A stretch of 64,000 nt of DNA from an uncultured Clostridia bacterium (GTDB lineage Bacteria > Bacillota > Clostridia > TANB77 > CAG-508). Every line of letters begins with the position of its first letter. Position 1 is the stretch's first letter. Position numbers and translations under genes: made by a program. The stretch is taken from the NCBI GenBank assembly GCA_947628085.1, contig CANQYM010000003.1:1-64000 (forward strand), given 5' to 3'. The notes under the pieces are model-generated. The model was not told the DNA's origin and ran no database searches. It saw nothing but the letters and a program-made list of their open reading frames with translations. This document shows, one piece after another, positions 1 through 64,000 of the stretch.

Positions 1-54
1 TTGCATGTCTTATGTGCGCCGCCAGCGTTTATCCTGAGCCAGGATCAAACTCTC
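1..54 (-). rRNA. rrs: 16S rRNA, 5' end (runs off the left edge)
   Basis: Reverse complement reads AGAGTTTGATCCTGGCTCAGGATAAACGCTGGCGGCGCACATAAGACATGCAA, the universal 16S 5' end. Confidence 0.97.
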
Positions 55-233
55 TTGTTTATGGTATCTATATTTTTTATAAATATAAATCTAATTTGAG
101 TTTGAGCTTTTAAGCTCATTTTTAAAATTTTTGGTAGTCTAAAACTACCGCTTGGTTTCTCTTAAAGGATATTTATTGTTTACTTTTCAATGTACTCTTT
201 TTTCTTGGCTCACATTTCCTGTGAACATTCATT

Positions 234-262
234 ATTTTAACACTCTTAAAATTAAATGTCAA
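234..262 (-). promoter_or_regulatory. sigma-A type promoter of the rRNA operon
   Basis: Minus strand TTGACA (262-257), 17-nt spacer, TAAAAT (239-234), upstream of 16S. Confidence 0.75.
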
Positions 263-408
263 CACTTTTTTTAAAATATTTTAAGTTATTTTTTAAGTTT
301 CTTTAAATAATTACTATTATTTATAAAATATTTATAAAATATTCCTCAATTATTTTTTATAGAAAAATTCCATAATAGCTTTCATAATAAAAGAATATGA
401 AATATTAA

Positions 409-435
409 AAGTGATATTTTATTAAAATATCACTT
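409..435 (-). terminator. Rho-independent-like hairpin downstream of the 479..1582 ORF
   Basis: AAGTGATATTTT-atta-AAATATCACTT. Confidence 0.6.
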
Positions 436-478
436 CTAATTTAACTTAATTTTCTAAATAATCTACTTTGCTCTATAT

Positions 479-1582
479 TTATTTTTCATATTCTTCAAAA
501 CTTTTTCTTTTTCTCGACTCTTTATCAGTAGTACTATCTAACTTTTCGCCTATTCTTTTTTCAACAGCACTTCTTCCTATTTCATATAATTGTGCTAGTG
601 TTCCATTTCTGCAACCTTTAAACCTATCTAAGCTCATACATAAAAAGCTGTTTAATTCACTTACTTCAATTGGCTCTACTCTAAAGTTTTCTAATTGGTC
701 GTCTAATCTTAAAAAATTTCTTAAAAAGTTTTCAGTTAAGTTTGTTTGAATTTTGTCTACTTCTTCTTGTGTAGTAGCATTACTAAACCTTCCATATCTT
801 CCAACTAAAAAGTCTGGAGCTTTTATTGCTTTTACTCCTTCTCCTTCAAGCATTCCCATAAATATTCCTAAAGCTGCTATAAAATTAGGTGTTACATTTC
901 TACGCTCTTTAACTCCTGTATTTACACCATTTATTGCTTTTTGCATTTTAGAATTATATTCTTCATTTTTTGATGGTTCCATTCTTTGAATTGCATAAAT
1001 ATATGCAAGTTTTTCTCCAAAACGATTTTGTGTAATTCCATATCTAATCCATGGAAGATTATATATATGTTTTCCATCTGTAAGTGATAAATGCATAATA
1101 TATGGTGTTTCAAATCCATAGTCATCTTGACATCTTTGTGCCATAACCATACTTCCTGCAAAATTTCCAATTGGAGTTAAATCATCAAACTCTGAAAAAG
1201 TTTGGTCTTTAATAAAATTTGTGTATCTTAAAATAAATTTTTCCGGATTTTGAAAATCTGAAACAGTTGCATTTTTCCATATATTAAATAAGAAGTATCT
1301 TTCTTTATGTCTATCGTCAATCTTAGTTGATTTTATATCTGTATATTTTATAGCCTCTAAATATTTTTTCAAATTTCTTTCAAAAACATCTACATCTCTT
1401 ATAGTAATTTCTGGCATATATTCTTCGTGCATTCTTGGTACTATTGTAACACTTTTTCCAGTTCTTTTTACAAAAGCATGCCTATCTTCACCTTGAATTC
1501 CTTGTTTTTTTGCCTCTTCTTTATCCATTCCTAAACTTTTTCTAAAATTAGTTATAACTTGTTCAGCTAAAACATTTTTCAT
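479..1582 (-). CDS. Hypothetical protein (367 aa)
   Basis: Long ORF, no recognised domain. Confidence 0.8.
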   Translation of the reverse strand: MKNVLAEQVITNFRKSLGMDKEEAKKQGIQGEDRHAFVKRTGKSVTIVPRMHEEYMPEITIRDVDVFERNLKKYLEAIKYTDIKSTKIDDRHKERYFLFNIWKNATVSDFQNPEKFILRYTNFIKDQTFSEFDDLTPIGNFAGSMVMAQRCQDDYGFETPYIMHLSLTDGKHIYNLPWIRYGITQNRFGEKLAYIYAIQRMEPSKNEEYNSKMQKAINGVNTGVKERRNVTPNFIAALGIFMGMLEGEGVKAIKAPDFLVGRYGRFSNATTQEEVDKIQTNLTENFLRNFLRLDDQLENFRVEPIEVSELNSFLCMSLDRFKGCRNGTLAQLYEIGRSAVEKRIGEKLDSTTDKESRKRKSFEEYEK

Positions 1583-1710
1583 AAAAAATTTATCCTTTCT
1601 TACAAAGTTTAGTAAAATTTTTGAGTTCCTATTTGTTTATTATAACACAATTTCTTTCATAATTCAACTCTAGATAGGATTATACGGTTTTTATCTAAAT
1701 TTATATATTA

Positions 1711-2940
1711 TTATTCTTTCATATCTATATTATAATATTTATTTCTACAATATTTTTTTGCTAAGCCTCCTTCGCTTGTTTCTCTATAATGGCTCTGCAA
1801 ATCTTTTCCAGTTTCATACATTGTTTCTACTACAACATCAAAAGATACTTTCCTATTATCTGATAACATCATTGCTAAACTACTAGATTCTAATGCTCTC
1901 ATTGCTCCAATTGCATTTCTTTCAATACATGGAATTTGTACATATCCATATATTGGATCACAAGTTAATCCTAAATGATGTTCCATTGCAATCTCTGATG
2001 AATTTTCAATTTTTTTAATGCTTCCGCCAAGCAAATATGTTGCTCCAGCTGATGCCATTGAACATGCTGTTCCTATTTCTGCTTGACAACCACATTCAGC
2101 ACCGCTTATTGAAGCATTTGTTTTAACAACATTTCCAATTACTCCTGCCACAGCTAATGCTTTTATGATTTTACTATCTTCAAAATTATATTTTTCCTTC
2201 ATATAATATAGCACTGCTGGTAATACTCCAGAAGCACCACAAGTTGGAGCCGTAACTATAATTCCGCCACTTGCATTTTCTTCACTTGTTGCATAAGCAT
2301 ATGCACTTACTAATCTATTTTGCTTTGTTACTTCATCCTCATTTTCAATATGTTCTTCAAACAATTTTTTTGCTCTTTTTTCTAAATGCAATTTTCCATG
2401 CATAATTCCTTCTGATTTTAAACCTTTTTGAATAGTTTTTTGCATTGAAGTCCAAACTTCTTGTAAATAATCTTTTATTGAATCTCCTTCAATTTTGCAA
2501 ACATAATCATATAAATCGCAATTGTTTTCTTCGCAATATTTTTCTATTTCTCCAAAACTTTTTTCCTTATATATATCCTCAAATTCAAGTTCTTTTTTAT
2601 TTTCTATTTGGAAAGTTCCACCACCTACTGAATAAACTCTCCATTTTGCAATTTCTTCATTATTTTTAATTGCAAAAATATCGAAAGTGTTTGGATGAAC
2701 TTCACATTTATAGTCTGTATCAAATATAATTTCTGTTTCATATTCTTTTAAAGTTTCTTCTATTATATAGTCTGTTAAATGTCCTTTACCAGTTAATGCT
2801 AGAGAACCATATAATATTACTTTAAATTTATCTGCTTCTGGATATTTATTTTTAAAAATTTCAACAGCTCTTTTTGGTCCCATTGTATGTGAACTTGATG
2901 GTCCATTTCCTATTTTATATAATTCTTTTAAAGATTGCAT
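1711..2940 (-). CDS. sdaA: L-serine ammonia-lyase (iron-sulfur-dependent, single chain)
   Basis: GPSSSHTMGPKRA, APTCGASGVLPAVLYY and GCQAEIGTACSMASAG motifs of Fe-S L-serine dehydratase. Confidence 0.93.
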   Translation of the reverse strand: MQSLKELYKIGNGPSSSHTMGPKRAVEIFKNKYPEADKFKVILYGSLALTGKGHLTDYIIEETLKEYETEIIFDTDYKCEVHPNTFDIFAIKNNEEIAKWRVYSVGGGTFQIENKKELEFEDIYKEKSFGEIEKYCEENNCDLYDYVCKIEGDSIKDYLQEVWTSMQKTIQKGLKSEGIMHGKLHLEKRAKKLFEEHIENEDEVTKQNRLVSAYAYATSEENASGGIIVTAPTCGASGVLPAVLYYMKEKYNFEDSKIIKALAVAGVIGNVVKTNASISGAECGCQAEIGTACSMASAGATYLLGGSIKKIENSSEIAMEHHLGLTCDPIYGYVQIPCIERNAIGAMRALESSSLAMMLSDNRKVSFDVVVETMYETGKDLQSHYRETSEGGLAKKYCRNKYYNIDMKE

Positions 2941-2977
2941 ATTTTTTTCTAGAATATTTATATATTCTTTTCTCCTT

Positions 2978-3697
2978 TTATAATTTTAAAGTTGTTTCTA
3001 ATGCTAGTTTTATCATTTCATTCATTGAATTTTGTCTTTGCTCTGCAGTTAGTTCTTCACTTGTGCATAAAGAATCTGAAACCGTTAATAAGCAAGATGC
3101 ATTTTTTCCTAAATGTTTTGCTGTGAAAAATAATGCAAAACTTTCCATTTCTGAACCCATTAAATTATATTCTTTTGGAAGTCTGTTTAAAAATTGTTGT
3201 GGGTCATCTAAGTATGGGTCAAAACATTCTGTGCATGCCATATTTCCTTTTACATATCTTTGATTTAACTCTTTTGCTGTTTCTTCTATTTTTTCATTTA
3301 AATAAGAAGATGATTGAACCATATGGCTTTCAGTTCCTGTCATATTTTTTGCGAAATTTCCTTCTGTATATGCATTATCTACTAAAACTATATCTAAAAC
3401 TTTTAAATAATCTACATGTCCTCCACAAGAACCTATTCTAATAATATTTTCTACTCCGTAAAATTTATATAATTCATAAGAATAAATTCCTATGCTTGGC
3501 ATTCCCATTCCAGATGCCATTACTGTTATTTCTTTTCCTTTATATTTCCCTGTAAAAGCATACATTCCTCTTACACTATTTACTAGCTTATAATCTTCTA
3601 AAAAATTTTCTGCAATATATTTTGCTCTCATTGGGTCTCCTGGCATTAAAACCGTTTTTGCTATTTCTCCTAACTTTGCTTCATTATGAACTGCCAT
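2978..3697 (-). CDS. deoD: Purine-nucleoside phosphorylase
   Basis: DeoD-like sequence: MPGDPMRAKYIAENFL, IRIGSCGG, GSEMESFALF. Confidence 0.93.
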   Translation of the reverse strand: MAVHNEAKLGEIAKTVLMPGDPMRAKYIAENFLEDYKLVNSVRGMYAFTGKYKGKEITVMASGMGMPSIGIYSYELYKFYGVENIIRIGSCGGHVDYLKVLDIVLVDNAYTEGNFAKNMTGTESHMVQSSSYLNEKIEETAKELNQRYVKGNMACTECFDPYLDDPQQFLNRLPKEYNLMGSEMESFALFFTAKHLGKNASCLLTVSDSLCTSEELTAEQRQNSMNEMIKLALETTLKL

Positions 3698-3845
3698 ATT
3701 TAAAACCTCCTTACATTAATTTCAAATTGATTATAACATGCAAGTTTTAGTATTGCAAACTATAATTATTAACTAATGATTTGTAATTTTTTTACTGTCA
3801 AATAAATATTTTTATTAGCTAATAATTATTTTATCTTCTAGTAAA

Positions 3846-4012
3846 TATTTTACTGTTATGCTTATATATTGTTTTATTTCATGACTTGGTGTCGCAATCT
3901 TCTTTTTTTAAAATAATCAAAATGAAGATTGCTCCAATCGCCCTCCGCTTACACTTCGGTTGGTCGCTTACGCGTCATTCATAAAACAATATATAATCAT
4001 AGCAGTAAAATA
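3846..4012 (+). repeat. Palindrome-flanked repeat element, copy A
   Basis: Core CTTGGTGTCGCAATCTTC...GAAGATTGCTCCAATCGCCC...GGTTGGTCGCTTACGCG is shared with 39320..39480 (inverted); flanking arms are locus-specific inverted repeats. Confidence 0.88.
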
Positions 4013-4055
4013 CTCTACAAATTATAGATTATAATTTATAATTCGTAAATCATGA

Positions 4056-4122
4056 CTTACAACTCACAGCCTATAATTTATAAGTCATAAATTACAGCTT
4101 ACAACTCACAGCTTATAGTTTA
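4056..4122. repeat. Imperfect direct repeat (~25-nt unit, 42-nt offset)
   Basis: CTTACAACTCACAGCCTATAATTTA (4056) and CTTACAACTCACAGCTTATAGTTTA (4098). Confidence 0.75.
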
Positions 4123-4201
4123 CAAGTTACAACTTCTTATAAAATTAAATAATGAACTCAAAATACTAATCTCTAGCATTTCAAGTTCATTTTAAATTCA
4201 C

Positions 4202-5017
4202 TTATGCTGTTTTTAAGTCTAAACGTAGCTTATCTGCTATCATTGCTATAAATTCTGAATTTGTTGGCTTGCCTTTATTAGAATTTACAGTATATCCAAA
4301 TATGCTTTCAACAGTTTCTATTTGACCTCTATTCCATGCTACTTCTATAGCATGTCTAATTGCACGTTCAACTCTTGAAGGTGTTGTTTTATATTTCTTA
4401 GCTAAATCTGGATAAAGTTGTTTAGTTATTTGATTAATCACTTCAATATTATTTACTACCATCATTATTCCATCTCTTAAATATTGATATCCTTTTATAT
4501 GTGCTGGAACTCCGATTTCATGAATGATGTTTGTAACTTTTATTTCTAAAATTTCTTCTTTTGTAGCTTGATTATTAATATTTATATAATTTGGTTTTAT
4601 ATCTTTTATAACTAGTGGTTTGTTTAATTGCTTAGGTTGTGGAACATTAACTAACTCTCTTATTCTTTTCATTAAAACATCCATCTTAAAAGGTTTTAGA
4701 ATATAATATTGCGCTCCTAAATTTATAGCTTGTGTTGTAACTGCGTCTTGTCCAACAGCTGATAACATAATGCAAATAGGCAATTCAACATTTGAAGATA
4801 TTAGCTTTTCTAAAACTCCCAATCCATCCAAATGTGGCATAATAACATCTAATAATACCACTTGTGGTCTTTCCATTATTATTTTATTATAGGCTTCTTG
4901 CCCATCTTTAGCTGTTGCAACTATTTCTACATCTTCTTGTGTATTAAAATATGTAATTAATGTAGAAACAAATTCTAAATTGTCATCTGCTATAAGAATT
5001 TTGATTTTTTCGTTCAA
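4202..5017 (-). CDS. spo0A: Sporulation master response regulator Spo0A
   Basis: Receiver domain ([23 protein letters not shown]) plus Spo0A C-terminal DNA-binding domain ([21 protein letters not shown]). Confidence 0.96.
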
Positions 5018-5167
5018 AATTTTCCCTCCTTAAAAAATTTCTGTAAATATTTACAGAACGAATTATATTATTTAAATTTTTTTAATGCAACGATTTTTGT
5101 TCATTTTAGAAAAGTTTCGAACATCATCATTCTACAAAATTCGACAAACATTTTTCACAAAAAAATA

Positions 5168-5206
5168 AATATGATATTTAAATATTGTAATTTTAAATAT
5201 CATATT
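5168..5206 (-). terminator. Hairpin downstream of the yigZ-like gene
   Basis: AATATGATATTTAAA/TTTAAATATCATATT inverted repeat. Confidence 0.55.
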
Positions 5207-5226
5207 ATTTTACAAAAAATGACAAC

Positions 5227-5850
5227 TTATAAATTTCTATTTATATATTTTTCTTTTACTATAGTTATATTTTTTATTTCAAAATTTAAATCTTGTTTAG
5301 TTTTAATTTTTTCAAGTTCTTCTTTTGGTATATCTACAATGCAATCTATATTTTCATTATATTCTGCTTCTATAAAATCTATATTTTGTTGTTTTAAATA
5401 ATATTTAAATTTATCTAAATCTTGATATGATATTGTTATTTTTGCTCTTACTCCTAGCTCTTTTAAAACTTCTCCTGCTTCCTTTAAAGCCTCTTTAAAA
5501 GACAATGTATATGCTCTAACTAATCCCCCTGTACCTAAAAGTATTCCTCCAAAGTATCTAGTAACTACTACTAATACATTATATAATTTTTGAGAATTAA
5601 TTATATTAAGCATTGGACTTCCTGCTGTTCCAGATGGTTCACCATCATCACTAAAACGATTTATTTCTCCCTCTTCTGAAAAAATACTATATGCAAAACA
5701 ATTGTGTTTAGCATCATAATATTTTCTTTTAACTTCTTTTATTTTTTCTTCAGCTTCTTGCACGCTTTCAACATAAAAAACATTTGCTATAAATTTTGAT
5801 TTCTTCTCTATTATTTCAGCAGAGCTATTCTGAGAAATACTTTTAAACAT
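5227..5850 (-). CDS. YigZ/IMPACT family protein
   Basis: SKFIANVFYVESVQEAEEKI..., FSDDGEPSGTAGSPML, GGILLGTGGLVRAY. Confidence 0.93.
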   Translation of the reverse strand: MFKSISQNSSAEIIEKKSKFIANVFYVESVQEAEEKIKEVKRKYYDAKHNCFAYSIFSEEGEINRFSDDGEPSGTAGSPMLNIINSQKLYNVLVVVTRYFGGILLGTGGLVRAYTLSFKEALKEAGEVLKELGVRAKITISYQDLDKFKYYLKQQNIDFIEAEYNENIDCIVDIPKEELEKIKTKQDLNFEIKNITIVKEKYINRNL

Positions 5851-5965
5851 AATTTTCTAGTTTAATCAATTTTATAAACATTTATCTATTTAAATTGATT
5901 AATCCTTCCTTTTAATCTTTTTGATTTCTTATTGGATTTGAAATCAATTAATATTTTATTAAAAT

Positions 5966-7222
5966 CTAATTAATTTGAAGTCCGGCAGTATATCCGGTAG
6001 AATAAGCAATTTGCAAATTGAATCCACCAGTATATGCATCTACATCTATAATTTCTCCTGCAAAATATAATCCTTTCACTAACTTTGATTCCATAGTTTT
6101 AGGATTTATTTCTTTTGTAGATATTCCACCTGCTGTTACTATTGCCTCTTCAACAGGTCTAAAACCTTCTATGTTTATTTCAAAATTTTTAAGTAAATTA
6201 ATTAAATTTTGTCTTTCAACTTTTGTAATTTCATTTACTTTTTTATTTGGATTTATTTTAGATAGTTCAATAATTGGATTTATCATTTTCTTTGGCAATA
6301 ATTTATCTAAGCTATTTTTGAATTCTTTATTTTTAAATTCTTCAAAATCTCTTATTATTCTTTTATCTAATTCTTCAGGTAGCAAAGCTGGTTTTAAATC
6401 TATAATTAATTTAATTTTGTTTTCTAATAAAAGTCTATTAACATCATTATATCTTAAAAGATGAGCTGAGCTACTTAAAACTGTAGGTCCACTTACTCCA
6501 AAATGTGTAAATAGTAATTCTCCAAAATCTTCATATATTTTTTTATTTTTTTCTGTATCCTTTATTACCATTTTAATGTTCTTAAGTGATAGTCCTTGTA
6601 AACTTTGACACAAGTATTTATCTGCTATTAATGGAACTAAAGAGCCTTTTATGTTCTCTATGGTGTGTCCTAAACTTTTTGCCATTTTATATCCATCTCC
6701 TGTAGAACCAGTAAGTGGATAGCTTTTCCCTCCAGTTGCTAATATTATTTTATCTGCTTCTAATTTTTCTCCAGATAGTAATAAAACTCCTTTTGCAGTG
6801 CCATTTTGAACAATTATTTTTTCTACTTTTTCATTAAGTTTTATTTTAATATTTTTATATTTTTTAAGTTCTTTAATAAAGCAATTTAAAACATCTTGTG
6901 CTCTATCGGTAACTGGGAATATTCTGTTTCCTCTCTCTTCTTTTACTTTAAGTCCGTTACTTTCTATTAAATTTATAATATCTTTATTAGTAAAATTTTG
7001 AAAAGCACTATATAAAAACTTTCCATTACCAGGAACATTTTTTATAAAATCATTAATATCTAATGAGCTTGTGATATTACATCTACCTTTTCCTGTAATT
7101 AAAAGTTTTTTCCCTAATATATTGTTTTTTTCAATTAATATTATTTCATTTTTTTCATTTTTAGCTGAAGAAACTGCTGACATTATTCCAGCAGGTCCTC
7201 CACCAATTATTATTATTTTCAT
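5966..7222 (-). CDS. YhiN/HI0933-family FAD-dependent oxidoreductase
   Basis: GGGPAGIMSA, GKGRCNIT, ATGGKSYPLTGSTGDGY, AGEIIDVDAYTGGFNLQIAYSTG. Confidence 0.93.
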   Translation of the reverse strand: MKIIIIGGGPAGIMSAVSSAKNEKNEIILIEKNNILGKKLLITGKGRCNITSSLDINDFIKNVPGNGKFLYSAFQNFTNKDIINLIESNGLKVKEERGNRIFPVTDRAQDVLNCFIKELKKYKNIKIKLNEKVEKIIVQNGTAKGVLLLSGEKLEADKIILATGGKSYPLTGSTGDGYKMAKSLGHTIENIKGSLVPLIADKYLCQSLQGLSLKNIKMVIKDTEKNKKIYEDFGELLFTHFGVSGPTVLSSSAHLLRYNDVNRLLLENKIKLIIDLKPALLPEELDKRIIRDFEEFKNKEFKNSLDKLLPKKMINPIIELSKINPNKKVNEITKVERQNLINLLKNFEINIEGFRPVEEAIVTAGGISTKEINPKTMESKLVKGLYFAGEIIDVDAYTGGFNLQIAYSTGYTAGLQIN

Positions 7223-8946
7223 TAATTATTTCCTTCAATTTCTGTGCAATATACAGTTTCTACTTCTTCAAGCAAGTACTTTCCTACAAAACTTGGAGAA
7301 TAATATGTTTCTAATTCATAGCTTGGAACAACAATTTCTTCTCCTTTGCTATTTACTACTCCCCACTTTCCTTCTTGATAAACCCCTGCAAATCCATATT
7401 CATTAAGCTCTGTAACTACATCATATTTAGCATTAACTACAACTTTTCCTTCTTTATCTGTAAATCCCCATTTGCCATCTTCTGCTTGATATGAATATAA
7501 TTTTAAATTGTCAAAAACTTCTGTATTTTTAACTATGTTTCCTTTTTTATCTATATATTTTAAGTCATTTTTTGAATATATAGATATATAATTTTCATTT
7601 ACACTTTCAACTACACCATCTGTCATCGTTAATGTTTTTTCAAAGTTTTCAGAATATATATCTACTTCATTTCCTTTTCTTGCTTCTAATGCTCTTGCAT
7701 TTTCTAATAAAATTATATTATCATATTCTGCTGGAATTTCATCACCAGTGTAGATATTCAATACTCCTGATTTTCCTTCTTCATTAGTAAAAATGAAGAA
7801 ATTGTCAAATGCATAACTTATGTACGTATATTTATTATCTATTTGTACATCTTTACTTATGATGCTATAATATCCTTGCTCATTTTGAGCTATGAAAAAT
7901 GCTGGATTTCCAGTTTCTAAAATGCTTACATAATTATTTGTATTTACCAAGTTTCCATGTAAGTCGTATAGTCTTGATTCATCTGCTTTTTTTACAGAAA
8001 TATAATTTCCTGCAATTGAAAAACTTTCATATTCTGTTTTTAATATTTCTTTTCCGTTTTCATCTAAAAAGCCATATTTACCATTTTTATTTACAGCAAA
8101 GATTTTTGAATTTGTGTAAAAATTTATTCCTTGGTATTTAGGATTTACAATTATTTTTTCATTTTTAATAATTCCCTTTTTACCTTTATCCATAAATATT
8201 AAGTAAATATCATCTTTATAATCTACTACTCTACTTATAGACTCGTATTTTGGTTCTATTAGTAATTTTCCTTTATAGTCTATGTAGCCATATATAATTC
8301 CTGATTTTGTTTTCTCTGAAATTATATATCCTTCTCTTTCATAAGAACCATTTTCAGAAGAGAATTCATCTCCTTTAACAGAATTATATTTTATATCAAC
8401 TATTGTTTTTCCTTCAGAATCTAAAACTCCATATAATCCGTCTTTCTTTACTAATATACATCCTGGTTTATTTGCTAAACTAGAAATTTCATCATATATT
8501 GCATCTGTTAATTTCTTTTCAGAGTAATCTACTAATCCATATTTTCCATTTTCTTCATAATAAAGAACATTTTTTTCCATTTCCATAGTAGCATCTGATA
8601 TGTTTATTGGCATTACACTATTAAAATTTTTAAAAATCTCTTGCCCATTTTTATTTAAAATTGTATATTCTTCTCCATTTTTAAAGCAGAAAAATACATC
8701 TTTTGATTGATTAGGTATATATATTTGTGAATAATTAGTATCAATAATTTTTTCACCATCTTTATTTATAATTCCTACTTTTTCATCTGGTGAATATACT
8801 GCAAAATATTCATAAGGATCTTGTTTAATTGTTTCAACTGGTTTTTCTTTATTTTTATTTATAAAAATTACTACACCAACTACTAAAATTATAAGAATTA
8901 AAAGTATTATTATAATTTTAAATTTACTATTTTCTTTAAAATTCAT
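7222..8946 (-). CDS. WG-repeat protein with N-terminal membrane anchor
   Basis: N-terminal TM segment; repeated units such as KYGFLDENGKEILKTEYE and KWGFTDKEGKVVVNAKYD. Confidence 0.88.
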   Translation of the reverse strand: MNFKENSKFKIIIILLILIILVVGVVIFINKNKEKPVETIKQDPYEYFAVYSPDEKVGIINKDGEKIIDTNYSQIYIPNQSKDVFFCFKNGEEYTILNKNGQEIFKNFNSVMPINISDATMEMEKNVLYYEENGKYGLVDYSEKKLTDAIYDEISSLANKPGCILVKKDGLYGVLDSEGKTIVDIKYNSVKGDEFSSENGSYEREGYIISEKTKSGIIYGYIDYKGKLLIEPKYESISRVVDYKDDIYLIFMDKGKKGIIKNEKIIVNPKYQGINFYTNSKIFAVNKNGKYGFLDENGKEILKTEYESFSIAGNYISVKKADESRLYDLHGNLVNTNNYVSILETGNPAFFIAQNEQGYYSIISKDVQIDNKYTYISYAFDNFFIFTNEEGKSGVLNIYTGDEIPAEYDNIILLENARALEARKGNEVDIYSENFEKTLTMTDGVVESVNENYISIYSKNDLKYIDKKGNIVKNTEVFDNLKLYSYQAEDGKWGFTDKEGKVVVNAKYDVVTELNEYGFAGVYQEGKWGVVNSKGEEIVVPSYELETYYSPSFVGKYLLEEVETVYCTEIEGNN

Positions 8947-8982
8947 AAGACCTTACTCTCCTAATCAAAATACATTAAATTT

Positions 8983-9903
8983 TTATGCATTTTCTGTCAT
9001 TACTGGAACTACTTGTTTTTTACGAGAAACAACACCTTTTAATAGAGCTGTGTTATTTTCTAATTTTACTCCATAAGATTTTTCTACAAGTGATGCTGAT
9101 TTTCCTAATGCTATTACTTGTGAATTGCTATTTACTATATCGGTAATTAAAAGCATAAATAAGTCTAAGTTTTCTTCAGCTATTATTTCATTCATTCTAT
9201 CTTCTAAATCTGCTTTCATTTTCATAACATCTGAGATATCTGCTGTATTTACTTGATTTACAATAGCTTTTACATTTTTAAAATCTATTTTTTTAGCATC
9301 TAAATGCAAAATTTCATCTATGCTAAAAGAAGATAAATCTGTTCCTGCTTTTAACATTTCTAGTCCATAACTTTCTGCATTTATTCCAGCTATTTTTGAT
9401 AATTCTTCAACTGCTTTTCTATCATCTTCTGTTGTTGTTGGTGATTTTAATAAAAGAGTATCTGAAATAATTGCTGATAGCATTAAGCTTGCTATAGTTT
9501 TATCTATTGTAAAACCATTTTCTTTATATAGCTTGTACATAACTGTTTCAGTACATCCAACTGGCTCTGCTCTATAGAAAAGTGGATATGATGTTTCTAA
9601 AGCAAGTTTATGATGATCTACAACTTTTAAAATATTTACATTATTTAAATTATCTATTGATTCACTTGGACTATTGTGATCTACTAAAATAACATTTGCT
9701 CCATCTTCTACGTTTTCAATTAATTCTGGTGCTTCTATTTTTAAATAATTTAAAACATACTCTGTTTCTTTGTTTACATTTCCTAGTCTACAAGCTTTTG
9801 CTTCTGAATTTCCTAATTTTCTTTCAAAATCTGCCATTACTAAACTAGAAGTAATTGAATCTGTATCTGGATTTTTATGTCCAAAAATATAAGTTTTTCC
9901 CAT
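8983..9903 (-). CDS. ppaC: Manganese-dependent (family II) inorganic pyrophosphatase
   Basis: GHKNPDTDSI, DHNSP, VDHHK motifs; C-terminal SRKKQ; no CBS domains. Confidence 0.93.
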   Translation of the reverse strand: MGKTYIFGHKNPDTDSITSSLVMADFERKLGNSEAKACRLGNVNKETEYVLNYLKIEAPELIENVEDGANVILVDHNSPSESIDNLNNVNILKVVDHHKLALETSYPLFYRAEPVGCTETVMYKLYKENGFTIDKTIASLMLSAIISDTLLLKSPTTTEDDRKAVEELSKIAGINAESYGLEMLKAGTDLSSFSIDEILHLDAKKIDFKNVKAIVNQVNTADISDVMKMKADLEDRMNEIIAEENLDLFMLLITDIVNSNSQVIALGKSASLVEKSYGVKLENNTALLKGVVSRKKQVVPVMTENA

Positions 9904-10065
9904 TTTTTATTTCTCCGTTTCTTTTTAAAATTTGTAGTTATATTATAACAATTTGTTCTAAAAATCAATATCTTTCACATAGTATTTACAAATTCATTTT
10001 TCCTTATTTCAATTTCTTTAAATTTGTATTATAATAGTGCCATAGCAAAATTTTAAGAGGTTTTT

Positions 10066-11049
10066 ATGGTCGATAGATATAATCATCTAAATACATATTT
10101 AAAAGAAAAATTTGGCGAAAGAACTTTAAAAATTTGTATAGATGCTGGCTTTACTTGTCCAAATCGAGATGGAACAAAATCAACTGCTGGTTGCATTTTT
10201 TGTACTGGGCAAGGTTCTGGCGAACATATAAAAAACTTTGTTTTAAATAATTCAAATGAAACTTTTGCTATAAATAATTCTTTAGAAAATCAAGTTCAAA
10301 ATATAAAATTTCAAATTGATACTTATTTTAATTCTTATAAGTCAAAAAGAGCAAATAAATTTATCGCATATTTTCAAAATTTTACAAACACTTACGACAC
10401 TATTCAAAATTTAAAATTAAAATACGATTCTGTTTTAGAATATGATAAAATTGTAGCCTTAGATATAGCCACTCGCCCAGATTGCATAAATGAAGATATT
10501 TGCAAATTAATTGTTTCTTATAAAAACAAGCTTTATGTTTTAGTTGAGCTTGGACTTCAAACTTCAAATGATTCCACTGGCAAATTAATAAATAGATGTT
10601 ATTCTTCAAATGATTTTACAAATGCTGTTCAACTTTTAAATAAATATAATATTGATGTAGTAGCTCACATAATGATTGGCCTTCCAAATGAAAGTTCTGA
10701 AGATTTAAAAAACACAGTAAATTTTTTAAATTTGCATAATATTCAAGGATTAAAAATTCATTCTACTTATGCAAATACTGCTTTAGAAAAAATGTATATT
10801 CAAAATGAATATACACCAATTACTTTAGATTATTACATAGAGCAAGCATGTTTCGTTCTAACACATATAAATCCAAATATTATAATTCATAAACTTTCTG
10901 GAGACGCTCCAAAGGATTTACTTGTTGCTCCAGAATGGAATAGTCATAAAAAATGGATTTTAAATGGAATAGATAAATATATGAAAATTAATAATTTATA
11001 TCAAGGAAAATATTTTAAGTTAGGAGGTTCTTATGGAAATAGTAGATAG
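10066..11049 (+). CDS. TIGR01212-like (YtqA) radical SAM protein
   Basis: RTLKICIDAGFTCPNRDGTKSTAGCIFCTGQGSGEH. Confidence 0.9.
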   Translation: MVDRYNHLNTYLKEKFGERTLKICIDAGFTCPNRDGTKSTAGCIFCTGQGSGEHIKNFVLNNSNETFAINNSLENQVQNIKFQIDTYFNSYKSKRANKFIAYFQNFTNTYDTIQNLKLKYDSVLEYDKIVALDIATRPDCINEDICKLIVSYKNKLYVLVELGLQTSNDSTGKLINRCYSSNDFTNAVQLLNKYNIDVVAHIMIGLPNESSEDLKNTVNFLNLHNIQGLKIHSTYANTALEKMYIQNEYTPITLDYYIEQACFVLTHINPNIIIHKLSGDAPKDLLVAPEWNSHKKWILNGIDKYMKINNLYQGKYFKLGGSYGNSR

Positions 11050-11536
11050 GTTTGATAAGAAAAGATTTCCACTAAACAAAACCAGTGAGAGGCATGATAA
11101 AGTTCCTGGTGAATACAGGCTTTCTGTTCATGTTTGGATTATTAACAGCAATGGTGAATTTCTATTACAAAAAAGAAGTCCTAAAAAGAAAAAATACCCT
11201 AATTGTTGGGCTATGCATGGTGGAGGAGTTGATGCTGGAGAAAATACTGTTGAAGCAGGAATTAGAGAATGCCAAGAAGAAATTGGAGTTACATTAGATA
11301 AAGATGACTTTGAATTTCTTTTATCATTTAGGCATAATCCTCTTGCTTTTGTTGATGTATATCTTGTTAAAAAAGACGTTGATTTAAAAGATTTAGTATT
11401 AGAACCTAAAGAAGTTTGTGATGCAAAATGGTACACTATGGATGAAATGGAATCTATGATTAAAAATGGCGAAATGGCTTCAATTGTTTGCAATTATTTT
11501 GATATGTTTAAAAAAGTAATACATAATGAATTATAA
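11033..11536 (+). CDS. NUDIX hydrolase
   Basis: Nudix box GGGVDAGENTVEAGIRECQEEIGV; overlaps the upstream CDS by 17 nt. Confidence 0.92.
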   Translation: MEIVDRFDKKRFPLNKTSERHDKVPGEYRLSVHVWIINSNGEFLLQKRSPKKKKYPNCWAMHGGGVDAGENTVEAGIRECQEEIGVTLDKDDFEFLLSFRHNPLAFVDVYLVKKDVDLKDLVLEPKEVCDAKWYTMDEMESMIKNGEMASIVCNYFDMFKKVIHNEL

Positions 11537-12442
11537 TTTTTTAAGCTTTGCTATGAAAAAACCTTCATATAATTCATTTGGGCACACGCAAAGTGTGCCT
11601 TTTATTTTTGTTGGTAGGGTTTGTAAGATTTCTATTCCTTCCAAATTAATTGGAACAACATCTATTTTTTCTTCCTTCATAACTTTTGAAATTATTTCTT
11701 CATTTTCTGCACTTAAAATAGAACAAGTTGAATATACCATTTCTTGTCCTTTTTTTAGTATTTTTATAGCTTTCTTTAGAAGTGTATATTGTGATTTTGT
11801 AGATTTTTCTATAAGTTTTTCTGTAAAATATTTTTCTAAATTTTTATTATTTATATTTAAAGTTCCACTTCCACTACATGGTGCATCTAATAAAATTTGG
11901 TCAAAAGAGAAAAAGTCATCAATTTGTCTAGAATCCTTTTGCATAATATAAACACAAGTTGCACCTTGCTTTTGTACATTATATTTTAACTTTTCTATTC
12001 TAACATTATTCATTTCACAAGCTGTAATATGTGATTTATTATTTGTTAAAGCTGCAATTTGAGTTGTTTTTCCTCCTGGAGCTGCTGTCATATCTAAAAT
12101 ATCTGTGTTTTCTTTTGGTGATAATATAATAGGTGGTAACATTGAAGATAAACTTTGAAGATATATTTCTCCATTTTTGTAAATATCTAAATTTTCTATG
12201 CTCTCTTCTTTTGCATCAGATAATATAAAAGCTTCCTTGCTCCATTTTACTTTTTCATATTTTATATTATTTTCTTCTAAAACTTTTTCGATATTTAAAA
12301 TATTAGATTTTAAAGTATTAACTCTAAAAGTAACTTTTCTTTCTTTACTATATCCTTCTAATATTTTTTTTACATCTTCGCTGTTATATTGGTTATTTAA
12401 ATAGTTTATTAAAAAACTTGGTATATTTTCTTCTAAAAACAT
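11531..12442 (-). CDS. RsmB/NOL1-NOP2-like RNA m5C methyltransferase
   Basis: MTAAPGGKTTQIA, LDAPCSGSGT, VYSTCSI. Confidence 0.9.
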   Translation of the reverse strand: MFLEENIPSFLINYLNNQYNSEDVKKILEGYSKERKVTFRVNTLKSNILNIEKVLEENNIKYEKVKWSKEAFILSDAKEESIENLDIYKNGEIYLQSLSSMLPPIILSPKENTDILDMTAAPGGKTTQIAALTNNKSHITACEMNNVRIEKLKYNVQKQGATCVYIMQKDSRQIDDFFSFDQILLDAPCSGSGTLNINNKNLEKYFTEKLIEKSTKSQYTLLKKAIKILKKGQEMVYSTCSILSAENEEIISKVMKEEKIDVVPINLEGIEILQTLPTKIKGTLCVCPNELYEGFFIAKLKKL

Positions 12443-12597
12443 ATTTTACCTCTTATATTTAATCTATATATTTTAGTTTAAATCCACATAGCTTAAATTA
12501 CATAATAAAATTTTATATTATATTATCATAATACTTCTTAATTTTAAACTTTTTAAAAGGGAAAAGTCGAAGACATGAATATCTCCGACCCTGTGCT

Positions 12598-12807
12598 TCA
12601 ATCGTCAAGCTTTCCCTTCACCAGTTTGTAGAGGAGCGGATAGATAACCTCAAGTTCATCAAGCATCTGCCTAACTTCTTTGGCGGTTTTTCCTTCCTCC
12701 TTTGCGATTTCTTCGATGTCATAGCCCTCAAGCAGTTGAGATGCTATTCGACCAAGTCGCATGAGCCTCTTCAACGTTTCCTTATCGTACTCCCGTTTGT
12801 CTGGCAT
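12598..12807 (-). CDS. Small orphan protein (69 aa), possible HTH-like helical protein
   Basis: Strong SD GGAGGTGAGAACATG; G+C-rich codon usage; segment DIEEIAKEEGKTAKEVRQMLDEL. Confidence 0.75.
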   Translation of the reverse strand: MPDKREYDKETLKRLMRLGRIASQLLEGYDIEEIAKEEGKTAKEVRQMLDELEVIYPLLYKLVKGKLDD

Positions 12808-12823
12808 GTTCTCACCTCCAATG

Positions 12824-12836
12824 AAGAACAGTTCTT
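12824..12836. promoter_or_regulatory. Operator-like 13-bp palindrome upstream of the 69-aa ORF
   Basis: AAGAAC-A-GTTCTT just 5' of the SD of 12598..12807. Confidence 0.4.
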
Positions 12837-13052
12837 AGGGTGGTAACTGGTGAACATATGTCATAAAGACATTTTTATTTTAGCATATTTTTTCTGATTT
12901 TACTAGTCCTTTTATATTATTCCTTGATATTTAGCGTTTTTTCTTTACTTTTTTTTAAGTTTCTAATCGCTTTTCTAACTTCCGAAAAATTGAAAAAAAT
13001 CTCAAAATATGGTATAATATTTATATTACAAATAGAAAGGGAGGACCCAACC

Positions 13053-13283
13053 ATGTACAGCAACAACGACAACATCGGCTACCGAGACGAAAAGTACCCT
13101 GCAACTCTTTCTGTTGGCGGTTTCTACACGCGCACCCAGGCTGAGGCCTGCAAACGTGAGCAGGAAGCCATCATGAGAAGCTCGCGGAGCACGGTCGACA
13201 TCATCGTCACCATCCACGAAATTCCCGGTCAGCCGGATAGGTACTACGTCCACAACACCTCCAGCTACAAGCGTTACTGCTAA
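13053..13283 (+). CDS. Small orphan protein (76 aa), start MYSNNDNIGYRDEKY
   Basis: SD GGGAGG upstream of ATG 13053; G+C-rich codons; the 119-aa ORF-track start lies in AT-rich non-coding sequence. Confidence 0.75.
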   Translation: MYSNNDNIGYRDEKYPATLSVGGFYTRTQAEACKREQEAIMRSSRSTVDIIVTIHEIPGQPDRYYVHNTSSYKRYC

Positions 13284-13334
13284 AAACTGGAACGGACGTA
13301 AGTCCTTATCTCCCTAAAAGGGCAAACAAGCCCC

Positions 13335-13370
13335 CTGGTGGTAGTCTATTACCACCAGTTTTTATTTTTT
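13335..13370 (+). terminator. Rho-independent terminator of the 76-aa ORF
   Basis: CTGGTGGTA-gtctat-TACCACCAG followed by TTTTTATTTTTT. Confidence 0.9.
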
Positions 13371-13382
13371 ATTTAAAATTTT

Positions 13383-14486
13383 TTATATTTCTATTCTTAA
13401 TTTTTCTCCTGTAAATATTAAATTTACATTTTGTATATTATTAAGTTTAGCAATTTCCTTAATAGTAGTTTTAAATTTTATAGCAAGTTTGCTTAAAGTA
13501 TCTCCTCTTTTTACTGTATAAATAATATGATTGCAGTCATATAAGTTATCATCTTGCATATTACTATTTATAGGTACTATTATTTTTTGATTAGGAAAAA
13601 TAAGATTAGGATTACTAATATTATTTAAAGATACTAATTCTTTTACTGTTGTGCCATATTTACGAGCAATTTGGCTTAAAGTATTTCCCTTTTTAACAAT
13701 ATATGTAGTATCTTTACTAGGATTTTGTGTGTTTTCTTTTTCTGGAACTTCTGGTTCTGGCTTTTCCGTTTCTGGAGTTTCTGGAATTTCTGCATTATTT
13801 GATAAAAGTATATTTTCTGTAAAATTATCTCTATCAACTAATCCTTCAATTCCATTTACTTTTCCGCTACTTGTATATTGAAATCCATCCCAAAATTCCC
13901 AATTAGTACTCCTTGGCACTTCTACTCCATATTCTGCAATCCAAAGTGGATACTTTAGAGCTAGATTTTTTCCAAAAACATTTTTTGCATTTGATGCATC
14001 ACTATATATTATTACCTCTTTTCCTGTAAGCTCTATTACCCTTTGCAGAAATGCTTCTGAAATATTATTAATTTGTTCTATATTTAAATTTCCAAATTGT
14101 TCAAAGTCCATTGCAAGCTTACAATCTGGCTCAGTATTAGAAATTGTTGAAACAAAAAAATCTGCTTGCTTTATTGCCTCTTCTTCACTTCTAGCTGTTA
14201 AAAAATGATAAAAACCAACTTGGAGTCCGTTTGCTTTTGCATTCTCATAATTTATTTTAAAATAAGCATCAACAATGCTATTTCCTTGACTAGATTTTAT
14301 ATATACAATATTTATTCCATTTGCTTTTACTTCGCTATAATTAATATAACCTTGCCAATTACTAACATCTATACCATTGTAAATTGTACTGCTTGATGCT
14401 ACTGTGGCAAGTACACTAACTGGTAAAAACATTAATACTAGCAAGGTTATACTTAAAATTTTTAACTTCACTTTAATCACCTCCAA
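13383..14486 (-). CDS. GH25 lysozyme-like cell-wall hydrolase with two LysM repeats
   Basis: [33 protein letters not shown]...; Lys[28 protein letters not shown] and [19 protein letters not shown]. Confidence 0.93.
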
Positions 14487-14576
14487 TCTCTTCTTTATAG
14501 TATGATTGAAGGGTTTAGTATGAAACTTGTTTATTATTTCTTAGCTTTCTTATTACTAAAATTTTATAATTTTTTT

Positions 14577-15203
14577 CTATTTTGTTCCAAAAATTCTATC
14601 TCCTGCATCTCCTAAACCTGGAACAATATAGCCATTTTCATTTAGTTTTTCATCAATTGATGTTGTATAAATATCTACATCTGGATGAACTTCTTGCATT
14701 CTTTTTATTCCTTCTGGTGCTGCTATTATACATAAGAATTTTAATTTTTTTGCACCACTTTCTTTTAAGCTTGTAATAGCATCTATTCCTGAACCACCTG
14801 TTGCAAGCATTGGATCTAATACTATTACTTCTCTTTTATCTAAATCTTTTGGTGTTTTATAATAATATTTTACTGGTTTTAAAGTTTCTTCATTTCTATA
14901 CATTCCAATATGACCAATTTTTGCATTGGGCATTACTTTTATAAGCCCATCTAACATTCCTGTTCCAGCTCTTAATATTGGTATAAAAGCATATTTATCT
15001 TCATCTAGTTTTTTTCCTGTCATCTTGCAAATTGGTGTTTCTATTTCTTTATTCTCAAGATTTGCATCTTTCATTGCCTCATAGCAAAGTAGAGTAGATA
15101 GTTCCCCAATAAGTTCTCTAAATTCTTTTGTTCCTGTTCTTTTATCTCTAAGTATTGTTAATTTGTGTTCAACTAATGGATGATTTAATTTGATAACTGC
15201 CAT
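14577..15203 (-). CDS. upp: Uracil phosphoribosyltransferase
   Basis: [55 protein letters not shown]. Confidence 0.96.
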
Positions 15204-15257
15204 TTTTAATACCTTTCTTATAATAAATATAAGCCTTTCTTTTTATAAAATTTTAAA

Positions 15258-18200
15258 TTAAAATCCTATTCTTTTCTTGGACTCTTCAGCTTTTATTTCT
15301 GATACATCCTCTTCTTCAAATGTAAGTAGTCTTTCCATATCTGTAATTTCTCTTGTTTTTCTTGCATGTTCTATAATAATTTTTTGAACTAAATTTTCTA
15401 CAAATCTACCATTACCAAAATTTTCTACTTCTTTTGCTTTTCTCAAAATGTTCTCAACTTTAGCTCTTGCTTGTTTACTTGATTTAAAGCCTTTATCTTT
15501 AACTTTTTTATCATAAATTTTTAATAATTCTTCCAAAGTATAATCTTCAAAGTTTATTTCATATCCAACTCTAGATTTTAATCCGGGATTTAAATCTCTA
15601 AATTTTCTCATTTCTTCAGTGTAGCCAGCAAATATTATTATAAGTCTTCCTTGGTAATCTTCCATTGCCTTTAAAAGAGTTGCTACACATTCTGCAGAGT
15701 AACTTGCATTTGTTCCATTATGTTCCATTATTGCATAAGCTTCATCTATAAATAGAACGCCATCTAAAGCACTTTCAATTACTGCTTGCGTTTTTGGACC
15801 TGTTTGTCCTAAAAATTCACCAATTAAATCTTGTGATTGAACTTCAACTAATTTGTTATTTTTTATATATCCTAAATTATAATAAATTTCTGCTAATAGT
15901 CTTGCCACTGTTGTTTTTCCAGTTCCCGCATTTCCTTTAAAAATCATATGCATATTAAAATCTGGAACACGATTTAATTTTTTGTTTAGTTCTATAATTG
16001 AAACAAATCCATCTAGAGTTTCTTTTACTTTTTCAAGACCAATTAAAGAATTCATTTCTTCTAAAATTTCATCAACTGTACGAGCCTTATCTTTTTTAGT
16101 TTCATTATATATTTCAACATCTTTATTTGTTATAATTTTAAGATTATTTTCATCTTCACAGTTTCCAGCATGTGTTACAACTAATCTATCAAATAAATTC
16201 ATAACAAATCTAGCATTTCCAAAGTTTCTTCCAATTTTGTTTTTCATAATAATTTTTTCAATTTTAGAAATTACGCCATCTTCTAAAGTAAATTCATTTT
16301 CTTTTACTTCATTATTAAAAATTTGAACTAATTCTTTTTGTGAAAAATCTGGAAATTCTAATTCATAACCTATTCTTGACATTAATCCTTGGTTACAATT
16401 TATAAAATCGTTCATTTCTTTAGTGTAGCCTGCAAATATTACTATTAATCTATTTTTATATAAATCCATAGCTCTACATATTGTTGCCATACATTCAGCT
16501 GGATAATTTGAAGAATTTCCACCTTTACTTGCCATAATAGTATGAGCTTCATCTATAAACAAAACTCCATCTAATGCACTATCTATTATTGCTTGAGTTT
16601 TTGGTGCAGTTTCTCCTAGGTGACTTCCAATTAAATCTTTACTGCTAACTTCAACAATTTTATTTTCACTAACAAATCCCAATTGATAGAAAAGTTCTGC
16701 AAGAAGTCTTGCTATTGTTGTTTTTCCTGTTCCAGAGTTTCCTTTAAATATCATGTTAAGATTAGCAAATCCTTCTACATTAATTTTTTTGCTGTAATCT
16801 AAATATTTTAAAAGCTCATTTATTTTATCTTTAACATCTGTTAGACCTACCAAAGAATTGATATCTTTCATTATTTCATTTATTTCTCTTGCATCATCTT
16901 TTTTTGGTACATCTTTCTTTTCAAAAGAATTATTTATGCTTAAAAGTTTAAATTTATTAAATACAATTTCATAATAAAGTTTATCTATGTAAGCATATTC
17001 ATCCATTGTTTCTGGATTATATGTGTTTTCAATATACTTTTCTAAATCTTCTAAAAATTCTTTACTTGGTTTCATTATGTTATTTAACTTTTGAACAATT
17101 TTATCTTTAATAATTTGAGAGCTAAAACCATCTATGTATATTTTTTTATTTACTACTGAACTTTCTATTGAAGGATGTTTTTGGGTTACATCTTTAAAAA
17201 CATCTTCACATTCAACAAATATACTTATAGATTTAGGATTTCTTGAATTATATTTTTCTATTGCAGTTAATAATCCTTCTAGTCTATATTCATTTAAATT
17301 TTTTGTTTTTCCTAAGTTTTCAAAAACTAAAAGGTCATTTTTAGAATACATTGATTCTACTTGCATAATCATATCACAAGAATCTTTTGTTCTTTTAACT
17401 AGCATTTCTGTATCTACCCATAAAGTTGGTTTATTTGTTATATAGTTAAAAGTTCTAGCATATTTGTTTATAATATTAATTACTTTATCTGATATAATAT
17501 TATTTTTTGTATATAATGCAATATTAAAATGAATATATGGTAAATCTTCATTAAAATAATAATTTCTTATATATGTAAGAATTGATATAATTTCTTCTTT
17601 TTCTCTATCTCCACACTCTAATGCTTGAACAGCATGTACATATTGATTATAATAAGAAACTCTAAACTCACTTTCTTTAAATTCTCTTTTTTCAAGTATT
17701 TTATTTATTAATTCTTGTTCTGACAAATTATTTTGTGAGCATAAATATCTAATATAAACAGCAAGCTCAATTGGGGATTTATCAAAAATATATGAGAAAT
17801 TGCCTTCTAATTTTACTTCTTTTACGTCAAATGTTCTTTCTATTCCTTTATTTGAAAAATAATCATTTAAGTTGTTGAAAAATGAATTATTTTTTACATT
17901 ATAGTCTATTGTTTTATATGTTACTTTTTCATCATCAATGCTTTCTATCATAATGCTGTTTGAAACAAGTATCATTTCTGCTCCAACAACATCTATTGAA
18001 TTAGTTATATAAGTATTTACCATATTAGCAATTGAATCTATTAAGTAATCATCATTTGCATAATTTTGAAGCTTTTCACCGCTTAACATATCATATACTT
18101 TTCTTAGATTAAATTTATTATCTACAGCACATTTATTTATATATGCAACTAATTTAAATGGGCATGAATTGCAACTTGCATTACAATATGTGCATTTGGC

Positions 18201-18515
18201 TTTTAAACTTGTTTCTAAATTATTTAAATTTAATCTCCAAGTATTTCTATATTCATTTAATGTATAACCTACATAAGTTAAAAATATTTTTTCTAACAAG
18301 TTATCTGAATCATCAAAATTTTTAGCACATAATTTTAAATATGATAAATCTAATATATTTGTAGGTTTAGTAATTTCTTTTTCATTTTCTACAATAGTTT
18401 CATTAATCATAGAATATGTTAATAAATTCGTGTCATAAATATATTTTACTAAGTTAATTTCTTTTTTTGTAAGTTTATCTTTTAGAAATAAAATAAAATT
18501 CTCTGTTTCGTCCAT
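15258..18515 (-). CDS. Tandem AAA+ (SpoVK/CbbX-like) ATPase, 1085 aa
   Basis: Two Walker A (GNSGTGKTT, GNAGTGKTT) and two Walker B (GVLFIDEA) motifs; N-terminal cysteine cluster CTYCNASCNSC. Confidence 0.92.
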   Translation of the reverse strand: MDETENFILFLKDKLTKKEINLVKYIYDTNLLTYSMINETIVENEKEITKPTNILDLSYLKLCAKNFDDSDNLLEKIFLTYVGYTLNEYRNTWRLNLNNLETSLKAKCTYCNASCNSCPFKLVAYINKCAVDNKFNLRKVYDMLSGEKLQNYANDDYLIDSIANMVNTYITNSIDVVGAEMILVSNSIMIESIDDEKVTYKTIDYNVKNNSFFNNLNDYFSNKGIERTFDVKEVKLEGNFSYIFDKSPIELAVYIRYLCSQNNLSEQELINKILEKREFKESEFRVSYYNQYVHAVQALECGDREKEEIISILTYIRNYYFNEDLPYIHFNIALYTKNNIISDKVINIINKYARTFNYITNKPTLWVDTEMLVKRTKDSCDMIMQVESMYSKNDLLVFENLGKTKNLNEYRLEGLLTAIEKYNSRNPKSISIFVECEDVFKDVTQKHPSIESSVVNKKIYIDGFSSQIIKDKIVQKLNNIMKPSKEFLEDLEKYIENTYNPETMDEYAYIDKLYYEIVFNKFKLLSINNSFEKKDVPKKDDAREINEIMKDINSLVGLTDVKDKINELLKYLDYSKKINVEGFANLNMIFKGNSGTGKTTIARLLAELFYQLGFVSENKIVEVSSKDLIGSHLGETAPKTQAIIDSALDGVLFIDEAHTIMASKGGNSSNYPAECMATICRAMDLYKNRLIVIFAGYTKEMNDFINCNQGLMSRIGYELEFPDFSQKELVQIFNNEVKENEFTLEDGVISKIEKIIMKNKIGRNFGNARFVMNLFDRLVVTHAGNCEDENNLKIITNKDVEIYNETKKDKARTVDEILEEMNSLIGLEKVKETLDGFVSIIELNKKLNRVPDFNMHMIFKGNAGTGKTTVARLLAEIYYNLGYIKNNKLVEVQSQDLIGEFLGQTGPKTQAVIESALDGVLFIDEAYAIMEHNGTNASYSAECVATLLKAMEDYQGRLIIIFAGYTEEMRKFRDLNPGLKSRVGYEINFEDYTLEELLKIYDKKVKDKGFKSSKQARAKVENILRKAKEVENFGNGRFVENLVQKIIIEHARKTREITDMERLLTFEEEDVSEIKAEESKKRIGF

Positions 18516-18546
18516 TTAAACCTCTTTTCCTTTAATCATTTGAATA

Positions 18547-19878
18547 TTAAAAATTATTTTCTATAGCTTCTGTAATTGCTCTTATATAGCTTTCTTTTTC
18601 ATCTCTTATAATGTTTAAATCATTTTTTATATAACCAAGCTCAATTTGATAACATTCAATTCCTTGATTTGAATTATAATATTCATTTTTTGAATAAGCT
18701 TTATTTCTTCCATCAACATAAGCTCCAGTTGCTATTCCTCCAACTTCTCTTATAGTGTATAGATATGGCGTATCTAAACTTATGTTATATGGTTCATATC
18801 CTTTTTTATTTGCTGTATTTTCAAGTTCTTTTATTACAGATTTTGTATAGTTTCGCACATAAACTCCATCTGCTTCTTTAAAAGAATTATTATTTGAATA
18901 ATTAATGCTTGAATATTCTTTTATTTTTGTTGCCATTTCTTTTGCAAAATTTAAGTTTGATTTACTTGGAGAATAAATTTCAAATCCATTTAATCCCCTA
19001 ACTCCATTATTTATGTGGAAAGAAATCATAAGTTTTGCTTTTGACTTACATGCAATTGTTATTCTTCCGTTTTCATCATACATATTTGTTTCTGTAAAAG
19101 TACTGCTGTTTTCATCATCTCTAGTTAGTTTAACTTTGTATCCCGCTTTTTCTAAACTTTCTTTTAAGCTTTTTGCATAGTCTAAAGCTACATCTGCTTC
19201 TGTAATAGGTCCAGCATTTTCGCCTTGATCTTTTCCACCGTGTCCTGCATCTATAATTATATCATATATATTATCAGGAAGATTTGTATCTTGTAAATTT
19301 ATTTTTAAAAAATTATAGTTTTCATTATTAATTTCTTCTTTTAAAAACTCTATATTTGCCTTTCTATTTTTTCCATCTTTTGTTGTTGTGTAATATTCAA
19401 TATTTCCATAGTTCGAAGTATTAATAAAAGAATAATATTTTGGTTCTGTACTATTATTTAATTTAAGTCTTAATAAACAATAATATTCTTCGTTTTCTAA
19501 GTTATCTATTATAATTCCTGAATTTATTTCTATATCTGAAGAAAATTTTAATTTACTATCTTCTAAACTATAGTTTAATGTATATTCTTCTTCATATTCA
19601 CTGCCATCTGTTATTACTAATTTTGCACCTTCAAAATTATCTTTGCTAATGTTATTTACTTCACCACTTAAATTTAAAGCTCTTCCATAAGTATAGATTT
19701 CTGTTACATTAGCTAATCTTGTTTGTACTCTGTTAATAATATTTTGCTCGCTTTCTTCTTTTTCCATGTGTGGTATTTGTTTTTTCACAGTTATTGAAAT
19801 GCCAAAGCAAACACCTATAATTACTAATATTATTATTACAAGCTTAAATATTTTATTTACCATAGGTTTTAACACCAT
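18547..19878 (-). CDS. N-acetylmuramoyl-L-alanine amidase (Amidase_3) with N-terminal anchor
   Basis: IIIDAGHGGKDQGENAG, SFHINNG, QIELGYIKND. Confidence 0.93.
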   Translation of the reverse strand: MVLKPMVNKIFKLVIIILVIIGVCFGISITVKKQIPHMEKEESEQNIINRVQTRLANVTEIYTYGRALNLSGEVNNISKDNFEGAKLVITDGSEYEEEYTLNYSLEDSKLKFSSDIEINSGIIIDNLENEEYYCLLRLKLNNSTEPKYYSFINTSNYGNIEYYTTTKDGKNRKANIEFLKEEINNENYNFLKINLQDTNLPDNIYDIIIDAGHGGKDQGENAGPITEADVALDYAKSLKESLEKAGYKVKLTRDDENSSTFTETNMYDENGRITIACKSKAKLMISFHINNGVRGLNGFEIYSPSKSNLNFAKEMATKIKEYSSINYSNNNSFKEADGVYVRNYTKSVIKELENTANKKGYEPYNISLDTPYLYTIREVGGIATGAYVDGRNKAYSKNEYYNSNQGIECYQIELGYIKNDLNIIRDEKESYIRAITEAIENNF

Positions 19879-19890
19879 CCATTTTATTTT

Positions 19891-21199
19891 TTATACTAGT
19901 TTTCCAATTAAATCATAGTTTTCACTCGCAGAAATTATTTTGCACTTAATAAATTCCCCTTGTTTTACTTTTCCATTATTTTTTATAAAAATAGTTCCAT
20001 CTTCATTTGGAATATCCATATAACTTCTTGCACATATATATTCATTATTTTCTGAAAAACCATCAACTACTGCTTCATAAACTCTTCCGATTTTTTCTTC
20101 TAATTTTATTTTAGAAATTTTTTCTTGCATTTTCATTATTTTATCATATCTTGCTTGTTTTGTTTTGTAATGAACTTGTTCTTTTATTTTTGAAGCTGGT
20201 GTTCCATCTTCTTTTGAATATTTAAATACCCCTAACTTTTCAAATTTTGTTTCGCTAATAAATTCATATAACTCAAAAAAGTCCTCTTCTGTTTCGCCTG
20301 GAAATCCAACTATCATTGTTGTTCTAATTATTACATCTGGAATTTCTTTTCTTATTTTTTCTATTATATTTTTAATAGAATTGCTATCACTTTTTCTGTT
20401 CATTCTTTTTAGAACTTTATTTGAAAAGTGTTGAAGTGGAATATCAAAATATTTACAAATTTTATCATTATTTTTTACAACTTCTATAAGCTCATCTGTT
20501 ATACTTTCAGGGTATGCATATAAAAATCTAATCCACTTAATTTCATCTATTTTACAAAGCTCTTTAAGAAGTTCTGGAAGTTTTAACTCTCCATAAATGT
20601 CTATTCCATATTTAGTTGTATCTTGTGCTATAACTATTATTTCTTTAATTCCGCTTTTAGCAAGAAGTTTTGCTTCTTCTAAAATGTCTTCCATTTTTCT
20701 ACTAACATATGGTCCTCTAATATATGGAATTGCACAATATGTGCATCTATTGCTACATCCTTCTGCAATTTTTAAATATGCAGTTGTGTTTCCTGTTGAA
20801 ACAACTCTTTCTAAGTAATCTAATGTATTTTTAGATTTTGTTTGTTTATTTATAAGTGTTGATACTTTTTCCCACAAGTTATCATATTCATCTATGCTTA
20901 AAAACAAATCTACTTCTGGAAGAGTCTTTTCTAATTCTTTTTTATATCTTTGAACTAAACATCCCATAGCAATTAAGAATTTACAATTACCTGCTTTTTT
21001 ATATTCTGCCATTTCTAATATGCAATTAATTGCTTCTTGTTTTGCAGATTCTATAAAACCACATGTGTTTATAATAATAATTTCAGCTTCTTTAGGATTA
21101 TTTACTATTTCAAATTTTTCTTTTTTGAATATTCCTATACACATTTCTGTATCTACTAGATTTTTACTACAACCGAAGTGATACAAATCCTACTTTCAT
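19891..21199 (-). CDS. rimO: Ribosomal protein S12 methylthiotransferase RimO, apparent 1-nt frameshift near the N terminus
   Basis: GCSKNLVDTE, CSNRCTYCAIPYIRG, TRAM-like C terminus. SD and ATG at 21199 read MKVGFVSL, then the frame shifts into GCSKNLVDTE; the ORF-track frame starts at TTG 21186. Confidence 0.88.
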
Positions 21200-21254
21200 A
21201 ATTTTTTCCTTTTAAAAATATTTAGGTTTTTTTTAGGATTCCTATAACCTTTAT

Positions 21255-22424
21255 TTAACATTCTTTTTTGCTATTTATATGTTTTCTAGTTAATTCCATT
21301 AAGTTTAATTTTGTAAATTCTTCTACTTGAACTTTTGATCTATCTTTTTTAGAGTTTTTAATTATTTCATCAATAACTGCTTTTTTGTTTTCTTCTTTAT
21401 GCATATCTATAAAATCTATTATAATAATTCCGCTTATATCGCGAAGTCTTAATTGCTTACAAATTTCTTTTGCAGCTTCTAAATTCACAGTTAAAATTGT
21501 TTCTTCAACATCTTTTTTTCCTATAAACTTTCCAGAGTTAACATCAATTGCAACTAGTGCCTCTGTTTTATCTATTGTTATAAAACCACCGCTTTTAAGC
21601 CAAACCTTATTTGTTTCTAGGGCTCGCAATTGCTTTTTTAAAGAATATTTTTCTAATATGTCATTATCTATTTCAATATTTATTTTTGCGTTTATTTCCT
21701 TTAAAATATTTTTAACTAGTTCTAAATTTTCTTCTTCTTTTAAAACAATTTTGTCAAGATTATTATCTACTAAATCTATTAATGTTTTTTTCAAAATTCC
21801 ACCTTTATCATATATTTTTTGTGGAATTTTATCTAGACTTATGGATTGTATTTCATTCCATCTTTTTACACATTTTTCTATATCTTTCTTTATTTCTGTT
21901 TCACTTCTGTTTTCTGATGTAGTCCTAATAATTGCTCCAGTATTTTTAGGTAAATATTTTTCAGCAATTTTTTTAAGTCTTTCTTTTTCTTTCTCGTCTT
22001 CTATTTTTTGAGAAACTGTTATAAATGTTGCATTAGGCATAAATACTATAAATCTACTAGTTAAACTAATATGTGTTGAAAGTCTAGGCCCTTTTTTGTC
22101 AACAGCTTCTCTTTTTACTTCTACAATAATTGGATCTCCTGGTTTTATTAATTTATTAATTGGCACTTCTTCTTCCACAGTTTCTTTTGTTATATCAACT
22201 TTAGGAAGAATATCTTTTGCATGAATAAATGCTGTTCTTTTTTCTCCAATGTTAACAAACGCAGATTGAAGTCCAACCAATACATTTTGAACTTTTCCTA
22301 CATAAATATTTCCTTCAATTGTTTTATTGTTTTCATCTTCTTCATACAATTCAACAAGTTCTTCATTTTCTATTAGTGCTATTTCTTTTCTATTTTGATT
22401 ATTAAAAATTATTAATTCTTTCAT
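21255..22424 (-). CDS. rng: Ribonuclease G/E family protein, C-terminally short
   Basis: NIYVGKVQNVLVGLQSAFVNIG, VAIDVNSGKFIGKKD, IIIDFIDM; ends at LTRKHINSKKEC. Confidence 0.9.
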   Translation of the reverse strand: MKELIIFNNQNRKEIALIENEELVELYEEDENNKTIEGNIYVGKVQNVLVGLQSAFVNIGEKRTAFIHAKDILPKVDITKETVEEEVPINKLIKPGDPIIVEVKREAVDKKGPRLSTHISLTSRFIVFMPNATFITVSQKIEDEKEKERLKKIAEKYLPKNTGAIIRTTSENRSETEIKKDIEKCVKRWNEIQSISLDKIPQKIYDKGGILKKTLIDLVDNNLDKIVLKEEENLELVKNILKEINAKINIEIDNDILEKYSLKKQLRALETNKVWLKSGGFITIDKTEALVAIDVNSGKFIGKKDVEETILTVNLEAAKEICKQLRLRDISGIIIIDFIDMHKEENKKAVIDEIIKNSKKDRSKVQVEEFTKLNLMELTRKHINSKKEC

Positions 22425-22435
22425 TTAAACATCCT

Positions 22436-22993
22436 TTAATTAAATTTATTCATAGCTGAATCTACATTGTTTTTAATAATTTCAATAACAGCCTCTTTTG
22501 CTTTTTCAACGCCTTTATTTAAACTTTCTAATTCCTCTTCTGGAACATATCCTATAACATAAGAAATCATATCTGTATTTTCTTTTGGCTTTCCAATTCC
22601 AATTCTTATTCTAGTAAATTCTTCTGTATGTAAATTGTTTACAACAGATTTCATTCCATTATGACTTCCTGCCGAGCCATTTTTTCTAATTCTAATTTTT
22701 CCTGGTTCTATATCAACATCATCATATATAACAATAAGATTTTCTAATGGAATTTTATAAAAGTTTATTACTTCTATAATAGATTCTCCGCTTAAGTTCA
22801 TGAAAGTTTGTGGCTTTAGTAATATTACTTTTTCATTTTCTATTGTTCCACTACCTATCAATCCTTTAAACTTTGACTTATTAACTTCTATTTCATATTT
22901 TTCAGATAGTTTATTTATAACATTAAAACCCATATTGTGTCTTGTTTTTGAATAATCACTTTCTGGATTTCCTAAACCTACAATTAAATACAT
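22436..22993 (-). CDS. pth: Peptidyl-tRNA hydrolase
   Basis: MYLIVGLGNPESDYSKTRHNMGF, KPQTFMNLSGES, YDDVDIEPGKIRIRKNGSAGSHNGMKS. Confidence 0.96.
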   Translation of the reverse strand: MYLIVGLGNPESDYSKTRHNMGFNVINKLSEKYEIEVNKSKFKGLIGSGTIENEKVILLKPQTFMNLSGESIIEVINFYKIPLENLIVIYDDVDIEPGKIRIRKNGSAGSHNGMKSVVNNLHTEEFTRIRIGIGKPKENTDMISYVIGYVPEEELESLNKGVEKAKEAVIEIIKNNVDSAMNKFN

Positions 22994-23135
22994 AAATTTT
23001 ATCTCCTCTAAACTTCTTTTATTATAAAGCAAAATTCCTAAAAAAACAATATATATCCTTTGGTTTAAGTTACAAAAAAATAAATGTAAAATTTTTATTT
23101 ACATTTATTTTAATTAATTCTTATTACTAATTATT

Positions 23136-23756
23136 TTAAGGCTCTAAATGACTTTTATCATTTAATACTAATATATCAAATTTTCCTTGCTCATCGTCAT
23201 ATTCTACAATGTTTAGTGATGTATTTTTTTGGCTATATTCTTCTCTTAAATCTGAAAATGGAATCTTTGTTATTTGCCTTAAAAATGATTCTATTGCAAC
23301 ACCATGTGAACAAATTAAAACTGTTTTTCCAGTATTTTCATGAACAATATCTAGCATTTTTTTATACACTCTTTTAGCAACATCTTCCATAGATTCTTGC
23401 TCTGGTATATTTTTTATTTCATTTATTTCATTTTGTACTTGCTTTATTTTTGGATTTATTTTATTTACTTCTTCCCATGTTTTTCCATCATAAGCTCCAA
23501 AATACATTTCGCATAAATCTTCATCTTCTATAATTTTCAAATTATTTAAATCTGCTAATTTTTGAATAGTTTTTTTAGTTCTTCCAGATGTACTACTATA
23601 TGCTACATCAAATTTCACTTTGCTTAATTTTTTAGTTAGTCTTTCTACAAATTCTTTTCCTTCATCTGTTAGTTCATAGTCACATCTACCTGTTAATCTT
23701 TTTTCTATGTTTCCCACTGTTTGTGTGTGTCTTACTATATACAATTTTGTTTTCAT
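23136..23756 (-). CDS. Histidine phosphatase family protein
   Basis: LYIVRHTQTVGN, SHGVAIESFLR. Confidence 0.92.
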   Translation of the reverse strand: MKTKLYIVRHTQTVGNIEKRLTGRCDYELTDEGKEFVERLTKKLSKVKFDVAYSSTSGRTKKTIQKLADLNNLKIIEDEDLCEMYFGAYDGKTWEEVNKINPKIKQVQNEINEIKNIPEQESMEDVAKRVYKKMLDIVHENTGKTVLICSHGVAIESFLRQITKIPFSDLREEYSQKNTSLNIVEYDDEQGKFDILVLNDKSHLEP

Positions 23757-23793
23757 TTTATTTCTCCTCTATTTAAAACTATTTTTTATAAAC

Positions 23794-23829
23794 AAAAAAA
23801 GTTGCATTTTTATAAAATGCAACTTTTTT
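23794..23829 (-). terminator. Rho-independent terminator
   Basis: AAAAAAGTTGCATTTT-ata-AAATGCAACTTTTTT. Confidence 0.85.
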
Positions 23830-23833
23830 GCTC

Positions 23834-24871
23834 TTAGTTATCGAATTTAAATAATTTCTTCTTTTCATCATCAATGCTTGAAGCTGCAACACTAGGTTCT
23901 ACTTCTGGAATATTAACTTGTTTACCAAAACCTGTTTCCTGATTAGTTTCTTCTGTGGCAGTAGCTACAGGTATTACTTTAGGAGTATTTACTATAACAT
24001 TTGGTTCTCCTTCAGTAAATACATATTGTCTCTTAGGTATTACAGGTGAAAAAGTTTTATCCTTCATTGATTTTAAAACAGCATCTAATCTCATAGGAAT
24101 ACTATAAGTTTCATTTTTTATAAAGCTCATAAGATAAGGTTGTAATTTTTCTGGTGTTTCTTCATATAACTTCATAAGATAATACATTACTAAATACATA
24201 TCTGTACATCTTTTTAAGTTAGGTGTAGACATTATACTACCTTCTCTGTTTCTATAATAAACATAAATAGGAAATTCTCCATATTTTAATGTTTCTGCTA
24301 ATATTGCTGCTTTGATTGAATATACCATGTCTTCATAATACATTCCACCAATAAATTTTATATCATTTTTATTTAAAAACTCTCTTCTCCAAACTTTACT
24401 TGCAACAGGAAAATGCATGTCACATACTATTCTGGCTTCCCTTGTTGAGTTTTCTGCTGTTGGAATGTAAGATTTGTTACTTCCACCAACATATTGAACA
24501 CCAAAATAAGTTACATCTGCGCCATCTTTTCCTAATGTTTTGTCAATATTTTTTAAGGTTTCTTTATTATATAATGTGTCATCACCATCTAGATAAACTA
24601 TGTATTCTCCTACAGCTTTTTCTACTGCAATATTTCTTGATATACTTGGACCTGAATTCTTTTCATTAGCTATTACTTTTACTCTTGGATCTTCTTTTTC
24701 AAATTTTCTTAAAACTTTTAAAGTATCATCTGTTGAACAATCGTCTACAACGATTAATTCAAAATTTTTATATGTTTGCATTAATATACTTTCTATTGAT
24801 GTGTGTACTATTTTTTCCAAATTATATGCACATACTATAACGCTAAATCTAATATTTTTCGATTCATCCAT
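23834..24871 (-). CDS. Family 2 glycosyltransferase with a low-complexity C-terminal tail
   Basis: FSVIVCAYNLEKIVHTSIESILMQTYKNFELIVVDDCSTDDT. Confidence 0.92.
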   Translation of the reverse strand: MDESKNIRFSVIVCAYNLEKIVHTSIESILMQTYKNFELIVVDDCSTDDTLKVLRKFEKEDPRVKVIANEKNSGPSISRNIAVEKAVGEYIVYLDGDDTLYNKETLKNIDKTLGKDGADVTYFGVQYVGGSNKSYIPTAENSTREARIVCDMHFPVASKVWRREFLNKNDIKFIGGMYYEDMVYSIKAAILAETLKYGEFPIYVYYRNREGSIMSTPNLKRCTDMYLVMYYLMKLYEETPEKLQPYLMSFIKNETYSIPMRLDAVLKSMKDKTFSPVIPKRQYVFTEGEPNVIVNTPKVIPVATATEETNQETGFGKQVNIPEVEPSVAASSIDDEKKKLFKFDN

Positions 24872-24905
24872 AAATTCCTCCTATAAATACCTTTTCGATA
24901 TTTAA

Positions 24906-25946
24906 TTATTTTTCAATATAATCATATTCACATGTTCTTAGCAATCTATTCATAATTGCTAGTCCCATGCCTTCCTTTTTCAAGCCTTCGATAAGTATTA
25001 TTTCAGGTTTTATTTCATCTGCCTTTCTTAAAGCTGAGAAAATGTTTCTTGCTATTTCTTCATAGTTATATTGTGAACCTACACTAATGAATCTTCCTTC
25101 TGATACGAGAAGTTTTTCTTCGTGTTCTTTAAATCCAATTATAACTACATTTCCTTTGTATTCTTTTACATACTTTTTTAAATAGAAAATTTGATCCAAA
25201 TCATCCTCACAGTATATAAGTTTGCATTTCGTGTTTGGAGAATAATGTTTATATTTCATTCCTGGGCTTTCTACTTTAGCAGAATAGTCGACTTTTTTGA
25301 AAACATTTCCATCAATTATAACATTGCCTATTACTTCGTCTATTTCTTCTGGTGTAATTGCTCCTGGTCTTAAAATAACTGGAATTTCATTAACAACTTT
25401 TACAACAGTGGATTCTAAACCTATTTTGGTTGGTCCTCCATCTACAATAGCAGAAACTTTGCCTTCAAGCTCTTTTCTAATATCTTTAATATTAGTTCCA
25501 CTTGGCTTTCCGGATATATTTGCACTTGGTGCCGCTACTGGAACTCCTGCATAAGTTATTATACCTCTTGCTATTATATTGTCTGGTATTCTAATTGCTA
25601 CTGAACTTTGACCAGCAGTAACAATATCTGGAATAACATCTTTCTTTTCTAATATAAGAGTAAAAGGTCCTGGCATGAAATTGTCAATTAATTTTTGTTC
25701 AACTTCGGTAATGTTTTGAGCAATATCTTCAATTTTTCTCTTATCTGCCAAATGAACTATGATTGGGTTATCTGATGGTCTTCCTTTTGCTGCAAAAATC
25801 TTTCCAACTGCATTTTCATCTAGTGCGTTTGCACCAATTCCATATACTGTTTCTGTTGGAAATATTACTAGTTCACCATTCTTTATTAAGTTACATACTA
25901 CTTTTAACTCATCAGTATTAGTTTTTTCTTCCCAATTATAATACAT
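24906..25946 (-). CDS. tsaC: L-threonylcarbamoyladenylate synthase (Sua5/YwlC type)
   Basis: FPTETVYGIGANA, AAKGRPSDNPIIVH, SANISGKPSGTN, C-terminal Sua5 domain; likely start MYYNWEEK. Confidence 0.93.
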   Translation of the reverse strand: MYYNWEEKTNTDELKVVCNLIKNGELVIFPTETVYGIGANALDENAVGKIFAAKGRPSDNPIIVHLADKRKIEDIAQNITEVEQKLIDNFMPGPFTLILEKKDVIPDIVTAGQSSVAIRIPDNIIARGIITYAGVPVAAPSANISGKPSGTNIKDIRKELEGKVSAIVDGGPTKIGLESTVVKVVNEIPVILRPGAITPEEIDEVIGNVIIDGNVFKKVDYSAKVESPGMKYKHYSPNTKCKLIYCEDDLDQIFYLKKYVKEYKGNVVIIGFKEHEEKLLVSEGRFISVGSQYNYEEIARNIFSALRKADEIKPEIILIEGLKKEGMGLAIMNRLLRTCEYDYIEK

Positions 25947-26042
25947 ATAAATAACCTCAGTGTATATTATACCATATTTTAACAATAAATGTCAATTATT
26001 ACGGGTATACATAATTCTTAATATTTTGTTTTTAGTAAATTA

Positions 26043-26074
26043 AAAGTATCCTACCAATAATAGTAGGATACTTT
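26043..26074 (-). terminator. Strong hairpin between tsaC and the Fe-S protein gene
   Basis: AAAGTATCCTAC-caataata-GTAGGATACTTT. Confidence 0.65.
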
Positions 26075-26138
26075 CCAATATTTTAAGTTTTAAATTTATA
26101 GTTTTAGACACTTTTAAAAAAGTCAAATCTTTTACTTT

Positions 26139-27230
26139 TTAAATATACTTTTCAAATATGTTTTCTAAACTTAAATTATTTAAATCTTTAAAAAATCTTT
26201 CTCTTTCTTCTTTTAATGTTGGAGATTTTGTCATACTTGGATTTTTCTCAATTGCTTTTTCAAAATCTACTTTTTTAAATTTTATTTTTTGTTTTATGCT
26301 TTCTAGAATATCTTTACCTTTTTCAGAATTTACAATTAAAAGTGATGTTCCTTTTTCATCATTCATTTCTGGAATAATTTCATTTATTCCCCAAAAATCC
26401 GCAAGAGTTATATCTGAATTTCTTTTCTTTTGCTTAAATTTACAACTATAACAAGAATCTCTTAATGCAATATCACTTAAAAATATTCTCATAAACATAT
26501 CTTCTGTATGATTTATAAATTTTTTAGAGTTTTTGTATTTAAATAAAAGCTCATATTTATTCCATCCATTATTTTCTTTATCTCTAAAAGAAACATTTTC
26601 TAAAACGTCATTATCTTCTTTTTTTCTACATTCTAAATACTTTTCCCACACTTTTTTAGAAGGTACGCCATGACAAATAATGTCTTGTAAATACAAATTT
26701 TCATAGTCTTTCATTAAATAAGATTTTAATCCTTCCACTTGACAAGGTGTTCCAGTAAATAAAACTTTTTTCCCTTGATTTAAAAAATCTCGCGCCTCTT
26801 TATATGTTTTTCTAATATCACTTTGTATATATTTTGAGCCTCTCATTTGGCTAATTTCAGACATTTTTTCTGCTTTTACATGTTTTACCAAAAAATTTTC
26901 ATCAAATACTGCGCCAAAAACTATTCCTCCACTATTTAAAATGTATTCTGCTATTAATGAAAATAGCCCACCAGATGAGCTATTCATTCTTATTTCTTCA
27001 TTAATATTAAATGCAGCATAAGCTTCAGTTTCAAAAGTTTTATTATCCGAAGCACCATTTATAATAGGACAAACTTTTTCACAAAGATTGCAATTTATAC
27101 AATAATTGTAATTTACTTTTGGATATTTAAAGCCTTTTTCATCTTCAACCATTGATATTGCATTTCTAGGACATATATTTTTACAGGCAGAGCAACCACA
27201 GCAGTTTGCTTTATTTTCTATTTCTATCAT
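26139..27230 (-). CDS. Coenzyme F420 hydrogenase/dehydrogenase beta-subunit-like Fe-S protein
   Basis: Two ferredoxin motifs (CCGCSACKNICP, CINCNLCEKVCP), GTPCQVEGLKSYL, DIICHGVPS; adjacent to a pyruvyl transferase. Confidence 0.88.
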   Translation of the reverse strand: MIEIENKANCCGCSACKNICPRNAISMVEDEKGFKYPKVNYNYCINCNLCEKVCPIINGASDNKTFETEAYAAFNINEEIRMNSSSGGLFSLIAEYILNSGGIVFGAVFDENFLVKHVKAEKMSEISQMRGSKYIQSDIRKTYKEARDFLNQGKKVLFTGTPCQVEGLKSYLMKDYENLYLQDIICHGVPSKKVWEKYLECRKKEDNDVLENVSFRDKENNGWNKYELLFKYKNSKKFINHTEDMFMRIFLSDIALRDSCYSCKFKQKKRNSDITLADFWGINEIIPEMNDEKGTSLLIVNSEKGKDILESIKQKIKFKKVDFEKAIEKNPSMTKSPTLKEERERFFKDLNNLSLENIFEKYI

Positions 27231-27233
27231 ATT

Positions 27234-28298
27234 CTAACCTTCTATTTGTAAATTTTCTTTGCTTAAATCTAATGCATTTGTTAAAAATTCAATTACTTTT
27301 TCTTGTTCTTTTTTTAATATGGTAGCAACATTTTCATAATTTGTTTCTAAGTGTTTATCAGAAATGTTATTAATAAATTTTTTATTTTTTAATTCAAATT
27401 TTTGAAGAAGTGTTTCTATTCTAGAATTCATATCTCTCATTCCATCTTCATCTCTATCAAAAATTAAAAATGGTCTATCAAATATAATTGAAAATACACA
27501 AGAATGGAATGAATCTGTAAGTACTAAAAAGGCATTTTTTATTAAATATAAAAATTCAGCAGGACCGCTTGCATAAAAAGAATCTCTATCTAATATATCT
27601 ATAACATCACAACCATTTTCTTTAGCAAATTTTTCAATTTCATCATTTTTTTCTTTTGAAACATTTCCTAGAAAATATTTTAAAATATATTTTTTGCTTT
27701 TTAATTGTTCTGGTTTTTTCATTACAGTTGCCCACTTTTCAGCTGATAGCATCATTGTTGGATCTAGTAAAACTATGCAATCATCTCTTCCTGTAATTCC
27801 CTTCACAATATCTTTGCCTATATTTTCTCTAACAGAGATAGCTTTCATTTCATTTAATGCTTCATATTTTTCATATGTATTATTTGGAACATGGCTTATT
27901 CCAAAACTTGCTGAAAAAGATATTCTTTTTTCTTTTGGAGCAAATCTGGCAAATGAAAAATCGCTAAATCTTTCAGTAAAATTGTAATTCCATATTTGAT
28001 CACTTCCAATTATAAAGTAATCATATTTTTCATGAAAATTTTCTGGAACTTCATCATGATATATTACGTCACTTGACAATTGCATATTTTCTGAATTAAA
28101 TTCTAAAAATTTTTTTCTTCTTCCATGAAAAACATTTTTAGCTTCTTCTAAACAATTTCTATCATTTACAATCCTAACGTTTTTTATTGTTTCTGGCTCT
28201 AAGTTTAGAGATTTTAAAACTTCTTGTACTGCATAATTTTGCAATCTATTTCCATAATTATTCTCATCAAATATTGTTATAATTCCAACTTTTTTCAT
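27234..28298 (-). CDS. Polysaccharide pyruvyl transferase family protein
   Basis: GIITIFDENNYGNRLQNYAVQEVL, FIIGSDQIWNYNF, LVLTDSFHSCVFSIIFDRPF. Confidence 0.9.
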   Translation of the reverse strand: MKKVGIITIFDENNYGNRLQNYAVQEVLKSLNLEPETIKNVRIVNDRNCLEEAKNVFHGRRKKFLEFNSENMQLSSDVIYHDEVPENFHEKYDYFIIGSDQIWNYNFTERFSDFSFARFAPKEKRISFSASFGISHVPNNTYEKYEALNEMKAISVRENIGKDIVKGITGRDDCIVLLDPTMMLSAEKWATVMKKPEQLKSKKYILKYFLGNVSKEKNDEIEKFAKENGCDVIDILDRDSFYASGPAEFLYLIKNAFLVLTDSFHSCVFSIIFDRPFLIFDRDEDGMRDMNSRIETLLQKFELKNKKFINNISDKHLETNYENVATILKKEQEKVIEFLTNALDLSKENLQIEG

Positions 28299-28360
28299 TT
28301 TACTACCTCCTGTTCCTCATAATATAATCATTTTTATGTAAATTATTTTAAGTAAAAAAA

Positions 28361-28397
28361 TAACACCTAATTTATCTTTTAGATTAATTAGGTGTTA
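28361..28397 (-). terminator. Rho-independent terminator of the 41-aa small ORF
   Basis: TAACACCTAATT...AATTAGGTGTTA, followed on the minus strand by TTTTTTT. Confidence 0.8.
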
Positions 28398-28429
28398 TAA
28401 AATTATATTTTTAAATATATATTAATTTA

Positions 28430-28555
28430 TCATATACCTACCTTTAATCTAATACTTTTAAAAATATGAAAATTAAGCGTAATATGGGCGACACTAATAT
28501 TACTACTATAAGTTATATTATTATGTTTTAAATTTCTTCTCATATTTGTACTCAT
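28430..28555 (-). CDS. Small ORF, 41 aa (MSTNMRRNLKHNNITYSSNISVAHITLNFHIFKSIRLKVGI)
   Basis: ATG at 28555, TGA at 28432-28430, SD-like AAAGAGGAAAA upstream, promoter 28620-28592, terminator downstream. Confidence 0.55.
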   Translation of the reverse strand: MSTNMRRNLKHNNITYSSNISVAHITLNFHIFKSIRLKVGI

Positions 28556-28591
28556 TTAAAAATTTTCCTCTTTACTTTAATAACTATTAAA

Positions 28592-28620
28592 ATTATACTA
28601 TAAAACTTTAAATAAATCAA
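28592..28620 (-). promoter_or_regulatory. sigma-A type promoter for the 41-aa small ORF
   Basis: TTGATT - 17 nt - TATAAT on the minus strand. Confidence 0.7.
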
Positions 28621-28723
28621 TAGGAAATATATTATTTCTATTTTTTTCCATTTTTCTTTTTTAATCTCAAAAAATCTCTTCTTTTTATATTGTTTTGTTT
28701 TTATATCTTTCAAACGCAAAAAC

Positions 28724-28760
28724 AAAAAAGCCTACAAAATCATTGATTTTGCAGGCTTTT
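28724..28760 (-). terminator. Rho-independent terminator downstream of the GlcNAc-1-P transferase gene
   Basis: GAAAAGCCTGCAAAAT-caatg-ATTTTGTAGGCTTTTTT on the minus strand. Confidence 0.85.
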
Positions 28761-28776
28761 CTTGACTTTATTTAAA

Positions 28777-29904
28777 TTATAATTTTTCTTCTCTAGTTGC
28801 ATGTTCTTCTTTTTCTTCTTCTGTCATATCATCTAATAATCTTTGTTTGAAAAATTCTTTATATCCTAACGCAATAATAACTATAATAATTATTGCAAAA
28901 GATAATGCTTTCCAAATACCACTATCCATAAGGATTATTGCAAACATTCCAAAGATTGCACTTAATCCATAAAGAATTAAAACAGCTTGTTTTTGAGTAA
29001 ATCCTTTTTTTAGCATTTTATGATGTAGATGTTCGGCATCTGGTTCAATAATAGATTTTAAAGACTTTCCATGTATTATTCTTCTAACTATTGCAAATAA
29101 AGTATCAACTATTGGAAGAGCAAGTACCATAATTGGTGCTACTATTACAATAGCTGTATAAGTTTTTGCGATACCTAAAATTGAAATTATTGACAAGCAA
29201 TATCCTAAAAAGTTTGATCCAGTATCTCCAATAAATGTTTTGGCTGGGTTAAAGTTATATGGTAAAAATCCACATAAAGCTCCACCTAAAGCTGTTATAA
29301 GTACTATTGAAATTATTGGTGATGCATTTAAAGAAAATATTATAAGTAATGATAAGCAGGAAATTAAAGATATTCCTGTTGACAAGCCATCTAAGCCATC
29401 AATTAAATTCATTGCATTTGTTATTCCAACAATCCAAGCTACAGTAAGTATTGTATAAAAAATTTCTCCAGCATTCTCTAAATTAAAAAATGGAATATCC
29501 AAATTATCAATTTTTATGCCAAATTTTACTACAACTAATGCAGATATTATTTGTGCTAAAAGTTTTACAATTGCTTTTACTCCTTTAACATCATCTATAA
29601 AGCATACAATTCCTATAATTAAACCACCTAAAACAAATCCTATTATTTTCCTAATGTAATTATCTTCATATAAGTTAATTTTGTTTTCAATGCTCATTAT
29701 AATTAGTAAGTATACTATTGACACAAAAAAACCAGCAATAACAGCTAGTCCGCCTAGTCTTGGCATTGTAATTTTATTTATTCTACGTTCATCTTTTGGC
29801 GTGTCCATAGCCCCTAATTTTTTTGCTAGTTTTATAGTATGTGGTGTTGCCATAAAAGCTGTTAAAAAAGCTATTAAAAAAGCTATTGCTATATCTCCCC
29901 ACAT
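28777..29904 (-). CDS. WecA/TagO-like undecaprenyl-phosphate GlcNAc-1-phosphate transferase
   Basis: MATPHTIKLAKKLGAMDTPKDERRINKITMPRLGGLA, NLIDGLDGLSTGI, FIGDTGSNFLGY, DAEHLHHKML. Confidence 0.93.
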   Translation of the reverse strand: MWGDIAIAFLIAFLTAFMATPHTIKLAKKLGAMDTPKDERRINKITMPRLGGLAVIAGFFVSIVYLLIIMSIENKINLYEDNYIRKIIGFVLGGLIIGIVCFIDDVKGVKAIVKLLAQIISALVVVKFGIKIDNLDIPFFNLENAGEIFYTILTVAWIVGITNAMNLIDGLDGLSTGISLISCLSLLIIFSLNASPIISIVLITALGGALCGFLPYNFNPAKTFIGDTGSNFLGYCLSIISILGIAKTYTAIVIVAPIMVLALPIVDTLFAIVRRIIHGKSLKSIIEPDAEHLHHKMLKKGFTQKQAVLILYGLSAIFGMFAIILMDSGIWKALSFAIIIIVIIALGYKEFFKQRLLDDMTEEEKEEHATREEKL

Positions 29905-29918
29905 GATATGTGACCCCT

Positions 29919-30365
29919 CTATTTCATATTATCTTCTTCTATTTTTTCTATCATTTGTATTCTTTCCAAATGTCTTTCTCCTGAAAATTCTGCACCTATC
30001 CAAGCTCTAATTATTTGAACAGCTTTGCTAGTATTTATTGTTCCACCTGCTAATGAAATTACATTTGCATTTAAATGCTCTTTTGCTTGTTTTCCAGCAT
30101 TCTCATCAGTACAAGGTGCACATCTAATTCCTTTAAATTTATTTGCTGTAATTACCATTCCTGAACCTGTTGTGCAAATAAGAATTCCTCTATCACATTC
30201 TTTATTCTGAATTGCTTCTGCAACCTTTTTTGCATATATTGGATAATCTGTTCTTTCTTCACTATAAGTTCCATAATCTTTATATTCAATACCTAATTCA
30301 TCTAAATATTTTTTTATTTCTTCCTTTAGTTTATACCCTCCATGATCTGAACCTAAAGCGATCAT
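29919..30365 (-). CDS. rpiB: Ribose-5-phosphate isomerase B
   Basis: MIALGSDHGGYKLKEEIKKYL, CTTGSGMVITANKFKGIRCA, NVISLAGG. Confidence 0.95.
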   Translation of the reverse strand: MIALGSDHGGYKLKEEIKKYLDELGIEYKDYGTYSEERTDYPIYAKKVAEAIQNKECDRGILICTTGSGMVITANKFKGIRCAPCTDENAGKQAKEHLNANVISLAGGTINTSKAVQIIRAWIGAEFSGERHLERIQMIEKIEEDNMK

Positions 30366-30614
30366 CTTAATTCCTCCTTGGTTTTAATTTGCCCATAATA
30401 TATCACAGAATTATTCATAATACAATATTATTCTAGACTATAAATGTGAATTTTGTGTGAAATTATTACTAAATTATTCTATTTTTTTATTAAAATATCC
30501 TTTTAGTTTTTATTAAATTTATGATTTTTTAAAAATTGCTTGATTTTTAAATATATTCATGTTAAAATATTTGAAGTAAAATTTACTTATGAATTAAGAG
30601 GAGGTGCTAAATAA

Positions 30615-30878
30615 ATGCCAAACATTAAATCAGCTATAAAAAGAGTTAGTGTTATAGAAACAAAAACACTACAAAATAATATGCTAAAATCTGCATACAA
30701 AACAGCTGTTAAAACATTTGAAGCTGCAGTAGCAGAAGGAGATAAATCAAAAGCAGAAAAAGCTTTCAAAGAAGCAGTTAAAAAAGTTGATCAAGCTTGC
30801 ACAAAAGGTGTTATAAAAGCTAACACAGCTTCTAGAAAAAAATCAAACTTAGCAAAAAAATTAAATACATTAAAATAA
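30615..30878 (+). CDS. rpsT: 30S ribosomal protein S20
   Basis: MPNIKSAIKRVSVIETKTLQNNMLKSAYKTAVKTFEAAV...; SD GAGGAGG. Confidence 0.95.
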   Translation: MPNIKSAIKRVSVIETKTLQNNMLKSAYKTAVKTFEAAVAEGDKSKAEKAFKEAVKKVDQACTKGVIKANTASRKKSNLAKKLNTLK

Positions 30879-30904
30879 TCGTATTAAATACGATTATTTT
30901 TTTT
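30877..30904 (+). terminator. rpsT terminator
   Basis: AATCGTATT-a-AATACGATT + TTTTTTT. Confidence 0.85.
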
Positions 30905-30988
30905 GCAAAAATTTTCCTGATTTTCCAATATTCTCATTTGTTTTGTGTGTTTTAAAATGCTATCATAGATAAAAGGAGATATTAGAAT

Positions 30989-31228
30989 ATGGACAATTTC
31001 AAAATAACAATAAAAAGCAAAAAAGTTAAAAAATTAGTAAAAATAAATTTACTAATTTCTTTTATTACTTGTCTTTTAGCAATAATAATGCTTGCTATTT
31101 ATAACACATATTACATATCAATTTATTTATTCAAATCTAGTATTATAATTTTTAGAACTGGTTTATTTATTGGAACTTTTTCTATAATCTGTGGCATATT
31201 TTTTGAAAATTATTTAAATTGCGATTAA
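30989..31228 (+). CDS. Small membrane protein (79 aa), hypothetical
   Basis: SD AAAGGAG; hydrophobic segments. Confidence 0.7.
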   Translation: MDNFKITIKSKKVKKLVKINLLISFITCLLAIIMLAIYNTYYISIYLFKSSIIIFRTGLFIGTFSIICGIFFENYLNCD

Positions 31229-31233
31229 AAACA

Positions 31234-31317
31234 AAAACCTAAACTATTAAAGTAGGCTCGAATTGTTAAAATTTCATTTAACAACTTGAACTCATTTCAT
31301 TTTAATAGTTTAGGTTT
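31234..31317. terminator. Nested bidirectional terminator-like palindrome between convergent genes
   Basis: Outer AAAACCTAAACTATTAAA/TTTTAATAGTTTAGGTTT enclosing TTGTTAAA-atttca-TTTAACAA. Confidence 0.75.
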
Positions 31318-31358
31318 AATTTTACAAAATTATACTTATATTATTAATAATTTTCTTA

Positions 31359-31901
31359 TTAATAATTTTCAGCTTTTATTTCGAAAAATGCTTTTGGATG
31401 ATTGCAAACTGGGCAAACTTCTGGTGCTTTTTGTCCAACACAAATGTGTCCGCAATTTCTACATTTCCAAATTCTATCTCCATCTTTACTAAATACTAAA
31501 TCGCCTTCAACATTTTCTAATAATTTTTTATATCTTTCTTCATGCTCTTTCTCTATTTTTCCAACTGCTTCAAATAGATAAGCAATTTTGTCAAATCCCT
31601 CTTCTTTTGCTTCTTTAGCCATTCTTGCATACATGTCTGTCCATTCAAAGTTTTCTCCTTCTGCTGCAGCCTTTAAATTTTCTGTTGTTGTAGGAACATC
31701 TCCATCATGTAATAATTTAAACCATAATTTTGCATGTTCTTTTTCATTATCTGCTGTTTCTAAAAATATAGCAGCTATTTGCTCATACCCTTCTTTTTTA
31801 GCTTTACTAGCAAAATAAGTATATTTATTTCTTGCTTGAGATTCTCCTGCAAAAGCCTCCATTAAATTTTTTTCTGTTTTTGTACCTTTTAATTCTGGCA
31901 T
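31359..31901 (-). CDS. rbr: Rubrerythrin
   Basis: [27 protein letters not shown]-terminal rubredoxin-like [23 protein letters not shown]. Confidence 0.96.
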
Positions 31902-32023
31902 TATACATTCCTCCTCTTTTATATTTTTTTAAAGATTTTTCAGTTATTATATCATATTAAATTTTTAAATCAAGTTTTAATTTATCATAAAAAGTTAAAT
32001 CTTATAATTTTTTATTAATCATA

Positions 32024-32052
32024 TTGACACAGACAAAAGTATGTGTAATAAT
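32024..32052 (+). promoter_or_regulatory. Promoter of the blaI-like/M56 operon
   Basis: TTGACA-17 nt-AATAAT; perfect palindrome GACAATTGTC at 32060-32069 is a candidate operator. Confidence 0.6.
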
Positions 32053-32085
32053 ATAAACAGACAATTGTCGATATGGAGGTACCTT

Positions 32086-32466
32086 ATGTGCGAAAATATT
32101 AAAAGTTTGCCTGATTCTGAATTTAGAGTAATGAAAATAATTTGGGATAACAACAAGTCAATGTCTACTGGTGAAATTCTTTCAATTTTAAAAAATGATG
32201 TTGATTGGAAATTATCTACATTACAAGTTATTTTGTCAAGACTTACAGAAAAAGGTTTCTTAATTAATGAAAAGATTGGAAGAATTAACTATTATTCTTC
32301 CAATGTAGATTCTTCTAAATACACTAAACAAGAAACAAAAAGTTTCATAAAAAAGTTATACAATAACTCTAGCAAAAAATTAATTGCATCACTTATAGAA
32401 AGTGATGACTCTTTAACAGATGAAGATATTCAAGAAATTAAAGAAATGTTAAATAGGAGTAAATAA
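32086..32466 (+). CDS. BlaI/MecI-family transcriptional repressor
   Basis: LPDSEFRVMKIIWDNNKSMSTGEILSILK...WKLSTLQVILSRLTEKGFL; SD TGGAGG before ATG 32086. Confidence 0.92.
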   Translation: MCENIKSLPDSEFRVMKIIWDNNKSMSTGEILSILKNDVDWKLSTLQVILSRLTEKGFLINEKIGRINYYSSNVDSSKYTKQETKSFIKKLYNNSSKKLIASLIESDDSLTDEDIQEIKEMLNRSK

Positions 32467-33959
32467 TGTTAAGTGGCATTTTTTATAACATAGTTGTTTT
32501 GGGAACTATTGTGAGTATTATTATATTTCCTCTATTAATTTTCTTAAACAAAAACAAATATAAATATAATTTTAAAAGTGTTTATAAAATTTCTATAATT
32601 ATATTATTAATGCTTATTATTCCTATTAATGCAATTAATTTTTCTAATATTAAAAACATTTTTAAAGTTAAAAGAGGAAATGAATTAACTACTACTCAAG
32701 TTTTAGAAGAACCACAAATTAGATTTAAATCTGAAAATTTTGTTGTAGAAGTGAATAAAGATATTGAAAATATTAATGTTAGAAGCAATGCTTTCTTTAA
32801 TATTTATAAAATTTTGCCTTATATTTGGCTAGCTATTTTCTTATGCTTAATAATATTTAATTTTATTTGTTATATAGTCTTTTTACATAAATTAAAAAAA
32901 GATTATATAGATTCTTTAAATCCAACTACTCAAAATATGTTTAATAATATTTGCAAAAATTTAAATTTAAAGAAAGTAAATTTAAAAATATCTAATACAA
33001 TTTCATCTCCTATGACAATAGGAATATTAAGCAAAAAAGTGATTATTCCTAAAGAAAATTTTAATGATGAACAATATGAAATGATTATAAAACATGAACT
33101 ATTTCATATAAAAAATAAAGATATAGAATATAAATTTTTATTGCTTATTTTAAATTGCATTTATTGGTTTAATCCAATTGTTTATATGTTTGTAAATCAA
33201 GTAAACGAAATATTAGAATTAAATTGTGACGAATATGTTTTAAAAAATCAAACTCATAAATACAAAATAAGCTATGCAGAAATACTTTTAAATCAAATTG
33301 AAGCAAATAAAAATATGCAATTTAAATATTCTATAAACTTTGCGAACAGGAGGAAAAATATAATGAAAAGATTTTCTAATATTATAGATAATGAAAACAA
33401 AAAGCAAAATATTGTTGCTATTGCTACAGTTACAGCCTTGTTATTAATAGTTTCAACATTATTAATAATATTAATTCCAAATATAAATTTCGCAACTTCC
33501 GAAGCTTTAGATAGCTCTAATAATTTGGAAACAGAAACTAATTTAGAGTCTATTACATCTGAAGAAGTGCAAAAAAATTCAAATGAGAAGTTTATTATCC
33601 CATTAGATAATTATGAAATATCAAAAAAGTTTGATTATTTTTCTACACCTAATCATACAGGAATAGATTTAAAGGCAGATTCTAATTCTGAAATTCGTTC
33701 TGTAGCTAGTGGAAAAGTAATTTATTCGGGTTTTAAAGGTTCTTATGGAAATTTCATAATAATAGAACATGAAAATGGATTACAAACAAGATATGCACAT
33801 TGTGCAGAATTATTAAAAAATGTTGGAGATACTGTAAATCAAGGCGATGTAATTGCTTTAGTTGGATCAACAGGAGAATCAACTGGTGCACACTTACATT
33901 TTGAAGTAGCAGATAACACAAACACTCAGGTAAATCCAGAATTATATATTAATTTTTAA
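32466..33959 (+). CDS. BlaR1-like M56 metallopeptidase fused to a C-terminal M23 (LytM) domain
   Basis: M56: IIKHELFHIKNKDIEYK; M23: HTGIDLKADSNSEIRSVASGKVIYSG...YAHCAELLKNVGDTVNQGDVIALVGSTGESTGAHLHFEV. Confidence 0.92.
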   Translation: MLSGIFYNIVVLGTIVSIIIFPLLIFLNKNKYKYNFKSVYKISIIILLMLIIPINAINFSNIKNIFKVKRGNELTTTQVLEEPQIRFKSENFVVEVNKDIENINVRSNAFFNIYKILPYIWLAIFLCLIIFNFICYIVFLHKLKKDYIDSLNPTTQNMFNNICKNLNLKKVNLKISNTISSPMTIGILSKKVIIPKENFNDEQYEMIIKHELFHIKNKDIEYKFLLLILNCIYWFNPIVYMFVNQVNEILELNCDEYVLKNQTHKYKISYAEILLNQIEANKNMQFKYSINFANRRKNIMKRFSNIIDNENKKQNIVAIATVTALLLIVSTLLIILIPNINFATSEALDSSNNLETETNLESITSEEVQKNSNEKFIIPLDNYEISKKFDYFSTPNHTGIDLKADSNSEIRSVASGKVIYSGFKGSYGNFIIIEHENGLQTRYAHCAELLKNVGDTVNQGDVIALVGSTGESTGAHLHFEVADNTNTQVNPELYINF

Positions 33960-33966
33960 TATGAAT

Positions 33967-34026
33967 AAAGAAGGTACTTTTTTTTAATGAAATTTGTTAT
34001 ATTTCAATCCATTTCGTACCTTCTTT
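33967..34026. terminator. Nested terminator-like hairpin
   Basis: AAAGAAGGTAC...GTACCTTCTTT enclosing TGAAAT-ttgttat-ATTTCA. Confidence 0.7.
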
Positions 34027-34091
34027 TCTTATTTTTTAATACTATTTAGTAATATTACAATTTATGAACTTAGTGTTATACTAAAGATTTA

Positions 34092-34700
34092 TCACACTGC
34101 TTCTTTAGCTTTTATAATAATTCTTTTCTTAGAATCATTTGTGCATGTAATTAAAGTTACTTCTTTTTTTCCACCAGTTTCTTGAGATAAACAATCAACA
34201 TCTGTTGGCAATACTTCAAATGTGTCATAAATTTCATATTCTACTTTTCCTATTTTGTTATCTAACAAAAAAAATCTATCCCCTATTGCTAACTTTTTTA
34301 AATTATGAAACATATTTTTATTTATAAAATTATGTCCTGTTATGCAAAAGTTACCTGTTTCATTTGGATTTGGCCCCCAAAATTTTGTAACAGATACACT
34401 TAAAGCACTTATAGAGTGATTTGAAAGTACATAGGTTTCTAATTCAATTTTTGGAATTTCTAATTTTGCAGATACATCATAACCTTTATATTCACTTATT
34501 ATTTCTTCTTTAGGATATTCTTTTTCTTCAATATTTGTTTTTTCTGCTTCATAAGTTAAATTTTGACTTTCTATTTTATTTTTTAAAACAATCTCTTTTT
34601 CTTGAATAAATTTAGTTTCTCTGTATTCTTCTACTACCATTACAACTATTAATATAAGAGATAAAAAAACAAGAATTATATTAAAAATATATTTTTTCAT
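34092..34700 (-). CDS. Sortase (class D-like)
   Basis: LEIPKIELETYVL, GNFCITGHNF, catalytic VTLITCTNDSKKRIIIKA. Confidence 0.9.
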   Translation of the reverse strand: MKKYIFNIILVFLSLILIVVMVVEEYRETKFIQEKEIVLKNKIESQNLTYEAEKTNIEEKEYPKEEIISEYKGYDVSAKLEIPKIELETYVLSNHSISALSVSVTKFWGPNPNETGNFCITGHNFINKNMFHNLKKLAIGDRFFLLDNKIGKVEYEIYDTFEVLPTDVDCLSQETGGKKEVTLITCTNDSKKRIIIKAKEAV

Positions 34701-34746
34701 TTTAAAACTAATCCTTTAATTTTTAAATTTTCATCATATATTATGT

Positions 34747-34775
34747 AATGAAGATGTTTTTAAAACATCTTCATT
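34747..34775 (-). terminator. Hairpin between the LPXTG gene and the sortase gene
   Basis: AATGAAGATGTTTT/AAACATCTTCATT. Confidence 0.65.
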
Positions 34776-34781
34776 CTAATT

Positions 34782-35768
34782 TTATTTCTTTTTCATGCTA
34801 TATACTGAATAAGAAATAACTACTAATAAAATTATTGCAACTGGCATATAAATATTTATACCTGTTTTTGGTAAAACTGCTGGTTTAACTTCATTTGTTG
34901 GTGCAACATTTTCTGATTCTCCTCCAACATTAAAATTAAAAGTACTTTCTGCTATAGTTTGATTTTCTCTTGTTAAGTCTATTAATTTTAAAGTAATAGA
35001 ATAACTTCCTGCTTCACTAAAAATACCTCTTAAATCTAATTCTTGAGATACATTAGGTCCACCTATTCCATATCCTTGAGTGTCTCCCCATCCTTCTTCT
35101 ATAATGTCATATTCTTTTTCATCTAAGTCTTTTCCTAATAGTTTAACAGTTGCACCTTCTGGTGTAGTTGCTGTTGCTACTAGTCTTGCTTTTTCATAAT
35201 AACGTCCTATTGTTGAAGAATAAGAAAGTTTCATAGGAATTTCTTTTCCTTTTACAATCTCTTCTTCTGCTGTTAAACTTAAAGTGTAAGGTACATATTC
35301 TGGTTCTACTAATATTTGCTTATCTATTGTTAATTCATTATAATCTTCTGAATCATTTGCATCTTTAATTTGTTTTCCTGTTATTTTAAACTCTGTTGTA
35401 TTAGAAGTTGTAAGCTCTTCTTTTGCTTTAAAAGTTACTTTCATTGTTCTTATTGGTGTTCCATCTTGATCATAATTAATTGTTAATTTTTTTGTTTTAG
35501 AATCACCTAATCCTGCATCAGTATCGCTTCCTGTTCCATTGTTTACACTTACATAATCAAATAATTTACTATCATATAAAATTTCAAAAGTATATTTTTT
35601 TAGTTTTACTGATCCAAAATTAAAAAATAATTCTACATTTTCACCAGGTCTTGCAATTGTTGGTACTTCAACAGTAGCTCCTAAGTCTTCTGTTGCAAAA
35701 CTTAGTATATTAAAAGTAAACATGCTCATTAATACTAATAATGCAAAAATACTTATTATTTTTTTCAT
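34782..35768 (-). CDS. LPXTG-anchored surface protein with cohesin-like N-terminal region
   Basis: Signal peptide; C-terminal LPKTG, TM segment, KKK tail; ATVEVPTIARPGENVELFFNFGSVKLKKYTFEILYDSKLFDYVSV is cohesin-like. Confidence 0.85.
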   Translation of the reverse strand: MKKIISIFALLVLMSMFTFNILSFATEDLGATVEVPTIARPGENVELFFNFGSVKLKKYTFEILYDSKLFDYVSVNNGTGSDTDAGLGDSKTKKLTINYDQDGTPIRTMKVTFKAKEELTTSNTTEFKITGKQIKDANDSEDYNELTIDKQILVEPEYVPYTLSLTAEEEIVKGKEIPMKLSYSSTIGRYYEKARLVATATTPEGATVKLLGKDLDEKEYDIIEEGWGDTQGYGIGGPNVSQELDLRGIFSEAGSYSITLKLIDLTRENQTIAESTFNFNVGGESENVAPTNEVKPAVLPKTGINIYMPVAIILLVVISYSVYSMKKK

Positions 35769-35871
35769 AAGAATTTCCTCCTTGTTTTATTTTTACATTT
35801 CTAGTATTATCATTTTTCAAAAATTTATATTAGCAAATTTTTCAAAAAATATAATATTTGCATAAAAAATA

Positions 35872-35913
35872 CAAGCATATTTTAAATGTATGTTTTCACT
35901 TAAAATATACTTG
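35872..35913 (-). terminator. gatB downstream terminator
   Basis: CAAGCATATTTTAA/TTAAAATATACTTG. Confidence 0.75.
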
Positions 35914-35936
35914 CTTTTTTTAATTATACTTTAAAA

Positions 35937-37376
35937 TTATTTTTTTAGTTCTTCTAAAAACAATTTATTTAAAAGTTGTGGATTTGCTTTTCCTTTAGTT
36001 TCTTTCATTGCTTGACCTACTAAAAATCCTAATGCTTTATCTTTTCCTGCTTTATAATCTGCAACTGATTGTGCATTATTTTCCAAAATTTTCATTACAA
36101 CTTCTTTAATTGCACCTTCATCTGAAATTTGAACCCAGCCTTTTTCTTCAATAATTTTACTTGGCATTTTTACTTCATTAAATAATTCTTCTAAAACTTT
36201 TTTTGCAATAGCTGAACTTATAATTCCTTTATCTATTAAACTTACAAGTTCTCCAAGTTCTTTTCCAGTAAATTTTAAAGAATCTGGTTCTTCTTCTCTT
36301 TCATTTAAAATTCTTGCAATATCAGACATTATCATATTTCCAACAGTTTTTGGATTATTACAAATTTTAGTTGCTTCTTCAAAAAGATTTGAATAATATT
36401 TTGATGAAACAGCAAAATTAGCTGCTTTTTCTGTTAATCCATAGTTTTCTATATATCTCTTTTTTCTGCTTTCTGGTAATTCTGGTAAACTTTTTCTAAT
36501 ATTTTCAATATATTCATCTGAAAGTTTAATTGCTACTAAATCTGGTTCTGGAAAATATCTATAATCTTGTGCATCTTCTTTATCTCTCATTGAAAATGTT
36601 CTTCCAGAAATGTCGTCCCATCTTAAAGTTTCTTGCATTATTTCGTTTCCATTTTCAATTTCTTCAATTTGTCTTTCAGCTTCGTAATCAATTGCTCTTA
36701 CTATACTTCTAAAAGAGTTCATATTTTTCATTTCTGTTCTTGTTCCAAATTCTTTTGCTCCTTTTTTTCTAACAGAAACGTTAACATCTGCTCTTAAAGA
36801 TCCTTGCTCCATTTTACAATCAGAAATTTCTATATATTCAAAAATTGATTTTAATTTTCTCATATATGCTTCAACTTCTGCTGAACTTCTCATATCTGGT
36901 TTTGAAACTACTTCTATAAGTGGAACTCCAGCTCTATTTAAATCTACAAAACTTCCTCTTCCATATTCATCATGATTTAATTTTCCTGCATCTTCTTCTA
37001 TGTGAATTCTTTCTATTCTAATTTCTTTTTCACCATTTTCAGTTTCTATTGTTACATGTCCATCATAGCAAAGTGGTTTATCAAATTGAGATATTTGATA
37101 TGCTTTGGGTGAATCTGGATAAAAATAATTTTTTCTATCATTTTTGCTATTTTTTTCTATACTGCAGTTTGTTGCAAGCCCTGCTTTTACTGCATATTCA
37201 ACAACTTTTTCATTTAAAACTGGTAATGTTCCTGGCATTGCCATACAAACTGGACAACAATGTGTGTTTGGTTCTCCACCAAATTCTGTTGAACATGAAC
37301 AAAATATTTTTGTTTTAGTTGAAAGTTCACAGTGAACTTCTAGTCCTATTACTACTTCGTAATCATCTCTTACCAT
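35937..37376 (-). CDS. gatB: Asp/Glu-tRNA amidotransferase subunit B
   Basis: YEVVIGLEVHCELSTKTKIFCSCSTEFGGEPNTHCCPVCMAMPGTLPVLN. Confidence 0.98.
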   Translation of the reverse strand: MVRDDYEVVIGLEVHCELSTKTKIFCSCSTEFGGEPNTHCCPVCMAMPGTLPVLNEKVVEYAVKAGLATNCSIEKNSKNDRKNYFYPDSPKAYQISQFDKPLCYDGHVTIETENGEKEIRIERIHIEEDAGKLNHDEYGRGSFVDLNRAGVPLIEVVSKPDMRSSAEVEAYMRKLKSIFEYIEISDCKMEQGSLRADVNVSVRKKGAKEFGTRTEMKNMNSFRSIVRAIDYEAERQIEEIENGNEIMQETLRWDDISGRTFSMRDKEDAQDYRYFPEPDLVAIKLSDEYIENIRKSLPELPESRKKRYIENYGLTEKAANFAVSSKYYSNLFEEATKICNNPKTVGNMIMSDIARILNEREEEPDSLKFTGKELGELVSLIDKGIISSAIAKKVLEELFNEVKMPSKIIEEKGWVQISDEGAIKEVVMKILENNAQSVADYKAGKDKALGFLVGQAMKETKGKANPQLLNKLFLEELKK

Positions 37377-38851
37377 TAGTTATCCCCTCCTTTAAATGTT
37401 GGTTTGTTTTCTCTAAAATTAGAGTTTTGCTCATAAGTATAAGCTGCTCTAAATATAGTTTCTTCATCAAATGCTTTTCCTATTAATTGGAAACCTATTG
37501 GTAATCCTTTACTATCTAAAGCACAAGGTATACTCATTCCTGGAAGTCCACCAATATTTACAGGAACTGTGCAGATATCTGCCAAATACATTTCTAGAGG
37601 ATTGCTTGTTTTTTCTCCTATTTTAAATGCAGTTGTTGGTGAAGTTGGTGTTAGAAGTAAATCATATTTTTTAAATAACTCATCATAAGCATTTTTTATA
37701 ACAGTTCTTACTTTTTGAGCCTTTTTATAATAAGCATCATAATATCCTGATGAAAGAACATAAGTACCTAATATAATTCTTCTTTTTACTTCTGGTCCAA
37801 ATCCTTCACTTCTAGAATTTCTATAAATATCTTTTAAATTATCATATTTTTCCGTTCTATATCCATATCTAATTCCATCAAATCTACCTAAGTTTGAACT
37901 TGCTTCAGCACATGCTATTATGTAGTAAACTGCTGTTGCATATTTTCCAACATCTAATGAACATTCTTCAACTGTTGCACCTAACTCTTCATATTTTTTT
38001 GCAACATTTAATATGGCTTGTTTTACTTCTTCATTTATTCCTTCGCCAATATATTCTTTTGGAAGTCCTATTTTCATTCCTTTTACATCATTTACTAAAC
38101 TTAAAGTGTAGTCTTTCTTTTCCATATCCATTGATGTTGAATCTTTTTCATCGTGTCCTGCAATTAAATTTAAAAGTAAAGCAGAGTCTGTAACATCTTT
38201 AGTTATTGGTCCAATTTGGTCAAGTGATGATGCAAAAGCAACTAGTCCATATCTTGAAACTAGTCCATAAGTAGGTTTTAGTCCTACTACACCACACAAA
38301 GAAGCTGGTTGACGAATACTTCCTCCCGTATCACTTCCTAATGTCCAAGGAGCCATTTCTGCAGAAACAGCTGCTGCACTTCCTCCAGAAGAACCTCCTG
38401 GTACTCTTTCTAAATCCCATGGATTATGAGTTTTAAAGAATGCAGAATGTTCTGTAGAACCTCCCATTGCAAATTCATCCATATTTAATTTTCCAAGATA
38501 AACCAAATCTTCTTTATTTAATTTTTCTATAACTGTTGCATTATAAGGAGAAACAAAATTTTCTAGCATTTTTGAACTGCAAGTTGTTTTTGTTCCTTCA
38601 ATGCACATATTATCTTTTATTCCTATAGGAATACCTGCGAATTTTGAAACTGGTTTCCCTGCTTTTCTTTTTTCATCTATTTCTTTAGCTTTTTTCATTG
38701 CTGATTCTTCTAATGTAGAAACATAAGCTTTAACTTTATTATCTTTTTCTTTTATTCTATCAAAATAACTTTTTGTTAATGTTTCAGAAGTTATTTCACC
38801 TTTTTCAAGTTTTTCTATAAGTTCATGAACAGTATATTCATAAAGTTCCAT
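37376..38851 (-). CDS. gatA: Asp/Glu-tRNA amidotransferase subunit A
   Basis: Amidase signature [32 protein letters not shown]. Confidence 0.98.
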
Positions 38852-38869
38852 TTGAATTTCCCCCTATAA

Positions 38870-39157
38870 TTAATTTAATACTTTTGGAATTCTAAACATT
38901 CCTTCATCTTGACTTGGTGCATTTTGTAATAAAGCATCTCTATTACCAAATTCAACAACCTCATCTTTTCTTAAAACATTAACTTTTTCATTTGTTCCAA
39001 TGGTTTCGCCCATTCCTTCTGTATTAACATTATTAATTGTGTTTGCAAATTCTATAATTTCTTGCATGTCTTTAGTGTATTTTTCAATTTCTGCTTCAGA
39101 TAAATTCAAGTCTGCAAGTTTTGCTATATGAATTATTTCTTCTTTGCTAATTGCCAT
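38870..39157 (-). CDS. gatC: Asp/Glu-tRNA amidotransferase subunit C
   Basis: MAISKEEIIHIAKLADLNLSEAEIEKYTKDMQEIIEFANTIN; likely start 39157. Confidence 0.95.
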   Translation of the reverse strand: MAISKEEIIHIAKLADLNLSEAEIEKYTKDMQEIIEFANTINNVNTEGMGETIGTNEKVNVLRKDEVVEFGNRDALLQNAPSQDEGMFRIPKVLN

Positions 39158-39319
39158 TTGCCTCACTCCCTTCAAACAATAGATTTATTATATACTGAAT
39201 TATAAAAAAATACAAGAAAAATAAGTTGAATTTAAACTTAGAATTTTCTCATAAATTATTTTAAGTTTTATAATTTTATAATCTTTATTTTTTAAATTCT
39301 TATTAAATTCTTATTTCTA

Positions 39320-39480
39320 ATTCTTATGATATTTATATATAGCTTTAGAAGTGCCGCGTAAGCGACCAACCGAAGCGTAAGCGAAGGGCGATTGGAGCAA
39401 TCTTCCTTTTGTTTATTTTTAAAAAAGAAGATTGCGACACCAAGGCACGCAATAAAGCTATATATAAACATCATAAGAAT
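39320..39480 (-). repeat. Palindrome-flanked repeat element, copy B
   Basis: Same core as 3846..4012 in inverse orientation; 28-nt outer arms ATTCTTATGATATTTATATATAGCTTTA / TAAAGCTATATATAAACATCATAAGAAT with 1 mismatch. Confidence 0.88.
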
Positions 39481-39594
39481 TACGACATAAGTATTAATTT
39501 TTTAGAATAGTTAAATAAATAAAAAAATGATAAAGCAATTTTTTAAAGAAGTTTTAAAAATTCATTTTACTCTAAAAAAATTGCATAAAAAATC

Positions 39595-39623
39595 CCAAAA
39601 TTTATAAATCTAATTTTGGGACT
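39595..39623 (-). terminator. Terminator of the AIM24-family gene
   Basis: TCCCAAAATT/AATTTTGGGA; minus-strand T-run follows. Confidence 0.8.
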
Positions 39624-39649
39624 TCTTATTTTTTTATATTTAAATTTTA

Positions 39650-40510
39650 TTAGTTTATCATTCCTAAAACATTTTTAATTGCAGAGTTTGCATTAGAAGC
39701 AGTTCCAGAATTTGAAGGTGCAGCTGAACCATGTGTTTGATCCATTGCTTGAGTATTTATAGGAGCTAATAATATTTTTCCAGTTCCTTTATAAACATTT
39801 ACTAAACCTTCTCCTGATAAACCAGAACCTATTAAAGATTTTGTAGATTTCTCTACTGAAAAATCTAATGTTCCAGACCAAGCTACTGCAAAATTTCCAT
39901 CTATTCTCATTACATCATTTTCTAATGTAATTTCTATTAATTCTTCTCTTGGAACACAGCTCTCTAAAGCAACAATTCCATTTCCAGATAGTTTTAGATT
40001 GAATAAACCTTCACCACCAAAAACTGCTGATGACAAATTAGAACGTGCTACTACTTGTTGATCAATAGTAGATTCACATGCTAAAAACATTCCATCATCT
40101 AAAACAATTCCATCTGGCCATTCTGTCATATCTTCTAATAGAATATGTCTATATGTAGGCTCTAACATTAAAAGACCTTTACCTTTATATTTAGGCTTAA
40201 CTGCAGATTCTTTTGTTACAGCTCCTTTTATAGCTTTTCCTAAAAAGTCTCCAACACCTTTTACATCACTACTGATTTCTACATTTCCTAATGTCCATTG
40301 CATTGCACCTGCACTAACTGTATATTCATTATCATTTACTTCAATTAATACTTGTCTTTTTCTAACATTCATTTTATTAGAAAAATATGCATTTACTGAA
40401 GAATATGGTGTAACACTTAGGTCATTAATGTATTCAATTATTCGCATTCCTTCTTTTTTGTCAAGTGTTCTTACGTTTTCATTTTTTAATAAATTTTTAA
40501 TTTTATACAT
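39650..40510 (-). CDS. AIM24 family protein
   Basis: VSAGAMQWTLGNVEISSDVKG, YKGKGLLMLEPTYRHILL, GGEGLFNLKLSGNGIVALES, GSGLSGEGLVNVYKGTGKILLAP. Confidence 0.88.
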   Translation of the reverse strand: MYKIKNLLKNENVRTLDKKEGMRIIEYINDLSVTPYSSVNAYFSNKMNVRKRQVLIEVNDNEYTVSAGAMQWTLGNVEISSDVKGVGDFLGKAIKGAVTKESAVKPKYKGKGLLMLEPTYRHILLEDMTEWPDGIVLDDGMFLACESTIDQQVVARSNLSSAVFGGEGLFNLKLSGNGIVALESCVPREELIEITLENDVMRIDGNFAVAWSGTLDFSVEKSTKSLIGSGLSGEGLVNVYKGTGKILLAPINTQAMDQTHGSAAPSNSGTASNANSAIKNVLGMIN

Positions 40511-40536
40511 TTTTTCCTCCTTAGTACGTCAAAAAT

Positions 40537-40570
40537 TATAAAACTCTATACTGTTAAATAGAGTTTTATA
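40537..40570 (-). terminator. Terminator of the TM2-domain gene
   Basis: TATAAAACTCTAT/ATAGAGTTTTATA. Confidence 0.75.
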
Positions 40571-40578
40571 TCATTTTT

Positions 40579-40878
40579 TTATTGTCTATATAAATCATCT
40601 GATGACATTAATTTTCCATAGCAATCTTTAAATTGTCCAAGAGCTATGACTGCAAAATCGTTTAATACTAATGCTAACATTGTTATTAAACACATTTGTC
40701 CTACTGGTGCACAAATTAATAATAACAATATTGATACTATAGTTCCATATAAGAATAAAAATCCTGAACCTAGTTTTCCAGCATATAAACGATGCACTCC
40801 AAAAAATCCTAAAAACCAACATAGCATTAATGCTGTAAATCTGTTTTTTGTACTTACATTATTTTCTTCATCATTCAT
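40579..40878 (-). CDS. TM2-domain membrane protein
   Basis: NRFTALMLCWFLGFFGVHRLYAGKLGSGFLFLY. Confidence 0.9.
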   Translation of the reverse strand: MNDEENNVSTKNRFTALMLCWFLGFFGVHRLYAGKLGSGFLFLYGTIVSILLLLICAPVGQMCLITMLALVLNDFAVIALGQFKDCYGKLMSSDDLYRQ

Positions 40879-40990
40879 CTTCTTTTGTTTCTCCTTTTAA
40901 TAAATACAATTATCTAATATAATATTAATATTAAATAAGTTTTATTGTCAATAGAAATTCTAAAATGTTACTAAAATGAAAAATACAAAA

Positions 40991-41013
40991 AAAGATGGCT
41001 TTTTGCCATCTTT
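40991..41013 (-). terminator. Terminator of the M23 peptidase gene
   Basis: AAAGATGGC-ttttt-GCCATCTTT. Confidence 0.85.
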
Positions 41014-41018
41014 CTTTT

Positions 41019-42110
41019 TTAATACAAATAATTTTGTGGATTAACTGGTGTTCCATTAATTCTTATTTCTAGATGTAAGTGTGGACCAGTTGAATTTCCT
41101 GTTGAGCCAACAGCACCAATTGTTGTAGTTGAGTCTACTGATTGACCAGCAGATACATAAATTGCACTACAATGTGCATAATAAGATTCGATGCCATTGC
41201 CATGATTAACTATTATTAAATTTCCATAAGAACCTTTATAGCCAGCATATGTTACTGTTCCTTGTGAAATAGTTCTTATTCCAGTTCCATTAGAAGTTGA
41301 AATATCTAGTCCAGTATGTGCTGTTGACCTTGATCCACTTCTTGAACCAAATCTTGAACTAACAGAACCATTTACTGGAGTACAAAGCGGCATACCACTT
41401 AAATTTCCAGTAGCAGGAGTTTGTGCTGTTGTTGCTATGCTTTTAGATATACTAAATTTTGCTTTTTGTGCTTCCATAGCAGCTTTTGCAATTCTTATTT
41501 CTTCTGCTTTTTTGTTTTCATATTCTGTAACTTTATTAGTTTTTAAATCATTTAATATAGTTTTTGCTTCATCTAATGAATTTACTTTATATTCTGTTGA
41601 ATAAACATCAGCTATTCCTAATTTTAAGTCGACGTTTTCATTCAAATTCTCTTTTATTTGGTTTATTATGTTTTCAGCCTCTTCTTGAGTTGAAACAACT
41701 GCTTTTTGCTCTCCATCTGAAGTTATAGCATAAGTTTTATATGTTGTTGTTGTCAAGTCCTTTATTGCTAACATAACCTTTTTTTCTTCAAATTCTTTAT
41801 CCCTATTTACTAATTGTAATTCATACTCTGGTAATTCTTTTATTTCTCTAAAGGCTATATTTCCAGTAGTATCATTAATATATTTGTCTATTTTTGCTTT
41901 TATAATTTCCTCATTATATACAAAGCCAATTGTCTCACCTGATATTGTGACTTTATATGCAGGTTTGTATTTTATACATACCATAGTTATAATTATGGCA
42001 GAACCAATTGTGACAAGTTTTAGGGTTTTGAAAGTTTCTTTTGTGTAATATTTAACCCAATTTATTAAAATAAAATTCACTCTCCTTTTCTGCTTAAAAA
42101 AAATCGTCAC
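41019..42110 (-). CDS. M23 family peptidoglycan metallopeptidase, N-terminal TM
   Basis: SRFGSRSGSRSTAHTGLDISTSNGTGIRTISQGTVTYAG...STGNSTGPHLHLEIRINGTPVNPQNYL. Confidence 0.93.
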   Translation of the reverse strand: MTIFFKQKRRVNFILINWVKYYTKETFKTLKLVTIGSAIIITMVCIKYKPAYKVTISGETIGFVYNEEIIKAKIDKYINDTTGNIAFREIKELPEYELQLVNRDKEFEEKKVMLAIKDLTTTTYKTYAITSDGEQKAVVSTQEEAENIINQIKENLNENVDLKLGIADVYSTEYKVNSLDEAKTILNDLKTNKVTEYENKKAEEIRIAKAAMEAQKAKFSISKSIATTAQTPATGNLSGMPLCTPVNGSVSSRFGSRSGSRSTAHTGLDISTSNGTGIRTISQGTVTYAGYKGSYGNLIIVNHGNGIESYYAHCSAIYVSAGQSVDSTTTIGAVGSTGNSTGPHLHLEIRINGTPVNPQNYLY

Positions 42111-42350
42111 TAAAAAATATTATACTATAAACTCGAGGTCATTTCAAGCAAAGTAAATTCAGATTAACCAATTTTAACCACTTTTAATCAAAACTATCTT
42201 TTTAAAGTTTTCAAAAACAACAACTTTACTCTATCATTCTTCTTTTTTCTCGTTTTTTCTTCACTTTACTATGCAATTTGTTTTTAGTGTTTTTATATCA
42301 AAGTGGGTTTAAAACATTATTTTTATATATTTTTTTGATAGTCAATCCCA

Positions 42351-42392
42351 AAAAATAAGTGGAAATTTAAAAAAATATTTCCACTTATTTTT
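42351..42392 (-). terminator. smc terminator
   Basis: AAAATAAGTGGAAAT/ATTTCCACTTATTTT. Confidence 0.8.
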
Positions 42393-42415
42393 CATAATAT
42401 TTAATTTCTTTATAG

Positions 42416-45400
42416 TTATTTTAACTTCATTGATAGTAGTTTACTTATACCTTTTTCTTCCATTGTAATACCATATACAGTATCTGCTACTTCCATAGTT
42501 CCTTTTCTGTGCGTAATTACTAAAAATTGTGAGTCCACTGCAAATTTTTTCAAGTATTCTGCAAATCTATAAACATTAACATCATCTAAAGCTGCTTCAA
42601 TTTCATCTAATACACAAAATGGTGCTGGATTTATTTTTAGTATTGCAAATAATAATGCAATAGCAGTAAAAGCTCTTTCTCCTCCTGATAATAGCATCAT
42701 ATTTTGAAGTTTCTTTCCTGGTGGTTGAACAGCAATTTCTATTCCACATTCTAATATGTTATTCTCATCAGAAAGAATTAGCTCTGCTTTTCCTCCTCCA
42801 AATAGTTCTGAAAATACCTCTCCAAAATTTTTATTAATTATTTTGAATTGCTCTGCAAATTGCTTTTTCATTGTTTCTGTCATTTCATTTATAACTTTTT
42901 TAAGTTTACTACTAGAGTCTTCTAAATCTAATCTTTGTTCACTCATAAAATCATATCTTTCTTTAAGCTCTTGATATTCTTTTATTGAATCAACATTTAT
43001 GCTTCCTAAATCTTTTATGTCATTTCTTAAAGAATTTACCTTTTTCTGCACTTCTGAAGGATTTTCTGTTTTCTTAATATCACCAACATTATTTGGTGTT
43101 AGCTCATATTCATCCCACATTTTATTAATAATTTGATTTAGCTCAAGTTCTATTTTTGATTTCTTCAAATCTAATTTAGAAATATGTACTTTGATGTCTT
43201 CTAATTTTGAATTTTGATCTTCTATGTTTTTCTCTAGTTCCAATAGTTTTTCACTATTTTTAGCTCTGTCTTCTTTTAATTTTTGAACTTTTTCACTGCT
43301 TCCTAAAATATCTTTTTCTAGTTCTTCTATTTTTAAAGTTATTTCTTGTATTTTCTCTTCTAGTTTTGTATTTTCTTCTAAACTTTTTTCTCTTAATGAT
43401 TTTTTATTATTTATACTTGTCAAGTTATTTTGAATATCTAAATTTATTCTGTCTACCATTTCGTTTATTGATGTTTCGCTTTCATCAAAAGATGAAACTG
43501 ATATTCTTAAATTTGTTATGTCGAAATTTAAATCATCAATATATTTTTGATTATCTTTATTTAAGTTAGTAAATTCTTCAATTATTTTTCCAAGCTCTAA
43601 GTTTTCTTGTTCAATTTTTTGAAGTTCAACTTGCTCTTCACTCTGTCTTGACAAATTTTCTTCTTTTTCTACTTTTAATTTTTCTAAATCTTCTCTTAGT
43701 TTTGAAAGTTTAGCATCATATTTCAATATTTCAAGTTCTAAATTATCTATTTTTTGCTTTTCTGTTGCATAAACTATTTCTAGTTCTTGAACTTCTTTTT
43801 GCTTTTCTTCAAATTTATTTACTATATCTGAAATACTATTTTCATAATCTTGTTTTTCTTGCTCTGCTTTTTCTATTTTAGATTTAATATCTTTTAGTTC
43901 TTTCTCTAATTGTTTAATTTCTTTTCCTCTACCTAAAATGCTAACTGTTTTTGTTGCTACTGAACCACCACTAATACTTCCAGAAGGATTTATTACATCA
44001 CCTTTTAAAGTAACTATTTTAAATTTATATCCATTTTGCTTTGCAAGTTTTATACTACTATCGATATCTTCTACAACAACTGTTTTTCCTAATAAATTTA
44101 AAATTATTCCTTCATATTTCTTATCGCATTTTACTAAATCAGAAGCGATTCCAATTACTCCATTTACACCTCTTGTATTAATTCCAGATATTCTTTGTCC
44201 TCTAACAGATGTTATTGGCAAAAATGATGCTCTTCCTAAATTATTATCTCTTAAATAATTTACTAATTTTTTTGCATCTTCTTCTGTTTCTGTAACAATA
44301 TTTTGAATTGTTCCAGCTAAAGTCATTTCTATTGCTGTTTCATACTCTTTATCTACTTGTATTAAATTTGCAAGTACTCCATGAACACCTCTTGACAAAG
44401 AAGAATTTCTTTCTACTGCTTCTAATAATGATTTTACACTTCTAGTATAGCCTTCTTTTTCTCTTTCAGTTTCTTGCAAAAATTTATATCTTGATTCTTT
44501 TATTCTATACTCAGATTGATAGCTGTTTATTCTAACTTCAAATTCTTTAAGTTTTTCAGAGCTTTTTTCCTTTTCTGACTTCATTTCCTCTAGCTGTTTT
44601 ATTAAAGTATTTCTATTTTTTTCTACTTCATAAAAACTTCTAGATTTTTCTTCTTTTATTGTTCTAGAATTATCTAAATCAGATATTGTTTCTTGAATTT
44701 CGTTTTTTAGAGACGTTTCTCTTTTTTCTAGGTTTTCAAAATTTGCTTTTTCTGTGTTTGTTTGCGCTACAATTTCATATTTTTTATCTACATTTGTTTG
44801 TACAATTTGTTTTTTGCCTTCAATTTCTATTTCTTTGTCTGATAATGTTTTAGTATATTTTTCAAGTTCTAATTCTTTTGCTTTTAAATCTGTTTCAAAT
44901 TTTTCTTTGTTTAAATATAGGTTGTTTTTCTTTTCTTGTTTTTTATTTTTCTCATCTTCTAATTCTTGATTTCGTTTTTCAAGTTCTTCTATTTCAAGTG
45001 CATATCTTTCGAAGTTTTCTTTATTATTAGAAATTCTTTCAGTTGCTATTCCTATTTCACTATTATATTGCTCTTTTCTTTGATTTCCTTCTGAGCTTAA
45101 ATTTTGTGTTTTTTCAATTTCTTCAATTAATTTATTTATTAATTCTTTTACTGTATCTCTTTCTGTTTGAATATTAGAAACGTTTTCTTCTTCTTTTGTT
45201 TTTTGTTCTTCAAGCAAATTCATATTATCTAATATTTCTTGTGTTTGAGCTTTATAATTATCTATATTATATAAAAATAGTCCAACCTCAATATTTTTAA
45301 GTTCTTCTCTTAAGCTTAAAAACTTTTTAGCTTTTTCTGATTGAATTTTAAGTGGTTCTATATTGTTTTCTATTTCTGCAATAATATCATTTATTCTAAG

Positions 45401-45964
45401 TAGATTTAATTTTGTTTGCTCTAATTTTTTTTCAGATTCCATTTTTCTTGTTCTATATTTTACAATTCCGGCAGCCTCTTCAAAAATATGTCGTCTATCT
45501 TCTGATTTATTGCTTAATATTTCATCAATCTTTCCTTGTCCAATAATAGAATAGCCATCTTTTCCTATACCTGTATCCATAAATAGCTCTTGAACATCTT
45601 TTAATCTACAAGGAGTTTTATTTATAAAATATCCAGATTCGCCAGTTCTATATAGTCTTCTTGTAACAACAACTTCAGTATATTCAATTGGTAATTTTGA
45701 ATCAGAATTGTCTATTACTAAAGATGCTTCTGCATAGCCTAATGGTTTTCTATTTTGTGTTCCTGAAAAAATAATATCATCTGATTTTGCTCCTCTTAAA
45801 GATTTTAAACTTTGCTCTCCTAAAATCCATCTAATACAATCTGATATATTACTTTTTCCAGAACCATTTGGTCCAATTACTGTTGTTATTCCTGGCATAA
45901 AATCTAAAACTGTTTTGTCAGCAAAAGACTTAAAGCCATACATTTCCAATCTTTTTAAGTGCAT
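42416..45964 (-). CDS. smc: Chromosome segregation protein SMC
   Basis: GFKSFADKTVLDFMPGITTVIGPNGSGKSNISD, coiled coils, hinge, LLSGGERAFTAIALLFAI, DEIEAALDDVN. Confidence 0.98.
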   Translation of the reverse strand: MHLKRLEMYGFKSFADKTVLDFMPGITTVIGPNGSGKSNISDCIRWILGEQSLKSLRGAKSDDIIFSGTQNRKPLGYAEASLVIDNSDSKLPIEYTEVVVTRRLYRTGESGYFINKTPCRLKDVQELFMDTGIGKDGYSIIGQGKIDEILSNKSEDRRHIFEEAAGIVKYRTRKMESEKKLEQTKLNLLRINDIIAEIENNIEPLKIQSEKAKKFLSLREELKNIEVGLFLYNIDNYKAQTQEILDNMNLLEEQKTKEEENVSNIQTERDTVKELINKLIEEIEKTQNLSSEGNQRKEQYNSEIGIATERISNNKENFERYALEIEELEKRNQELEDEKNKKQEKKNNLYLNKEKFETDLKAKELELEKYTKTLSDKEIEIEGKKQIVQTNVDKKYEIVAQTNTEKANFENLEKRETSLKNEIQETISDLDNSRTIKEEKSRSFYEVEKNRNTLIKQLEEMKSEKEKSSEKLKEFEVRINSYQSEYRIKESRYKFLQETEREKEGYTRSVKSLLEAVERNSSLSRGVHGVLANLIQVDKEYETAIEMTLAGTIQNIVTETEEDAKKLVNYLRDNNLGRASFLPITSVRGQRISGINTRGVNGVIGIASDLVKCDKKYEGIILNLLGKTVVVEDIDSSIKLAKQNGYKFKIVTLKGDVINPSGSISGGSVATKTVSILGRGKEIKQLEKELKDIKSKIEKAEQEKQDYENSISDIVNKFEEKQKEVQELEIVYATEKQKIDNLELEILKYDAKLSKLREDLEKLKVEKEENLSRQSEEQVELQKIEQENLELGKIIEEFTNLNKDNQKYIDDLNFDITNLRISVSSFDESETSINEMVDRINLDIQNNLTSINNKKSLREKSLEENTKLEEKIQEITLKIEELEKDILGSSEKVQKLKEDRAKNSEKLLELEKNIEDQNSKLEDIKVHISKLDLKKSKIELELNQIINKMWDEYELTPNNVGDIKKTENPSEVQKKVNSLRNDIKDLGSINVDSIKEYQELKERYDFMSEQRLDLEDSSSKLKKVINEMTETMKKQFAEQFKIINKNFGEVFSELFGGGKAELILSDENNILECGIEIAVQPPGKKLQNMMLLSGGERAFTAIALLFAILKINPAPFCVLDEIEAALDDVNVYRFAEYLKKFAVDSQFLVITHRKGTMEVADTVYGITMEEKGISKLLSMKLK

Positions 45965-46111
45965 TTTGTTTTCCTCTACTTATATTACTTTGAAGATAAT
46001 CATATTATATAATTTTACTTTTTTCAAGCATTTATTTAAATTCACTTGACCAAAATTTTATTAAGATATAAAATTAGCTATATAGTTATTTACACAAAAG
46101 AGGAGTATTAA

Positions 46112-47053
46112 ATGAAAGAAGCTTTTGATTTTTATAATAGCACTTCTATAAAGTCTTACAATCTAGATGAAAAAATACGTTATCAATTAAAGATGTTAGA
46201 TGGACTTGACAATTTTACTAGAAAACATAGTGAAAATGTTGCAAATATTTCTTGTAGACTTTGTGAAAAACTTGGCTTAGATAAAACTTTTACAATCTAT
46301 TGCACAACTTGTGCATATATACATGATATTGGAAAAATGTTTATTCCGCCATCTGTTTTGCAAAAACCTACTAGACTTACTGATGAAGAATTTGAAATTA
46401 TGAAAACACATACAACAATTGGTTATAAAATGTGTATGAATGATTTAAAACTTCGTCCTTATTCTGAAGGTCCTTATTATCATCATGAATCTTTAAATGG
46501 TTCTGGATATCCAAATGGAATCACAGGAGATAAAATTCCTTATGCTTCAAAAATAATAAGAGTAGCTGATGAATTTGAAGCAATAACTGCAAAACGTCAA
46601 TATAAAAGCCACATTGGTATTGTTGATGCTTTAAACATTTTAATTGAAGATGCAAGACCACCTAAAGTAAAAAATGCATCTGATGCTGTTCAAAATTATA
46701 AAACTGGAAATGTCGGAAAAATAGATAAAAAAATATTAAAAACACTTTTCAAAGTTATAATCGAAGATACAGAATATGAAATTGTTGCAAGAACAGACTA
46801 TGTAAACTTTTTAAAAGATGAAATTAAAAGAATAGAAAGTGCTCAAAAATATTATAATAAAATGGTTGCACAAAAAAATCCTGATAAACGTGAATACTTT
46901 AAAGAAGAAGTAAAATGCTATTTACATCCAAATGAAGATGCAGAAAAAATTCCTCAAATGCTAGAAGAATTTAAAGCAGCTTATAAGTCAAGAGAAGAAC
47001 ATATTACAAAGTTATATAATGAAATAAAACAAATTAAAAAACTAAAAATATAA
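46112..47053 (+). CDS. HD-GYP domain phosphohydrolase
   Basis: YIHDIGKMFIPPSVLQKP, HHESLNGSGYPNGITGDKIPYASKIIRVADEFEA. Confidence 0.92.
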   Translation: MKEAFDFYNSTSIKSYNLDEKIRYQLKMLDGLDNFTRKHSENVANISCRLCEKLGLDKTFTIYCTTCAYIHDIGKMFIPPSVLQKPTRLTDEEFEIMKTHTTIGYKMCMNDLKLRPYSEGPYYHHESLNGSGYPNGITGDKIPYASKIIRVADEFEAITAKRQYKSHIGIVDALNILIEDARPPKVKNASDAVQNYKTGNVGKIDKKILKTLFKVIIEDTEYEIVARTDYVNFLKDEIKRIESAQKYYNKMVAQKNPDKREYFKEEVKCYLHPNEDAEKIPQMLEEFKAAYKSREEHITKLYNEIKQIKKLKI

Positions 47054-47114
47054 AATTTAAAATTTTATTTGAAATACATTAAAATTGCATTATATTTAAA
47101 TTTTAAGTAAAGTA

Positions 47115-47153
47115 AAAACGCGTAATCATTAAAATATCATGATTACGCGTTTT
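47115..47153. terminator. Bidirectional terminator
   Basis: AAAACGCGTAATCAT/ATGATTACGCGTTTT between convergent genes. Confidence 0.85.
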
Positions 47154-47165
47154 AATATTGCTTTA

Positions 47166-48602
47166 TTAATATTGTCTTCCCCAAACTACCATTTTTTCTG
47201 CCTTTTTTCCACAAATTGGGCAAACATCTGCTAAATGTTCTTGTTTAAATGGTATGCATCTAGAATGTGCTCCTGTAACTTCTTTGATTTTATCTTCACA
47301 CTCTACATTTCCACACCACATTGTTTTAACATAGCCTTGATTTTTCTCTAAGTTTTGGGCTATTTCTTCTAAAGAAAAAGCTACTGTTGTTTTTTCAGAA
47401 ACTATTTTTTGGCAAGCTTCAAACATGCTGTTTTGAATATTTTCTAAAAGTTCTCCTAATTTTTCTTTTAAATTGTTTAATTCTACAGTTTCTTTTTCTC
47501 CTGTATCACGTCTTACTAAAACTGCAACACCATTTTCTAAATCTCTTGGTCCTATTTCTATTCTAACTGGAACACCTCTCATTTCCCAATCATTAAATTT
47601 AAATCCAGTTGAATAGTTATCTCTATCGTCTAATTTTACTCTAAACTCATTTTTTAATTCTTCAAAAATTTTATTTGTTTTCTCTAAAACACCTTCTTTA
47701 TGCATGGCAATTGGAACTATAACTGCTTGAATTGGAGCAACTCTTGGTGGTAATTTAAGTCCTCTATTATCTCCGTGAGCCATTATAACAGCTCCTAATA
47801 ATCTTGTACTTAATCCCCAAGATGTTTGATATCCATATTCTTCTTTTCCTTCTCTATTTTGAAATTTAATTTCAAATGGCTTTGTAAAATTTTGTCCAAA
47901 GTAATGTGAAGTTCCTGCTTGAAGAGCTCTTCCATCATGCATTAATGTTTCTACTGTATATGTAGCTTCTGCTCCAGCAAATTGTTCTTTTGGAGTTTTT
48001 CTTCCCTTTAAAACTGGTATTGCTAAAAGATTTTCTATAACGTCTGCATAAATATCTAACATCATCATAGTTCTTTCTTCTGCTTCTTTTGCTGTTTCAT
48101 GTATTGTATGTCCTTCTTGCCATAAAAATTCTCTTGAACGTAAAAATGGTCTTGTTTCTTTTTCCCATCTTACAACACTACACCATTGATTTCCCAAAAT
48201 TGGTAAATCTCTCCAAGATTTAATCCATCTAGAATACATTGTTGACATCATGGTTTCTGAAGTTGGTCTTATGCATAATCTTTCTTCTAGCTTCTCTCCA
48301 CCTCCAAATGTAACCCAAGCTACTTCTGGAGCAAATCCTTCAACATGATCTTTTTCCTTTTGTAGCATACTTTCTGGAATAAGAAGTGGCATATAAAGAT
48401 TTGTTACACCTACTTCTTTAAATTTTTTGTCTGTATAATTTTGTATACTTTCCCATATTGCATATCCATAAGGTCTTATTGCTATAAAACCTTTTGTGTC
48501 TGTATAATCTGCAAGTTCTGCTTTTATTACAACATCTGTGTACCATTTAGCAAAATCTTCTTCAATATTTGTAATTTCTCTAACAAATTCCTCTTTTCCC
48601 AT
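47166..48602 (-). CDS. proS: Prolyl-tRNA synthetase (short, archaeal/eukaryal-like type)
   Basis: FAKWYTDVVIKAELADYT, YMPLLIPESMLQKEKDHVEGFAPEVAWVT, RPTSETMMSTMYSRWIKSWRDLP, FLWQEGHT. Confidence 0.95.
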   Translation of the reverse strand: MGKEEFVREITNIEEDFAKWYTDVVIKAELADYTDTKGFIAIRPYGYAIWESIQNYTDKKFKEVGVTNLYMPLLIPESMLQKEKDHVEGFAPEVAWVTFGGGEKLEERLCIRPTSETMMSTMYSRWIKSWRDLPILGNQWCSVVRWEKETRPFLRSREFLWQEGHTIHETAKEAEERTMMMLDIYADVIENLLAIPVLKGRKTPKEQFAGAEATYTVETLMHDGRALQAGTSHYFGQNFTKPFEIKFQNREGKEEYGYQTSWGLSTRLLGAVIMAHGDNRGLKLPPRVAPIQAVIVPIAMHKEGVLEKTNKIFEELKNEFRVKLDDRDNYSTGFKFNDWEMRGVPVRIEIGPRDLENGVAVLVRRDTGEKETVELNNLKEKLGELLENIQNSMFEACQKIVSEKTTVAFSLEEIAQNLEKNQGYVKTMWCGNVECEDKIKEVTGAHSRCIPFKQEHLADVCPICGKKAEKMVVWGRQY

Positions 48603-48627
48603 AATATTACCTCCAATAAATTAATAA

Positions 48628-49230
48628 TTAGTTTTCATTTTTTTCATTAACTTCTTCCCTTTCGGGCATTGGAGCCTCTATTACATCATCTATAACTATT
48701 TGTTCATTTTCATCTAATTTATATCTTGGCAAATCTGGTAATTCATCTAAGCTAGATATTCCAAACATTTTCATAAACTTATTTGTTACTTTATACATAG
48801 TAGGTTTTCCTGGAGCATCAAGCTTTCCTGCTTCTTCTATTAAATCATATTCTAGTAGTTTATATACTGTACCATCTGCATTTACTCCACGAATTGCCTC
48901 TATTTGTGCTCTTGTTATTTTAGGATTATATGCAATTATTGACAAAGTTTCTAAAGCAGCATTAGAAATGTTTGGTTTTGCTCTATTATCAAATAATGGA
49001 TAGATATATTCATAGTATTCTTTTTTTGTGCATAGTTGATAACAGTCATTTACTTTTATTATTTCAATACCGCTATTTCTTGCTTCATAATCAGCTTTCA
49101 TTTTTAAAATAATTTTGTCAATATCTTCTGCTCCAATTTCTAGTGCGTTCATTATTTCTTTTGAACTTACTTCTCTTCCAGCTGAAAAAAGCATTGCTTC
49201 AATTATTGATTCTTCCTTGCTAAATGCCAT
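48628..49230 (-). CDS. scpB: Segregation and condensation protein B
   Basis: IIEAMLFSAGREVSSKEI, LETLSIIAYNPKITRAQIEAIRGVNADGTVYKLLEYDLIEEAGKLDAPGKPTMYKVT. Confidence 0.95.
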   Translation of the reverse strand: MAFSKEESIIEAMLFSAGREVSSKEIMNALEIGAEDIDKIILKMKADYEARNSGIEIIKVNDCYQLCTKKEYYEYIYPLFDNRAKPNISNAALETLSIIAYNPKITRAQIEAIRGVNADGTVYKLLEYDLIEEAGKLDAPGKPTMYKVTNKFMKMFGISSLDELPDLPRYKLDENEQIVIDDVIEAPMPEREEVNEKNEN

Positions 49231-49387
49231 AATCCTTCTCCTTTCACAGTATTTATATATTATTACATAAAAAGTCTAAAATGTCAAACAATGTAAGTGT
49301 TTTAAAGTATTTTTGTAGTTTTTATAATTGACTAGACAACCTTAATATGCTATAATTAATGTGTAGTTTTTAAGAAGGAGTAAGAAA

Positions 49388-49615
49388 ATGAGTGAAGATA
49401 AGAATATTAATAATGATGAACATAAATTAGAAATAATTACCAATGACACTTCAGCACTAAACATTTCAGAAGTTAGCGATTACATGAACCCATTACGTCC
49501 AGATACTTCTCCAAAAAAACAAGTTATTATTCCTGTAAATAAGAAAAAATTAGAAAAAAAGAAAGAAACAAAAAGAGAAATAAAACTAAATTTAAAAAAA
49601 CCTAAAAACAATTAA
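49388..49615 (+). CDS. Small lysine-rich hypothetical protein (75 aa)
   Basis: SD AAGGAG upstream; terminator downstream; highly charged tail. Confidence 0.65.
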   Translation: MSEDKNINNDEHKLEIITNDTSALNISEVSDYMNPLRPDTSPKKQVIIPVNKKKLEKKKETKREIKLNLKKPKNN

Positions 49616-49616
49616 A

Positions 49617-49653
49617 AAAATCCCATTTAGTTATAAAACTAAATGGGATTTTT
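49617..49653. terminator. Bidirectional terminator
   Basis: AAAATCCCATTTAGT-tata-AACTAAATGGGATTTTT. Confidence 0.85.
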
Positions 49654-49659
49654 AAGATT

Positions 49660-50451
49660 TTATCTATAATTTTCTTCTGAATTTGTTCCTATTAATCTTA
49701 CGCATTTTTTATTGTTTAATTTACTAAATAACTTTAAAATTTCATCATATTTTTCTACTCTTTGTTTTCTATCTTGTAAAACATGCATTGCGAGTTCTCG
49801 AGCACCAATCTTACTATTTTCAAATGGAACAATTCTTTCGTTTTGAGATTTTTGTTCTTCTGGTGGAAGAGTTCTTAAAATTTCAAAATATTTTTCAAGT
49901 TCAGATATTAAAAATGTATCTTCTATTCTACAGGCTTTTGTTGCATCTTCTGAATCTATTGCTTCTGAAATTTTGTCCTTTCTCTCTAATAATTTGTCAG
50001 AAATTCTTTTTCTTTCATCAGAATACTCTGCATGAACTGTTAATGATTTCTTAAATTTCATTTGTTGAGATATATATAAATTGTAATCTTCAGATGGTAT
50101 TTTACTCTCCATATCTTTTCCAAAAGAAGGATATACTTCTCTTATTTTAGAAAACATTTTTTCTAATGCATCAATTCTTTTATCTAACTTTTTACTTAAC
50201 TTAATATTTTTTTCAAAGTTTTGCTCAAATGATTCTCTATCTTGTTCATAGTCATTGTCACGCTCTATTTGAGATCTAGAATCATTTCTATAAATTATAG
50301 GTGCATGTACAACAACTGATGAATCTGCTGTTGCCATTACAAATCCCATATCGAAATATCTATTTATTAGTAAATGTTGTTTATTTGAAATGTTTCCAGC
50401 AATCGATATAATATTTGGATTTTTATATATATCTAAATCTTTTTTTATCAT
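49660..50451 (-). CDS. Hypothetical protein (263 aa)
   Basis: Long ORF, no recognised domain. Confidence 0.75.
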   Translation of the reverse strand: MIKKDLDIYKNPNIISIAGNISNKQHLLINRYFDMGFVMATADSSVVVHAPIIYRNDSRSQIERDNDYEQDRESFEQNFEKNIKLSKKLDKRIDALEKMFSKIREVYPSFGKDMESKIPSEDYNLYISQQMKFKKSLTVHAEYSDERKRISDKLLERKDKISEAIDSEDATKACRIEDTFLISELEKYFEILRTLPPEEQKSQNERIVPFENSKIGARELAMHVLQDRKQRVEKYDEILKLFSKLNNKKCVRLIGTNSEENYR

Positions 50452-50583
50452 AAAAAAATTTCCTCCACCCTAATATTATACTATATTTTGGCATTTTTTT
50501 CAACCTATATATTAATTATTTTAACTTTTTGCATTTTTGCTTGACAAAATGGGATAATACTATTATAATAATACTTGCATTAT

Positions 50584-50660
50584 GGCGACGTAGCTCAGTT
50601 GGCTAGAGCATCCGGTTCATACCCGGCAGGTCGTAAGTTCGAATCTCACCGTCGCTACCA
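50584..50660 (+). tRNA. tRNA with CAT anticodon (tRNA-Met or tRNA-Ile2)
   Basis: Cloverleaf GGCGACG TA GCTCAGTTGGCTAGAGC ... CCGGTTCATACCCGG ... GTTCGAATC ... CGTCGCT ACCA, encoded CCA. Confidence 0.95.
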
Positions 50661-50687
50661 AAAATCCCAAATTTCTTGGGATTTTTT
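50661..50687 (+). terminator. tRNA gene terminator
   Basis: AAAATCCCAA-atttc-TTGGGATTTTTT. Confidence 0.85.
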
Positions 50688-50918
50688 CTTTTTTATAAAT
50701 CTTGATAAAGTTTGAGAAAAGGCTTTAAATAAAGCTTTTTTTATTTTTACCTTTTTAAAACTTTCTTAAAATTTTATAGACTTTCTTGATTTACATTCCC
50801 AATAAGATTTGGGGAATGTGTTAATTATTAATTAAAGATAGACAATTTATTAGTTTAAGTGATATAATAATAGTATGGTTATTATGTGCAAAACTTTAAT
50901 AGGCAGAAAGGAGAAAAT

Positions 50919-50972
50919 ATGGAAAATAGTGAAAAATATGAAAAAAGTTTAATAAATGAGCGGACAATATAG
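50919..50972 (+). CDS. 17-codon ORF overlapping the start of 50956..51627 (leader peptide or frameshifted true start)
   Basis: AAAGGAGAAAAT-ATG reads MENSEKYEKSLINERTI*; offset 37 nt from ATG 50956. Confidence 0.4.
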   Translation: MENSEKYEKSLINERTI

Positions 50973-51627
50973 ATATCAATATTCTTATGTTGATTTAGAA
51001 GAAGTTTTGAAATGCCCGGAAGAATACATTATTCCAGAATGTTTAGAAGCTTGCAAGCAATTATGGAATAAAAACATAGAAACATTTATGGTTAGTAATG
51101 ATGATGATAGTAACATATATGTTTTAATCCAAAATTTATCTCCAAATAACAAAAAAATAATGGAAAAATTAATAGAAAGACATCCTGAAAGATATTATTA
51201 TGATGAGTTTAGAAAAACATATGGATTTAGTATGCCTAGTAAATCAAAGGAGGACGCAGAAGCTTTAGTTGTACTAACAGCTCCATTTAAAATGCAAGAT
51301 ACAGTTAGATTTCAAACTCCAGAGGATTTTTTAGATGACTATAAACGTACAGATGGTGAGTATATTATTACAGAGAATCATAGCATTATGCAAGATATAA
51401 ATCCAGAGTTAAAAGATGCAAAATTAGAAGATGCACTTAAAGCTACAGGCAAAGGAAATTTGTATGTACAATCAGAAAATAGAGTATATAGTAGCGAAAC
51501 ATTTAAAATGTGGCATGAAAGATATTTGAAAATGGTGAAAGAACATCCAGAACGAACTGATAAATATACAAAATTAGATAAAAGTCAAGAAAATAATAAA
51601 GATGGTGGAGAGTATCCAACTTTTTAA
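50956..51627 (+). CDS. Hypothetical protein (223 aa)
   Basis: Long ORF with coding-like composition, no recognised domain. Confidence 0.7.
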   Translation: MSGQYRYQYSYVDLEEVLKCPEEYIIPECLEACKQLWNKNIETFMVSNDDDSNIYVLIQNLSPNNKKIMEKLIERHPERYYYDEFRKTYGFSMPSKSKEDAEALVVLTAPFKMQDTVRFQTPEDFLDDYKRTDGEYIITENHSIMQDINPELKDAKLEDALKATGKGNLYVQSENRVYSSETFKMWHERYLKMVKEHPERTDKYTKLDKSQENNKDGGEYPTF

Positions 51628-51738
51628 TTGGTGGCGATACAGGCAGAAACTACTAGATTCGTATTAACACCCAATGTAGCGCCAAAAGGAAAGTTTTTAT
51701 TGAAATATCAGCAATGTCAGGCGTTCGTTGCTACCAAT

Positions 51739-51776
51739 AAAAAAAGCTAGATTTAAATAATTTCTAGCTTTTTTTA
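51739..51776. terminator. Bidirectional terminator
   Basis: AAAAAAGCTAGA...TCTAGCTTTTTT. Confidence 0.8.
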
Positions 51777-51787
51777 TTTTTAAAATT

Positions 51788-52018
51788 TTATTTCTCAACT
51801 AATGTATATGACCCGTCTTCTTGTACTTCAAGTTCAAATCCAGCATTTTCAATCGCTGAAGTTATTTTAAAAATTTCTTCATTATTACTTAAAGTATCGC
51901 CAAGATCTTTTTTAGCACTGTTTACCATTTTTATATACATTGCTATTACCACAATAACTAAAACTATTATAATAGCTAAAAATATTTTATTTAATTTATT
52001 CATAATATATTCCTCCAT
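51788..52018 (-). CDS. Small membrane-anchored hypothetical protein
   Basis: N-terminal TM segment (IFLAIIIVLVIVVIAMYI); likely start MNKLNK. Confidence 0.65.
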   Translation of the reverse strand: MEEYIMNKLNKIFLAIIIVLVIVVIAMYIKMVNSAKKDLGDTLSNNEEIFKITSAIENAGFELEVQEDGSYTLVEK

Positions 52019-52081
52019 TTCTTTTTATAGAATTTTTCTTTTAAAAAGTTGTCAAAAAGTTGTCAAATTTATCATATAAAA

Positions 52082-53047
52082 TTATTCATATATAATCATA
52101 TCTTTATATGTTTCAACTGGCTCTACTATTTCTTTAAAATGATCTTGAACATAGTCATAACTATAATATGATGATAAATAAGCTCCTTCATCTTCAGAAA
52201 TTGTAGTTACACTTTCTATTAAAAAGTCATTATTTAATTTTACTACCATTTTTAGATCATCTGGTATTTTATAGACTTTAAATTGTCTATTTATAATATC
52301 AACATAGTAGTAAGCTGGATTTAGTGAAGCTAATAGTATTTCTTTAAAACCTGATGGAATATATGCAAGTGTTGTTTCTCTAACTTCATTAACTTTATGA
52401 TTTTCAATAATTTCTTCTATGTTTTCTCCTGGTGCTAGATGGTTCTTTACATCTGTATAAGTATAATTATTAGTGTTTTCATCTAAATTTAGTTTATAAT
52501 ATTTTTGATTTTTCAAATCAATGAAACTTATATCATTTGGTAATGAATAGTTATGTTTTTCTTCAATGCTATCGTAAAATGATGACTCTTCGATTATTTT
52601 ATTTCCAACTCTTTTTGTAAAGAAATTCATTCCATAATATCCTTGTTTTTCTGTTTTACCATCAAAGCTTTGGTTCATACTATAATTTTCTTCAGAAAAA
52701 CTATTAGCAATTAAATAAAATCTATAAAAAGCAATAAATTTATAAACAGATATAAGTAAATAAATAATTAGAATAATAATTAATACTTTTAAACTTGCTC
52801 CAAGTTTCTTTTTTATTTCTTTTTTTTTAATTTCCTTTTCAGTTGATTCAACTTCATCATTTAATAAATATTCGAAACTTACATCAAATTTTTTAACTAT
52901 TTCTTGTATTTTATCTGTATCTGGTTTGGTTTCCCCATTCTCCCATTTAGATACTGCTTGTCTAGAAACATTAATTTCATTTCCAAATTCTTCTTGAGAT
53001 AGTCCTTTTTCTTTTCGTAATTTAATTAGTTTCTCACTTAACTTCAT
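52082..53047 (-). CDS. XRE-family HTH protein with a TM segment and C-terminal extracytoplasmic region
   Basis: MKLSEKLIKLRKEKGLSQEEFGNEINVSRQAVSKWENGETKPD; TM VLIIILIIYLLISVYKF. Confidence 0.9.
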   Translation of the reverse strand: MKLSEKLIKLRKEKGLSQEEFGNEINVSRQAVSKWENGETKPDTDKIQEIVKKFDVSFEYLLNDEVESTEKEIKKKEIKKKLGASLKVLIIILIIYLLISVYKFIAFYRFYLIANSFSEENYSMNQSFDGKTEKQGYYGMNFFTKRVGNKIIEESSFYDSIEEKHNYSLPNDISFIDLKNQKYYKLNLDENTNNYTYTDVKNHLAPGENIEEIIENHKVNEVRETTLAYIPSGFKEILLASLNPAYYYVDIINRQFKVYKIPDDLKMVVKLNNDFLIESVTTISEDEGAYLSSYYSYDYVQDHFKEIVEPVETYKDMIIYE

Positions 53048-53151
53048 TTGTATCACCCTCTTTCAAAATATAATTTATAATTATATTTTAATAAAATCTA
53101 TTGTTCATATCTACCATTTTGCACTTGAAATTTGTCAACTTTAGCTTACAT

Positions 53152-54363
53152 TTAATATTCTTGGCCTAAAATATTATAAATATGATCCAATTCAGATTTT
53201 AAAGTGTTATAAAGAGAACTATCTATATTTTTTTCTCCATTATTAAATCTATTTATTTCATTTTCTATATCTAACAATTTATATCTTCTTGTTTTTCCTT
53301 TATCAAACATATATATAGGTGTGTAGTCTGCTGAATCAATAGTTATTTTTTTATTATCTTTATAATGTTTTGTAACTTTTAAGTTTAATATTGCAGATTG
53401 TTTTGTATATTCTTTTACTTGTCCAGAAATAAAATTACCTAATGAAAAAACTGTGAAACAATCTTTATTTGTACCATCTTGCATAGTTACTTCTCTTTTT
53501 TCCATTTTTTGTAACACATGTGGATGTCCACCTAAAACAATATCTGCACCACTTTCGATAAGAAGATTGTTTAATCTAATTTGCTCCTCATTAGGAGAAG
53601 TTTGATATTCTATTCCCCAATGCATTATTGCTATAATTAAATCAACATTTTCTTCTTTCATTTTTTCCAAATCTGAAACAATTTTTTCATCATTAATTAA
53701 ATTTATACAATATTCCTTACCCTTTGGAACTGCTATTCCATTAGTTCCATAAGAATATGCAACTATTCCAATTTTTATTCCTTTAACTTCTGTAACTAAT
53801 AATTTTGATGCATCTTCTTCTGTTTTATAAGTACCTGTATGAAGTAAGCCCACTTTATCTAGTTCATCTATTGTATTAGATATTCCTGTAAAACCTTAGT
53901 CTAAAGCATGATTATTTGTTGTTGATAAAACATCAAGGCCTAATTCTTTTAAATCTGTAGCAATGTGCTCAGGTGTATTAAAAGTTGGATAACTTTCATA
54001 TCCAATATCTTTTCCAGCAAGAGTTGTTTCTAAATTTCCAATTGCTAAATCTGCATTTTCAATATATTGTTTTATATCTTCAAAAACATATGAAAAATCA
54101 TAATCTCCCAAGCTTGAATCATAAGCATCATTATATTGAGTGTTATGACACATAATATCTCCTATAACAGATATGTTAATTGTTTCATCTTCTGGAGTTT
54201 TCTCTTCTATCGCATTTATTTCATTATTTAATTCTTGATTTTGACTATTTTCTAGCTCTTTTTCTGGAGCATAAACTCTTTTAGAAAAAAATATGGATAA
54301 CGTACACAAAACAATTAAAAATAAAACTACTATGAATATTTTAAAAATGATTTTCTTTTTCAT
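53152..54363 (-). pseudogene. CapA/PgsA-family metallophosphatase-like protein interrupted by an in-frame UAA
   Basis: Two same-frame ORFs: ...LGLDVLSTTNNHALD* then GFTGISNTIDELDKVGLLHTGTYKTEEDASK...; motifs GDIMCHNTQ, NNHALD, GGHPHVLQ. Confidence 0.88.
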
Positions 54364-54439
54364 ATTTTTACCGCACCTTTCCACCTTCTATCAACAAAAA
54401 GGTATATAATTTATTTTCTCCATGTTATATTATAAAAAT

Positions 54440-54472
54440 AAAAGCACTAGCATATTTTGTGTTAGTGCTTTT
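54440..54472 (-). terminator. asnS terminator
   Basis: AAAAGCACTAGC/GTTAGTGCTTTT. Confidence 0.8.
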
Positions 54473-54488
54473 AAAATTTTTCATAAGT

Positions 54489-55892
54489 TTAGAATTCGCA
54501 ATTTTTTGGTGTTCTTGGGAATGGAATAACATCACGAATATTTTGCATTCCTGTAATATACATCATTAGTCTTTCAAAGCCTAATCCAAATCCACTATGT
54601 GGAACACTTCCATATTTTCTTAAATCTAAGTACCACCAATAATCTTTTTCATCCATTTTTAAATCTTTTATTTTATTTTGTAATTTCTCTAAACTATCTT
54701 CTCTTTGGCTTCCTCCAATTATTTCTCCTATTCCCGGAGCTAGAAGGTCAGTTGCAGCAACTGTTTTGCCATCTGGATTTAATTTCATATAAAATGCTTT
54801 TATTTCTGCTGGATAGTCTGTAACAAAAACTGGTTTTTTAAATATTTTTTCGCTTAAATATCTTTCATGTTCTGTTTGAAGATCTACTCCCCAAGATACT
54901 TTATATTCAAATTCATCATTATGTTTTTCTAATTCTTTTATTGCATCTGTATAGCTTATTCTTCCAAAATCAGAATTTACTACATTATTTAGTCTTTCAA
55001 GTAATGTTTTATCTATAAAATTGTTGAAAAATTCCATTTCTTCTGGACAATTTTCCAAAACATATTTTATAACAAATTTTAGCATATCTTCTGCTAAATT
55101 CATATCATCTTTTAAATCTGCAAAACTTATTTCAGGTTCTATCATCCAAAATTCAGCAGCATGTTTTACTGTATTTGAATTTTCTGCTCTGAATGTTGGA
55201 CCAAAAGTATAAACATTTCTAAAAGCAAATGCATAAGTTTCAACATTTAATTGACCACTAACTGTAAGATGTGCTGGCTTTCCAAAAAAGTCTTTTGAAA
55301 AATCTACTTCTCCATCTTCTAATTTATCCACATTTTTTAAATCAAAAGTGTTTAAATTAAACATTTCGCCTGCACCTTCTGCATCACTTCCTGTGATTAT
55401 TGGTGTGTGAACATATACAAAGTTTCTTTCTTGGAAAAATTTGTGTATAGCATAAGATAAAACTGAACGAACTCTAAATACTGCATTAAATGTATTTGTT
55501 CTTGGTCTTAAATGGGCTATTGTTCTCAAATATTCCATTGTATGTCTTTTCTTTTGTAAAGGATATTCTGGATCTGATAAAGCTACTAGCTTTACTTTTT
55601 TTGCTTTTATTTCAAATGGTTGCTTTGCATTTTCTGTTTTTACAACAGTTCCTAAAACTATTATTGATGAGCTTAAAGTTAATTTACATATGTCATCAAA
55701 ATTTTCTAAAGTGTTGTTAAAAACAATTTGCAAATTTTTGAAAAAAGATCCGTCGTTTAATTCAATAAATCCAAATGTTTTAGAATCTCTAACTGTTCTA
55801 ACCCATCCAGAAACTTGTACATCTTTTGAATAATATTTTTCTGAATTTCTATATAGTTCTCTAACAAGTATATTATCCATAACTTCCTCCAC
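54489..55892 (-). CDS. asnS: Asparaginyl-tRNA synthetase
   Basis: [73 protein letters not shown]. Confidence 0.97.
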
Positions 55893-55962
55893 AATTTATT
55901 TTCATATAATTTAACTTTCTGTATTATACAAAATTATATGCATTTTTGCAATACTTCAAGGC

Positions 55963-56823
55963 TTATAAGAATTTGATTTTTTCTGTTTCATCTATTCTTT
56001 CAAATCCAATTTTCTCATATGCAGAAATAGCAGATTCATTTTGAGGACTTACATGTAAAACAATGAATTTACATCCATTTTCTAGTAATTGTTCGCATAA
56101 AGCATATACACATCTTTTAGCATAACCTTGTCCTCTATGTTTTTTTAATGTTACTACTCCTCCAATTGCACATCCATTTACTTGCTTTCTAACAGTAACT
56201 GCTTGACAAACAATTTCTTTTTCTTCATTTCTTAAAACATATAATCCTTTTTTAATAAAAATTTTAGCAATTTTTCTTGCTTCTTCATCTGGGCATTCTT
56301 TTCCATTATAAGTATACAAATACATTTCTCTTATTAACTCTTTAAGAGTTTTCATTTCTATTTCTTCTTCTATTTTTTCAACTTTTTCATCTGTTTTTAG
56401 AAGATATTTATCTTTAAATTCAGTAAATTTAAAAATATATTTATATTCACTTTCAAGCATTTTTCTCTTTGTTTTTCTAACATAAAGTTTAGCAATTTTT
56501 CTTGCCATTTCTTTTGTTGCCAAAACTTCTTCAAGATTAACATCATGCTTAACAAGTGTATTTACTAAAAATTCAGCTACTTCATCAGTTAATTTGCCAT
56601 GTGGAGCATATAATAGCAAGCCTTCTTTATCATCATCTACTAAAAATATAGCTTCTACTCTTCCATTATCTTCTATTCTTCCTAAAAACCATTTTTTTAT
56701 CTTTCTTTCATGATGCTCCATTAATATTCCTATCATTATTTCGTTTTTAGCTTCATCTTTTAGAAGTATGTGCAAATTATTTTTTAAAAACTCTTTTTTT
56801 GAACCGTATCTAATAAATTCCAT
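55963..56823 (-). CDS. GNAT family N-acetyltransferase
   Basis: C-terminal IGGVVTLKKHRGQGYAKRCVYALCEQLLENG...NESAISAYEKIGF. Confidence 0.9.
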   Translation of the reverse strand: MEFIRYGSKKEFLKNNLHILLKDEAKNEIMIGILMEHHERKIKKWFLGRIEDNGRVEAIFLVDDDKEGLLLYAPHGKLTDEVAEFLVNTLVKHDVNLEEVLATKEMARKIAKLYVRKTKRKMLESEYKYIFKFTEFKDKYLLKTDEKVEKIEEEIEMKTLKELIREMYLYTYNGKECPDEEARKIAKIFIKKGLYVLRNEEKEIVCQAVTVRKQVNGCAIGGVVTLKKHRGQGYAKRCVYALCEQLLENGCKFIVLHVSPQNESAISAYEKIGFERIDETEKIKFL

Positions 56824-56876
56824 ATATCTTTTGTAACTCCTATTTTTATTCATTAATATAATATCAATGAATAAAG

Positions 56877-56918
56877 AAAAAAGCAAGGATTTTACGCATT
56901 AAATCCTTGCTTTTTTTT
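56877..56918 (-). terminator. mazF-like gene terminator
   Basis: AAAAGCAAGGATTT...AAATCCTTGCTTTTTTTT. Confidence 0.85.
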
Positions 56919-57267
56919 AATTGTCCAATCCAAAACTTATACCAATAGCGCTATTTACCTTACTCATAACTATATTATCATCTATATGACCAATTTTTTC
57001 TTTAAGTCTACTTTTATCTATAGTTCTTATCTGCTCTGTTAAAACAACAGAGTCAGACTTTAATCCATTATTTTCAGATCCTATTTCTATATGAGTAGGT
57101 AATTTGTTTTTACCTGTTTGTGATGTAATTGCAGCTGCTATTACTGTTGGACTATACTTATTTCCAGTATCATTTTGTATGATTAAAACAGGTCTAATAC
57201 CACCTTGCTCTGATCCTACAACTGGACTTAAATCTGCATAAAACATGTCTCCTCTTTTTATTATCAT
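56917..57267 (-). CDS. mazF: MazF/PemK (NdoA-like) endoribonuclease toxin
   Basis: [64 protein letters not shown] before ATG 57267. Confidence 0.93.
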
Positions 57268-57320
57268 ATTTTTCACTCCTATTATATTTACATATAGAAT
57301 AGAATTGTTGATAATTAAAA

Positions 57321-57920
57321 TTATTTAATTTTTATATCATTATATTTTATGCGTATACAAGTTTTTTTGGTATTGTCTTTAATTAGTAATTCTGTCGGAA
57401 TTTTTGTGTTCTTAGTTAAATGCAGTTCTTTATATTTTATATATGTACTTAAATTATTTTTTAATTCTGTTTCTAAAATTATTTCATCATCTTTTTCATA
57501 TTTTTTTGATTCATTATTTTTATAATCATTAATAAATGTATTTAAAAATAAATTATTATTTAAAACTTCCTCATATTTTTCATAAATTTTTTCCATATTT
57601 ATTTTTGTGTTCGTTATTTTTAAAGTATTATTATTTGCTTCTACTGTCATACCCTTTATGCTGTCTGGACTATTTACTATAAATTTACTACTATTTTTTT
57701 CTACTATTTGATTCATATTATAATTATTTTGTGTTTTATTGCTTATAACTAATATATCTACATTTGCTTCATATTCTTCTAAATTTTCTAAAATATTATC
57801 AACAACTTCATCTTGATTTATATTTTTATTATTTCCTAAAACACAAAAAATATAATAGAAAATTAAAAAAAGTATAATACAAATTAAAACAAAAATTAAC
57901 AAAATTTTTTTAACCTTCAT
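57321..57920 (-). CDS. Membrane-anchored hypothetical protein
   Basis: N-terminal TM; SD GAGGTGG before ATG 57920. Confidence 0.75.
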
Positions 57921-58031
57921 TTTCCACCTCAAAATTTGATAAAAGTTTTTATATCAAAATTTATTTTTTTGTTTTCAGTTTATGACAAAAGTTTAGTTAT
58001 AAAATTTTGTAATTTTTATTTTAAATAAAAA

Positions 58032-58068
58032 AAGATGAAAGAAGACTTTTAATTCCTACTTTCATCTT
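58032..58068 (-). terminator. dus gene terminator-like hairpin
   Basis: AAGATGAAAG/CTTTCATCTT. Confidence 0.7.
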
Positions 58069-58088
58069 ACCACTTTGCAAAATTCATA

Positions 58089-59072
58089 TTATGCTTTATT
58101 TATTTCAAAATATTCTTTTAAAATTTCTTGAAATTTTTCTTTACTTTCTACTTTATTTATTGCTTCTCTAATCATAGTTGCATTTGGCATTCCCTTCACA
58201 TACCAAGCAATGTGTTTTCTAATTTCTCTTGTTGCTGTATACTCGCCTTTTTCTTCTAATAATAAGTTAAAATGTTCCAAAATAACTTTATATTTTTCTT
58301 CATTTGAAATAGGTTCTAATTTTTCTCCAGTTTCCAAAAAGTGTGTTATCTGTTTAAAAATCCATGGATTACCTAATGAAGCCCTTCCTATCATAATTCC
58401 GTCAACACCAGTTTCTTCAAAAATTTTCAGCGCATCCTCTTCTGTTTTTATATCTCCATTTCCTATAACTGGAATTTTTACTGCATCTTTTACTTTTTTT
58501 ATTATATCCCAATCTGCTGTTCCCGAATAAAATTCTGTTCTTGTTCTTCCATGAACAATTATTGCATCAGCTCCTGCTTTTTCTATAATTTGAGCTACCT
58601 CAACTGCAACAACATTTTCTTTATCCCAACCTTTTCTTATTTTCACAGTAACTGGTTTAGTTGCAGATTCTACAACTGCTTTTACTATTTTTTCTACCAA
58701 TTCTAAGTTTAATAATAATCTGCTTCCATCACCATTTTTTACAACTTTAGGGGCTGGGCATCCCATATTTATATCCAAAATATCTGCAAAATTGCAAATA
58801 AATTTTCCAGCTTTTTGCATTGTTTCAGGGTCGTTTCCAAATATTTGCATTGAAATTGGTCTTTTTTCACCTTCTGTATTTATCATATTAAGAGTCTTTT
58901 CATCTTCGTAGCAAATTGCTTTGCTACTTACCATTTCATTACATACTAATCCTGGATTTCCATATTTTTTGCAAATTTTTCTAAATGGTAAATCTGTTAT
59001 TCCTGCCATTGGTGCAAGTATAATATTATTTTCAAGTTCTACATTTCCTATTTTTAATTTTTTTAAATACAT
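58089..59072 (-). CDS. dusB: tRNA-dihydrouridine synthase (DusB type)
   Basis: LAPMAGITDLPFRKICKKYG, DINMGCPAPKVVKNGDGSRLL, VHGRTRTEFYSG, GNGDI, GIMIGRASLGNPWIF. Confidence 0.96.
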   Translation of the reverse strand: MYLKKLKIGNVELENNIILAPMAGITDLPFRKICKKYGNPGLVCNEMVSSKAICYEDEKTLNMINTEGEKRPISMQIFGNDPETMQKAGKFICNFADILDINMGCPAPKVVKNGDGSRLLLNLELVEKIVKAVVESATKPVTVKIRKGWDKENVVAVEVAQIIEKAGADAIIVHGRTRTEFYSGTADWDIIKKVKDAVKIPVIGNGDIKTEEDALKIFEETGVDGIMIGRASLGNPWIFKQITHFLETGEKLEPISNEEKYKVILEHFNLLLEEKGEYTATREIRKHIAWYVKGMPNATMIREAINKVESKEKFQEILKEYFEINKA

Positions 59073-59107
59073 ATACCCTCTTTTACTAAATTTTGTTTTA
59101 TACTAAA

Positions 59108-59141
59108 AAATGAATTTATAAAATATTTTATAAATTCATTT
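59108..59141 (-). terminator. rodA terminator-like hairpin
   Basis: AAATGAATTTATAAA/TTATAAATTCATTT. Confidence 0.65.
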
Positions 59142-59149
59142 CATTTATG

Positions 59150-60256
59150 CTATTCTACCAAAATTGCTTTCTGTCTTCTACTACTAATATTTAACAATAG
59201 GCCTATACATATGAAGTTTGTAACCATTGAACTACCTCCATAACTTACAAATGGTAACGGTACACCAGTTATTGGAAGTAACCCCATTGTCATTCCTATG
59301 TTTTCTACCATGTGAAAGAAAAATATTCCAGCTATTCCTATTGCTATATATGAACCTATATTGTCTTTTGCTGTTTTTGCTACATATATTGATTTTGTAA
59401 CTAATATTATATAGAGAATTGTTATTGTTCCTGTTGCTACAAATCCCATTTCTTCTCCTATAACAGAAAAAATAAAGTCTGTTGTTTTAGGATGAAGAAA
59501 TCCTAATTGTGTTTGATTTCCTTTAAACAATCCCATTCCAAAAATTTCACCTGCTCCTATGGCAAGTTTTGATTGATTTAAATTATAATTTGCACCTCTT
59601 AAATCTGTTTCTTGATTTAAGAAGCTATTAATTCTTTCTAATGCATGTGGTGGCAATTTAACATAAACAACTGGTAAAGCTACTGCAATTATAAGAAAAG
59701 TTGCTATTATATATTTTTTACTAATTCCAGATGTAAATATCATAAAAACTATTGCTGTAATATATGCAAGAGCTGTTCCATAGTCTGGTTCTTTTATTAT
59801 TAAAAATACTGGTATAATAGCAAAAAACATTACTATTGCCAATTTCCAAATTTTATTAATTTCTCTTCTTCCTTTTAATTGTGCTTTATTTATTATAAAT
59901 GCTAAAAATAAAATCGTTACTATTTTACCTAATTCAGAAGGTTGAAATGCTGTTTTTTCTCCTATTTTATACCAACTTCTAGCACCACTTATTGGTTCCA
60001 TGAATAATACACCAATAAGTAAAGCTATTATAATGATATATGCTAAGGTAGAAAATCTAACAATTACATTGTAATCTATTAATGATGCTAATACAAAAAA
60101 AGGTATTGCTATTAAAATCCACTTCACCTGTTTTTGAAATTCTTCATATTCAGTACTTTGTGTTGCAGAAAATAAAGCAATTAACCCAATTATTGTTAAA
60201 ATTACACTTACTATAAGTATTATCCATTCTGTGTTTTTAAGTAATTTCTTTCCCAT
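59150..60256 (-). CDS. rodA: RodA/FtsW SEDS protein
   Basis: SGARSWYKIGEKTAFQPSELGKIV, EPDYGTALAYI, FIFSVIGEEMGF, GVPLPFVSYGGSS. Confidence 0.95.
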   Translation of the reverse strand: MGKKLLKNTEWIILIVSVILTIIGLIALFSATQSTEYEEFQKQVKWILIAIPFFVLASLIDYNVIVRFSTLAYIIIIALLIGVLFMEPISGARSWYKIGEKTAFQPSELGKIVTILFLAFIINKAQLKGRREINKIWKLAIVMFFAIIPVFLIIKEPDYGTALAYITAIVFMIFTSGISKKYIIATFLIIAVALPVVYVKLPPHALERINSFLNQETDLRGANYNLNQSKLAIGAGEIFGMGLFKGNQTQLGFLHPKTTDFIFSVIGEEMGFVATGTITILYIILVTKSIYVAKTAKDNIGSYIAIGIAGIFFFHMVENIGMTMGLLPITGVPLPFVSYGGSSMVTNFICIGLLLNISSRRQKAILVE

Positions 60257-60268
60257 CAGTAATACTCC

Positions 60269-60922
60269 CTATTTATTTTTCTTTTGTTTATCTTTAGTTT
60301 TTTTTGATGTACTATTTCTTGGTTTTGCACTACTTTTTTTAGTTTCTTCTTTAACTTTAGTATCACTTTCGTTTCTATCTGCTTCTTCGGCTGCTTTTAA
60401 TAAATCATCAAAAGTAACATCGTCATCATCATCTTCATCTACTTCTTGAAATACCTCTTTTGCTTCTTCTGCATTTTCCTGAGAATTTTCATAGCTATCA
60501 GAAAGCTCTATTACACTTGGAACATCAAGTTTTTCTTGCTCAGGTTGTTCTTTATAAGAAGGCAAACCCATTTCTTTATTGAAATCTATTCCAGCATAGT
60601 CTTTAATTTTTTCTGCCATCATATCATTTTTTATATTAACGATTGGTATGTTTGCATATAATGCTGGTGCACCATTTGTTCCATCTTCATTTGTTTGATT
60701 TGTAAGTCTAACATCTATTAAGTTTTCATCTACTACAATATATTTTTTTATTACATCTATAATTTCTTGTTTCATTAATTCTAGAAAATCGGCTGAAACA
60801 TTGGCTCTATCTTGCATTAAAACTAAATGTAGTCTTTCCTTTGCTGCATCTTTTGAACCCAATTCTTTTTGTTGTTCTGTTTTTACCATTCTTTTGAAAA
60901 AATGTCCTAAATTTTCAAACAT
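60269..60922 (-). CDS. minE: MinE with a ~120-aa charged C-terminal extension
   Basis: SKDAAKERLHLVLMQDRANVSADFLELMKQEIIDVIKKYIVVDENLIDVRL, followed by an acidic then lysine-rich tail. Confidence 0.88.
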   Translation of the reverse strand: MFENLGHFFKRMVKTEQQKELGSKDAAKERLHLVLMQDRANVSADFLELMKQEIIDVIKKYIVVDENLIDVRLTNQTNEDGTNGAPALYANIPIVNIKNDMMAEKIKDYAGIDFNKEMGLPSYKEQPEQEKLDVPSVIELSDSYENSQENAEEAKEVFQEVDEDDDDDVTFDDLLKAAEEADRNESDTKVKEETKKSSAKPRNSTSKKTKDKQKKNK

Positions 60923-60948
60923 TGTCTTTCCTTACCTCCAACTTTTGT

Positions 60949-61743
60949 TTATGCTATTCCTAATAATCTTTTTAGTCCAGCAAAAAATCCTTTTTCTCTT
61001 CCTGGTACTGTAACTTCAATATTTTCTCCTAGAATTCTTCTAGAAATTTCCAAATAAGCTTTTCCTGAAGGAGCCTTTTTATTTGAAATTACTGGTTCTC
61101 CTTTATTAGTTTGAGTTATAACATTTTCATCATCTGGTACAACACCAATTAAATCAATTGCTAATAAATCTACGATGTCGTTTACGTCCATCATTTCCCC
61201 TCTTCTTACCATTGAAGGTCTTAATCTATTAACAATTAATTCTGGATTTTTTATTTCAGATGACTCTAATAATCCTATTATTCTATCTGCATCTCTAATA
61301 GCCGAAATTTCAGCAGTTGTAACTACTAAAGCTCTATCTGCTCCCGCTATTGCATTTTTAAATCCTTGCTCTATTCCTGCAGGACAATCAATTAAAACAT
61401 AGTCAAATTCTTCTTTTAAGTTTTGTATTAATTTTTTTATTTGTTCTTCATTAATAGCTGTTTTATCTTTTGTTTGTGCTGCTGGAAGTAAGAAAAGCTC
61501 TTTAAATCTTTTATCTTTTATTAAAGCTTGTCTTAATTTACATTTTTCTTCTATAACATCTACTAAATCATATACTATTCTATTTTCAAGTCCTAAAACA
61601 ACGTCTAAATTTCTAAGTCCAATATCTGTATCTACTAAAGCAACTTTTTTGCCTGCTAAAGCTAGTGCAGAACCTAAATTTGCAGTTGTTGTTGTTTTAC
61701 CTACTCCACCTTTTCCTGATGTAATAACGATAACTTCCCCCAT
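60949..61743 (-). CDS. minD: Septum site-determining protein MinD
   Basis: VIVITSGKGGVGKTTTTANLGSALA, LVDTDIGLRNLDVVLGLENRIVYDLVDV; C-terminal amphipathic GFFAGLKRLLGIA. Confidence 0.98.
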   Translation of the reverse strand: MGEVIVITSGKGGVGKTTTTANLGSALALAGKKVALVDTDIGLRNLDVVLGLENRIVYDLVDVIEEKCKLRQALIKDKRFKELFLLPAAQTKDKTAINEEQIKKLIQNLKEEFDYVLIDCPAGIEQGFKNAIAGADRALVVTTAEISAIRDADRIIGLLESSEIKNPELIVNRLRPSMVRRGEMMDVNDIVDLLAIDLIGVVPDDENVITQTNKGEPVISNKKAPSGKAYLEISRRILGENIEVTVPGREKGFFAGLKRLLGIA

Positions 61744-61861
61744 TAAATTTCCTCCTTAAAATCTCTTATCATTTAATCATCATTTTAAACAAATATATCT
61801 TATATTTTTTTTTATTAAAAGTCAATGAATTATGACATATTTTTGTAATATTTTTGTAATA

Positions 61862-61901
61862 AAAAAGTGAAACTCCACTTATTTCGTAGAATTTCACTTT
61901 T
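61862..61901 (-). terminator. Terminator of the 693-aa ORF
   Basis: AAAAAGTGAAAnTnC...GAATTTCACTTTTT inverted repeat. Confidence 0.75.
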
Positions 61902-63982
61902 TATTCATCATCTACAATTCGTTCACTTGTTGTTTCGTTTTTAGTTTGTTTTGTTTTTTCAGATTCTTCTTCAGATTGTTCTATTTTTATAGTTTTATCT
62001 TTAGCTTCTTCTGCTTTTGTAGTTTCTTGATTAGCTTGAAAATCAATTCCATTTTGAGCACTTTCTTTTTCATATTCTTTAATTTTTTCTTCTAAAAGAT
62101 CTTTTATTTGTGTAAGTGCTCTAGTATCAATGTTTTTTTGATATGTGTTATCATAGAAAAATCCAGTTTGTTTTCTTTCTAGCAACATATTTACTTGGTC
62201 TAACAATATACTAGCCTTATTATTTGGAATAATTAGTGATAAACTTTCATAAATTTCAACTAAAGAGTTTATCATTTTTGCATTAAATTTTGAATCCCAT
62301 AAATCATCTCTATACATTGTAGAGTGTATAGCTTGCAAGGTTCGTAATGTAAAATTACTTTCAGGATTTTCAAACATTAATTTAAAACGATTTTCTGTAA
62401 AACTTCCTGTTCTTAAATATTCTTTTATTAATTCATGTTCTCTTATGATGTCATTTTTTATTCTAGGTAAATATGTTTTCTCACCCTCAATTAAAACAAT
62501 TTCAATTTTTTTATTAATTCCTGCTGAATCATAAAAACTTTGCATTTGCTCTCTTTTACGTATTGCTATATCTGAAATTTTATCAAAACAAATAATAAAG
62601 TCAGGATAGCCAGATGTTATTATAGCTTCATTATGTTCTTCTCTTGTTCCGCTTATAAAATCTTTAATTTTTCTAGGAGTAGTTACTCTACTAGTTTTTC
62701 TAATTCTATTATTGTTTGTATCTCTTACAGAACTTAAATCATGCATTGCAAGTAGTGATATGCTTTCTTTTTTATCTGGAATAAATCCATACAACAATTC
62801 TTGATTTGGTAAGCTTGATTTTGCATGTGCTATCATTTTATCTGAAATAATTGTTGTACATTTTTCGTCTGGATGATATGTTCTCTTTAACATTAATTTA
62901 TAAATTTCATCTTCTGAATCTCGCATAGATTTTTTGTCTAAAACATTTCTTGCTCTTGAACAACAAAATGGCATAATTGTTGAAACTGCTAGATAAAACT
63001 CATCGCCTGACAAAATTTTTACTGGAACAGATTCTCCAGATGTAGATTGCACAATTGTTGTATCCATTGAAAGAATTTTATTTCCCATATTTTGTAAATT
63101 GCTTATTATATCTTCTTTTGAAACAGCCAATAATTCCTCTTTTAACTTATCTGCTAGTTCTTGAAAATTTGTATTACTTATTAATTCTGCATTTTCTTCT
63201 AATAATTTTCTAAATTCTATCAAATTTTTAGCATTTAAAGTTTTAGAAATTATATCTAGTGGCTTATTTGAATGTTTATATAGTTCAGAGTCTGGTAAAT
63301 ACTTTTTATGAAAATATAATTCTTCTATTATCTCTCTTTCAAATTCTTTTCTCTTTTTTGAAGTGTTAGCAGCAAAACTAAATAATCCATTTATTAATTT
63401 AGCTTTTGCTTCTTCAAGTGAAATATCTGGTTCTGATAAAATTCTATCAACACAATATTTATTATAATTTAAAATGTTTTCTATATTAGTTGTATAATAA
63501 GGTTTGTTTTTCTTTTGTCTATATTCAATATATTTGGGATTATTTATTGTTTCTCTATGATTTGCAAAATCTTTAATAATATCTAGTTGTTCTCTTTCGT
63601 TAGATTCATACATTAAAGGATTTGTTTTACAAAAATCAATTAAATCAAAGATGTCTTGATCTGTATAATAAATAGGCTCTTTTCTATCAAATTTTTTTGC
63701 TGAATCACTTATTTTTGTCATAATTGAATATATTTCATGAAGCGGATATTTTTGAATATTTGGGTTTTTAAATATTGGAGGGTAAATTTTAAGAATTTCC
63801 TCTATAAGTCTATAATTTTCATTTACAAAACCTCCATCATAACTTAATCCTAAATTATCTAATTTATCTAATAAATGTTTATATTTGCTAACACTTTTTT
63901 CGTATTTACTTGAAAATATGTCTTGTAAATTGCCTGTTCTTATTATTTCTTTATATTCCTCAGGTGTAAGATTTGATGCCAA
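61901..63982 (-). CDS. Large hypothetical protein (693 aa)
   Basis: Long ORF; charged low-complexity C terminus; no recognised catalytic domain. Confidence 0.8.
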   Translation of the reverse strand: MASNLTPEEYKEIIRTGNLQDIFSSKYEKSVSKYKHLLDKLDNLGLSYDGGFVNENYRLIEEILKIYPPIFKNPNIQKYPLHEIYSIMTKISDSAKKFDRKEPIYYTDQDIFDLIDFCKTNPLMYESNEREQLDIIKDFANHRETINNPKYIEYRQKKNKPYYTTNIENILNYNKYCVDRILSEPDISLEEAKAKLINGLFSFAANTSKKRKEFEREIIEELYFHKKYLPDSELYKHSNKPLDIISKTLNAKNLIEFRKLLEENAELISNTNFQELADKLKEELLAVSKEDIISNLQNMGNKILSMDTTIVQSTSGESVPVKILSGDEFYLAVSTIMPFCCSRARNVLDKKSMRDSEDEIYKLMLKRTYHPDEKCTTIISDKMIAHAKSSLPNQELLYGFIPDKKESISLLAMHDLSSVRDTNNNRIRKTSRVTTPRKIKDFISGTREEHNEAIITSGYPDFIICFDKISDIAIRKREQMQSFYDSAGINKKIEIVLIEGEKTYLPRIKNDIIREHELIKEYLRTGSFTENRFKLMFENPESNFTLRTLQAIHSTMYRDDLWDSKFNAKMINSLVEIYESLSLIIPNNKASILLDQVNMLLERKQTGFFYDNTYQKNIDTRALTQIKDLLEEKIKEYEKESAQNGIDFQANQETTKAEEAKDKTIKIEQSEEESEKTKQTKNETTSERIVDDE

Positions 63983-64000
63983 ATTGTATAAATCAGATAT

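Follow-up and report, generated by a model that had tools for sequence, protein, structure and literature searches.

The intergenic region between spo0A and deoD of an uncultured Clostridia bacterium holds a repeat (copy A) in which a conserved core is set inside a long palindrome, and the question raised by this locus is which part of such a repeat is mobile and how arms that differ from one locus to the next stay matched to each other. The window, i.e., the whole stretch of DNA that was analysed (64,000 nucleotides), includes copy A and a second copy (copy B) as follows:

2978..3697, - strand: deoD (purine-nucleoside phosphorylase), neighbour of copy A, NCBIfam TIGR00107 above cut-off
3846..3885, + strand: left arm of copy A, one strand of a 35-40 bp stem whose partner is 3974-4012, with an inner GTCAT/ATGAC stem followed by a small internal loop
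3886..3973, + strand: conserved core of copy A (88 nt), recognised by recurrence across its own genome and relatives
3894..3932, + strand: core hairpin P3, GCAATCTTC (3894-3902) pairing with GAAGATTGC (3924-3932) about an A/T loop, with covariation across species
3934..3963, + strand: core element P2, formed by CCAA...TTGG; an inner pair covaries (C-G/A-T)
3966..3973, - strand: GCGTAAGC, nearly invariant in the alignment, a potential GNRA-type mini-hairpin
3974..4012, + strand: right arm of copy A, pairing with the left arm
4202..5017, - strand: spo0A, neighbour of copy A, NCBIfam TIGR02875 above cut-off
39319..39355, + strand: arm of copy B, by self-complementarity
39356..39443, - strand: core of copy B, 94% identical to core A
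39444..39482, + strand: arm of copy B, by self-complementarity

The positions and sequences that the initial annotation gave for the core, its hairpin and the palindromic arms held on re-examination, and the placement of copy A between spo0A and deoD is upheld by the NCBIfam models that identify both neighbours. The recurrence of the core at 39.3 kb in the opposite orientation is borne out by a 20-mer with exact matches at 3924-3943 (+ strand) and 39386-39405 (- strand), for which the chance expectation is 0. The arms of copy A (3846-3877 and 3981-4012) are 94% paired (30/32), and none of 200 shuffles folds as well as the element does as DNA (z = -8.6). Copies A and B are the only ones in the window; a third lies just past its end (G000:C3:65401, where G000 is the window's own genome and G001, G019, G075, G104, G158, G278, etc. 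are relatives). To the right of copy A, positions 4016-4135 form a degenerate A/T-rich direct repeat with units like TTACAACTCACAGCYTATAATTTATAAGTCATAAAT; this type of repeat is also noted in G001 and is absent from the spo0A-deoD intergenic regions of the other species that were compared.

A search of the core against the whole genome and related Clostridia, as had been suggested, returns many further copies: at least 40 in the window's own genome by BLAST at ≥89% identity (at least 41 after a re-scan), 42 in G001 and 27 in G019. Covariance model R1 has matches in 76 of 241 genomes of the order, all within the window's own family and in 14 of 41 genera. With a pattern scan, at least 100 stretches from uncultured gut Clostridia were found to have the core, the sources including rabbit, mouse, chicken, sheep and goat metagenomes, and no viral contig had it; phage, plasmid and IMG/VR records gave no matches, and words of the core sequence were not found in published papers. 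All copies of G000 are intergenic and randomly oriented with respect to neighbouring genes, with 24 of the 41 between co-directional, 13 between divergent and four between convergent genes. A role as terminator was rejected, since this distribution shows no preference for gene ends. Tandem arrays of two to three cores, spaced about 145-200 bp, occur in G019 (L063 and L108) and G027 (L049), the last of these being located, like copy A, between spo0A and deoD and having a diverged core. The left flank of another G000 copy (L028, C1, about 35.9 kb) is a G/C-richer, structured-looking stretch that by eye is like a raiA-type RNA.

Two helices of the core covary across species with Watson-Crick pairs, and the covariation score is 0.367 versus 0.156 in shuffles, with none of 500 shuffles reaching it. 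The inner pairs of P3 are CG, TA or GC in different species, while the outer pair of P2 is A-T in 88 and C-G in 88 of about 184 copies. The sequences GCGTAAGCGACCAA, GCG.A.TGGAGCAA and TTGCGAC (minus strand) between the helices are near-invariant; as such stretches, including GCGTAAGC, were partly in the search pattern of the wide set, their invariance there is partly due to selection by the search. Two sequences, GCGTAAGC and GCGAAAGC, may be extra-stable DNA mini-hairpins. Covarying helices, an invariant linker and a GNRA-like GTAA loop on the minus strand would also suit a functional non-coding or cis-regulatory RNA family, in which compensatory selection keeps the long closing stem. This explanation is improbable, as Rfam covariance-model scans with own-genome and wider copies returned generic long-hairpin microRNA models or chance matches only and none to a bacterial RNA, orientation is random relative to genes and flips between genomes, and the residual arm mismatches (28 G-T and 26 A-C) reveal no RNA-strand-specific pairing.

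The arm palindrome spans 35-40 bp at almost every copy, with self-complementarity scores of 24-40 compared to maxima of 8-14 in nearby control DNA (one control excepted). Left and right arms of one locus mismatch at 7% of positions versus 38% between loci in G000 (33% in G019); thus, arms that are locus-specific yet self-complementary, as the initial annotation anticipated, are found at nearly every copy. Positional sequence information in the arms is almost nil more than about 12 nt from the core, i.e., past the inner GTGAC and a TT at -11/-12, whereas pairing holds to about -36. The core and not the ends is conserved, as was claimed, and the copies of G000 are in this respect unlike a MITE with conserved terminal repeats. 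The further claim that the arms of copies A and B are unrelated is not sustained: copy A (...TTATGCTTATATATTGTTTTAT..ATGAC) and copy B (...TTATGATGTTTATATATAGCTTTAT..GTGCC) both fit a degenerate pattern of the family. Paralogous copies with unrelated outer flanks have arm sequence in common, and 109 locus pairs lie at a distance of ≤0.25 for arms versus one for control flanks (40 versus one at ≤0.2). Thus, the arms belong to the element and have diverged.

Arms with so little positional information past about 12 nt might instead be captured target sequence, if each insertion copied the local target in inverted form. Such capture would accord with two sites (L038 in G001 and L031 in G019) at which one arm without any core is present in a relative; however, the L038 break has TATAAAA microhomology as expected of a deletion, and microhomology deletion explains at least this single-arm case. 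Capture is very unlikely because arms of unlinked loci resemble each other far more than flanks do, and a dozen copies of G075 have common 54-bp arms ending TTCAAGTTTCGAC with different flanks and target duplications, evidence that also leaves the proposal of inverted target duplication in the initial annotation without support.

The ratio of both-arm to one-arm changes is 11:34 in the close pair G000-G001, 37:16 in G000-G019 and 59:5 in G001-G019. Mutation first and matching later, together with the equal frequency of G-T and A-C mismatches, indicates DNA copying between arms and not selection for RNA pairing. The arms differ through drift and through copying from one arm to the other; they are not separate targets captured anew at each site. 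Individual arms have further features: at L243 both arms include about 45 nt of unusual sequence, with a TIR3-like end on one side of it and the inner arm on the other, and one arm at L266 in G001 has about four tandem copies of its outer part (TTTCTATAAATTCTTATAGAAT), a sequence that is single at the orthologous locus of G000 (L026).

The extent of the mobile unit is apparent from copies in relatives. In G075, 8-9 bp target duplications lie outside the arms in 11 of 12 copies, a level that cross-copy comparisons reach in 1 of 132. G278 has other ends (GTAACNGTTCAG), with 8-bp duplications in three copies (7 or 8 of 8 matching), two of which are perfect. Terminal repeats are shared and sharp in both of these genomes and degenerate in the window's genome, where copies are mostly old. 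The outer arms of G104 are arrays of REP-like GGGGTCGGTCC units, which are likewise found in G158, and essentially every arm pair found in G104 encloses a core, with one core-less remnant (L373). Given duplications outside the arms and arm pairs that enclose cores, the arms and core together constitute the mobile unit; the same two findings argue against the earlier suggestion that an element inserts at the apex of existing hairpins.

A related possibility, that only the core moves and that it homes to the apices of palindromes or hairpins already in place, would account for the same core inside arms with different outer ends (TTCAAGTTTCGACTTTTTGC, GTAACNGTTCAG and the REP-like arrays), for cores that are more alike than arms and for core variants that change at loci with unchanged arms. 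These changes are, however, patches that retain the A/T loop and not whole-core replacements, and the core-less L333 of G075 still has its target duplication, as if derived from a complete copy by deletion. With the target duplications outside the arms and the near-absence of empty arm pairs in G104, homing of the core is improbable.

The target duplications suggest a DDE-type mover for the copies of G075 and G278. A search for a transposase with ends like these found none: in a sample of 195 genomes of the family, which did not include the genome that carries the TIR3 ends, those ends had only five weak matches. Y1 transposase (PF01797) is present in G019, G104, G158 and G075 and has no match in G000 or G001. 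RAYT as a general mover was rejected for the window's genome, which is without a detectable Y1 transposase. Clean pre-insertion sites were not recovered: the majority of absences have the look of imprecise deletions, and G001 copies absent in G000 are mostly lost by deletions larger than the element. The comparison with orthologous spo0A-deoD regions lacking the element, also proposed at the outset, identified element-free regions in five relatives (G019, G068, G016, G063 and G012), all too diverged for the breakpoint to be placed.

Comparison of orthologous loci, paired by their flanks (29 for G000-G001, 13 for G000-G019 and 17 for G001-G019), reveals that the core is flipped at 14, 7 and 8 of these, respectively, while the arms stay with the locus. 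Compared between species, these fractions are close to half, the expectation for randomised orientation. Copy B is one such case, its core being inverted relative to the flanks in G001. In 10 of 12 informative flipped pairs the asymmetric inner internal loop has turned together with the core, a result that places the crossover in the outer arms. Template switching between the arms explains both the core flips and the both-arm changes.

Inversion at about half of orthologous sites, and the 13 of 41 G000 copies between divergent genes, could also suggest a phase-variable element in which a site-specific recombinase flips the core and switches neighbouring genes. Like an inverton, the family occurs with both core orientations (14/29 orthologous pairs flipped, between genomes). 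Unlike an inverton, it has no common recombination site; arms differ by 38% between loci with only the inner 5 bp (GTGAC) alike, a divergence that a site-specific enzyme is not expected to tolerate, and no orientation preference relative to genes is detected. A recombinase switch is, therefore, highly unlikely. Hairpin loops between inverted repeats also flip repeatedly in chloroplast DNA, where the orientation of these minute inversions is without phylogenetic signal; those inversions lack a dispersed repeat family and a conserved loop.

Template switching between inverted repeats is described to cause arm homogenisation and spacer inversion (PMC8604942; see PMC8794818 for related work on hairpin maintenance). 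The same two outcomes, matched arms and an inverted spacer, are observed here. The published cases are from yeast genes with arms of 7-16 bp and spacers of 2-5 bp, whereas the present family has arms of 35-70 bp, a conserved spacer of 88 nt and dozens of loci affected at once in a bacterium.

Together, these results favour, with a probability of about two in three, a reading in which copy A is an old-established member of a MITE-like, non-autonomous family of mobile repeats confined to one family of gut Clostridia, with arms and core mobile together and template switching acting on the arms. The mobile unit is arms plus core, about 160-195 bp with no gene inside. Comparison among genomes shows that, where copies are recent, this unit has terminal repeats at its ends and target duplications of 8-9 bp on either side. 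In the window's genome most copies are old; they are inherited at intergenic sites that do not change and are gradually lost through deletions. The long inverted arms may let replication switch template between them, a switch that would copy one arm into the other, such that arms match within a locus and drift from those of other loci, and that would also invert the core.

This family is similar to MITEs in being short (about 165 bp), gene-free, intergenic and multi-copy (at least 41), with inverted repeats and with target duplications (8-9 bp in G075, 8 bp in G278). It differs in that the middle is conserved and not the terminal repeats, which vary between host species, and in its long arms, matched per locus, and flipping core. 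REPINs and REP sequences with their RAYTs (PMC3116915) share an inverted repeat that folds as a hairpin, an intergenic location and compensatory-looking stem changes, and the REP-like GGGGTCGGTCC arms and RAYT-type Y1 transposase genes of G104 and G158 extend the likeness. By contrast, REPINs conserve their ends and vary the spacer, the reverse of what is found here, and conserved REP ends are restricted to G104/G158-type copies, with none in the window's genome.

Median differences between G000 and G019 cores are 9.0% for orthologous and 9.0% for non-orthologous pairs, versus 24% and 39% for arms, which keep their locus identity. Core variants arise as patches at otherwise unchanged loci, e.g., GTGTC to GCGAAA in the G001 orthologue of copy A and also at L031, and the P2 block at L026. 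The core thus keeps a common sequence and a covarying fold even as the arms grow apart; in the least secure part of the account, this is attributed to selection on the core and patchy gene conversion between copies. The conservation of the core suggests that it may have a function, most likely in single-stranded or cruciform DNA form, and our guess is that it acts in the spread or persistence of the element. Loci of G104 with identical cores have arms that differ by 13.6%, which is beyond template switching alone and needs extra core homogenisation or arm change.

The core is found with at least two different terminal repeats. A portable structured DNA module, spreading between and homogenised within otherwise unrelated palindromic elements with different terminal repeats and movers, independent of the arms, is a rather unlikely alternative; such a core might be a hairpin parasite or a shared fold that every long-palindrome element needs to survive or replicate in these cells. 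If the module is truly common to elements with different movers, it would prompt one to ask what the apex of a hairpin needs to hold if a long palindrome is to last in a bacterial genome.

The repeat family is real and unusual, yet built from known kinds of DNA behaviour, the arm matching and flips being a known process on an unusual scale. It is widespread in gut Clostridia, and the analysis found no name for it; whereas mobile repeats usually conserve their ends, this family does the opposite. Its dozens of orthologous loci present inverted-repeat template switching genome-wide and, thus, a natural system in which to measure it.

Two minor observations concern the core. The core start alternates between TTGGTGTCGCAA, TTGGCGAAAGCAA and TTGG(T/C)GC(C/T)..AAAATC at otherwise unchanged loci (L102, the L031 orthologue, L094 and L063), a multi-base switch that might result from template switching inside the core. 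Two copies of G075 (L315 and L319) have an extra hairpin-like insert of about 50 nt (TGCTGTCCACTGTTAAAGC...) at the same core position; as their target duplications are intact, the enlarged element moved too.
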